From Bacteroidales bacterium (GTDB lineage: Bacteria > Bacteroidota > Bacteroidia > Bacteroidales > WCHB1-69): a DNA stretch of 37,325 nucleotides. The position numbers and the translations under genes are program-made. Positions 1 through 37,325 of this stretch are shown here, one piece after another. Under the pieces are notes generated by a model. The model was not told the DNA's origin and made no database searches. It saw only the letters and a list, made by a program, of their open reading frames with translations. The stretch covers positions 1 through 37,325 of the forward strand of contig JAFVNW010000022.1 of assembly GCA_017506175.1 (NCBI GenBank), read 5' to 3'. The stretch's first letter is position 1. Every line of letters begins with the position of its first letter.

Positions 1-491
1 ACAGTCTCTTTGTCGCGGCTTGCCAGCATACGCTCGTAAAAGAGTGTGTTTATCTGCCTGTCGAGTTGGCGTGTGCTCCAATTTTCTCTTACGCACTCAT
101 CCATATACCAAAGTCTAACCTCCTGATTCTGAACTTTCAAAAGTGAGCGATAATGAGTCCAACTCAATTCGTCACGCAGTGCGTGACCAATTGGAAAGGC
201 AAGATAAAACTGCCGCATCAATTTAAGGTTTGTAACGGTAAAGCCGCTGCCAAACTCTGCCGATAGTTTTTCAGACAGTTGTTTGAGCGTGGCATCTCCA
301 TATTTTGCCCGTTGCTCGCCGCTTTGCTCATACTCCACAATATGCCGCCCCACCTGCCAATAGGCCTGAACAATTGCACTATTGACATTTCTCGCAATGT
401 TTTGCCTTGCCTTCTTCAAAACATCTCTGACAATCGCATAGAGTTTAGTTCCATCCATTGCTCTAATACTCAACACGTTATTCTTTTCCAT
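1..491 (-). CDS. DUF1016/YhcG-family nuclease, N-terminal part (cut by window edge)
   Basis: The reverse strand from the ATG at 489-491 stays open to the window edge (163 codons) and begins MEKNNVLSIRAMDG. The visible part is the DUF1016 N-terminal domain: an early block around AYWQVGRHIVEYEQ, then LRDELSWTHYRSLLKVQN and RENWSTRQLDRQINTLFYER, ending in LASRDKETV at the edge. In this family a C-terminal PDDEXK nuclease domain follows; it would lie outside the window. The gene starts 49 nt after the stop of the upstream hsdM and is co-directional, so the two are probably one operon. DUF1016 proteins often sit in type I restriction-modification loci, between or beside hsdM and hsdS. Family assignment is firm; its role in the R-M locus is inferred from position. 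Confidence 0.85.
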   Translation of the reverse strand, partial: MEKNNVLSIRAMDGTKLYAIVRDVLKKARQNIARNVNSAIVQAYWQVGRHIVEYEQSGEQRAKYGDATLKQLSEKLSAEFGSGFTVTNLKLMRQFYLAFPIGHALRDELSWTHYRSLLKVQNQEVRLWYMDECVRENWSTRQLDRQINTLFYERMLASRDKET

Positions 492-540
492 TTTTTTTCT
501 TTAGCTTATTTAATAACTGTGTGCGAAGATACACCATTTA

Positions 541-3105
541 TTAAAAATAACCTAATTCTTTCAAAAATTCATCCAGCTTATTTGTGGCCTCGTCACGCTC
601 CGCCAGCATATCGTGGAGCGTCACCGAATACTTGTCGTGAAGCAGTTCCATGCTTTGCTGCAAATGGCGGGCGTGGGCTTCAAGATAGACGGCGATGTTG
701 TCGTGCAGGGTGGCGAGCCAGCGCTGCGTAATCAGTCGGCGGGCGTCGTCGTCGGAAATCTGCTCGCGGGCTTTGTCGGCAAGCGCCTCTTTCGAGAGTT
801 CTATCTCGCGGATTTGCTTGCGACAGTCCTTCAGCTCATTCTCCAACGCCACGTGGTGGGCAATGCCTGCTTCCTTGTCGGCAATCTGCTTGTCGAGTGC
901 GACAATGTCGGCGGCGCATCGAGCGGCTTCGTCAGCAACAGATTCGCCTAATTTGCGGCGTTTCTCCAACGCTTTCTGCTGTTTGGAAAATTCGCGTTTC
1001 TGGGCTTTCAACTCTTTGATTTCTGCTTTAATGTCCGAAATCACACTTTTGGGCATCACCTCGTACTGCTCGGCGTCCCACTCTTCGGGGTCCATTTCGG
1101 CAATTTCGGCAAACTTGGCATCGAGTTCGTCGCGGCGGTTCTCCAACCGTTTCAAATCGGCCAAGACTTCGGGAAACTCGTTGGCAATGAGCTCATCATC
1201 GGGTATCAGCTCCGCCGTCCATCCGCTCGACTGCACGCTGCGGAAGTCGCTTTTCAACGTATCCGAGAAATGGGCGAACGAGCCGCGAACCTGATATTTG
1301 TCCAATACGTTCAGGCTTGTCAGTGTGGCGACAAAGCGGTCGGTCAGATTGTTGTTGAAGTCGAACAGACTGCCGCCGTGCAGACTGTCCAAATCGGCAT
1401 CCGAAGCCGTCCAGAAGGTCTCAATTGCCTTATGATAATCGTCGGCAACCTGCTGTTTGCCTTTGCTTTCGCTGATAATGGTTTTTATGTCGGCTTTCTC
1501 CTTCACGGCATCTGCAAAATGGGCGTAACCGTTGGTTGCTGCAGTAAAGAGTTTGTCCTGCAAACCCTTATAGCAGTCGAATTCGGCTTTCAGTGCCAGT
1601 ATTTCCGCTTCAGGGATTCCGCCTTGCAGGTGCGCTTTCACGTCCTGCGGTGTGGGCGGCTCCGAATTGTCAACATAGCGGCGGATATTGCAGTTGTAGT
1701 CTTCGGCTTTCAGTGTTTCTTTGCTCACCAAACGGCTATAGCCTTCAATCTCAATCTTGTTGTGATAGACGTAGCTGATTTTTTCAATGTCCTCGGGGCG
1801 AAGTGAGTTCTGGTTTTTGCCTTCCTTATACTCTCGGTCGGCATTGATGAAGAATACGCCTTTGCGGTTGGTGGCATCTGCCTTATTGATAATCAGCAGC
1901 GAAGCAGGAATGCCAGTGCCGTAGAACAGCCCTTGCGGTAGCCCAATGACACATTCCAGTATGCACGAAGGGTGGCCTTCGCTACCCGTAATCAGGCGTT
2001 GGCGCATCTTTTGCTCCTCGCCGCCTCGGAAAAGCACGCCGTGGGGCATCACCACTGCCATACGGCCGTTGTTTTTCAGCACAGAAATCATGTGCTGCAC
2101 AAACATAAAGTCGGCCTGTTTTTTCTTGCTCATCCAGTTCTGGAAACGCTCCTTGAACTGCATATTGGCGGTGGTGTAATTCTGCGAGAAGGGCGGATTG
2201 GCCACCACAATGTCGTATTGGTTGAGTGTGCCGCCCGTCACTAATTTCGGGTTCAGCAGCGTGTCGCCCTGTTCGATGCGCGCGTTGCGGATGTTGTGGA
2301 AAATCATGTTCATCTTGCACATCTGGTAAGGACTGTCGAACTTCTCCTGTCCGTGAAGGGTGAGCCGTGCGGCACTTCCGTAACGGTTTTCCACATAGTT
2401 GTGCATCGTGATTAGCAAACCTCCCGAGCCGACGGTGGGGTCGCATATTTCATCAGTTTCTTTCGGCTGCAAGATTTGCCCCATCAGGTAAACAACCTCC
2501 GACGGCGTGTAGAATTCACCAGCTTTCTTTCCGGCACTTTCTGCAAAGAACTTGATCAGATATTCGTATGCTGCGCCAAGCAGGTCGGGAAACTCGAAAT
2601 TCTCGTCCTGCAGTTTCGGGAAGTCGTTGAAATCCTTGAGCAGTGCGCTGAGTGTCTCCTCATCGAGAACACGTTCGCCCTTGGTATTCAACTCGTTGAA
2701 CTTGGTCTTGCTAAGCACGCCCGACAGCAGTGCCGAGTTGGATTTCTCAACTTCGGCCAACGCCGTGGTGATGGCATCGGCGTAACTGATGGTTTCGCCC
2801 TCGTCATCCACAGGATTGAGCACGAACTTCCAACGGGCCTTGTCGGGCACGTAGCAGATGTATTTTTCGGGAATGTTCAATTCCGCTTCAATGTCGGCTT
2901 CAGCGGCATTGGGATATTGCTTTTTCAGTTCGTCTTTCAACGCAATACGGTCAATTTCAAACTGGTCGTTGATTCGTTTCAGGAAAAGCAGCGCAATGAT
3001 GTAGTTCTTGTATTCCGCCGCATCCATACTGGTACGCAGGCGGTCGCATTGCGCTTTGAGAAACGACTCAAGGCGCGAAAGGGATATTTTGGTTTTTTTC
3101 GGCAT
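541..3105 (-). CDS. hsdM: Type I restriction-modification DNA methyltransferase subunit HsdM (long form)
   Basis: This is an 854-aa N6-adenine methyltransferase subunit of a type I restriction-modification complex. The N-terminal helical HsdM domain (about 10-160) is followed by the Rossmann methyltransferase core. Visible motifs are GEFYTP at 196-201, the SAM-binding DPTVGSGG at 222-229 and the catalytic NPPF at 303-306. Typical HsdM proteins are about 500-550 aa. Here a charged region rich in Glu/Lys/Arg with coiled-coil character (about 640-854) extends the C-terminus, as in the long HsdM subgroup. The ATG at 3105 is followed directly by a typical N-terminus. HsdS and HsdR are not in the window and would be expected to the left, downstream in the direction of transcription. 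A possible -7 box TATTTTTG (minus) lies at 3137-3144. Confidence 0.93.
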   Translation of the reverse strand: MPKKTKISLSRLESFLKAQCDRLRTSMDAAEYKNYIIALLFLKRINDQFEIDRIALKDELKKQYPNAAEADIEAELNIPEKYICYVPDKARWKFVLNPVDDEGETISYADAITTALAEVEKSNSALLSGVLSKTKFNELNTKGERVLDEETLSALLKDFNDFPKLQDENFEFPDLLGAAYEYLIKFFAESAGKKAGEFYTPSEVVYLMGQILQPKETDEICDPTVGSGGLLITMHNYVENRYGSAARLTLHGQEKFDSPYQMCKMNMIFHNIRNARIEQGDTLLNPKLVTGGTLNQYDIVVANPPFSQNYTTANMQFKERFQNWMSKKKQADFMFVQHMISVLKNNGRMAVVMPHGVLFRGGEEQKMRQRLITGSEGHPSCILECVIGLPQGLFYGTGIPASLLIINKADATNRKGVFFINADREYKEGKNQNSLRPEDIEKISYVYHNKIEIEGYSRLVSKETLKAEDYNCNIRRYVDNSEPPTPQDVKAHLQGGIPEAEILALKAEFDCYKGLQDKLFTAATNGYAHFADAVKEKADIKTIISESKGKQQVADDYHKAIETFWTASDADLDSLHGGSLFDFNNNLTDRFVATLTSLNVLDKYQVRGSFAHFSDTLKSDFRSVQSSGWTAELIPDDELIANEFPEVLADLKRLENRRDELDAKFAEIAEMDPEEWDAEQYEVMPKSVISDIKAEIKELKAQKREFSKQQKALEKRRKLGESVADEAARCAADIVALDKQIADKEAGIAHHVALENELKDCRKQIREIELSKEALADKAREQISDDDARRLITQRWLATLHDNIAVYLEAHARHLQQSMELLHDKYSVTLHDMLAERDEATNKLDEFLKELGYF

Positions 3106-3295
3106 TTAAATGAAACAATTACATTTTTTTAACCTGCAAAAATAGTCATTTTTTGCCAAAAAAAGTGCAGAAAAATCACAGAATTGTGATACTCTTTTTA
3201 AGAAATACTCAAGAATCTGGGGCTGGTATTCGAAAAGAAAGAAAAGAGGAGTCGTCAAACAAAGAGGTGTGGGGTAAAATTTTTTGAAACATGAA

Positions 3296-3324
3296 TTGCA
3301 GTATTCACATATTTACTATTTTTG
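3296..3324 (+). promoter_or_regulatory. Bacteroidetes-type promoter for the T9SS cargo cluster
   Basis: TTG at 3296-3298 and TATTTTTG at 3317-3324 are separated by 18 nt, close to the Bacteroidetes -33/-7 consensus (TTTG, about 19 nt, TAnnTTTG). Transcription would begin near 3331, which rules out an in-frame start at 3284 and supports the ATG at 3368. Confidence 0.6.
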
Positions 3325-3367
3325 CAACTTGTTGTTATGTCTTACTTTTAATAAAAATTATTTTGTT

Positions 3368-4048
3368 ATGAAGAATTTTTTATCCGTTTTAACGTTGTTG
3401 ACACTCTTTGTTTTGAGTGCCGGTGCACAAAATTATTCAACCGTTACCATCACCCCGCAAAATGGCATGCTGGTAGTGAATGGAATCAATCAGATTTCCA
3501 TTCCCAACTATGACCCCAGCGAGGTGCAGCTGGAGCCCATTTCGGGGGCCGTTGCAGCACCCGGCAATGACCAAATGTACACTGTGGCCGAATTTCCCAC
3601 ACTGAATGCCGTTTGGAACACCTGCAATTCATCTGCTACTTGGTCCACCAATTTGGTTACGCTGGATACCTATTCGGGAGAGACAGCAAACACAGGCTAC
3701 GCCGCATTGAAATTCGCAGGATCGCCGAATACTTATGGATATGCAAAGTTCGACAAAACCGTTTCTGGTGCCTGGACTGAATTTGGTTATTTCACCACGG
3801 GGTCGGGTATCAACGAGCAAACGGTTGCCGTTTCTGTCACCCCCAACCCCGCATCCGATGCGCTTAGTATCAGTAATGTCGAAGGCGCACAGGTTTCCGT
3901 ATTTGCTTTAAATGGACAGGAGATGAAACGCATTGAAAAAGCCAATTCCAATGAAGATATTTGTATATCCAATTGGTCTGCAGGTGTTTATATTGTTCGT
4001 TGTGTTTTTGAAGGCTATGTGTGCATGCTGAAGGTGGTGAAGGAATAG
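3368..4048 (+). CDS. Secreted protein with type IX secretion C-terminal sorting domain
   Basis: This 226-aa protein opens with a clear Sec signal peptide (MKNFLSVLTLLTLFVLSAGA, cleavage near AGA-QN). A central region of about 130 aa rich in Thr, Asn, Ser and aromatics has no family I recognise. The last 70 or so residues form a por-type (T9SS type A) sorting domain: VTPNPASDALSI, then VFALNGQEM and a final SAGVYIVRCVFEGYVCMLKV. The family role is export across the outer membrane and surface attachment or release. The start at 3368 is chosen because the promoter lies at 3296-3324 and the signal peptide begins there. The next gene starts 8 nt after the stop, so they are likely cotranscribed. 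Confidence 0.82.
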   Translation: MKNFLSVLTLLTLFVLSAGAQNYSTVTITPQNGMLVVNGINQISIPNYDPSEVQLEPISGAVAAPGNDQMYTVAEFPTLNAVWNTCNSSATWSTNLVTLDTYSGETANTGYAALKFAGSPNTYGYAKFDKTVSGAWTEFGYFTTGSGINEQTVAVSVTPNPASDALSISNVEGAQVSVFALNGQEMKRIEKANSNEDICISNWSAGVYIVRCVFEGYVCMLKVVKE

Positions 4049-4056
4049 AGGATGGA

Positions 4057-4800
4057 ATGATGTTAAAAGAAAAATGCCTTGCAATTGCCGTTGTCCTGTT
4101 GCTCTCCGCCCTGATGAGCTCCTGCATCGCCTATCGTCCGCAGGTGGCCGAGATGCCGCTCATCCATGAGAAAGGCGAGCTTCAGGTGAATGGCAGCGTC
4201 GGTCTTTCGGCACCTTTGGGCGATGCGTATGTGGGCACGACGGCCTCCTACGGCGCCACCGACTGGCTGGCGGTTCAGGGACATGTCAACTGGAATGGCT
4301 ACCAAGGTGCCTACGGACAAGCGGCCGTGGGGGCTTTCAAGGCATGGGACCATGCGGTTTTGGAAGGCTTCATCGGCTACGGCTTGGGCGGCAACCAATG
4401 GGAGAATGAAAACACCGGTCGCCAGTTCAACGCCTTCTATCATCTGCCGTACGCACAGATCGAATTTGGCTGGGCGGGCATCGCCAAAGGCCATATCGAC
4501 ATCGGGGTGGGGGTGAAGAGCGGTTGCGTCATCCCGAACCTCGTTGACCGTCGCCCCGCCTCCGAGAGCCAGCCGGAGCAAATCACCCGCTACACCTCCC
4601 CGATGGCGCTGCTTGAACCACAGTTTTTCTTCCGCGCCGGCGGCCAACACCTGAAATGGACTTTCAACCTCGGCTACAGCCAGCTCTGGGGCTCGGGACC
4701 GAATCGCGAACCCTTCGCCGGCATCAACGCCATCTATATGCCCTTCACCATCAATATGGGAATCACTTACGATTTTAATGTGTTCAGCAAGCGACAGTAG
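4057..4800 (+). CDS. Predicted outer-membrane lipoprotein, beta-rich
   Basis: The product is about 247 aa. The N-terminus MMLKEKCLAIAVVLLLSALM is followed by SSC, a good lipobox with the modified Cys near residue 23. The rest alternates Gly/aromatic strands (for example VNGSVGLSAPLGDAYVG, TASYGATDWLAVQGHVNW, HIDIGVGVKSG) and ends in MGITYDFNVFSKRQ, resembling a small outer-membrane beta-barrel or porin-like fold with a C-terminal strand. Two adjacent ATGs (4057, 4060) could start it; an upstream in-frame GTG at 4021 would lie inside the preceding gene and add no signal sequence. It sits between two T9SS cargo genes. No specific family is recognised. Confidence 0.75.
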   Translation: MMLKEKCLAIAVVLLLSALMSSCIAYRPQVAEMPLIHEKGELQVNGSVGLSAPLGDAYVGTTASYGATDWLAVQGHVNWNGYQGAYGQAAVGAFKAWDHAVLEGFIGYGLGGNQWENENTGRQFNAFYHLPYAQIEFGWAGIAKGHIDIGVGVKSGCVIPNLVDRRPASESQPEQITRYTSPMALLEPQFFFRAGGQHLKWTFNLGYSQLWGSGPNREPFAGINAIYMPFTINMGITYDFNVFSKRQ

Positions 4801-4838
4801 AATATGCCGCACGTCTGTTCCATTAAAATAGATCTTGA

Positions 4839-5915
4839 ATGATGAAAAAACTGTCTATCCTTTGCTTTTGTTTTGTCGTTTTCACCAGCTGGGCGCAAAG
4901 TCCTCTGTTGAAAAACGTAGCGTTTCCGGATGCTTCTGTGCCACCGCTTCGCTCGGAGGGGTTGCTCACCTCGCATTGGGATCAGGATTATCCGTACAAC
5001 CAACTTTGTCCCAGGGATCCGTCAAACGATTATTCCTATAGCTATGCGGGATGTCCTGCTGTTGCTATGGCTCAGATTATCAATTATTTACATACCACAC
5101 AAGACACCCGCTTTTCCGACGATGACGACTATGCCCACCATTACGCCGGTCGCAATTATGGTATTGACGACGATTGGGAAACCCTGCAGTTTCCGTCATT
5201 CCCGCTGCTGAACGAGATGTTGGATTCGGTGGATGCCATCTTCTTGCGCGGTGAGGAGCTCCCCGACCTGTTGGCCGCCGCCCTGATTTTCGCGTGCGGC
5301 ACCGCTTGCACACAAGTCTATACTTCGCAAGGCTCTGGCACGTTCGCTGTGGACCAGGCCTTTGAAGCCTACCAGCGGTTCGGTTTCATCAACTGCCAAT
5401 TGTTTCGCGAACCCGATTCACTCATGTACGCGACTTTGATTTCCAATTTGCAAGCCGGTTATCCCGCCCACTTGGCGGTGGAAAATCCCGAGGGAACGGC
5501 CGGACACAACGTGGTGGTGGATGGTTACCGCGAATCGGACGGCAAGTTCCATATCAACTTCGGCTATGGTGGTTCCCAGGATGGCTGGTACGACATCCCC
5601 GACCCCAATTTCTACTACGGATTGACGAAGTTGGAGGGAATTATCGTGGATATCATTCCGTCACCTTCGGCTGTCCAAGAATTCACCCACCAACAGCCGT
5701 TGGAAATCTATCCTAACCCCGTTTCAGACATCCTCTATGTGAAGAATATTCCTTGCGGACAAGTGAACTTTGTTATTTACAATGCTGTAGGACAAGAAGT
5801 TACGACAGGTTTCTCTTATGGAACGATTTCTGTTTCAGATTTGAATGAAGGACTCTATTTCTTGCAAATAAGAGGCAAGGATTATCAAAAAACGGCGAAA
5901 TTCGTGGTGCGTTGA
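4839..5915 (+). CDS. C10-family (streptopain-like) cysteine protease with T9SS sorting domain
   Basis: This is a 358-aa exported cysteine protease. Residues 1-19 form a signal peptide (MMKKLSILCFCFVVFTSWA). The catalytic Cys is C72 in AGCPAVAMAQIINYL, equivalent to the GC-AxAMAQ motif of SpeB/interpain. The catalytic His is H223 in AGHNVVVDGY, followed by the oxyanion/structural pattern HINFGYGGSQDGWYDIP (N240, W250). Unlike long C10 proteases there is little room for a large propeptide: the core starts by residue 40. Residues about 285-358 form a T9SS type A tail (LEIYPNPVSDILYV, GLYFLQIRGKDYQKTAKFVV). The gene is the third of the plus-strand exported cluster, 38 nt after the lipoprotein gene. 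Confidence 0.88.
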   Translation: MMKKLSILCFCFVVFTSWAQSPLLKNVAFPDASVPPLRSEGLLTSHWDQDYPYNQLCPRDPSNDYSYSYAGCPAVAMAQIINYLHTTQDTRFSDDDDYAHHYAGRNYGIDDDWETLQFPSFPLLNEMLDSVDAIFLRGEELPDLLAAALIFACGTACTQVYTSQGSGTFAVDQAFEAYQRFGFINCQLFREPDSLMYATLISNLQAGYPAHLAVENPEGTAGHNVVVDGYRESDGKFHINFGYGGSQDGWYDIPDPNFYYGLTKLEGIIVDIIPSPSAVQEFTHQQPLEIYPNPVSDILYVKNIPCGQVNFVIYNAVGQEVTTGFSYGTISVSDLNEGLYFLQIRGKDYQKTAKFVVR

Positions 5916-5943
5916 TAATCCCATTGATTATGCCGCAATAAAA

Positions 5944-5972
5944 TTGCACAAGTAAAAAATGTTGTACTTTTG
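5944..5972 (+). promoter_or_regulatory. Bacteroidetes-type promoter for tcdA
   Basis: TTG at 5944-5946, an 18-nt spacer and TACTTTTG at 5965-5972 match the -33/-7 pattern. The leader would be about 20 nt to the ATG at 6000. This makes tcdA independent of the upstream secreted-protein cluster. Confidence 0.65.
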
Positions 5973-5999
5973 CACGTTCAATCGCAAAAGAAAACACCC

Positions 6000-6797
6000 A
6001 TGGGAATTGAAGATTCCATTTTCAACCGGCTGACCTTGCTGTTGGGGACAGAGACAATGGATGTTGTGGCCCGCCAGCGCGTCATCATCTTCGGTGTGGG
6101 CGGCGTTGGAAGCTGGTGCGCCGAAAGCCTCGTGCGCAGCGGCATCCGTCACCTCACCCTCGTTGACAGCGACTGCGTGTGCATCACCAACATCAACCGC
6201 CAACTTCAGGCCACCACCCGAACGGTGGGGAAAGTCAAGGTGGAGGTGCTGAAGGAAAGGCTCTTGGACATCAACCCGAAAGCGGAAATCAATGCTGTTC
6301 AAGAGATTTATAGCGCCGAAAATGCGGCATCTTTCCAACTTGACACTTACGACTATATCATCGATGCCATCGACAGTTTGAAAGACAAGGTCCACCTCAT
6401 TCTGCAAGCCACCCGATGCAAGGGGAAATTCTTCTCGGCCATGGGTGCGGCCCTCAAGATGGATCCGACCAAGGTGCAGGTGGCGGAGTTCTGGCAAGTG
6501 CAAGGCTGCCCGCTGGCACGTGCCATCCGCAAACGCTTCAAAAGAGACGGCACCTTCCCGCAGCGGAAGTTCCTGTGCGTCTATTCCAAGGAGCTGCTGT
6601 CCAACAAAGGACCGGCCAGCGCCTGCGGGACCAGTGCCTGCATGTGCCCGAAATTCCCTATCGGGGAAGGCACTCCTAAACTCGCCAACCACGAGTGGTG
6701 CTCGTCGAAAGCGCAAATCAACGGCACCACGGCACACATCACCGCCATCTTCGGATTCACAATAGCCGGACTGGTGATGCAGGATATCTGCCAATAG
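6000..6797 (+). CDS. tcdA: tRNA threonylcarbamoyladenosine dehydratase (TcdA/CsdL, E1-like)
   Basis: This 265-aa cytoplasmic enzyme belongs to the ThiF/MoeB/E1 superfamily and catalyses ATP-dependent cyclisation of t6A37 to cyclic t6A in tRNAs. The nucleotide-binding glycine motif FGVGGVGSWCAESL is at 31-44, followed by the family motif LVDSDCVCITNINRQ and the DAIDSLKDK segment that matches the DAIDS of E. coli TcdA. The C-terminal TAHITAIFGFTIAGLVMQ matches the TATFGF end of TcdA. Length agrees with the family (about 250-270 aa). The ATG at 6000 lies 27 nt after the -7 box and gives the expected N-terminus; an earlier in-frame start at 5970 overlaps the -7 box. Confidence 0.93.
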   Translation: MGIEDSIFNRLTLLLGTETMDVVARQRVIIFGVGGVGSWCAESLVRSGIRHLTLVDSDCVCITNINRQLQATTRTVGKVKVEVLKERLLDINPKAEINAVQEIYSAENAASFQLDTYDYIIDAIDSLKDKVHLILQATRCKGKFFSAMGAALKMDPTKVQVAEFWQVQGCPLARAIRKRFKRDGTFPQRKFLCVYSKELLSNKGPASACGTSACMCPKFPIGEGTPKLANHEWCSSKAQINGTTAHITAIFGFTIAGLVMQDICQ

Positions 6798-6857
6798 TAT
6801 CGTGTTGCATTCGGTTGCGCCAGCGGCATTACAGTAGGTGTCTATCGGTAATGAAGA

Positions 6858-7421
6858 TTACTCTTCATCCTGTTTCACAGCACTCTCCGGCCACACCGGC
6901 TTGCCGTTCCACGACACGGTCAACTCTCTTGGATAGCGAGCCTCCCAATCCTCTTTGTAAACATCCAGTATGGTAAAATCCTTATCCACGAACTGCAATA
7001 TGCCATCATCATCCACCCACAGTGCAGACCAGTAGCTCTCTTCACCGCCTTCAGAACACCATTTGGGCATATCAGCGCCAAAGTGATTGTTCACCACAAG
7101 ACCACGTTCATTTACATTCACCACCATCCACGTCAATGGTTGCGGGCTGTCCAAGCGCGAGACGCACTCCCGGTACACTTCATCCCAAGGTTGGCCGACA
7201 TTTGCATGGAGAAACTTGATTAGTGGTGTATAATCGTAGCCAGTCCTATATGAATTATGTTTCTTGATAGGCGAATGCTCTGGCAAGACATCTTGTTTTT
7301 TACCTCGCTCATAACGATAACGTTTTTTCCCGACGATAACATACCAAGACCACCCGTTGTGAGTCCGCTTGTTCACCTTTCGGTAAAGCGGCGGCTTGCC
7401 GTCTTTTCTGTTGTGCCCCAT
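6858..7421 (-). CDS. Hypothetical protein, 187 aa
   Basis: I do not recognise a family. The protein starts MGHNRKDGKPPLYRKVNKRT with a basic, Tyr/Arg-rich N-terminus (KKRYRYERGKKQDV), followed by an acidic, Trp-rich C-terminal two-thirds (about ten Trp, e.g. GGEESYWSALWVDDDGILQF). No signal peptide, transmembrane helix or repeats are visible, so it is probably cytoplasmic. It is convergent with tcdA, and a hairpin with arms ATGAAGA/TCTTCAT (6851-6868) overlaps its stop codon. It stands between chromosomal and accessory-type genes. Coding is supported by length and by protein-like composition; function is unknown. Confidence 0.65.
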   Translation of the reverse strand: MGHNRKDGKPPLYRKVNKRTHNGWSWYVIVGKKRYRYERGKKQDVLPEHSPIKKHNSYRTGYDYTPLIKFLHANVGQPWDEVYRECVSRLDSPQPLTWMVVNVNERGLVVNNHFGADMPKWCSEGGEESYWSALWVDDDGILQFVDKDFTILDVYKEDWEARYPRELTVSWNGKPVWPESAVKQDEE

Positions 7422-7610
7422 CTTTCAGCGCATTTGAAACAATTTATAGCTTACAGCTTTTTTATAGCACGGCTGCAAAGATACAACTTTTTCAAAGTTC
7501 GCAAGAAAAGCGAATTTATTTTTATATGGTTTGGAGTTACGTGCAAAGGATTTTCCAAGACAATTTCCAAGTCGCGAATGGATATTTCCGGGTATCTCTC
7601 TTTTGCGTAA

Positions 7611-8855
7611 CTAAAACTTAGATATGGGAACAACCTCCACCGTGTAGTCGCCTTTTTTTATGGTTCGTTCCTCGTTGTTTGTTACAATTGTCAAATTGCT
7701 ACAGTGTAATTCTCCTGCACATTCGATAAGACTATCCAGCTCCCTTTTCTCGGTCTTGGGATTGCTCATATCATAACAAACCTGCACAAGTCGTTCAATA
7801 CGAGGACCTTTCCGTAAAACAAAATCCACTTCTTTGTCATTGCGGGAATGATAATAGAACAATGTCTTATCCGTATCGTATCCACGACGAACAAGCTCTA
7901 TAAATACTTGATTCTCAAGCAAACGACCAAGGTTGTCACTCAATGCGAAAGCTTTGGCTGAGACAAAACCATTGTCAACCAAATAAACCTTTTGAGGAGC
8001 CTTTTTCATCAACTTGAGTTTGTTATTGTAACGTGGCAAATAGTAGAACAGATAAGGTTCGTGCAGGTAGTCCATAAATTTTTTGGTGGTGTTGACACTG
8101 GCGAATCCCAATTCCTGTGTTAGTTCATTGGCGCTAACTGAATTGCAGAAATTAGAAACAAGATAGATGGCTAAATTATTCAAATCAGTGATATTACGAA
8201 CTTTGTGACGTCTGGCGACATCCTTCCACACAATAGAATCGAACAACGTGTCAAGATAACTGTAAGTCAGTTGCCGTGCCGCCACCACTTCCGGATAACC
8301 GCCATTTCGCAAATAGTCATCCATCAGCACCGACAATTCAACGTCCGATTCTCCATTTTGCTTATGAGAAAAGAGTTTGTGCCAGTCAAAAAACTCCTCA
8401 AGGCTAAAAGGCAGCATCTCCACTTGAATATACTTGCCAGTCAGTACCGTAGCCATCTCACTTGACAGCATTTTGGCATTGCTACCCGTAATCACGAGAT
8501 TTTTTCCCTGCCGATAGAGTTCGCTAACCCATAAATCCCACGCATCAAGATTCTGCACCTCATCAAGCAGGAGGAATTCATATCCGGGATAGACATCATC
8601 CAGCATCCGCATAACAAGATTCGCATTCCAGTTATCCAACAGCGATTGACTGTCAAAATTCAAGTAGGCAAAATTTTTGTCTCGCAACATCAGCAATGCC
8701 TGCGTGGATTTTCCCACGCGCCGAGGACCAGTAATCAACTTGATGAAATGGCTGTTCAACAATGAGTCAACATTTTGACTGCTGCGACGTGCAAGATAAG
8801 TACGCGATAGCAATTCATCGCGCTCTTTCCGCTGATTTAGAATGATGTTCTTCAT
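7611..8855 (-). CDS. AAA ATP-binding protein with DUF4143 domain (first of two in the window)
   Basis: This 414-aa protein is of the AAA_14 plus DUF4143 type. The Walker A motif is GPRRVGKST at 43-51 and the Walker B is FLLLDEVQNLDAW; a sensor-like ITGSNAKML follows. The C-terminal half carries the DUF4143 domain (KVYLVDNGFVSAKAFAL, then LENQVFIELVRRGY and the nuclease-like EVDFVLRKG). Such proteins are abundant in Bacteroidales accessory regions; their cellular role is largely unknown. The ATG at 8855 is preferred to one at 8897 because a TATTTTTG box lies at 8876-8883, between the two. A divergent relative lies at 28429-29679. Confidence 0.88.
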   Translation of the reverse strand: MKNIILNQRKERDELLSRTYLARRSSQNVDSLLNSHFIKLITGPRRVGKSTQALLMLRDKNFAYLNFDSQSLLDNWNANLVMRMLDDVYPGYEFLLLDEVQNLDAWDLWVSELYRQGKNLVITGSNAKMLSSEMATVLTGKYIQVEMLPFSLEEFFDWHKLFSHKQNGESDVELSVLMDDYLRNGGYPEVVAARQLTYSYLDTLFDSIVWKDVARRHKVRNITDLNNLAIYLVSNFCNSVSANELTQELGFASVNTTKKFMDYLHEPYLFYYLPRYNNKLKLMKKAPQKVYLVDNGFVSAKAFALSDNLGRLLENQVFIELVRRGYDTDKTLFYYHSRNDKEVDFVLRKGPRIERLVQVCYDMSNPKTEKRELDSLIECAGELHCSNLTIVTNNEERTIKKGDYTVEVVPISKF

Positions 8856-8875
8856 TTTCACTTTTTTTGCAGCGG

Positions 8876-8883
8876 CAAAAATA
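8876..8883 (-). promoter_or_regulatory. -7 box of the DUF4143 gene
   Basis: The minus strand reads TATTTTTG, a match to TAnnTTTG, 20 nt before the ATG at 8855. No convincing TTG is found at the -33 distance, so the call rests on the -7 element only. Confidence 0.4.
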
Positions 8884-8945
8884 CAAATTTTATTCAATTA
8901 TTATCTTGTATTGCATAAAATATATACTTTTTTTTGCAGTACAAA

Positions 8946-9242
8946 TTATTTATTGCACAATTTATCGATCAATTTGACATTCTCCAACTGCCGCCTCATC
9001 ACACGCACGTTCCAGTTCGATGGCTTCTTTACGTTGTTGAAAAATGGGAATCCTTTGTTTATCCAACGTTGACGGTATTCTGCAATGGAATTACCTGCGG
9101 ATTCGTCATCAAAACCGGATTCAAAACCGCAGCACGAGCAAATGACGTACGTCGGGTATCTGAATTCGTCATACGGCGGTTCTTCCAATTTATTGTAACC
9201 GCAAACGGGGCAAATATAAGTTGTGCGTGCCTGTTCTGTCAT
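8946..9242 (-). CDS. CPCC-type cysteine-rich zinc-ribbon protein, 98 aa
   Basis: The protein has two Cys knuckles: TYICPVCGYNKLEEPPYD near residues 9-26 and YVICSCCGFESGFDDES near 32-48. This fits the widespread CPCC/cysteine-rich small-protein family, probably zinc-binding and cytoplasmic. The C-terminal part (YRQRWINKGFPFFNN) matches the usual pattern of this family. The ATG at 9242 lies 14 nt after the stop of the nitroreductase gene; the frame is open further upstream but that part overlaps the nitroreductase. It is the last gene of the redox gene cluster. Biochemical function is unknown. Confidence 0.8.
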   Translation of the reverse strand: MTEQARTTYICPVCGYNKLEEPPYDEFRYPTYVICSCCGFESGFDDESAGNSIAEYRQRWINKGFPFFNNVKKPSNWNVRVMRRQLENVKLIDKLCNK

Positions 9243-9256
9243 AAGATTATAAATAA

Positions 9257-9925
9257 TTACGCCCACTCGAAATTCTCTTTTCCCGCGCCCACCTCGAAGT
9301 GGTACTTGGCGATGCCGAGGTCGAGTTGGGCATAGCCGATGAGGGAGAACTTCGCCTTGGCCTCCACGCGGTTGCCGTCGCGGAGCACGAACTTGAATTT
9401 CTGCTGGTTGACCGCCGTGGGGGCCAGGATGGCCGCTTCCACGCCCTGACGGAACCATTCTGGCATCGGGCCGTTTGCCTCTGCAAAGTTCTCGACAGGT
9501 TTCAGCTTGTGCTGCACCCCTTGGTTGGCGCCATAGCCTAACGAGATGACGCAGAACAACTTCTCGCCGTCCAACACCTGATAGGAGTCGGGCTGCTTGC
9601 TGAACATGAGGCCTACCCAGCAGGTGTTCAGTCCGAGCATCTGGGCACGGATGACCACCTTCTCGCCGTAGTAGCCGAGCAGGGTGTCGTCGCCCTTCTT
9701 GCCGACGACTGCAATGTAGTTGCTGATGCCGCTGAACTTGCCGTACTTGGCCATGCCGCCGGCAAAGGCCTTGGGCTCATCGGTCACCAATTGCAGGTGG
9801 GTGCCGCCCTCGCGGTTGCACTCCTCGATGAGGTCTTTCAGCTCTTCGATTTTCTCTGCCTCGATGGGCTTTTCCATATATTGCCGCACACTGTGGCGGG
9901 CAACAATAGCTTCTTGTAAGGTCAT
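9257..9925 (-). CDS. Nitroreductase-family protein (TM1586-like)
   Basis: This 222-aa FMN-dependent nitroreductase-fold protein begins with the family signature MTLQEAIVARHSVRQYMEKPI (the ARxSxRxY motif). It contains internally symmetric halves: YGEKVVIRAQMLGLNTCWVG in the middle and a second EAAILAPTAVNQQKFKFVL segment near 165-185 that is typical of the TM1586 type with both FMN-binding halves in one chain. Substrate is unknown. It lies 44 nt downstream of the EFR1 flavodoxin/ferredoxin gene and 14 nt upstream of the CPCC gene, consistent with one redox operon. EFR1 could supply electrons, which is inference from position. Confidence 0.87.
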   Translation of the reverse strand: MTLQEAIVARHSVRQYMEKPIEAEKIEELKDLIEECNREGGTHLQLVTDEPKAFAGGMAKYGKFSGISNYIAVVGKKGDDTLLGYYGEKVVIRAQMLGLNTCWVGLMFSKQPDSYQVLDGEKLFCVISLGYGANQGVQHKLKPVENFAEANGPMPEWFRQGVEAAILAPTAVNQQKFKFVLRDGNRVEAKAKFSLIGYAQLDLGIAKYHFEVGAGKENFEWA

Positions 9926-9969
9926 ATTCTAAAATTCAATAACTCTATAACTCTAAAATTCTAAACACC

Positions 9970-10743
9970 TCAAAATTGTAAAGATGTATTCTTTTTCATA
10001 TCTCCCACCGTTATCTTCGGATGGTGGTACTGGTGCGCTTGGGGCGTGGCCTTATGGTTGAGCTCCACGGCCTGCTTCGGGCAGAAGTGGACGCAGGCGA
10101 GGCACTGCGTGCAGTTGTCGCCGCAATGGGCTTTTCCGCCGGTGAGGGCGATGTTCCCTTGCGGGCACACCTCGGCGCAGATGCCGCAGCCTACACAAAG
10201 GTCGGTGTTGACGGCGGGCGTGAGCATCGGCAATGTGCGGCGTTGCATACTCGGAAGGGCGCACAACGCGCCGATAGGGCCCCACCATGCGTAGTGCAGA
10301 CGGTACGTGCCGGCGGCGATTTCTTCGGTGATGTGCTCCAACCGCTCAGCGTACTTCTCGAACTTCCACACTTGTTGGTTGGGATTGCGCCCAAAACCGA
10401 CGGCACTGTTGTCGGGTACGCGAATCTTCTGACTGTATGCCAATTGTAACCCTTTGTCAGCCAGCAGTTTCTGAACCGTATGGATGGAGTTGCCGGCCTG
10501 AGCACCGCAGGGGATGACGATGAAAACGTACGCCTTTTTGGGCAGCTGTAGTCGCGGTAGCAACTCTGTCACCGCCCGCGGCGCGTTGAACCAGTAGCTG
10601 GGATAGACCAGTCCGATGCGCCGCTCCTGCGACAAATCCTGGTGCACTGCCTGATGGAGCGGCATCACCGTTTCGTTGAGTTTCTCCGCGATGTGGCGGC
10701 TGATGGCCAGGCTGTTGCCCGTGCCTGAGAAATAGAGGATCAT
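9970..10743 (-). CDS. EFR1-family protein: flavodoxin fused to 2x[4Fe-4S] ferredoxin
   Basis: This 257-aa electron-transfer protein has an N-terminal flavodoxin domain with the FMN phosphate loop FSGTGNSLA at 5-13. Its C-terminal bacterial-type ferredoxin domain has two clusters: C183-x2-C186-x2-C189-x3-C193P and C211-x2-C214-x2-C217-x3-C221P. A further Cys (C207) precedes the second cluster. The fusion of flavodoxin and dicluster ferredoxin defines the EFR1 family. It is cytoplasmic and probably shuttles electrons for a reductase; the nitroreductase next door is the obvious candidate partner. The start at 10743 lies 18 nt after the stop of the membrane-protein gene. Confidence 0.9.
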   Translation of the reverse strand: MILYFSGTGNSLAISRHIAEKLNETVMPLHQAVHQDLSQERRIGLVYPSYWFNAPRAVTELLPRLQLPKKAYVFIVIPCGAQAGNSIHTVQKLLADKGLQLAYSQKIRVPDNSAVGFGRNPNQQVWKFEKYAERLEHITEEIAAGTYRLHYAWWGPIGALCALPSMQRRTLPMLTPAVNTDLCVGCGICAEVCPQGNIALTGGKAHCGDNCTQCLACVHFCPKQAVELNHKATPQAHQYHHPKITVGDMKKNTSLQF

Positions 10744-10761
10744 ACTAATGACATTTTTATT

Positions 10762-11223
10762 CTATTCAAATTGCTTCATCTTCCGCATCGCCCTAATCCA
10801 ACTGATAAAGTACCGTATTCCCGCTATTGCGAGGGCTGCACCGAGCCCAGGATAGAATCCGGCAAAGAACTCTGCGGGCATTCCGGGGATGAATTTCAGA
10901 CTGATGCCCAATCCCATCATGAAGAATATGAGGATGTAGCCGTGCAGGTCGAAAAAGGCGAACAGCGACTTCTTCCGTTCGGGGAAATCGAGGATTCGGC
11001 GGGTGTAACGCTTTACGAAGTTGTTGAACATCAACGAAAAAACAATAACGACAATGACGGCAATCAAGGCCAGCCACCATACGCGCTCGGGATGGTGGCC
11101 GGATACCTCTATCATGGACTTCACGCCAGTTGTGAAGATTTTGATGCCGGGCCCCAACCAGCACAAAACCTGCATCAGCAGCAAATGTTCTCGGTTGACG
11201 GGCAGAATCTTGTCAGTGTTCAT
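10762..11223 (-). CDS. Small membrane protein, 153 aa, unknown function
   Basis: The protein has three to four hydrophobic segments: a short one near residues 14-32 (LLLMQVLCWLGPGIKIF), a strong one near 49-67 (WWLALIAVIVVIVFSLMF), one near 95-112 (GYILIFFMMGLGISLKF) and one near 118-140 (FFAGFYPGLGAALAIAG). Basic loops (KRYTRR, ERKKS) lie between them. No family is recognised. The ATG at 11223 overlaps the last codons of the 63-aa gene upstream by 11 nt, implying translational coupling, so the two products may act together. Confidence 0.78.
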   Translation of the reverse strand: MNTDKILPVNREHLLLMQVLCWLGPGIKIFTTGVKSMIEVSGHHPERVWWLALIAVIVVIVFSLMFNNFVKRYTRRILDFPERKKSLFAFFDLHGYILIFFMMGLGISLKFIPGMPAEFFAGFYPGLGAALAIAGIRYFISWIRAMRKMKQFE

Positions 11224-11404
11224 AGGTCTTGGTGAACTGGTACTTCTCCCGCAGTTCGGCCTGTTTTTCAGGTGCTTGTGAAGTGAAGTAGTTCTTCCAC
11301 CCAGGACAGAAGTTGATATGCCAGCGCCAGAAGCGGCCAATCAGTGATTTCGGCTTCGTGTCGTAATGTGCGCGAATCTTGCAATTCTCGCAAGCGTGTG
11401 CCAT
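11213..11404 (-). CDS. Small cysteine-containing protein, 63 aa
   Basis: The product begins MAHACENCKIRAHYDTKPKS and continues with a Trp-rich segment (RFWRWHINFCPGWKNYF) and a charged tail (PEKQAELREKYQFT). The CENC pair plus a third Cys suggest metal binding or a redox role. Its place, 11 nt after the glutathione-peroxidase gene and overlapping the membrane-protein start by 11 nt, makes it very likely a real gene although short. I recall similar small ORFs beside membrane proteins in Bacteroidales, but have no named family for it. Confidence 0.72.
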   Translation of the reverse strand: MAHACENCKIRAHYDTKPKSLIGRFWRWHINFCPGWKNYFTSQAPEKQAELREKYQFTKTYEH

Positions 11405-11415
11405 ATCTTGCAGTC

Positions 11416-11964
11416 TTATTTCAACATAGATTCAACATCTGCTTCCATATCCTCGGGGGTAGCCACGGGCGGGAAGCGTTTGATGACACTGCCGTCTTTG
11501 GAAATGAGAAACTTGGTGAAATTCCAGCGGATTTCTCCCTCTTTGCGGCCTTCGGATTTGCTCAAACCGTCCACGAGTGCCATGGTGGCTTTGTTCTTTA
11601 CTCCTTTCACCTCCTCGGTAGGCACGGTTTGGGTCAGATATTTGAAAATTGGATGGGCATTTTCACCGAAAACGTCGATTTTTTTCATCAGAGGGAAGGT
11701 GACGCCGTGGTTGAGACGGCAGAACTCCGCGATCTCCTCATCAGTGCCGGGCTCCTGATGCTTGAACTGGTCGCACGGGAAGCCGAGAATCACCAGACCT
11801 TGGTCTTTGTACTTTTTGTAGAGAGCCTCCAACCCGTCGTATTGTGGGGTGAAACCGCATTTGGAAGCGGTGTTGACAATCATCAGAACATTGCCGCGAT
11901 ACTGCGACATTTCCACTTCTACACCCTTGTTGTTCAGGGCTTTAAAATCATAAATTGTTGCCAT
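11416..11964 (-). CDS. Glutathione peroxidase-family peroxidase
   Basis: This 182-aa thiol peroxidase has the catalytic Cys at C36 in VNTASKCGFTPQY, the Gln at Q70 in GFPCDQFKHQEPG, and the Trp-Asn pair W147-N148 in IRWNFTKFLI, completing the Cys/Gln/Trp/Asn tetrad of the GPx fold. Bacterial members usually use thioredoxin rather than glutathione to reduce peroxides. Cys replaces Sec, as usual in bacteria. There is no signal peptide, so it is cytoplasmic. The ATG at 11964 is chosen because the frame upstream of it overlaps the regulator gene. It lies 35 nt after the stop of the MarR/OhrR-like regulator, which probably controls it. Confidence 0.92.
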   Translation of the reverse strand: MATIYDFKALNNKGVEVEMSQYRGNVLMIVNTASKCGFTPQYDGLEALYKKYKDQGLVILGFPCDQFKHQEPGTDEEIAEFCRLNHGVTFPLMKKIDVFGENAHPIFKYLTQTVPTEEVKGVKNKATMALVDGLSKSEGRKEGEIRWNFTKFLISKDGSVIKRFPPVATPEDMEADVESMLK

Positions 11965-11999
11965 TTTCTTTGATTTTTTATTGATATAATTTGGGTTAA

Positions 12000-12458
12000 C
12001 TATTTGTCTTTTGCTTTCAAACCATCGATAAGTTGATCGAGCATGGGCACCATGGCCGCCAATTTCTCTGCCCCTTCCATTTTCCCCATGATGCTCGCGC
12101 CCAAACATTCGGGGATGTGCTTGGCCTTCTCGCGCAGGTCCTTGCCCTTTTCAGTCAGCGCGACGATGCGCTGGCGCGTGTCGGTTTTGCCTTTTGTGCG
12201 TTTGAGCAATCCCGCTTTCTCCATACGCTGCAGCAATGGCGTGACGGTGTTGGTGTCGAGCATCAGCCGCTTCGCAATGTCGCACACCGGCTGCTTGTCC
12301 TGCTCCCACAGCACCAACAGCACGAGATACTGCGGATAGGTGATGCCCAACGGGTCGAGGTGCGGGTGATATGCGCTCATGGTCAACCGCGCTGCCGTAT
12401 AGAGTCGGAAACAGAGTTGGTTTTCTAACTTAAGTTGCTCGTATTCTATTACTTGCAT
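12000..12458 (-). CDS. MarR-family regulator, OhrR-like (organic peroxide sensor)
   Basis: This 152-aa winged-helix regulator has a Cys near residue 16 in the N-terminal helix (LENQLCFRLYTAARLTMSAY), the position and context of the peroxide-sensing Cys in OhrR. The next block (LDPLGITYPQYLVLLVLWEQ) and the wing (KRTKGKTDTRQRIVALTEKG) are classic OhrR/MarR. Oxidation of that Cys would release DNA. The gene heads a minus-strand cluster starting with a peroxidase. Two palindromic sites lie just upstream (12462-12513), and autoregulation is likely. Sensing of organic peroxide is inferred from the Cys and the neighbours. Confidence 0.88.
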   Translation of the reverse strand: MQVIEYEQLKLENQLCFRLYTAARLTMSAYHPHLDPLGITYPQYLVLLVLWEQDKQPVCDIAKRLMLDTNTVTPLLQRMEKAGLLKRTKGKTDTRQRIVALTEKGKDLREKAKHIPECLGASIMGKMEGAEKLAAMVPMLDQLIDGLKAKDK

Positions 12459-12461
12459 ATT

Positions 12462-12479
12462 TATATCGTTCGCGATGCA
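12462..12479 (-). promoter_or_regulatory. Proximal operator candidate of the OhrR-like regulator
   Basis: The half-sites TATATCGT and GCGATGCA, separated by 2 nt, match the distal palindrome at 12496-12513 in most positions, with three mismatches in the inverted pairing. It ends 4 nt before the regulator's ATG and overlaps the -7 box at 12478-12485. Binding there would block transcription. Confidence 0.55.
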
Positions 12480-12493
12480 AAAATACAAAAATA
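12478..12493 (-). promoter_or_regulatory. Tandem -7 boxes of the redox operon
   Basis: On the minus strand two TATTTTTG boxes (12478-12485 and 12486-12493) lie side by side, sandwiched between the two operator candidates. No TTG is seen at the usual -33 distance; the distal palindrome occupies that place. Confidence 0.45.
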
Positions 12494-12495
12494 TT

Positions 12496-12513
12496 TATAT
12501 CGCGGGCGATATA
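12496..12513 (-). promoter_or_regulatory. Distal operator candidate: perfect 8+2+8 palindrome
   Basis: TATATCGC and GCGATATA are separated by GG, a perfect 18-bp inverted repeat. Its centre lies 34 bp from the centre of the proximal site, about three helical turns, so two dimers could bind the same face of the DNA. Size and symmetry fit MarR/OhrR operators. Confidence 0.6.
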
Positions 12514-12795
12514 TTTTAATTTTTTTTGAAAAAAAACGAAAGATGCGTAAAAAAAACTGCATTTCTTCTTTTGAGACACGTTTAGTTTTTGGCTTCTGCC
12601 ATACGCTTGTCCGCAATGAGTCAAATAAAAAATGTGGTACAAGTACTTGAATAATTTGTTGTGTCCAATAACAAAATCACAATCGTTATGAAACACTGCA
12701 AAAATACTACAATTGTCAATGGAATCGGAACTTTTTTATCAAAAAAACTGCGATAACGCACCACAGGTGTTCTAACGTTTTTTTTAGCGATAAAA
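12514..12795. other. AT-rich intergenic DNA upstream of the OhrR operon
   Basis: This stretch holds no supported gene. It is AT-rich with several A and T runs; the short open frames contain many rare features and no start context. The right part probably includes more decayed IS4 sequence, since recognisable transposase begins at 12796. Confidence 0.5.
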
Positions 12796-13160
12796 ATGAT
12801 AGACAACATTGAGTTTTTCTTCAAAGACTGCAAATAGCACCTGCGTTTGGAACAATGCCAGTCGCATACGCAAAAGCACAGATCGCAGCGACAACCATCA
12901 GTATGATACAATACAATCTTTTGGCGACAGTGAAGCGATTTGAATATTATGAGAGTTTGGGAGCGTTGTTCAAGGCCGCAGGTGTCGGAGCATCAGAGGC
13001 AACAATAACGCAGTGTATATGGTATGTAATCAATGTATTAATAATAGAAATAGCCTCTTTTTTCAATAAGGGCGAAGAAATTCTAATCAATAAGTATTTA
13101 AATGATACTGAAACATTTACAAAAACAGTAAACTTGGAAACCCTACAAAAGGTGGGGTGA
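12796..13160 (+). pseudogene. IS4-family transposase remnant (C-terminal fragment)
   Basis: The plus strand carries the end of an IS4-type DDE transposase broken by two lesions. From 12796 one frame gives NIEFFFKDCK, an in-frame stop (TAG at 12835-12837), then HLRLEQCQSHT, matching the IE-FFKxxKQxL region around the catalytic Glu. The protein then continues in another frame as KAQIAATTISMIQYNLLATV and KRFEYYESLGALFKAAG, the conserved tail of these enzymes, to the stop at 13160. The N-terminal and central catalytic parts are missing, and no terminal inverted repeats were found. It is inactive and old, lying between the redox operon and the SulP gene. Confidence 0.8.
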
Positions 13161-13185
13161 ATTCAACATGCGAAACTTGAATCGT

Positions 13186-14907
13186 TTATTTGCCATAGGC
13201 CAGAGTATCAATTTCTTTGCTTAAAAAATGACCGCAATCCTCGAATGTGGCGAAGGTGTGCTCCTGCGGCACTACATTGGGAATCACGTTCATTTTAGTG
13301 AGCATATACATTGGCTGCGGCTGGATGATGGTCATCAGCACCGTCACACCCCGCGCTTGCAAGTCCTTGATGGCGGTTTCCATCGCGTACAGTCCCGACT
13401 GGTCCATAAAGGAGACGAGGCGCATGCGGATGATGACCACTTTCGCGTCTCCGGGAATGGAGTTCATCACTTCTTGGAACTTGGTGATGGAACCGAAGAA
13501 GATGGGGCCGTTCAGACGTTGGATGTAGATCTTGCTGCGGATTTCGTCGGTCAGCACCTTTTCGTCTTCCCACGGAATCTCCTTGTCGAAAGTGGAGATT
13601 TGGTCCAGATGATAGCTGCCCTCCACGAGGTCGCTGGCGCGTTTCATGAACAGCACACAAGCAATCACCATACCGATGCCGACGGCAATCAGTAGGTCCA
13701 CAAAAACGGTGAGGAACAACACGGTGAGGAGCACCACAGCGTCGGCTTTCGGGATTTTGAAGAGGTCTTTCAATCCCTTGAAATCAATGATGCCAATACC
13801 GACTGTGATCAGGATGCCAGCGAGGACGGAGAGGGGAACGAACTTCACCAAGCTGCCGAGGCCGAGCAGTACGGCCAGAAGGAAGAGGCCGTGGACCATG
13901 CCCGACAGCCGCGTACGCCCGCCGCTGTTGATGTTGACCACCGTACGCATCGTGGCACCGGCACCTGGGAGCCCGCCGAAAATACCAACGGCAATGTTGC
14001 CAATGCCCTGTCCGATAAGTTCTTGATTGCTATTGTGTTTTGTCTTGGTGGTGTTGTCGGCTACCACGGAGGTGAGCAGCGTGTCGATGGAACCGAGGCC
14101 AGCCAGTGTGAGAGCTGGAATCACGGCCATCTTTGCCACCGCCAGCCAGTCGATGCCGCCGACTTCGTGCCCGACGAAGAAGGGCAGCGGGAAACCCGAC
14201 GGAATCTCGCCGATGGTGAGTTTCGGGTCGAAATGGATGCACACCGACACTACGGTCATTACGATGAGGGCGACCAGTGTGGCAGGTATCTTCTTGGTAA
14301 TGAGCGGGAAAAGATAGATAATGGCGACGGTGCCCAAGCCGAGCAGCAACGCCGTGATGTCCAATCCGCCGATTTTGTCGGGCAGTTGGGTGATCATGTC
14401 CACAATCAGTACGGGCGACTTCATGCCGAGCAGCGGGTAGATTTGTTGCACGATGATGATGATGCCGATACCGCTCATGAAGCCCGACAGGACGGGGTAG
14501 GGGATATAGCGGATGTACTTGCCGATTTTGAGGATTCCGAACAGGATCTGGAATAGGCCGCAGAGGATGGCAGCGAGGGCCATGCTCACGATGACGGTTT
14601 CGATGCTGTGCGGCTGGCTGGTGGCCCAGACGGTGGAGATGAGGGTAGCCGAGATGACGGTCATCGGGCCGGTGGGGCCGCTGATCTGGGAGGGGGTGCC
14701 GCCGAACAGTGAGGCGAAAAAGCCGAGCATCATCGCGCCCGTCAGACCGGCCAAAGCACCGACTGCGCCGATGTTGCCGACCTCTTCCACACTGATCACG
14801 CCAAACGCCTGGATACCGAAGGCCAATGCCAGCGGCAAGGCAACGATTCCCGCAGTCAACCCACCGAAAATGTCACCCTTTAAATTGGATTTGTCAAATA
14901 ATTTCAC
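13186..14907 (-). CDS. SulP-family inorganic anion transporter with STAS domain
   Basis: This 573-aa inner-membrane transporter has a hydrophobic SulP core of about 10-14 helices (residues about 12-420), with the family motif GGTPSQISGPTGPMTV near 69-84. A C-terminal cytoplasmic STAS domain (about 445-560) includes KVVIIRMRLVSFMDQSGLYAM, the STAS phosphoacceptor-like loop. Family substrates are sulfate, bicarbonate or other anions with proton or sodium coupling; which one applies here cannot be read from sequence. It is monocistronic between an IS remnant and a 315-nt gap. A possible -7 box (TATTTTTG, minus) is at 14967-14974. Confidence 0.93.
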   Translation of the reverse strand: MKLFDKSNLKGDIFGGLTAGIVALPLALAFGIQAFGVISVEEVGNIGAVGALAGLTGAMMLGFFASLFGGTPSQISGPTGPMTVISATLISTVWATSQPHSIETVIVSMALAAILCGLFQILFGILKIGKYIRYIPYPVLSGFMSGIGIIIIVQQIYPLLGMKSPVLIVDMITQLPDKIGGLDITALLLGLGTVAIIYLFPLITKKIPATLVALIVMTVVSVCIHFDPKLTIGEIPSGFPLPFFVGHEVGGIDWLAVAKMAVIPALTLAGLGSIDTLLTSVVADNTTKTKHNSNQELIGQGIGNIAVGIFGGLPGAGATMRTVVNINSGGRTRLSGMVHGLFLLAVLLGLGSLVKFVPLSVLAGILITVGIGIIDFKGLKDLFKIPKADAVVLLTVLFLTVFVDLLIAVGIGMVIACVLFMKRASDLVEGSYHLDQISTFDKEIPWEDEKVLTDEIRSKIYIQRLNGPIFFGSITKFQEVMNSIPGDAKVVIIRMRLVSFMDQSGLYAMETAIKDLQARGVTVLMTIIQPQPMYMLTKMNVIPNVVPQEHTFATFEDCGHFLSKEIDTLAYGK

Positions 14908-15222
14908 TGATAATCTGGTTGTTATGATTTACAAATAGCCGATTCTTACACTAACATAAGATTCGGCAAAAATACGACTTTTTTGTGTACGTTTGCGCAC
15001 ACGGCATGAGCTTCAGGTACAATACTGGTCAGGTATGTGATATTTTTGACCATTGTTATGATAATGGGAAATATGTAAACGATCCATATCGTGGAGAACC
15101 ATCCCCAAAAGCATCAAATACCATATTGAATGGTCTAACATGTCCTTCAGTCCATTATGGGTAGGCTGCCATATTATGACAGCACTATAACTGTTTTCGG
15201 TTTAAGGCACCCGTGGATATTC
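14908..15222. other. 315-nt intergenic region with a 52-codon open frame
   Basis: The gap between the SulP start and the DAHP-synthase stop contains a plus-strand open frame at 15006-15164 (MSFRYNTGQVCDIFDHCYDN...). Its composition is protein-like but no family is recognised and no start signals were found; it may be a remnant. An imperfect inverted repeat TGGTCA...TGACCA lies near 15027-15054. Confidence 0.35.
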
Positions 15223-16278
15223 TCAACGTTTCTCCTGTTTTTTCAAAGAATACTGATGTAGGATATTGAGATAGTTGTCGATGAATTCCTGATAGCAAGT
15301 ATCTTGCGAAGCCTGCTGTTTGTAGTTTTGAACAACGGTGTTCCATTGTCCGGGCTGGACCAGCGGGATGTTGTGCTCATTTTTGATTCGTGCGATTTCC
15401 TCCACGACCTGCATTCTTTTGGATAAAAGCTGCGATATTTGCGCATCGATATTCCGGATTAGATTCCGCTGCTGTCGGAGTAAATCATCGGGAGCTTTTG
15501 ATAGATGTTTGAAAATGAGTGAATTAAGCATGGATGAAAGCTCTTCGGGCGTGATTTGCTGTTTGGCGTCACTGAGGGCTCTTGTCGGATTTTCATGCGT
15601 TTCAATCATCAGACCGTTGCATCCATAGTCAATGGCGATTTGCGCTATCTGCTTGATATATTGTTTGTCGCCGCAAATGTGCGAGGGGTCGCAAAGAATA
15701 GGGAGGTCGGGACGGGCGATGCGGAGTTCAGTCGGTATTTCCCACATTGGCGAGTTGCGGAGCACATTCTCCTGTTGTTGGGCGAAGCCGCGGTGGATGG
15801 CAAGTATCTGCTTGGCACCGGCCTTTTCAAACCGCTCGATGTTTCCCTTCCACAACTTCAAGTCGGGGATGGCGGGGTTTTTCACCATGATTGTAAAATT
15901 GTCATTTTCAACGGATTGTGCGATTTCTTGAACAATAAACGGGTTGACGGAAGTGCGTGCCCCAATCCAAACGTTTCGGATCCCGTAGTTTCGGCAGAGG
16001 TCAACGTGCCGCGTGTTTGCCACTTCCACGCAGATCTCAAAGCCGAAATCCTCCTGTACTTTGAGTAGCCATGGGAAAGCCTTTTCGCCTGCCCCGCAGA
16101 AATCGTCAGCGTTGCTGCGCGGCTTCCAAACTCCCGCCCGAAAGTAGGTGAGTGGGCATGGCAGTTCTTTTTGCCGGAGAAACAGCTGTTTTGCAGTTTC
16201 GTATACTTGTGCTTCGCTTTCAGCGGCGCACGGTCCGGCAATCAGATATCGGAACGGTTGGGAATCGCTATTCGCCAT
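15223..16278 (-). CDS. Bifunctional DAHP synthase / chorismate mutase (type II mutase at C-terminus)
   Basis: This 351-aa cytoplasmic enzyme of aromatic amino-acid synthesis has an N-terminal class I-beta DAHP synthase barrel: YLIAGPCAAESEAQ, then RAGVWKPRSNADDF, VKNPAIPDLKLWKG, ILAIHRGF and LCDPSHICGDK. These supply metal and phosphoenolpyruvate/erythrose-4-phosphate residues. The C-terminal 85 residues (LRQQRNLIRNIDAQISQLLS, KRMQVVEEIARIKNEHNIP) form an AroQ-type chorismate mutase, which usually confers feedback control on the synthase. This order (synthase first) is the common Bacteroidetes fusion. The ATG overlaps the end of rmlB by 11 nt, so it is translated from the rmlB message. Confidence 0.92.
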   Translation of the reverse strand: MANSDSQPFRYLIAGPCAAESEAQVYETAKQLFLRQKELPCPLTYFRAGVWKPRSNADDFCGAGEKAFPWLLKVQEDFGFEICVEVANTRHVDLCRNYGIRNVWIGARTSVNPFIVQEIAQSVENDNFTIMVKNPAIPDLKLWKGNIERFEKAGAKQILAIHRGFAQQQENVLRNSPMWEIPTELRIARPDLPILCDPSHICGDKQYIKQIAQIAIDYGCNGLMIETHENPTRALSDAKQQITPEELSSMLNSLIFKHLSKAPDDLLRQQRNLIRNIDAQISQLLSKRMQVVEEIARIKNEHNIPLVQPGQWNTVVQNYKQQASQDTCYQEFIDNYLNILHQYSLKKQEKR

Positions 16279-17317
16279 ACATTTTGCGGTAATATTCCTG
16301 ATAGCTTCCAGAAGTCACGTTGTCGAGCCATTTTTCATTGGCAAGGTACCAATCCACGGTGGCATCGAACCCCTCATCGAATTGGATGGTGGGTTGCCAG
16401 CCGAGTTCGGTGTGCAACTTGGTGGCGTCAATGGCGTAGCGCAGGTCGTGGCCGGCGCGGTCGGTTACGTAAGTGATTAACGACAAGGAGGTTCCCTCTG
16501 GACGGCCCAGTTTGTGGTCGAGAATCTCTATCAGCTTTTTGATGAGGTCAATGTTGCGCCATTCGTTGTTCCCACCGATGTTGTAGGTGCTTCCCGTCTG
16601 TCCTTTGTGAAAGATGAGGTCGATGGCGCGGGCGTGGTCCACCACGTAGAGCCAGTCGCGCACGTTGATTCCTTTCCCATAAACGGGGAGCGATTTGTTG
16701 TGCTTTATGTTGTTGATAAACAGCGGGATGAGTTTTTCTGGGAATTGGTTCGGGCCGTAGTTGTTGGAGCAGTTGGAAATGACGCTGGGAAGTCCGTAGG
16801 TGTCATGATAGGCGCGCACGAAGTGGTCGGAGCTGGCCTTGGAAGCGGAGTAGGGGCTGTGGGGTGAGTAGGGGGTGGTCTCTTTGAAGGAGCCGGTTTC
16901 ACCAAGCGCACCATAAACCTCATCGGTGGAGATATGGTAGAAACGCTTGCCCTCGTAGTTCTCTTTCCAGAGGTTCTTGGCGGCGTTCAGCAGATTGACG
17001 GTGCCTACAACGTTGGTGAAGATGAACTCCATCGGGTTGGTGATGGAGCGGTCCACGTGCGATTCCGCCGCAAGGTGAATCACACCGTCAAAACGTTCTT
17101 TCTCAAATAGTTGGTTGATGAATCCTGCATCCACAATGTCTCCTTTCACAAAGTGGTAATTGGGCTTTTGGTCAATGTCGGACAGATTTTCAAGGTTGCC
17201 GGCATAAGTCAGCTTGTCAAGGTTAAATATTTGATAATCAGGATACTTGTTAACAAAAAGCCGGACTACATGGGATCCGATGAAGCCCGCGCCGCCTGTG
17301 ATGAGGATTTTTTTCAT
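16268..17317 (-). CDS. rmlB: dTDP-glucose 4,6-dehydratase
   Basis: This 349-aa extended short-chain dehydrogenase converts dTDP-glucose to dTDP-4-keto-6-deoxyglucose, the second step of dTDP-rhamnose synthesis. The NAD-binding loop is GGAGFIGSH at 8-16. The catalytic Thr-Asp-Glu is T131-D132-E133 in YHISTDEVYG, and the YxxxK pair is Y156/K160 in PYSASKAS. HLAAESHVDRSI (81-92) is diagnostic for RmlB. No rmlA, rmlC or rmlD neighbours are visible here. It has its own promoter at 17338-17367 and runs on into the DAHP-synthase gene. Confidence 0.95.
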   Translation of the reverse strand: MKKILITGGAGFIGSHVVRLFVNKYPDYQIFNLDKLTYAGNLENLSDIDQKPNYHFVKGDIVDAGFINQLFEKERFDGVIHLAAESHVDRSITNPMEFIFTNVVGTVNLLNAAKNLWKENYEGKRFYHISTDEVYGALGETGSFKETTPYSPHSPYSASKASSDHFVRAYHDTYGLPSVISNCSNNYGPNQFPEKLIPLFINNIKHNKSLPVYGKGINVRDWLYVVDHARAIDLIFHKGQTGSTYNIGGNNEWRNIDLIKKLIEILDHKLGRPEGTSLSLITYVTDRAGHDLRYAIDATKLHTELGWQPTIQFDEGFDATVDWYLANEKWLDNVTSGSYQEYYRKMYGE

Positions 17318-17337
17318 ATTGCTAAAATTTTGAAGTG

Positions 17338-17367
17338 CAAAGATACATCTTTAAAATGATTTCCCAA
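17338..17367 (-). promoter_or_regulatory. Bacteroidetes-type promoter of rmlB
   Basis: On the minus strand TTG (17367-17365), a 19-nt spacer and TATCTTTG (17345-17338) match the -33/-7 consensus. The ATG is 20 nt downstream of the -7 box. Confidence 0.65.
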
Positions 17368-17386
17368 GTGGGGAATGAACAATCAC

Positions 17387-17415
17387 AAAAAAAAGGATGG
17401 CGGAAAAGCCATCCT
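17387..17415 (-). terminator. Rho-independent terminator of the SIMPL-domain gene
   Basis: In the minus direction a stem AGGATGGC/GCCATCCT (17415-17408 and 17401-17394) with a 6-nt loop is followed by a run of eight T (17394-17387). It lies 28 nt after the stop of the gene at 17443 and just upstream of the rmlB promoter. Confidence 0.85.
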
Positions 17416-17442
17416 CTTTATAAGAAAACACGTAACAATTTA

Positions 17443-18195
17443 TTATTTTACCTCATAGGTGAGTCTCATATTGATGCTGGCGCGTTTTTGTTTGGAGGAG
17501 GTATTGAATGCGCCGCCCCAGGTGTAGTCCTCGTCGCTGGAATTGGGGGCGGTGATTTGGAATACGCCCATGTTGGCATTCACGAGGCCGTCTAATTTGG
17601 CACCGGCGTTCTTTGTGATGGTTTGAGCGCGGTTGCGGGCGTCTTTGGAAGCCTCTTCGAGCATCTTGATTTTCAAGTCGGCCAGCTTGGTATAGTAGTA
17701 GCTGGGGCTGTTGCTGTTGAGGTTGATGTCCTGGTCGTACAACTCGGCAACTTCGCGTTCCACTTTTTCAACCAAATCCACATTCTTGGATTCAATCCGG
17801 ATGTTTTGCGTGGCGCGGTAGCCTTTGAAAACGGAAACGTAGTGGGAGTTCCCGTTTGCATCGTATTCATAACGGCCGTCGTAGTCGGGATTTGCGGAAA
17901 CGGATTTGAAATCGATTTCATTTGCTTGGATTCCCTTGCTAATCAAGTAGTCTTTCACAATTTTGTTTTGTTCTTTGATTGTTGAGTAGGCCTCTTTCAT
18001 GGTGGGTTTCAGTGCGCTGTAGTCAAGCGTCCACACGATAAGGTCGGAGGTGAAGTCTTTTTCAGCCAGACCTACCACAGAGATTGTCTTTTGCGGTTTT
18101 TTTGTTTTGTAGTAATAACCGCCGATGGCCGTGGCTGCTAAAACGAAGCAGATGCTTGCCACAATACCGATGATTAAAGAAGCAGTGTTTTTCAT
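17443..18195 (-). CDS. SIMPL-domain (DUF541) protein, membrane-anchored
   Basis: This 250-aa protein has one N-terminal transmembrane or uncleaved signal segment (SLIIGIVASICFVLAATAIGG) followed by a periplasmic SIMPL/DUF541 domain: KTISVVGLAEKDFTSDLI near 34-51, then the repeated-strand region and a C-terminal RASINMRLTYEV. Family members (e.g. YggE-like) are linked to oxidative stress and outer-envelope maintenance, without a defined reaction. Its own terminator is at 17387-17415. Start ATG at 18195 matches the start of the hydrophobic segment. Confidence 0.87.
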   Translation of the reverse strand: MKNTASLIIGIVASICFVLAATAIGGYYYKTKKPQKTISVVGLAEKDFTSDLIVWTLDYSALKPTMKEAYSTIKEQNKIVKDYLISKGIQANEIDFKSVSANPDYDGRYEYDANGNSHYVSVFKGYRATQNIRIESKNVDLVEKVEREVAELYDQDINLNSNSPSYYYTKLADLKIKMLEEASKDARNRAQTITKNAGAKLDGLVNANMGVFQITAPNSSDEDYTWGGAFNTSSKQKRASINMRLTYEVK

Positions 18196-18621
18196 GATTT
18201 GTTAATGATTAAAAATATGTGAGATAACGCGAATGATGTCTTCTTTATTATTGCAAAAAGATAATTTTTCTTGGTCTTTCTTTCAACTTGTTTTTTGGGG
18301 GGTGACTTTATACTAGTTAGAAAGATTTTCTAATTTTAGTATTGCTGTTTCTGAATTAATTAGTATTTTTGCATCGCCATTCGTTTGAGAAGCACTAGTG
18401 GAGTTAATCCTGCTTAATGAGTTCAAGCGTTTGGCTTTTTTGTTTTTGTTATGTTTACCTTCTTTAATCACAATTAAGCAATTTCTATATAAATAGTCAC
18501 CAGAAACACAAAACGCGGCCATTCAAGACCGCGTTAAAAATGTTCGGGTTCCTGTCAACTAGTATATAGTCACTTGTTTTTTAACGCGTTCGGTTCCTCG
18601 TTGTGGTGTCGGCAATTCCCT
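18196..18621. other. 426-nt intergenic region without a supported gene
   Basis: It contains the ComM terminator (18508-18535) and a small perfect inverted repeat TTAGAAA-GAT-TTTCTAA (18317-18333). A 69-codon minus-strand frame (18313-18522) begins inside the terminator loop and is not accepted as a gene. Confidence 0.5.
18508..18535 (-). terminator. Terminator of the YifB/ComM gene
   Basis: The minus strand forms a 9-bp stem AACGCGGTC/GGCCGCGTT with one T-G pair and a 6-nt loop, followed by TTGTGTTT. It lies about 90 nt after the stop of the gene at 18622. Confidence 0.65.
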
Positions 18622-20163
18622 TTACCGTCCCCAGCTGTCCCTGTCAAGACTGCGGAAATGGATGGCTTCCGAAAGGTGGTCGAGGCCGATGTCGGGTGAA
18701 TGGCTGAGGTCGGCGATAGTGCGCGAGACCTTCAGAATTCTGTCGAAAGCGCGCGCTGACAGCCCCAGTCGATCCATCGCCTTTTTCAGCATCAGTTGTC
18801 CTTCTTCGGAAATTTTGCAATATTCTCGCACCATCTTGCTGCTCATCTGGGCGTTGCAGAAGATGCCGCTACATTCGGCGAAACGCGCTTTCTGCATTTC
18901 GCGTGCCGCCACCACCCGTTTGCGGATGTCGGCGCTCTTCTCCACCGGTTTGCTACTGGCCAGCTCCTCGTGGCTCACCGGCACCACCTCCACGTGCAGG
19001 TCGATGCGGTCCATCAACGGTCCGGAGATGCGGCTGAGGTAGCGCTGGACCACTCCCTCTCCGCAAGTACACGGGATCTTGGGATTGTTGTAGTTGCCAC
19101 ACGGGCAAGGGTTCATAGCGGCGACAAACATGAACGAGGCGGGGAATTCCACGCTGTATTTGGAGCGGGAGATGGTGACGAAGCGGTCTTCTAAGGGTTG
19201 CCGCATCACCTCCAGCACGCTTCGCTTGAACTCTGGCAGTTCATCGAGAAACAAAACTCCGTTGTGGGCGAGAGAGATTTCTCCCGGTTGGGGATGCGTT
19301 CCTCCGCCCACGAGGGCCACGTCGCTGATGGTGTGGTGCGGTGCGCGGAACGGGCGTACGCAGATGAGCGATGAGAAACGGCTCATCTTGCCGGCAACGG
19401 AGTGTATCTTGGTGGTTTCCAAGGCTTCGTCCAGTGTGAGTGGCGGCAGGATGGAGGGCAGCCGCTTGGCGAGCATTGTCTTGCCGGAGCCAGGAGCACC
19501 GATGAAAATCACGTTGTGCCCGCCCGCCGCCGCAATCTCCAACGCCCGCTTGATGTTCTCCTGACCCTTGACATCTGAAAAGTCGAACTCGTACTCGTTG
19601 AGGCTCTTCTGGAATTCCTCCTGCGTGTTGATGACGGTCGGCTCTATGGGGATGCCGTTGTTGAAAAAGTCGATGACCTGCTTGATGTTCTCTACGCCGA
19701 GAATGTTGATCCCGTCCACGATGGCGGCTTCGCGAGCGTTCTGGATGGGCAGGATCACCCCTTTCTTGCCCCGCCGTTTGGCTTCGATGGCGACAGGCAA
19801 TGCACCTCGTATCGGTTGGAGCGAGCCGTCAAGTGACAATTCCCCCATTATATAGTAGTCTTCCACGATCTCCGCACCCAGAATCTGTCCTGATGCAATC
19901 AGGATGCCCACGGCGAGGGTTAGGTCAAAGGCGGAGCCCTCTTTCCGAATGTCGGCGGGCGCCATGTTGATGACGATTTTCTTTCCCGGAATTCTGTAGT
20001 TGTAATTCTTCAGTGCCGTATCAATGCGGTACTGACTCTCCTTGATGGCATTGTCGGGCAGACCGACTAAACAAAAATTGACACCGATTTCAACACTGAC
20101 CTCTACGGTAATTGGAATGGCAGCGACCCCCATCAGGGCGCAACTGTAAGTTCTGACGAGCAT
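18622..20163 (-). CDS. YifB/ComM family Mg-chelatase-like AAA+ ATPase
   Basis: This 513-aa cytoplasmic ATPase has an N-terminal Lon-protease-fold ChlI domain (about 20-160: [33 protein letters not shown]). The AAA+ module follows, with Walker A GAPGSGKT at 222-229, Walker [12 protein letters not shown], and a C-terminal domain including [17 protein letters not shown] with four Cys. ComM is a hexameric helicase promoting branch migration during natural transformation; the same family is often annotated YifB. Length matches the family (about 505-515 aa). A TATATTTG box (minus) is at 20197-20204, 34 nt before the ATG. Confidence 0.93.
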
Positions 20164-20251
20164 AGCGAGTTGTTTTAGTAATTATATTTGACGCCGCAAA
20201 TATACACTCGCCCAATGCCGATTTCGTCAATTGTTAATAACTTTTTTAAAT

Positions 20252-20713
20252 TTATTCGTTGATTTGAAAACGAATCGCTTCGTAAGTTCCCGAAGTGAAT
20301 CTGTCGGTTGTAATGAATTGATTATTAAGAAGATTTGCGCGCTTCCCATTCCCTTTATCCATTACGGCCTCCACAGTATTCCCCTCTTTTAAATAATAGA
20401 TGGTAAAGCAATCGGTGCACTCCTCCTTCTCGATTATCGTGATTTGTCCCGAATTTTGGAATTTTTCCATGGTTGTAGTCAGCGATTCGAAGTTCTCGCA
20501 TTCCTGCAGAATCTGATTAAGAATGATACTGTTGGTGGAGAAGGTTCGTTTGGGGTTGGGCGGAATATTCGGGTCGTCGCCGGAAAAGGTCTGCGGTTCC
20601 ACATAGTCATTCCCGAAGCTGATGCGCACGCCGCCGTTTCGGTCGTTGTCTTCCTGTGCTAAGCAGATGGAAATAGAGGAAAAGAGGAATAATAAGGTGA
20701 CGATATACTTCAT
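20252..20713 (-). CDS. Exported hypothetical protein, 153 aa
   Basis: The N-terminus is a signal peptide (MKYIVTLLFLFSSISICLAQ, cleavage after the Ala). The mature part starts with an acidic, Asn/Gly-rich stretch (EDNDRNGGVRISFGNDYVEP) and later contains a single Cys pair (EECTDC near residues 96-101). No family is recognised. It starts 12 nt after the stop of the lipoprotein gene upstream, so both are probably expressed together, and both products are in the envelope. Confidence 0.72.
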   Translation of the reverse strand: MKYIVTLLFLFSSISICLAQEDNDRNGGVRISFGNDYVEPQTFSGDDPNIPPNPKRTFSTNSIILNQILQECENFESLTTTMEKFQNSGQITIIEKEECTDCFTIYYLKEGNTVEAVMDKGNGKRANLLNNQFITTDRFTSGTYEAIRFQINE

Positions 20714-20725
20714 TGAAAGGGAGAT

Positions 20726-21256
20726 TTAGTTTGACTGATTCTTGAGTGAGTAGCGCATTTGGCAGCTTTTAGTGAACGTGCCGTTCTCAAGCATGGTGTT
20801 GATTTCGTCGGGAGAGGTGCGTTTGCAGGACCAAAGTTCCAACAAAGGATACTTGTCCAAGATGCTGTCGTAAAGTTCCGTAATGGAGGGCGGGTGCGGC
20901 AATTGAGCATACTCTTCGTAGGTGTATTTGGTGAAGGCGACACACTCGCCGATGCCGCGATTGTCGTACCAATAGCCGTTTTTGAGGGGGGAGGGGGTGG
21001 CGTAGCCGCTACCGTGTCGCACGTCGGCAGGGTCGGGGTAGCTGACAATCCGGCTCCGATCCGCCGACAACATGACCGGCACGTATTGACTATAGTCCTT
21101 TTTTGTCTTATAGACGTAAACGGGTGGCGCAACGGCTCCAACCTTTTGAGGCTCAGTTTGTTCTGTTTGCGTTACCTCGTCTTTCACCATCTTTTTGCGC
21201 GTACCGCAAGCAATAAGGGCCACAGACAAAAAGCCAATAAGGAGTATTTTTTTCAT
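20726..21256 (-). CDS. Lipoprotein, hypothetical, 176 aa
   Basis: The signal sequence MKKILLIGFLSVALIAC ends in a clear lipobox (LIAC, Cys17), followed by the charged GTRKKMVKDE. The mature protein is Tyr/Pro-rich (YVYKTKKDYSQYVPVMLSAD) with a conserved-looking GYWYDNRGIGECVAFTKY. Family unknown. It begins 44 nt downstream of the carbamate-kinase stop; a weak inverted repeat AGCGAT/ATCGCT covers that junction. Likely an outer-membrane or inner-membrane anchored periplasmic protein. Confidence 0.75.
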   Translation of the reverse strand: MKKILLIGFLSVALIACGTRKKMVKDEVTQTEQTEPQKVGAVAPPVYVYKTKKDYSQYVPVMLSADRSRIVSYPDPADVRHGSGYATPSPLKNGYWYDNRGIGECVAFTKYTYEEYAQLPHPPSITELYDSILDKYPLLELWSCKRTSPDEINTMLENGTFTKSCQMRYSLKNQSN

Positions 21257-21300
21257 TTTTTATAGATAACGTTTATCAGCGATGAGCTGTTGTTTAATCG

Positions 21301-22239
21301 CTACCTCACGATTCGCGTGCCGCAGGCGGGATTGCCCAACTGTCCGGCTTCGGTGATGATGCACTCTTTTCCGCCGCTTTCAACGAAGTAGATGGCTGCG
21401 CGAACTTTGGGTGCCATGGAACCTTCCGTGAAATGTCCTTCCTGCAAGTACTGTTTGGCTTCGGCAATCGTGATCGTGTCGAGTGCCTTCTCGTTAGGTT
21501 TCTTGAAGTTGAGGTAAACCTTCGGAACGTCTGTCAGGATGTAGAACTCGTCGGCACCGATTTCAACGGCTACCAGCGCGGAGGCCAAGTCCTTGTCGAT
21601 AACCGCTTCCACACCTATGATTTGGTTGTCCTTGACAACGACGGGAATGCCGCCGCCGCCCACGGTGACGACGATGTTTCCGGCATTGGCCAGCTGTTTC
21701 ACGATGTCGATGTTGGCGACCTTCAACGGTTTGGGGGAGGCGACCACTTTGCGCCATCCGTTGCCCTTCGGGTCTTCGCGGAAAATGGAACCCGTCTCGG
21801 CTGCATACGCGTCAGCCTCGTCCTTGTCGTAGTAGGGACCCACCGGCTTGGTCGGGTTCTTGAACATCGGGTCTTCCCTGTCCACCTCCACTTGGGTGAC
21901 GATGGTCACGACGTTCTTTTTGATGTTTTCTTTTGCAAAAATGTTGCGGAAACCTTGTTCAATGAGATAGCCGATCGAACCTTGGGTCTCGGAAACACAG
22001 AAATCCATTGGCATGATTTGCAGACCGAAAGTCTTGTTTCCCGCTTCGTGCTGAAGCATCACGTTGCCCACTTGCGGACCGTTGCCGTGGCCGATAACGA
22101 TATTGTAGTCTTGTTTCAGAAGTCCGAGTAAAGATTGACAGGTTTGGCTTACGTTTTCGATTTGTTCTTTGTAGGTGCCTTTCTGACCGCTACGTAAAAG
22201 GGCATTTCCACCGAATGCCACAACTGCTAATTTTGCCAT
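21301..22239 (-). CDS. arcC: Carbamate kinase
   Basis: This 312-aa amino-acid-kinase-fold enzyme transfers phosphate between carbamoyl phosphate and ADP. Motifs are VAFGGNALL near 6-14, the VIGHGNGPQVG loop near 47-57, TVGGGGIPVV in the middle and TDVPKVYLNF. The C-terminus MAPKVRAAIYFVESGGKECI matches the family. The ATG at 22239 gives the canonical MAKLAVVAFGGN start and lies 32 nt after the -7 box; an upstream extension to 22341 would cross the promoter. Arginine deiminase and ornithine carbamoyltransferase genes are not adjacent. Confidence 0.95.
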   Translation of the reverse strand: MAKLAVVAFGGNALLRSGQKGTYKEQIENVSQTCQSLLGLLKQDYNIVIGHGNGPQVGNVMLQHEAGNKTFGLQIMPMDFCVSETQGSIGYLIEQGFRNIFAKENIKKNVVTIVTQVEVDREDPMFKNPTKPVGPYYDKDEADAYAAETGSIFREDPKGNGWRKVVASPKPLKVANIDIVKQLANAGNIVVTVGGGGIPVVVKDNQIIGVEAVIDKDLASALVAVEIGADEFYILTDVPKVYLNFKKPNEKALDTITIAEAKQYLQEGHFTEGSMAPKVRAAIYFVESGGKECIITEAGQLGNPACGTRIVR

Positions 22240-22271
22240 TTCTTGAGTTTTTGGTTTAATAAATTGGGCGG

Positions 22272-22300
22272 CAAAGATACGATTTTTTAGAGGATTACAA
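22272..22300 (-). promoter_or_regulatory. Bacteroidetes-type promoter of arcC
   Basis: On the minus strand TTG (22300-22298), an 18-nt spacer and TATCTTTG (22279-22272). It decides the start of arcC at 22239. Confidence 0.65.
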
Positions 22301-22321
22301 GACTTGGGTGAAATTCTATTG

Positions 22322-22807
22322 TTATTTTGTAGAAAAACCAATGGAATTATTCAATATTTTGACGATTTCTTCAAGATGTTTTGCATCGGTTTCATCAAAA
22401 GTGAATAGCTCGTCGCTGTCTATGTCAAGCACGCCAACGACTTCGTTTTCGGCGTTGAAGAGGGGCACGACGATTTCGGATTTTGAGAGGCTGCTACAGG
22501 CGATGTGTCCGGGAAATTCTTCTACATCTTTGACAATCAATGTCTTGCGTTGTTTCCATGCGGTTCCGCACACACCCTTTCCTTTCGGAATACGCAGGCA
22601 CGCCACGCTCCCTTGAAACGGGCCGATTACCAATTGTTCGTCTTCCACCAGATAGAATCCCACCCAGAAGAATCCCATCGCATCGTGAATGGCGGCGCAG
22701 GTTTCGGCCAAGCGCGCGGTCCAGTTCGTCTCTCCCTCCAGCAAAGAGCTCACTTGCGCCACCAATAGTTCATATTTTTGTTCTTTTGTCATTTTTTTTG
22801 AGTCCAT
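22322..22807 (-). CDS. GAF-domain free methionine-(R)-sulfoxide reductase (fRMsr)
   Basis: This 161-aa cytoplasmic enzyme is a single GAF domain. The family motif with the catalytic cysteines is GSVACLRIPKGKGVCGTAWK, and SEIVVPLFNAENEVVGVLDI follows. FFWVGFYLVEDEQLVIGPFQ is typical of the YebR/fRMsr group, which reduces free Met-R-O with thioredoxin. Start is uncertain: ATG at 22807 or 22792; a longer frame to 22864 adds residues outside the family pattern. Its stop lies just upstream of the arcC promoter. Confidence 0.9.
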   Translation of the reverse strand: MDSKKMTKEQKYELLVAQVSSLLEGETNWTARLAETCAAIHDAMGFFWVGFYLVEDEQLVIGPFQGSVACLRIPKGKGVCGTAWKQRKTLIVKDVEEFPGHIACSSLSKSEIVVPLFNAENEVVGVLDIDSDELFTFDETDAKHLEEIVKILNNSIGFSTK

Positions 22808-22877
22808 ATTTCTCTTTTTTGTTTGATTAACCGGAAAGCCTATTCTCAGAAGTGGCAGGTCCATGAATCTCCATTCA

Positions 22878-24155
22878 CTATTTACCGATTTCCCTAATTA
22901 AAATTTTGGAAAACGGAACCTGCTCTCTTTCAGCCTGTTTCAATAATTCTTGATAAGTTTCTTTTTCCGCCATGATTTGGTTTAGGCGTTGAATCTTTGG
23001 GGCGGTTTTGTAATTGGGGTATAGGGCGGTCAATGCCTCCTCAATGAATCCCCAGCCGAAGTCATAGAGGTTGGCATCGGTGATGCAAAGGAGGATGATC
23101 TCATGGTTTTCAATGGTTTCTTTCAATTTTGATTTGTCCACCCAAACGATGTTTTCAAAAATGTCGGGGTAAACCGTGCGGTTGTAGTACCAGAACAGGT
23201 TTTCGGAGAAGAGGTTCTTGCTGATGCCGCTATTCCAGATGCTCCAATAGTAGCTGTCGGCGATGGTGAGAACTCTCGGTTTCTGGTGGACAGCCGGATT
23301 ATTGTTAAAAGTGCAAATTGGGAAGTTCATTTGTTCGTGCGGTAATGGGAACAGCAGGTTCATGGAGGGTTCCATGTCGAAATCCAAGTCTTTGTTATAC
23401 ATTGAGTTGGAATCGCCTATGTGAATGATTTCCGGCAGATTGATGCCGCATTTGCTTTCAATGAAATGGTTGAGGGTATCGGCGGCGAGCCACAGTCCAT
23501 AGCTGCTCCAATGCACGCCATACTTGGAGTAGAGCTTGTGCGGCGCAGTCGGTTTCAGTTGTTTGAAGTAAGAATTGAGGTCCAGATAGTCCACCTTGTA
23601 GGAATCGCAGGCGGAAACGAAAGCCGAGAAATTGCTAATTGTTTTATTTTCAGGGTGATAGCGTGCGGGAATGAATTCTGGATAGATGCTTGCTTTGCCG
23701 GGCTCCAAAATCAACAGTAACTCCACATCATATTGCGTTTTTAACAAATCTTGCAATTGCTTCAACGCTTTGACTTTTTCGCGCACTAAATCCTCTCCGA
23801 TGAAATTGCGCCCCAAGTATTCGGTGATGTACATCTCTTCGTAAAAGCAGTCCTCTTTTCCCAGTACCACCTTTTCGGCATTGGTGTAGCGGAATAGTCT
23901 GTAATTCAGTTCGTTGTAAGCGCGAATCCAGTAATTGCCCAAGCCGATTTCCCTACGGACCTGCTCATCGGCGTTGGCTTGAAGCGAGCCGTTCAGGTAG
24001 TTTGCAAAGCTGATTTCAGGCAGGGAATCCTCGCTTACCCCATTTAGCTTTTCACCCGAAATTGAAGGGAAAAACGACAAAATCAGGGGCAAAACCATCA
24101 GCAGGATGGTTGAAATCCAAAGGGGAAATGCCGGAAACCTGTCGTTTTTATTCAT
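22878..24155 (-). CDS. AlgJ/AlgX-like SGNH-fold protein (O-acetylation partner)
   Basis: This 425-aa protein has one N-terminal membrane segment (PLWISTILLMVLPLILSFFP) and a periplasmic domain of the AlgX/AlgJ/DHHW type. Motifs are YSKYGVHWSSYGLWLAAD (H215, W216) and LTIADSYYWS (D300, S301), which would carry the nucleophile. In AlgX the His motif is D-x-HW; here the Asp position is Gly (GVHW), so either another acid serves or this clade is different. It starts 3 nt after the stop of the MBOAT gene, so the two form one transcription unit, as algI/algJ do in alginate acetylation. The acceptor polymer is unknown. Confidence 0.82.
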   Translation of the reverse strand: MNKNDRFPAFPLWISTILLMVLPLILSFFPSISGEKLNGVSEDSLPEISFANYLNGSLQANADEQVRREIGLGNYWIRAYNELNYRLFRYTNAEKVVLGKEDCFYEEMYITEYLGRNFIGEDLVREKVKALKQLQDLLKTQYDVELLLILEPGKASIYPEFIPARYHPENKTISNFSAFVSACDSYKVDYLDLNSYFKQLKPTAPHKLYSKYGVHWSSYGLWLAADTLNHFIESKCGINLPEIIHIGDSNSMYNKDLDFDMEPSMNLLFPLPHEQMNFPICTFNNNPAVHQKPRVLTIADSYYWSIWNSGISKNLFSENLFWYYNRTVYPDIFENIVWVDKSKLKETIENHEIILLCITDANLYDFGWGFIEEALTALYPNYKTAPKIQRLNQIMAEKETYQELLKQAEREQVPFSKILIREIGK

Positions 24156-24158
24156 AAT

Positions 24159-25580
24159 TTAAAATCTGAAATAGATGAAGGGGTTGAGGCCGCCGCCCAG
24201 CAGTGCGCCGCCGCAAAGCACGAAGAGCACTACCGAAACGATAAAGCCGAAATAGAGGATTTTATGGTTTGGTTTATTTGTAAATAGTTGATACTGAATG
24301 TTTTCTATTTTGTTAAAGTAGCCGATGAAGGAGCAGAAGAGGGCGATGAAGAAGATGCAGAGAAAGCGGCTGTCGAAGTAGAACTCGTCGATGCGGAAGT
24401 CGAACGAGAACATTTTCTTCAAATATCGGAATCCGTAGCCGATGTTGTCGGCGCGGAAAAACACCCATCCGACGGCAACCACGAGGAAAGTTAACAATGT
24501 GGAGGGCAGTTTCCCCATCTTTTTGAGCACTTTTAACATGAACATTTTATCCAAAATGAGGAAAAAGCCGTGGAAGAGCCCCCAAAAGATGAAGGTCCAT
24601 GCGGCTCCGTGCCAAAAACCAGAAACGAAGAAGACGATGGCAAGGTTGAGGTGCATTCTTGGAACGGGCACGCGATTGCCACCGAGCGGTATGTAGAGGT
24701 AGTCTTTCATCCACGCGCCTAACGTGATGTGCCAGCGCCGCCAGAACTCCGTGATACTCTGCGAGATATAAGGGAAGTTGAAGTTTTCTGGGAATTTGAA
24801 TCCCATCATCTGTCCCAGCCCTAATGCCATGTCGGAGTAGCCGGAGAAGTCGAAGTAGATTTGGAAGGTGTAGGCGAGAATGCCCATCCAAGCGGTGCTG
24901 GTGGAGAAGAAGTCGGGCGAGACGGTGAAAATGGCGTCCACCTGCTCTGCCAGCACGTTGGCAATCAGCACTTTCTTTGCTAATCCAACCATGAATCGAG
25001 AGAAGCCATTTGCCCGTCGCGCGTAAGTGTCATCCTGCTGTCGGTCAGTGAGTTGCGCAGCAATATCCTTGTAGCGCACAATCGGACCGGCAATCAGCTG
25101 CGGAAACATCAGAATGTACAGCAGCAGGTCGGTGAACTTGCGCTGCGGTGCGGTCGTTTCGCGATAGACATCTACCATGTAAGAGATCTTCTGGAAGGTG
25201 ATGAAGGAAATCCCGACAGGCAGTGCCACCTTCGCCCATGCAAACGGCTTCCATCCGAAAAGCGCGTACAATTCTTGCAGGTTTTCAACAAAGAAATTCG
25301 CATATTTAACATAGAGCAAAATGCCCACATTGATGAAAATGGAGGCGGCAAGCCATCGTTTTTTTGACTTTTCCGGACTTCGCGGCAGCTTTTTCGCGAT
25401 GAAATAGTCGATCAGCACCGAAGCGACTACCACCAGCGTGAATCTCGGCTCGCCCCACGAATAGAAAAACAAACTTGCAATCAGCAGAATGTAATTCTTG
25501 ACTTTGTAAGGCACCAACCAATAGATTATCAGTGTGATAGGGAGGAAGAGGAACAGAAAAAACGGCGAGCTGAAAACCAT
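24159..25580 (-). CDS. MBOAT-family O-acyltransferase (AlgI-like)
   Basis: This 473-aa polytopic membrane protein has 10 or more hydrophobic segments. Signature elements are SQSITEFWRRWHITLGAWMK (H284), DYLYIPLGGNR and the catalytic-His motif SGFWHGAAWTFIFWGLFHG (H324). AlgI-type enzymes pass acetyl groups across the inner membrane to a periplasmic SGNH partner, here the next gene. The ATG at 25580 gives the standard MVFSSPFFLFLFLPI start; the open frame before it is not membrane-like. A TATTTTTG box (minus) lies at 25662-25669. Confidence 0.93.
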   Translation of the reverse strand: MVFSSPFFLFLFLPITLIIYWLVPYKVKNYILLIASLFFYSWGEPRFTLVVVASVLIDYFIAKKLPRSPEKSKKRWLAASIFINVGILLYVKYANFFVENLQELYALFGWKPFAWAKVALPVGISFITFQKISYMVDVYRETTAPQRKFTDLLLYILMFPQLIAGPIVRYKDIAAQLTDRQQDDTYARRANGFSRFMVGLAKKVLIANVLAEQVDAIFTVSPDFFSTSTAWMGILAYTFQIYFDFSGYSDMALGLGQMMGFKFPENFNFPYISQSITEFWRRWHITLGAWMKDYLYIPLGGNRVPVPRMHLNLAIVFFVSGFWHGAAWTFIFWGLFHGFFLILDKMFMLKVLKKMGKLPSTLLTFLVVAVGWVFFRADNIGYGFRYLKKMFSFDFRIDEFYFDSRFLCIFFIALFCSFIGYFNKIENIQYQLFTNKPNHKILYFGFIVSVVLFVLCGGALLGGGLNPFIYFRF

Positions 25581-25767
25581 GATGAGGGATGCGGTGTGAA
25601 ATCCTGTAGGTGCGTGCGGGGTGTTCTGGTTTAGGAGTGTATTAAATTCTTTGTCATCGGGCAAAAATAAAAAATAATTGAATATGTTGCCGATTTTTAT
25701 TATTGAGGTTGATCTCTGCTCACAAAGACCGCGCACGATTGCACCGATTCGTGGTGCTCCGTCCTCC

Positions 25768-27123
25768 TTAAACCTTGCCCTCCGACCTCTCCCACATCGA
25801 GCGCTCGCAGGTGTAGGTGGTCATCCGCAGGAGGTCGGGAACGCTGTAGTGCAGGTGCGTGCAGAGGGCATGAACGAGATAGCAGACGCAGATATGCTGG
25901 AACTGCGGGATGCTCAGCGGTCCCACCGCCCATGTATGGCCGTCATCGAGCTTGTTGGAGTCGCCGTTGTGGATCGTGTGCGCGTTCATCCGCGAAAGTG
26001 ATGACACCGCCCACAGCATCTCGTTCCAATGCGATCCGTAGAACGCATCCTCCTCCATCGGGAAGAGCTTCGGGCCTTTATAGTCGTGACAGTAGTTGAT
26101 TTCCCCTCTCAAGTGGAAACGGTTCGCGCTGTGCTCGCCGATGTCGGGAAGCAAGTCCAGCTGCCGCTGAAGTTGTTGCTGTTCTTCGTAAAAGCGGTTC
26201 GTCATCTTCAGCAGCGCCTCGTTCACATGCTCAAAGCGGCGCACTTCGGCCTCGGTGCAGTGCAACGCGAACATCCGGTTGAGGATGCAGGCGCGCTCGT
26301 CCAACAGCCGGTCAAGCAGTTCCTCCGTGCGCGAGTCCCAGTCCAAATTACCATCGAACGGCTTGGCCATGCGCAGGATTTCCTTTTCGGTGGCAGCAAG
26401 CATTTTGCGGAGCGTGTCCATGTCCGATATTTCCTGTATGTTGTCGCTCATTTTACTTGAAATGTCCCACATCAGACAACTCAACTGCAGGTCGGGGACG
26501 CTGTTTGGGCTGCACTCGGTGGCGAGCACCTCCATCAGGTCCCGTTTGCCGCCGACAATATGGTAGTATTCGTCGCGGTGGAGCAGGCGCACGTCATCCA
26601 CCCATTCTCCGATACGCTCCCAATCGTGCACGTCGTGCAGGGTGGGACGGTAGTCGTCGTGCATCAATACCGTGCGCAATAGTTGCGTGAGCGCGATGAC
26701 TGCCACATGGAGTTCTCCGGCCATGTTTTTCAACTCTTGGATGATGTTGTCGATTTCGTCTTCGCGGTTCGGGAGCGGCTGCGAGGAGCTTACCAGCTGC
26801 AGGTAGTCGATGATGACCCAGCGGATGTCGTATGTCTCGCGCAGTTGGCGCACTTTCTCCCGGATAGAATCCACCGTCAATGTTGCCGTATCGTCAAGGT
26901 GGATCCATTCGGGGCATTTCCCGGCTGCGTGGCGTAGCAGCAGCTGGTCGCGTTTCATTTCGAGGGAGAAATAGGCGGTGGGCAGCTGGGCTTCCGTTGC
27001 AAGTTGGAAGGCGAGAGTGGTTTTGCCCATGCCGGGGCGTCCGCCGATGAGGTTGAGCGTGCCGGGCCGGTAGATACTGGCCAGCCGTTTCAGCACTTGT
27101 TCTTCTTGTTTGTCGTTTTTCAT
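25768..27123 (-). CDS. DnaB-type ATPase domain fused to an unknown C-terminal domain
   Basis: This 451-aa protein starts directly with a RecA/DnaB helicase C-terminal domain. Walker A is GGRPGMGKTT near 27-36, the LEM block is YFSLEMKRDQLLLR, Walker B is WVIIDYLQLV with D106, and the LTQLLR and RPTLHDVHDWERIGEWVDDV segments correspond to the SQLxR and RPxLSDLRESGxIEQDAD motifs of DnaB, though the second is diverged. The DnaB N-terminal primase-binding domain is absent. From about residue 230 the rest (coiled-coil-like EEQQQLQRQLDLLPD, several His/Trp/Cys) has no family I know. Length differs from replicative DnaB (about 450-500 with N-domain). It neighbours an exonuclease and a PLD nuclease in an accessory region. 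Confidence 0.82.
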   Translation of the reverse strand: MKNDKQEEQVLKRLASIYRPGTLNLIGGRPGMGKTTLAFQLATEAQLPTAYFSLEMKRDQLLLRHAAGKCPEWIHLDDTATLTVDSIREKVRQLRETYDIRWVIIDYLQLVSSSQPLPNREDEIDNIIQELKNMAGELHVAVIALTQLLRTVLMHDDYRPTLHDVHDWERIGEWVDDVRLLHRDEYYHIVGGKRDLMEVLATECSPNSVPDLQLSCLMWDISSKMSDNIQEISDMDTLRKMLAATEKEILRMAKPFDGNLDWDSRTEELLDRLLDERACILNRMFALHCTEAEVRRFEHVNEALLKMTNRFYEEQQQLQRQLDLLPDIGEHSANRFHLRGEINYCHDYKGPKLFPMEEDAFYGSHWNEMLWAVSSLSRMNAHTIHNGDSNKLDDGHTWAVGPLSIPQFQHICVCYLVHALCTHLHYSVPDLLRMTTYTCERSMWERSEGKV

Positions 27124-27139
27124 AATCGTAATTTTTGTG

Positions 27140-27147
27140 CAAAAATA
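27140..27147 (-). promoter_or_regulatory. -7 box of the DnaB-like gene
   Basis: The minus strand reads TATTTTTG 16 nt before the ATG at 27123. No -33 element at the usual distance. Confidence 0.4.
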
Positions 27148-27228
27148 GTGCCTGCCCGCATTTTATGATGGGGTCTGCTATTAGCAGCCACGGGGGCAAA
27201 GATAGTGTAGGGGGATGATTGGGATATC

Positions 27229-27256
27229 GTAGAGACGTGCCATGGCGCGTCTCTAC
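27229..27256. repeat. Palindrome copy A (arms GTAGAGACG / CGTCTCTAC)
   Basis: This 28-bp palindrome has arms GTAGAGACG and CGTCTCTAC and the core TGCCATGGCG. The stop codon of the exonuclease (TAG, minus, 27255-27253) lies inside its arm. The same arms recur at 27853, 30003, 35166 and 36797. Confidence 0.85.
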
Positions 27257-27747
27257 AAAATCATCATGGCGATCCTTGCGCAGGCCTCGGCATCGGCGAG
27301 GGCGTGGTGATGGTTCTCGAGGGGGTAACCGCAGGCGGCCGACACGGTGTGCAGCTGGTGATTCGGCAGTTGCTGTCCGAAATGGCGGCGAGAGGCGCGG
27401 CAGGTGCAAAAGAACTGGTAATCAGGATAATCCATCTGATAGGTTTGGAAAACGGATTTGAGGCAGCCCTCGTCAAAAGGACTGTTGTGGGCCACCAGGG
27501 GCAGTCCGGCGATGCGGGGTGCTATTTGTCGCCACACGTCTGGGAAGAGCGGGGCGGTGTCGGTGTCTTCATGACCCAAGCCGTGTACCTCCTGACAGAA
27601 CCACGCATAGTAGTTGGGAGTGGGGCGGATGAGGCTGTAGAAGGTGTCGGTGATGAGGCCGCCGCGCACCACCACCACGCCCACGCTGCACACACTGCTG
27701 CGCTGTCCGTTGGCGGTCTCGAAATCGATGGCGGCAAAGTCGTTCAT
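27253..27747 (-). CDS. DEDDh 3'-5' exonuclease (DnaQ/RNase T fold)
   Basis: This 164-aa single-domain exonuclease has all five catalytic residues visible: D8 and E10 in AAIDFETANG, D92 in AHNSPFDEGCL, and H147 and D152 in HHALADAEACARIA. Such enzymes resemble the DNA polymerase III epsilon subunit and are Mg-dependent. It probably acts on DNA, but substrate cannot be read. It lies between the DnaB-like gene (start 129 nt further on) and the PLD gene; palindromes A and B bracket it exactly, with copy A overlapping its stop codon. Confidence 0.9.
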   Translation of the reverse strand: MNDFAAIDFETANGQRSSVCSVGVVVVRGGLITDTFYSLIRPTPNYYAWFCQEVHGLGHEDTDTAPLFPDVWRQIAPRIAGLPLVAHNSPFDEGCLKSVFQTYQMDYPDYQFFCTCRASRRHFGQQLPNHQLHTVSAACGYPLENHHHALADAEACARIAMMIL

Positions 27748-27788
27748 ATCAGAGGGTTACATTTTCCGAAGGGTTCGGAACCCGCCGG

Positions 27789-27821
27789 CAAAAATACGAT
27801 AATTTTACGGGTGCAAAGATA
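27789..27821 (-). promoter_or_regulatory. Two -7 boxes upstream of the exonuclease gene
   Basis: The minus strand has TATTTTTG (27789-27796) and TATCTTTG (27814-27821) upstream of the ATG at 27747. The second box is the inner end of the conserved module attached to palindrome copy B. Confidence 0.45.
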
Positions 27822-27852
27822 GGATGTAGGTATGAAAATGGGGGGCATAATG

Positions 27853-27880
27853 GTAGAGACGCGCCATGGCACGTCTCTAC
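27853..27880. repeat. Palindrome copy B with attached promoter-like segment
   Basis: Arms GTAGAGACG/CGTCTCTAC with core CGCCATGGCA. On its left a 39-nt segment (27814-27852, containing GGTATGAAAATG and GGCATAATG) leads to a TAnnTTTG box. The copy starts 20 nt after the stop of the PLD gene. Confidence 0.85.
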
Positions 27881-27899
27881 AGTCGCATGGCCACTTCTT

Positions 27900-28415
27900 T
27901 CACGCTATCGGGTCGGCGCAGAACTGGCGGCGTTTACAGGTTTTGCAGTGCAGTCCCATCCACACGCTGTCGAACTGCTGGATGGCCTGCGACACGAGGG
28001 CGGGGTCGTCGGTGAGGATGCCCGCCTCGAAATTGCGGGTGTTCTCGCCCTTCATGCCGATGCCCGCGCCGGTGAGGTTGGCGCTGCCGATATAGGCCTC
28101 CTGGCAGTCGAACACCAGCAGTTTGAAGTGGACGCGTGGACAGAGCGCCCGTTCCATCCCCTCGATGAGCGACGGGTATTGGTCGAAATCCTCGCGGAAG
28201 GCGGGTCCGGGTTCCTTGGCGTGGATGAGGCGCACCTCCACGCCTTTGCGCACCAACTGAGCCAGCACCGCGAGGAACGGCTTCGTGCCGGTACCCACCT
28301 TCACGTAGAGGTCTTTGATGTCGGCAGTACCAATCCACAGCGACTTCCTGACGGAGGCCACGCGGAAGAGGACGAGGTTGTAGTGGTCGGTATTGGCGAT
28401 GTAGGTGGTGGGCAT
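27900..28415 (-). CDS. Phospholipase D-family nuclease-like protein with C-terminal Cys cluster
   Basis: This 171-aa protein has a single HKD motif: H96-x-K98-x4-D103 in RVHFKLLVFD, followed by YIGSANLTGAGIG (G110, S111, N113) and a trailing Glu (E130). Single-HKD members act as dimers and are usually nucleases (Nuc, BfiI type). The C-terminus carries HCKTCKRRQFC (C157-x2-C160-x5-C166), a possible metal-binding tail. The start lies 13 nt after the stop of the DUF4143 gene, without a promoter of its own. A truncated copy of its first 95 nt is found at 29812-29906. Confidence 0.88.
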   Translation of the reverse strand: MPTTYIANTDHYNLVLFRVASVRKSLWIGTADIKDLYVKVGTGTKPFLAVLAQLVRKGVEVRLIHAKEPGPAFREDFDQYPSLIEGMERALCPRVHFKLLVFDCQEAYIGSANLTGAGIGMKGENTRNFEAGILTDDPALVSQAIQQFDSVWMGLHCKTCKRRQFCADPIA

Positions 28416-28428
28416 AAGGGAGCGTGTT

Positions 28429-29679
28429 TTACTTGTCTATGACAGTTTCATCTGTAAGAAAATCAAGCAGGCTGAGATTGAGAAAGCCGTTGTCGTCGTA
28501 ATATGGAAGAACGGGTTCTTTTTGTACAAGAATTTTTCTGAAGGAGTCATTAATGTGCCGTAAGGACTTGATTTCCTTTTGGCGCTTTTCTTCATCATAC
28601 AAAGCGTATGCGGATTGTATGTAGTATCGTTGACTGCCTCTGTTGCACACAAAATCAACTTCAAATTGTTTTCTTTTCGATTTCCCGTCTTCCTTGCAGT
28701 TCACTTCCACCATTCCTACATCCACCGACATCCCCCTCATCCTAAGTTCGTTATAAATTACATTCTCCATAATGTGTCCGTAGTCGTTCTGCCGGAAGTT
28801 CAGTCGGGCATTGCGTAGACCGACATCCACAAAATAGTACTTCATGGGCGTGCCGATATAGTGTCTGCCCCTCACATCATACCGTTGGGCTTTTTCTATG
28901 AGAAATGCATCTTGCATATATTGCAGGTATGAGGCCACGGTATCGCGTGCTATGTGCATCTTTTTTTCAGAAATAAAGGTGTTGGTCAATGTCAGTGGAT
29001 TGGTCAGAGTGCCGATGGTGGAGGCCACCACATTCATCAGTTCCTCCATTTCCTCATTGCCGCGCAGGTTATAGCGTGAAATGATGTCTTGGAAATAGGT
29101 TTGAGAGAACAGAGCTTGCAGATAGGTGGCTTTGCGATTTTCACTGCCGATCGACAGCAGTCCCGGCATACCACCATAAACTTGGTAATTGTTCCAAGCG
29201 TCGGATTCAGTGCCGTCGAACACTGACAAAAATTCAGAAAACGAGAGGGGGTACACCCTCACCTCATCGCCTCTGCCACGGAATTCGGTGATAATGTCTG
29301 AGGAAAGAAATTTTGAATTGGAACCAGTGACGTAAGTGTCTGCATTGGGGATATGGAGGAAACCGTTCAGCAGGTACTCAAAATTCGGCACAAGTTGGAT
29401 TTCATCAAGAAGTATGTAGTAGATGTCCTTGTCCACAATTCTGGCTCTGACATATTGGTTCAGGTTGTCCGGGTTAAGATATTCTCTGTTTTGGTAATCG
29501 TCCAAAGCGAAGGAGATGATATGGTCTTCTTGCACTCCCAGTTCCATCAGTTTCCGTTTGAACAGATTGAAAAGCAGATAGGATTTGCCGCATCTGCGCA
29601 CACCTGTAACGATCTTTATCAGGCCGTTGTTCCTGCGTTCCAGTAAGGAAGAAATGTACCGTTCTCTTTTAGCCTCCAT
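28429..29679 (-). CDS. AAA ATP-binding protein with DUF4143 domain (second copy)
   Basis: This 416-aa protein has Walker A GVRRCGKS at 26-33, Walker B YILLDEIQLVPNF and sensor VTGSNSKFLS. The DUF4143 half contains MKYYFVDVGLRNARLNF, IMENVIYNELRMRG and the nuclease-like FEVDFVCNRG. It is a divergent paralog of the gene at 7611-8855 (same architecture, low identity by eye). The ATG at 29679 is preferred, 46 nt after a TATTTTTG box (29725-29732). The gene is bracketed by the intact PLD gene and a PLD 5' fragment, suggesting it was inserted there. Confidence 0.9.
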   Translation of the reverse strand: MEAKRERYISSLLERRNNGLIKIVTGVRRCGKSYLLFNLFKRKLMELGVQEDHIISFALDDYQNREYLNPDNLNQYVRARIVDKDIYYILLDEIQLVPNFEYLLNGFLHIPNADTYVTGSNSKFLSSDIITEFRGRGDEVRVYPLSFSEFLSVFDGTESDAWNNYQVYGGMPGLLSIGSENRKATYLQALFSQTYFQDIISRYNLRGNEEMEELMNVVASTIGTLTNPLTLTNTFISEKKMHIARDTVASYLQYMQDAFLIEKAQRYDVRGRHYIGTPMKYYFVDVGLRNARLNFRQNDYGHIMENVIYNELRMRGMSVDVGMVEVNCKEDGKSKRKQFEVDFVCNRGSQRYYIQSAYALYDEEKRQKEIKSLRHINDSFRKILVQKEPVLPYYDDNGFLNLSLLDFLTDETVIDK

Positions 29680-29724
29680 TATTCTATTCGTTTTTTTTGC
29701 GTAAATACGCATTTTTTACGACTG

Positions 29725-29732
29725 CAAAAATA
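29725..29732 (-). promoter_or_regulatory. -7 box of the second DUF4143 gene
   Basis: The minus strand reads TATTTTTG. It lies between the PLD remnant and the DUF4143 gene, so it belongs to the inserted unit or formed at the junction. Confidence 0.4.
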
Positions 29733-29906
29733 CACTTATTTTCGATTTAACACAAAGCTTAAATGAATATCTGTGTTTTTTATAAATATGTTGGTTGACA
29801 ACTCTTTACTGTCGGCGGTGCCCATCCACAGCGACTTCTTGACGGAGGCCACGCGGGAGAGCACGAGGTTGTAGTGGTCGGTATTGGCAATATAGGTGGT
29901 GGGCAT
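29733..29906 (-). pseudogene. 5' fragment of a PLD-family gene
   Basis: Positions 29812-29906 match 28321-28415, the beginning of the intact PLD gene, with 8 mismatches in 95 nt. The translation opens MPTTYIANTDHYNLVLSRVA, as the intact protein does apart from one residue. After TADSKELSTN the similarity ends and an unrelated AT-rich tail runs to a stop at 29733, giving 57 codons. All catalytic motifs are missing. A TATCTTTG box at 29935-29942 and the palindrome module lie directly upstream, so this fragment kept a promoter while the intact gene did not. Confidence 0.8.
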
Positions 29907-29970
29907 GATCCGGATGTTGGTGAAAAATCAGCGGCAAAGATAACACATTTGTATGAAAATGGGTGGCATG

Positions 29971-30030
29971 GTAGAGACGCGCCGCGTGCGTCCGTGAAAC
30001 CTGTAGAGACGCGCCATGGCACGTCTCTAC
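29971..30030. repeat. Palindrome copy C: one partial and one full unit
   Basis: A full unit lies at 30003-30030 (core CGCCATGGCA). A partial one begins GTAGAGACGCGCC at 29971. The attached left segment (29935-29970, GTATGAAAATGGGTGGCATG) resembles those of copies B, D and E but is 3 nt shorter. Confidence 0.8.
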
Positions 30031-30033
30031 CAT

Positions 30034-30065
30034 GGCATGCCACACGTAGCATGTCGGAGAGAGGC
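30034..30065. repeat. Second repeat family, copy 1 (GGCATGCCAC-CGTAGCATGTCGGAGA)
   Basis: The segment GGCATGCCACACGTAGCATG followed by TCGGAGA recurs almost unchanged at 35278-35309. Here its right arm has decayed, so the GCATGTC-GGA-GACATGC hairpin is incomplete. Confidence 0.65.
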
Positions 30066-30134
30066 GATTTTCTTGCTTCGGGCCAGATGTCAGCGTCATG
30101 GAGAGGGGGTGGGGAGCATGCAAGTGCTGTGGAA

Positions 30135-32678
30135 CTATATTTCACCGAGTTCTTTCAACAACTCCTTAAATACTTTCATAGCATCTTTGCACGAGTAATG
30201 TTGAGAATAATACCTATGGTCTTCTTTCTTAAATTCAAAACAATGTTTTTTAGCGATGTCTTTTAATTCTTCAAAGGTAGCAAGATATGTTTTCTCAGAT
30301 TCTTCAAATTCATTCGGTCTAAAGAATAATCTAAATCTATACTGGTCTGCTTTTCCTCTTTCATAAAATAAGTCAATAGCTACAACTCTTTTGGAATTAC
30401 AAGTATGATTAATATACATACATGTGTCTCTTTCTTTAAAGAATTTTGGAGAAGACCATTGGGTATAATCATTTGGATTTTTATCTCTATCGGATAAAAC
30501 ATCTTGCCAAAAAGCATAAGAACGCAATTCACTCTTGCTCTTATCTCTGTTTTGCGTCCTATGTAATAATACTATGTTATATTCATTTTCCCAACAACAC
30601 ATAGATTCTTTCATCTCAGACCATATAGATGGGTATTTTATGAAAAAATACCGCCAATCTTCAATATTATTGGTGTTATTTATGATAGATAATAGTTTGC
30701 AGTTAATTCTACGAGTATATTCCTCGGAATAGTGTGATAGATCCAATTTATCTGATAAAAAGTCCTTATATAGATAGTCCACAAGAGACTTCACACATTG
30801 GTTATGCGATTGTCCCTCACATTCTTCTGAATCATTAAGGAATTTATGCCACAAGCTCCTATCATTCATAAACTTCCATTTTTCTCCATACCAAAAGCCA
30901 AAGCCGTAATGCGTTGTAAAACACATCAAGCTGCGTTGCAAATAATAATCTGGAATAGTATTACGGGGGCCTGTTCCTCCAAATAATAGATGGAATAGAG
31001 TTGAATATTCCTTAAATATTTGTTTGTTCTTCTTTTCAGGCAAAAAGTTGAATATAAAATTTATAGTACCCTTACAAAAAGCAATACTTTCAAGTTCGTT
31101 GAATACTTCCACCCACTCATTGTCTTCAACAATCCATTGTGCCTTCCTGATTTCCTCTTCGACTTGACTTTCGATGAATCCAGAAACTGTTTTTTTTATT
31201 ATATCTTCGGTTAATAATAATTTATATATATTTTTTTCTCTGCATAATGCAGAAAGAAGTTGAATGGATTTCAAGACTTTACTGATGTTATCTTTCCTAA
31301 TGTCCGTTCCCAATATCAAGTTCCTCATCACACGCATCCAGTCAAAGAAAGACGTTGCGGACTCGGACTCTTCCTTTGCAGAATTTACTAAAGCATACAA
31401 TAGTGGCAATGTCTTGTTATAAGTGGCCTCTTTGAATGCTATCTGATATAAGACAGAACTTTTGTTATCGAAATCTAATGATTTTACAAAATTTTCGCGA
31501 ATACCATTTATTTTTCCACTTATAGACGTCAAAGTATCTAAACTCTCACTGATAAATTTGAAGACTTCCTTATTTCCAAAAATATTGATTTTCTCTATCC
31601 AATAAAGTGGAATCATTTTATCTCCTTTTTGAAGCAAAGAAAATGTTCTTTCTCTTAAATGTTCCGCATTCGCATTTTCGGGCAGTTTGTCTTCCTCGTG
31701 CCTCCATTCGTTTAGAAAAGCAATATAACCTGACTTCACGTCTTCTTGGGACTCGCCTTCATTTGCACGAAACGATTCTAGAAAACAAGAGTTATTATCA
31801 TCTTGAATCCAATGTAGCAACAACATGCTGTACAAATAACGCAACCTCTCATCATCAATTTCTTCGGGTTTTTCTTTATTTTTATTTCTATTGTCCCAAA
31901 ACAAATCTGTCCAAGCATTATCCATCTTGCTTTGCCATTGTTTGGTAAATTCATTTTCTTTACCGAATAGCGTTTGCACTTGCTTGTCCATCCACGATTT
32001 CAAATTTTCGAAATATGACAATGGCCGACCCCGACCATTCATTTTAACGTATATATCGTCATTAAGCCCCTTTGTTTCATCATAACGACCATTTTCCAAT
32101 TTTTTAAAATCAAAACCAATATTATCCTCATGCACATTCCCTATGGCTTTCCCACGAAGTTTGTCATCAATCAACTGCAATGTTTTAAGCATATTCTCGA
32201 CCGTTGTATCCTGTTGCCATCCAAAAACGAACCAATCCGAATCAACAATCTTCTCTTTCAAATTTTGCTTTTGGGAAGAATCTGATTCTTTTTCTTGTTT
32301 TTTCTCTTTTAGAAAATCCCCCAACTTTTCAGGTAATTTTTCACAAAAATTATGAGCGAACTCTCTTGACTCAAATTGAAGTCCTACTTTGAAATCTTTC
32401 TGTAGTCTTGCATAAATATATAAATGCAGTAACCAGAGTGTTATAAGTCGTTGTTGTCCATCGATAGGAACGAATTTGGTTTCATGATCGTAACCATAAA
32501 TGTAGTTCAGGTTCACTTTTTTGTCTGTCGTGCTCAATGCCGAAATGAGTTCGTCAAGCAGTGGACTTATCACATCTAATCTTCCGCCCTGCACATAGTC
32601 GCGTTGAAGCAGAGGAATCATGATGTTTTTATGGTAGTCAATAAACTCCGATTTAAAAGTTTTCAATTGCTTTCCCAT
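30135..32678 (-). CDS. Large DUF262-domain protein (847 aa), second gene of a DUF262 pair
   Basis: The N-terminal DUF262 (ParB/Srx-like) domain is clear: IPLLQRDYVQGG at 21-32 and VPIDGQQRLITLWLL at 70-84, where DGQQR is the family's nucleotide-binding motif. From about residue 150 to the end (some 700 aa) no known domain is seen. There is a helical Trp/Asn-rich body with blocks such as VLLHRTQNRDKSKSELRSYA and WSSPKFFKERDT, and a helical C-terminus. No DUF1524 or HNH motif was found, unlike its partner. The gene starts 12 nt after the stop of the first DUF262 gene. Composition is much more AT-rich than the flanking genes, suggesting transfer. DUF262 proteins occur in modification-dependent restriction (GmrSD) and other defence loci; function here is inferred. 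Confidence 0.85.
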   Translation of the reverse strand: MGKQLKTFKSEFIDYHKNIMIPLLQRDYVQGGRLDVISPLLDELISALSTTDKKVNLNYIYGYDHETKFVPIDGQQRLITLWLLHLYIYARLQKDFKVGLQFESREFAHNFCEKLPEKLGDFLKEKKQEKESDSSQKQNLKEKIVDSDWFVFGWQQDTTVENMLKTLQLIDDKLRGKAIGNVHEDNIGFDFKKLENGRYDETKGLNDDIYVKMNGRGRPLSYFENLKSWMDKQVQTLFGKENEFTKQWQSKMDNAWTDLFWDNRNKNKEKPEEIDDERLRYLYSMLLLHWIQDDNNSCFLESFRANEGESQEDVKSGYIAFLNEWRHEEDKLPENANAEHLRERTFSLLQKGDKMIPLYWIEKINIFGNKEVFKFISESLDTLTSISGKINGIRENFVKSLDFDNKSSVLYQIAFKEATYNKTLPLLYALVNSAKEESESATSFFDWMRVMRNLILGTDIRKDNISKVLKSIQLLSALCREKNIYKLLLTEDIIKKTVSGFIESQVEEEIRKAQWIVEDNEWVEVFNELESIAFCKGTINFIFNFLPEKKNKQIFKEYSTLFHLLFGGTGPRNTIPDYYLQRSLMCFTTHYGFGFWYGEKWKFMNDRSLWHKFLNDSEECEGQSHNQCVKSLVDYLYKDFLSDKLDLSHYSEEYTRRINCKLLSIINNTNNIEDWRYFFIKYPSIWSEMKESMCCWENEYNIVLLHRTQNRDKSKSELRSYAFWQDVLSDRDKNPNDYTQWSSPKFFKERDTCMYINHTCNSKRVVAIDLFYERGKADQYRFRLFFRPNEFEESEKTYLATFEELKDIAKKHCFEFKKEDHRYYSQHYSCKDAMKVFKELLKELGEI

Positions 32679-32690
32679 TGCTCTATCTCC

Positions 32691-34514
32691 TTATTTTTGT
32701 TTGAAATAGTAATCCAACTTTTCATGCATATCCGTTACGTATGCATCATAATCATATTTTTCCCACCAAGTGAGTTTAATTCCTCTTTCTTTTGTATATG
32801 ATTTGGTATAAACTTGTTGCGTACAAACTGGAACATATACGGATTCAACATTTTTTTCAATATCGTTGTCGTTTTTGAGTCCTGAAGCCATAATTACAAT
32901 TCGCCGCTTGCGTGGAAACAATGCATTATGAAAACTCTTGTTAGTATGCTCGTCAAGCAGAACAAGATTACCAATGCCATCTTTGTCGTCAATTAGTTCA
33001 ACGTTTATCTTCTTTATCACTTTCTCATATAATTCACTAAAATTTTCATCATCTGTATAATCTCCACATTTTTTCTCAAGGTCAATTATTTCTTCATCGT
33101 TTGATATTTCTGGGAAATCATCTTTTATACTACCAATCCAATCTTCTCTATCTTGTGCTTTAGTAAGATCGTTTTTGGTTTGAGAATCTATATGTTCAAT
33201 GTTCCATTTTTGTTTATACAGCAACTCAAACGGGAAGTGTTCGTACGTAAATCTGAGATTCTTTTTGTCTTTCAATTCACAGTATCGCTGTAAAAGAGTT
33301 TCAATATTGTGGAGAACAAACAATCTTCTCAAGTGCTTTTTGGCATCGTCAAACGAACAATCGTCCAAAGAATCCTTCTTAAAGGGCATTATTTCCTGTA
33401 TTTGTATTTTCAATCCATCAATATAGTCACTTTTCTTTTGGGATTCATAGTCTTCTAAAATGCTATCCATCTTTTTATCACAATAGGTGAGGAAGCCAAT
33501 ATAATGGAAAGTGTAGGGATTTTCGAACAGATCCCTTAGTCGTTGGTATTTTTGACGGACTTCTTTCCACATATTAGACAATTCATTTTTTTCATAATTT
33601 GAAAATCTGAAGAATGACTTTCTGGAGTCTATCTGATAATCATCATTGGAAACGCCTGCTATCATATTAAAAAGAAAATCCATTCGTGATTGTCCTTTTT
33701 CGGGTTCGACATCCTTTTGTTGAAACATATACCAGAAACGATCTTCTTTGAGTTGACGTTCCATTAGTTCAAATTGCGCAGCTATTTGCTGTCGGTTATC
33801 CAAATCATTGGTTTTATCAAGCAACAGAGCTTTAATAAGGTCGCTATTGCTCAACTCTATTTTGCCGCTATTAAGATTTCGAAATGCCTCGTGCTCATCA
33901 CCCTCCACAATATACCATAATACTTGAATAGATTTTTCATCCTTATTCCTCAACAATAATTCTTTGAATTGTTTGCGTACGTTATCGATATTCCCATCAC
34001 CTTGTAATACGCATCTATCTTCATCTTCTAATAACGTATAAACTTCTCTATCATGGAACCACTCTTTGATTGTCAGATAAGCACGGGATATAAAAAAGAA
34101 GTCAATGTTATCTTCATTCTCCCTCTCAATATTATGAATTGCTTTTAAAAAATCAGGACGCTCATCATTCCCATCTCTTTCATAATCAAAATTATATAGA
34201 TTTTCGTCTTTGTCGCCCTTGAAAAGATACTTCCATAACAAATAGAGTGTAGTGAGACGTTGCTGTCCATCAATGACCTTGTATTTTTTTGAACAATCTG
34301 GTACTAAGGCTATTGGTTGCAAACAATACAAAGGCTTTCTATCCCCTTCGTCAATAAAATCCTTTATATCCTGAAGAAGGATGCGAACATTATCTGGTGT
34401 CCATTTATAACCACGTTGTTGATAGGGTATTACAAATTTATAACCCTTCAATTCAGAAATCGCTTTTAAATCGATATTATTATTCTCTGTAATATTATTA
34501 TCATTCTCTGCCAT
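32691..34514 (-). CDS. DUF262 + DUF1524 (HNH-like) GmrSD-type protein, first gene of the pair
   Basis: This 607-aa protein has the DUF262 domain with IPYQQRGYKW at 29-38 and IDGQQRLTTL at 81-90, and a middle FRNLNSGKIELSNSDLIKAL block typical of the family. The C-terminal DUF1524 nuclease domain shows WNIEHIDSQ (E440-H441) and GNLVLLDEHTNKSFHN (from 515) followed by ALFPRKRR, the ββα-metal HNH-like pattern. GmrSD-type enzymes use DUF262 for nucleotide-dependent regulation and DUF1524 for DNA cleavage, often of modified phage DNA. Composition is AT-rich. A good promoter lies at 34543-34572. It would be the nuclease of the two-gene unit. Confidence 0.9.
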   Translation of the reverse strand: MAENDNNITENNNIDLKAISELKGYKFVIPYQQRGYKWTPDNVRILLQDIKDFIDEGDRKPLYCLQPIALVPDCSKKYKVIDGQQRLTTLYLLWKYLFKGDKDENLYNFDYERDGNDERPDFLKAIHNIERENEDNIDFFFISRAYLTIKEWFHDREVYTLLEDEDRCVLQGDGNIDNVRKQFKELLLRNKDEKSIQVLWYIVEGDEHEAFRNLNSGKIELSNSDLIKALLLDKTNDLDNRQQIAAQFELMERQLKEDRFWYMFQQKDVEPEKGQSRMDFLFNMIAGVSNDDYQIDSRKSFFRFSNYEKNELSNMWKEVRQKYQRLRDLFENPYTFHYIGFLTYCDKKMDSILEDYESQKKSDYIDGLKIQIQEIMPFKKDSLDDCSFDDAKKHLRRLFVLHNIETLLQRYCELKDKKNLRFTYEHFPFELLYKQKWNIEHIDSQTKNDLTKAQDREDWIGSIKDDFPEISNDEEIIDLEKKCGDYTDDENFSELYEKVIKKINVELIDDKDGIGNLVLLDEHTNKSFHNALFPRKRRIVIMASGLKNDNDIEKNVESVYVPVCTQQVYTKSYTKERGIKLTWWEKYDYDAYVTDMHEKLDYYFKQK

Positions 34515-34542
34515 ATAGTATGCTTTTGTTTTTTCTCCGCCG

Positions 34543-34572
34543 CAAAATTACAACTTTCCACCTTTCCTCCAA
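34543..34572 (-). promoter_or_regulatory. Bacteroidetes-type promoter of the DUF262 pair
   Basis: On the minus strand TTG (34572-34570), a 19-nt spacer and TAATTTTG (34550-34543), 28 nt before the ATG at 34514. Confidence 0.6.
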
Positions 34573-34589
34573 CAATTTCCACAAAACCC

Positions 34590-34814
34590 TCACACCTCAT
34601 TCAATCTTGCGTTCTCGTCCTTCTCGATAATGCTGATACATTTTTCAATGTCGGAGATAAGATCTTTCATGACCTCAATTTTAACCTGCTTTGTGTAGCT
34701 TTGAATTGGGATATCGTGGCTGAATTCATAGTCAAGAAGTTCGCGAATGGAAAATTCAATTGATTCCCCTTCTGGGCTGACCAAGGTGAAATAGAAATCG
34801 TTAAATTCGTTCAT
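34590..34814 (-). CDS. Small acidic hypothetical protein, 74 aa
   Basis: The protein reads MNEFNDFYFTLVSPEGESIE... and ends IEKCISIIEKDENARLNEV: a short beta segment followed by a charged helix. No family is recognised. It lies upstream of the DUF262 pair on the same strand, with the promoter of the pair in the 75-nt gap, so it may be transcribed separately. An antitoxin- or regulator-like role would be speculation. Confidence 0.6.
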   Translation of the reverse strand: MNEFNDFYFTLVSPEGESIEFSIRELLDYEFSHDIPIQSYTKQVKIEVMKDLISDIEKCISIIEKDENARLNEV

Positions 34815-34861
34815 AAGTCTTTCCCTGAATTCGTGTCGGGCGCAACTGTTAATTTATGCGA

Positions 34862-35095
34862 TTAAATTTCTTTCATTTTCCAAACAGAAAACAGCGCACC
34901 CCTTCCGCCCTTCAGGTAGAAAAGGCATCGCCAAACGCCACGAGACACTGAAAAACCAGAAAGAGTACGCCTATAACAGACGTACTCTACGGCGTGCTCT
35001 GTCTCTGAATTTTGGCGATTTCTTTCTACAGCCACACCATAGCTTACGCTATCATCATATTGAGGCGCAAAAATAATCATTTTTCTCATAAACAC
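34862..35095 (-). CDS. Doubtful small ORF, 77 aa
   Basis: The open frame runs MFMRKMIIFAPQYDDSVSYG... to GALFSVWKMKEI. It contains an inverted repeat AGAGTACG/CGTACTCT (34962-34988, 11-nt loop), which is unusual inside a gene, and its composition (Arg, Val, Cys, Ser) looks more like translated repeat DNA. A TATTTTTG box lies at 35127-35134. It may be a genuine small gene or part of a multicopy element. Confidence 0.3.
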   Translation of the reverse strand: MFMRKMIIFAPQYDDSVSYGVAVERNRQNSETEHAVEYVCYRRTLSGFSVSRGVWRCLFYLKGGRGALFSVWKMKEI

Positions 35096-35165
35096 ACCTG
35101 TTCGTGCTCATTTTTTTTTTCGGCTGCAAAAATAAGGTGCGGGTATGAAAATGTATGGCATAATC

Positions 35166-35193
35166 GTAGAGACGCGCCATGGCACGTCTCTAC
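35166..35193. repeat. Palindrome copy D with attached promoter-like segment
   Basis: Same sequence as copy B in the palindrome (core CGCCATGGCA). The left segment (35127-35165) carries CAAAAATA, GGGTATGAAAATG and GGCATAAT at exactly the same spacing (39 nt) as in copy B. Confidence 0.85.
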
Positions 35194-35720
35194 AGGATTT
35201 GTAAACCACATCCCCACAGCGGGCTCCCGGAGGGAGCCAATCTCAATAACCCCGAATGCAATTTGGGGCGAGGCAATGGCATGCCACGCGTAGCATGTCG
35301 GAGACATGCGATCTCCTTTAACTCGCTGATTATCTGAGAGTGCGTGCCGCTGGCACGCCTGCCGCCTTATCGACCGACCCATCTCACACTGCACCCACTT
35401 CGTTCCGCTGATGTGAGGTTATTGAAAATTTGTGTCTTCGACACAATGCGGATTTGATGTTTCTCAAGAGATACACAATTTTTCCAAATTACACAAAAGG
35501 TGTAATACAAAAGGTGTAAAATGTTTTTGCATAGTCACTCCTCGAGACTACCAGCCCGCCGAGGATTTTTTCCTTTTTACCGCCTATTCTTATCCCTCAA
35601 ACCTTTCACCTATATTCCCACCAGCGGATACCCCCAATTCCTCTCCATCTCCCGCAAGATTTCGCGGAAGACGGCGGGTATTGCTGTGGTGTCTCTTCGA
35701 GACACTCAGTTTCTACCTTT
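35194..35720. repeat. Cluster of short hairpins with three-base loops
   Basis: No gene is supported in this 527-nt gap. It contains GGCTCCC-GGA-GGGAGCC (35222-35238), CCCCGAAT-GCA-ATTTGGGG (35250-35268, one G-T), GCATGTC-GGA-GACATGC (35293-35309), GCGTGCC-GCT-GGCACGC (35342-35358), TTGTGTC-TTC-GACACAA (35430-35446) and GTGTCTC-TTC-GAGACAC near 35687-35703. There is also a 13-bp direct repeat ACAAAAGGTGTAA at 35493-35505 and 35507-35519. Near 35613-35700 the minus strand reads AVFREILREMERNWGYPLVG before a stop, possibly the end of a lost gene. Confidence 0.75.
35278..35309. repeat. Second repeat family, copy 2
   Basis: GGCATGCCACGCGTAGCATG followed by TCGGAGACATGC matches copy 1 at 30034 in the left part and here completes a perfect 7-bp hairpin with loop GGA. 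Confidence 0.7.
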
Positions 35721-36032
35721 TTAATCCCACAAATTCCTGAAATACTTGCAAAACAGAGCAAGTCCTTCCGAAACGGCTTTGTTCTCCTCTTCCGAGAGGC
35801 AATGTGCGTATTTCATCAGCTCGAAGGCGTCGATCATCTTCTGGATGGTGGCGTTCCACTCGCGCATGTCCTTCAAACCGGCAGGATGTCCATGCTTGTC
35901 CAAATCCCTGAACGTGACGAGGCGCGGGGAAATCAGCCGGGCTAATGTGTTCTTGGTGTTCCACACCTCATCAATCGGAAAGTCATGCTTATGGCTCCAA
36001 TTCGTGGTGCCGTCACCTTTCTTCTTTTTCAT
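35721..36032 (-). CDS. Hypothetical protein, 103 aa
   Basis: The protein begins MKKKKGDGTTNWSHKHDFPI and continues with VWNTKNTLARLISPRLVTFR, GHPAGLKDMREWNATIQKMI and ALFCKYFRNLWD. It looks like a small all-helical cytoplasmic protein. I believe similar proteins are common in Bacteroidales but know of no function. It follows the gene at 36094 with a 61-nt gap, on the same strand, so the two may be expressed together. Confidence 0.72.
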   Translation of the reverse strand: MKKKKGDGTTNWSHKHDFPIDEVWNTKNTLARLISPRLVTFRDLDKHGHPAGLKDMREWNATIQKMIDAFELMKYAHCLSEEENKAVSEGLALFCKYFRNLWD

Positions 36033-36093
36033 TTTTTTTCGGTCTGATGGCTGTTTTAATAATCTCCTAATTCAACCACAATGGTTTGCCTGT

Positions 36094-36732
36094 TTACACG
36101 GTCTTATTGATTTCAATATGGATCTCTGTCTCGAACTTGCGGACATAGATGAAGTCGGTGATGGCAAACTTCGTATGATCGAAGAGGTTATGGAACGCAC
36201 TGGTGAGGTGCAGGTCTTTGGTCAGCTCTTGGTCAAGCCCCTCGTTCCAGTTTGGCGGCGGACAGTCCATACCCGTCAGTGCATCGAAGCTCATTTTGAT
36301 GTCTGTTGGAAGTGTCAGCGTGGGCAATGTCACACCGTATTCATACAGCGGATTCCAGCCGCTGTCGCACAGCGCGTACCATAGATCCTGCCGATCATCA
36401 CCTTGCACAGGATGAAGCGCCGGATAATCATAGCTGAGGAAACATTTGGCCTCCAACTCCATCTTGTCGCCAAAATCGGGTTGGTCTTTAATGCTGCTCC
36501 ATATCCGGTGCGCCCTGTCGAACATTTCGCGCAAGGCAACGGTGAGGGCATCACTGAACGCGATGATGTCGGGCAGAATATCCTCCTGATGAGCCAATGC
36601 TCTGCGGTTAATCAGTTCTTTCCTCAAATTCAGCAAAAAATCACAATCAGGATAATCGCAAGGCTTTTTATCATACGTCGTAATTATTTCTTTCTCAATG
36701 ATTTGAATGTCGTTATCGTGTATATCTATCAT
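36094..36732 (-). CDS. Hypothetical protein, 212 aa
   Basis: The protein starts MIDIHDNDIQIIEKEIITTY and contains two Cys near residues 24-30 (KKPCDYPDCDFLLN), a long helical middle and a C-terminal beta-like segment (FAITDFIYVRKFETEIHIEI). No family is recognised. The ATG at 36732 is chosen because a TAATTTTG box lies at 36750-36757 and the longer open frame upstream runs through the palindrome module. It is probably cytoplasmic and belongs to the accessory block. Confidence 0.68.
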   Translation of the reverse strand: MIDIHDNDIQIIEKEIITTYDKKPCDYPDCDFLLNLRKELINRRALAHQEDILPDIIAFSDALTVALREMFDRAHRIWSSIKDQPDFGDKMELEAKCFLSYDYPALHPVQGDDRQDLWYALCDSGWNPLYEYGVTLPTLTLPTDIKMSFDALTGMDCPPPNWNEGLDQELTKDLHLTSAFHNLFDHTKFAITDFIYVRKFETEIHIEINKTV

Positions 36733-36796
36733 GGTTTTGATTTTTTGTACAAAATTAGGGTGCGGGTATGAAAAGGGGCGGCATAATGGTGGTGGG

Positions 36797-36845
36797 GTAG
36801 AGACGATGTGCACATCGTCTCTACAGACGGGCCGTGCGTCTCTAC
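36797..36845. repeat. Palindrome copy E (variant core) plus partial unit
   Basis: A perfect 28-bp palindrome at 36797-36824 keeps the arms GTAGAGACG/CGTCTCTAC but has the core ATGTGCACAT. A partial arm CGTGCGTCTCTAC follows, ending at 36845, next to the stop codon of the gene at 36846. The left segment (36750-36796) resembles copies B and D with an 8-nt insertion. Confidence 0.85.
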
Positions 36846-37325
36846 CTACAGATATTGTCGGCGTGTCCCCATTATCAGTTCCTTTTTGATGGCCTCTTCC
36901 TCCTCGGCCACCATATTGCTCCACAAGGCAGACCTTTCCAGATCTTCTATTGGAATATATTGTTGGTAGCGTTCGAAGAAATCCATATTCAAAAAGTTTC
37001 TTCGGCCGCCGTGGATGCAATGCCGATGATAATAATTGTTGGTCAGCTGGTTCCAATCCCACCGGTCAATGTGTTTGTCTATGAGTTCGTAAGAGAGAGG
37101 CAGGCTGGAATTTCCGGAAAGTTCCGACCAGTCCCAGCTGTCTTTGAATTTCTCAATCACTTCTTCCGAAAGAATGTCATCATCCGCATTTCTTGAGAAC
37201 ACCTTCCAGTCAATTCTGCCACGGAACTGCTCCAATAGACCGACATCCCAATGGATACTTGAATTTCCCGATACTTCTTTCCAGTTCAGATCCCTTGAAT
37301 GTCGCATCAGCATATTCTCGGTAAG
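36846..37325 (-). CDS. WDW-repeat protein (5' end outside the window)
   Basis: The frame is open to the window edge, and an internal ATG at 37313 need not be the start. The visible 159 residues contain repeats of about 28-30 aa: DLNWKEVSGNSSIHWDVGLL, RIDWKVFSRNADDDILSEEV, SWDWSELSGNSSLPLSYELI and RWDWNQLTNNYYHRHCIHGG. Each has D-W-x2-(L/V/F)-S-x-N followed by a short helix ending in Glu-x-(L/I/F). The final repeat is degenerate and the C-terminus is Glu-rich. Such WDW repeats occur in Bacteroidetes proteins of unknown role, probably as a solenoid. Confidence 0.72.
   Translation of the reverse strand, partial: LTENMLMRHSRDLNWKEVSGNSSIHWDVGLLEQFRGRIDWKVFSRNADDDILSEEVIEKFKDSWDWSELSGNSSLPLSYELIDKHIDRWDWNQLTNNYYHRHCIHGGRRNFLNMDFFERYQQYIPIEDLERSALWSNMVAEEEEAIKKELIMGTRRQYL

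What the first reader, a model, noticed from the sequence alone, without database searches (positions are those of the whole stretch)
30135..34514. AT-rich pair of large DUF262 proteins as a candidate two-gene defence system
Two adjacent DUF262 genes (607 aa with a DUF1524 HNH-like nuclease, then 847 aa without one) share one promoter, are 12 nt apart and are far more AT-rich than their flanks. Single DUF262-DUF1524 fusions (GmrSD type) are known restriction enzymes. Here a second, larger DUF262 protein has about 700 residues of unassigned sequence. A regulatory or sensing partner for the nuclease is my inference.
Basis: partly seen in the sequence, partly recalled or inferred. Interest (0 to 1): 0.75.

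Follow-up and report, generated by a model that had tools for sequence, protein, structure and literature searches.

The report
GrwAB-like two-gene phage-DNA restriction pair
Two neighbouring bacterial genes most likely make a two-part enzyme that cuts chemically disguised virus DNA; it looks like a further member of a system type described in 2025, and related genomes carry this pair, a very different pair, or none at the same spot.

Summary
Minus strand: A (32691-34514, 607 aa, DUF262 + DUF1524 nuclease) lies 12 nt before B (30135-32678, 847 aa, DUF262 only), at 34% GC against 47.5% for the window. The pair is real: in 47 of 47 judgeable loci a B-type gene has an A-type gene upstream on the same strand, directly so in 46; one further B is cut by a contig end. 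In 395 genomes of the phylum, the 12 strong B hits and 12 strong A hits are the same genomes. A and B DUF262 domains form separate clades with correlated trees. The architecture is in print: GrwAB of Vibrio cholerae (PMC12137116), a modification-dependent restriction system needing both proteins. B beyond its DUF262 part matches no known family or fold. Fresh here: one same-genus genome has a pair only 25% (A) and 31% (start of B) identical between 92-96% identical DNA flanks, another an empty site at a 43-nt repeat. New member of a known kind.

The parts
32691..34514 (-). gene A, 607 aa: N-terminal DUF262/GmrSD_N (PYQQR 30-34, DGQQR 82-86, FRNLN 211-215), helical linker, C-terminal DUF1524/GmrSD_C His-Me nuclease (E440-H441, N516, N525); GrwA-like
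   Evidence: Pfam; motifs; invariant columns; model nearest SspE and BrxU
30135..32678 (-). gene B, 847 aa: N-terminal DUF262/GmrSD_N (PLLQR 22-26, DGQQR 73-77, YVKMN 210-214), then about 600 residues of mostly helical sequence of no known family; GrwB-like
   Evidence: Pfam; motifs; conservation; model of middling quality; no fold match
34543..34550 (-). possible -7 promoter box TAATTTTG, 28 nt upstream of the start of gene A (weak evidence)
   Evidence: pattern match; 46 such boxes in the window
30032..30074 (+). left copy of a 43-nt direct repeat at the edge of the A-B cassette
   Evidence: the repeat finder D6; single copy at the empty site in G088
35276..35318 (+). right copy of the 43-nt direct repeat (88% identical)
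   Evidence: the repeat finder D6

Best explanation
[quoted passage not shown] Most likely A and B form a complex through their two related DUF262 (ParB/Srx-fold) NTPase domains. When the complex meets foreign DNA with unusual or hypermodified bases, NTP binding and hydrolysis by both DUF262 domains licenses the His-Me nuclease of A to cut it, and the long helical C-terminal part of B serves as recognition or scaffold surface. Shown here by computation: both DUF262 motif sets and the H/N/N nuclease residues are present; the pairing is constant in the sample; each partner's DUF262 forms one clade; the two trees correlate; genomes of one genus carry this pair, another pair, or none in the same slot. 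Inferred from GrwAB and TgvAB: requirement of both proteins, complex formation, NTPase control, sensing of DNA modification. Inferred only: the division of labour between A and B, and that the slot differences arose by exchange of the cassette.
For: Architecture and motifs. The GrwA residues reported as essential (R81, H431, N521, N530) have counterparts R86, H441, N516, N525, with the same 9-residue step between the two Asn; GrwB R86 corresponds to R77 (PMC12137116 section 11). Nuclease gene first, as in grwAB. Co-occurrence: own family 13 of 14 genomes with a match, the 14th cut by a contig end; L002 1 of 1; plasmids 10 of 10 loci opened out of 15 records; viral contigs 12 of 12; phylum sample 12 of 12 hits above 100 bits and the same 12 genomes above 250 bits from the A side. 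The own genome is in two of these sets, so 47 distinct loci; in one (L028) an insertion sequence lies between the genes. 40 measured pairs are all co-directional, median gap -2.5 nt. Separate clades for B (37 of 37, support 0.99) and A (39 of 39, 0.92). Tree correlation r = 0.76 in 35 core pairs, largest of 5000 permutations 0.28. Model of A: SspE E 4.4e-5, BrxU E 4.3e-3; A profile against PDB sequences: SspE 5e-16, BrxU 3.5e-6.
Against: No sequence comparison with V. cholerae GrwA or GrwB was possible. No library gives A or B a full-length defence-family match. The A profile was built from A genes that adjoin B, which favours finding paired ones. GmrSD_C is recognised in 16 of 20 A rows only. 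The match of the A model to SspE and BrxU is local (TM-scores 0.19-0.24). The third DUF262 motif of B begins with Tyr, not Phe, in 34 of 35 rows. One GrwA-type gene, L067, has no B, so A may act alone in some lineages. No activity was measured for this pair.
Confidence: 0.8

Rival explanations
1. A is a self-sufficient single-chain GmrSD/BrxU-type nuclease and B is a separate DUF262 gene that merely sits next to it.
For: A has the complete single-chain architecture; its model is nearest SspE and BrxU; L067 has an A-type gene without B.
Against: Pairing in 47 of 47 judgeable loci, the same 12 genomes from both sides in one phylum sample, and correlated trees. The other hits of the viral scan with the A profile (about 53-127 bits, apart from L067, L070 and L073/L074) have no B-type gene in the stretch fetched, while paired A genes score mostly 440-690 bits. 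H-to-N spacing is 28-32 in those of the other proteins where the script found both motifs, against 52-110 in 27 paired A genes (exception L027).
Confidence: 0.07
2. It is a TgvAB / GmrS1-GmrSD2 (ECOR17) type two-gene system.
For: Also two DUF262 proteins with one DUF1524/HNH domain, both genes needed (PMC11411939 section 9, PMC12373910 section 9).
Against: Gene order is reversed (nuclease first here). TgvB H571 to N602 is 31 residues against 75 here. Two TgvAB-like pairs on viral contigs (L075, L104: 441/434 aa, then 595/593 aa, H505 to N527 = 22) fall outside the A and B clades. GrwB and TgvA are described as distinct outside DUF262.
Confidence: 0.04
3. It is an SspE/DndI-like effector that depends on phosphorothioate marking of the host DNA.
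For: The A model is nearest SspE.
Against: No DndC-family match in the own genome (91% complete) and no such gene among the seven neighbours scanned. This is a weak test: SspB/SspD were not searched for by their own models, and none of the 14 control genomes passed the cut-off either. SspE is one chain.
Confidence: 0.04
4. The pair is a decaying or non-functional remnant.
For: Broken copies exist elsewhere (L023, L028, L070, G419).
Against: In the window both frames are open over full length and the motif residues invariant in the family are present.
Confidence: 0.04

Closest known systems
[quoted passage not shown] cholerae; PMC12137116)
   Same: Two co-directional genes, DUF262-DUF1524 protein first, DUF262 protein with a long C-terminus of unknown domains second; QR and DGQQR motifs in both; His-Me H/N/N with a 9-residue Asn-Asn step; paper reports homologues in about 1% of genomes.
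TgvAB (V. cholerae VPI-2; PMC11411939) and GmrS1/GmrSD2 of ECOR17 (PMC12373910)
   Same: Two DUF262 proteins, one with a nuclease domain, both required for restriction of T-even phages.
   Different: Non-nuclease gene comes first; short H-N spacing (31 in TgvB); two TgvAB-like pairs tested here fall outside the A and B clades.
Single-chain GmrSD / BrxU (PDB 7p9k) / SspE (PDB 7drs, 6jiv)
   Same: Domain architecture of A and, locally, its predicted fold.
   Different: Single chain, no B partner; short H-N spacing (28-32) in the single-gene relatives measured.
PADLOC candidates HEC-06, HEC-05 and Orf5
   Same: A matches their DUF262 part (E down to 5e-17); some other B-family rows match Orf5, SspE or HEC-06 weakly (6, 4 and 3 of 21).
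   Different: Best stretches mostly within the first 140 residues of A; window B matches none at E 0.1.

Membership tests
GrwAB | two adjacent co-directional genes, DUF262-DUF1524 protein first, DUF262 protein second | tested here: met
[quoted passage not shown]
   PYQQR 30-34, DGQQR 82-86, FRNLN 211-215
GrwAB | His-Me H/N/N residues in GrwA (published H431, N521, N530) | tested here: met
   H441, N516, N525; N-N step 9 as published, H-N 75 against 90
GrwAB | GrwB: DUF262 with QR, DGQQR and FxxxN motifs, plus a long C-terminus without a known nuclease domain | tested here: met
   QR 25-26, DGQQR 73-77; third motif YVKMN, so Tyr for Phe; 230-847 without a family match above cut-off
GrwAB | sequence homology to V. 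cholerae GrwA and GrwB or to their HMM profiles | not testable with these tools
   neither sequences nor profiles were found in the collections used; supplementary look-ups are capped at 0
GrwAB | both proteins required; restriction of phages with modified DNA | not testable with these tools
   needs experiment
TgvAB | non-nuclease DUF262 gene first, nuclease gene second | tested here: not met
   order reversed
TgvAB | short H-N spacing in the nuclease (31 in TgvB) | tested here: not met
   75 in A; the mark is not absolute, since L027 is a paired A with short spacing
single-chain GmrSD/BrxU | DUF262-DUF1524 protein acts without a second DUF262 protein | tested here: inconclusive
   strong A hits adjoin B in 12 of 12 genomes, but sufficiency needs experiment and L067 has A alone
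SspABCD-SspE | phosphorothioation genes in the genome | tested here: inconclusive
   no DndC-family hit in the own genome, but the genome is 91% complete, SspB/SspD models were not tried and no control genome passed the cut-off

The most novel reading that the evidence does not exclude
The 600-residue C-terminus of B is an undescribed specificity module that reads the kind of DNA modification, and the two-gene unit is exchanged as an allelic cassette in a fixed chromosomal slot between repeats, so that near-identical backgrounds carry quite different modification specificities, or none.
Probability: 0.25. Interest if true: 0.6.

Novelty: new member of a known kind. Interest (0 to 1): 0.35.

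Why it matters
It shows that the two-gene type IV restriction architecture described in pandemic V. cholerae in 2025 is widespread and constantly paired in the sample, with members on plasmids of Bacteroidota, Campylobacterota, Alpha- and Betaproteobacteria, Actinomycetota, Bacillota and Spirochaetota and on viral contigs. It offers natural same-slot comparisons (two very different pairs and an empty site in one genus) with which to ask what the second protein does and what sets specificity.

Tried and rejected
What B is beyond DUF262. Pfam gives only GmrSD_N above cut-off (a RAC_head match at E 0.29 is below it); of 21 B rows all have GmrSD_N and one has a DUF1664 match at 1.2e-4. NCBIfam and PHROGs: none. 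PADLOC: none for window B. PDB sequences: none with B alone; the B profile touches two DUF262 protein entries (20yv, E 0.0021; 20yw, E 0.13) and SspE (E 0.095) around the DGQQR motif only. Profile comparison aligns B with A over the DUF262 part only. The AlphaFold model of B (14 sequences) is middling (pLDDT 65.5, pTM 0.58) and matches nothing in PDB (best E 2.5) or among viral models (best E 0.083, a DUF262 protein), not even SspE over its DUF262 part in the rows shown; I draw no fold conclusion from it.

Other leads. phmmer of A against PDB gave only SspE at E 0.64; the profile did better. B was not found in phage records, and a single-sequence scan of viral contigs found no relative; the alignment-based scan found 12. 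A 74-aa ORF upstream of A (34590-34814) recurs near pairs in L035, L037 and L042 but at other places, so I do not count it in. No Rfam match in the window. Promoter and terminator scans: 25 against 20.7 and 7 against 3.8 expected. The H-to-N spacing is a supporting mark only: L027 is a paired A with short spacing; the script did not find both motifs in L027, L037, L039 and L054, nor in a number of the single-gene proteins; it took a wrong His (426) in the window, which I replaced by the invariant H441, and probably a wrong one in L026, where the range is not affected. WYL regulators lie in 9 of 46 loci: not a constant partner. Dazbog and Menshen (DUF262-containing, named in PMC10952713, passages read) were not tested.

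Full report
Observation. A carries GmrSD_N (DUF262, E 2.6e-26, residues 23-232) and GmrSD_C (DUF1524, 23.7 bits against a cut-off of 23). B carries GmrSD_N only (E 4e-16, residues 12-229). Their GC is 0.336 and 0.340 in a window of 0.475; the four genes next downstream have 0.44-0.62 (profile). A possible Bacteroidales-type -7 box ends 28 nt before A; a shared promoter is plausible, not shown.

Pairing. A search with B in 104 genomes of the family found 14 with a match. In 13 of them an A-type gene stands directly upstream of a B-type gene on the same strand; in two of these (L032, L036) A runs off the contig; in the 14th (L041) B itself is cut by the contig end and cannot be judged. In G030 the first hit was the A gene, and the profile then found B beside it. 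The one named relative, an uncultured Bacteroidales contig (L002), has A 595 aa and B 849 aa overlapping by 1 nt. Plasmids: 15 records matched; 10 were opened and all 10 hold the pair: Chryseobacterium, Aliarcobacter, Bartonella, Paraburkholderia, Hymenobacter, Peptoclostridium, Rhodococcus, Entomospira, Paenarthrobacter and Paenisporosarcina. In L023 A is in two frames; in L028 B is in two frames and a transposase gene lies between A and B. The five unopened records are of the same organism or genus as opened ones. Viral contigs: a scan with the B alignment gave 12 contigs, all with A upstream. In a sample of 395 genomes of the phylum, B matched 46 at E 1e-3 or better, of which 12 exceed 100 bits; all 12 have A directly upstream, in one (G419) in two frames. 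The other 34 are weak (below 40 bits). The search with the A profile in the same draw matched 123 genomes, of which 12 exceed 250 bits (the next has 120): the same 12. Both cut-offs were set by eye at these gaps, and the A profile was built from A genes that adjoin B. Counting the own genome once, this is 47 of 47 judgeable loci, 46 of them with A directly upstream. Two more pairs came from the A-side scan of viral contigs (L070, with A in two frames, and L074, weak), and so did one A-type gene without B (L067).

Geometry and co-evolution. In 40 pairs with both genes whole (7 of the 47 left out as cut or broken), A and B are always co-directional, with a median gap of -2.5 nt (range -56 to +100; starts taken as the first possible codon, so overlaps are upper bounds). 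Distances in the A and B trees correlate, r = 0.79 in 40 pairs and 0.76 in the 35 without the five most divergent, against permutation maxima of 0.31 and 0.28. In a tree of DUF262 domains, 37 B domains form one clade (support 0.99) and 39 A domains another (0.92), apart from 13 single-gene proteins and two TgvAB-like pairs; one A and three B of the 40 pairs were left out because the motif used to cut the domain was not found. The partners look like old, specific companions rather than recent neighbours.

Anatomy. A has PYQQR (30-34), DGQQR (82-86) and FRNLN (211-215), then E440-H441, N516 and N525 of the His-Me nuclease; Q33, R34, D82-R86, F211, N215, E440, H441, N516 and N525 are invariant in 35 rows. 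B has PLLQR (22-26), DGQQR (73-77) and YVKMN (210-214). Of 66 columns of B with one residue in at least 86% of rows, 59 lie in residues 1-275 and seven beyond: R449, N453, E509, K512, E530, G537 and W675. Profile comparison aligns A and B only over DUF262. The model of A (pLDDT 76.5) is nearest SspE (E 4.4e-5) and BrxU (E 4.3e-3), with low overall TM-scores of 0.19-0.24. The model of B (pLDDT 65.5) is mostly helical from 220 to about 690 with a poorly predicted strand-rich end, and no library match.

What is known. PMC12137116 (section 11, other passages and legends read) describes GrwAB: GrwA = DUF262-DUF1524, GrwB, the second gene, = DUF262 plus multiple domains of unknown function. Both genes are needed; R81A (GrwA), R86A (GrwB) and H431A, N521A, N530A (GrwA) abolish defence; it acts on all tested Queuovirinae and Tevenvirinae and some Markadamsvirinae; escapers change DpdA; homologues are in about 1% of genomes (471 hits). 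PMC11411939 (outline, sections 9 and 10) describes TgvAB, and PMC12373910 (section 9 and passages) the GmrS1/GmrSD2 pair of ECOR17 and three two-gene groups in Enterobacteria; in TgvAB and ECOR17 the gene without the nuclease comes first. PMC12409362 (passages) states the GrwB/TgvA difference. PMC10952713 (passages), PMC4619093 (outline and section 12) and PMC8713573 (passages) gave background. The window pair has the gene order, domains and residue pattern of GrwAB and not the order of TgvAB. From the catalytic His to the first Asn it is 75 residues here, 90 in GrwA, 31 in TgvB, 52-110 in the 27 paired A genes where the script found both motifs, 28-32 in the single-gene relatives where it did, and 22 in two TgvAB-like pairs; L027 is an exception (paired, short).

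The slot. In G081 (same genus) the genes downstream of the pair are near-identical in protein (ATPase 98.6%, PLD-like 94.2%, DEDDh exonuclease 97.6%; DNA 91.9-95.7%), the DnaB-like gene between them is not (55%), and a stretch upstream (34808-35162) is 96.3% identical in DNA; yet the A-B pair between is another one, 25% identical in A and 31.5% over residues 19-267 of B. In G088 the flanks meet without any A-B pair: window 28324-30068 matches up to 7360 (95.4%) and window 35276-35522 from 7324 (87.1%) of L216, and the overlap is a single copy of a 43-nt repeat that the window has at both edges of the cassette (30032-30074 and 35276-35318). Genomes of one genus thus carry this pair, another pair, or none; recombination at repeats is the simplest route (inferred).

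Mechanism. Best reading: a complex of A and B whose two NTPase domains control the nuclease of A upon recognition of modified foreign DNA, with the C-terminus of B as recognition or scaffold surface. Motifs, pairing and the same-slot differences are shown; complex, NTPase control, modification sensing and the role of B are inferred from GrwAB and TgvAB. The host genome has no DndC-family match, a weak point against a phosphorothioate-dependent role like that of SspE.

Verdict. The same-slot comparison is the freshest part; I did not search the literature for such exchange and do not claim that it is unreported.

Noticed in passing
window 27223-35522; L033 (G081); L216 (G088): The same chromosomal slot holds two very different A-B pairs in two genomes of one genus between flanks 92-96% identical in DNA, and no pair in a third; a 43-nt direct repeat marks the edges in the window.
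   Followed up: yes
window 29803-29906 and 28312-28415: The first 104 nt of the PLD-like gene are duplicated (90%) on the far side of the AAA_14/DUF4143 ATPase gene; G088 has further partial copies of that gene.
   Followed up: partly
window 27229, 27853, 30003, 35166: 28-nt palindrome-like repeat GTAGAGACGYGCCATGGCRCGTCTCTAC, four copies in 8 kb of this window, 16 in the genome and present in 8 of 13 genomes of the genus: a dispersed repeat of unknown role.
   Followed up: partly
L067 781-2301 (IMG/VR 2703718612): A GrwA-type gene (493 bits) without any B-type neighbour in the stretch fetched and with a short H-N spacing, like the paired A of Entomospira plasmid p28 (L027).
   Followed up: partly
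L075 5953-9069 and L104 5974-9060: TgvAB-like pairs (441 or 434 aa DUF262 gene, then 595 or 593 aa DUF262 gene with an HNH-type motif) on viral contigs.
   Followed up: partly
window 25768-27123: A 451-aa protein with a DnaB_C-like ATPase domain; in G081 the counterpart is only 55% identical between near-identical neighbours, so it too may be exchanged.
   Followed up: no
window 36846-37313; L002 4418-4957: A protein with repeated DWSELS-like units lies near the pair in the window and in L002 (47% identical); in the genus it is found in only 2 of 13 genomes, the own one included.
   Followed up: partly
window 34590-34814: 74-aa ORF upstream of A, with relatives near A-B pairs in L035, L037 and L042 at other positions.
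   Followed up: partly
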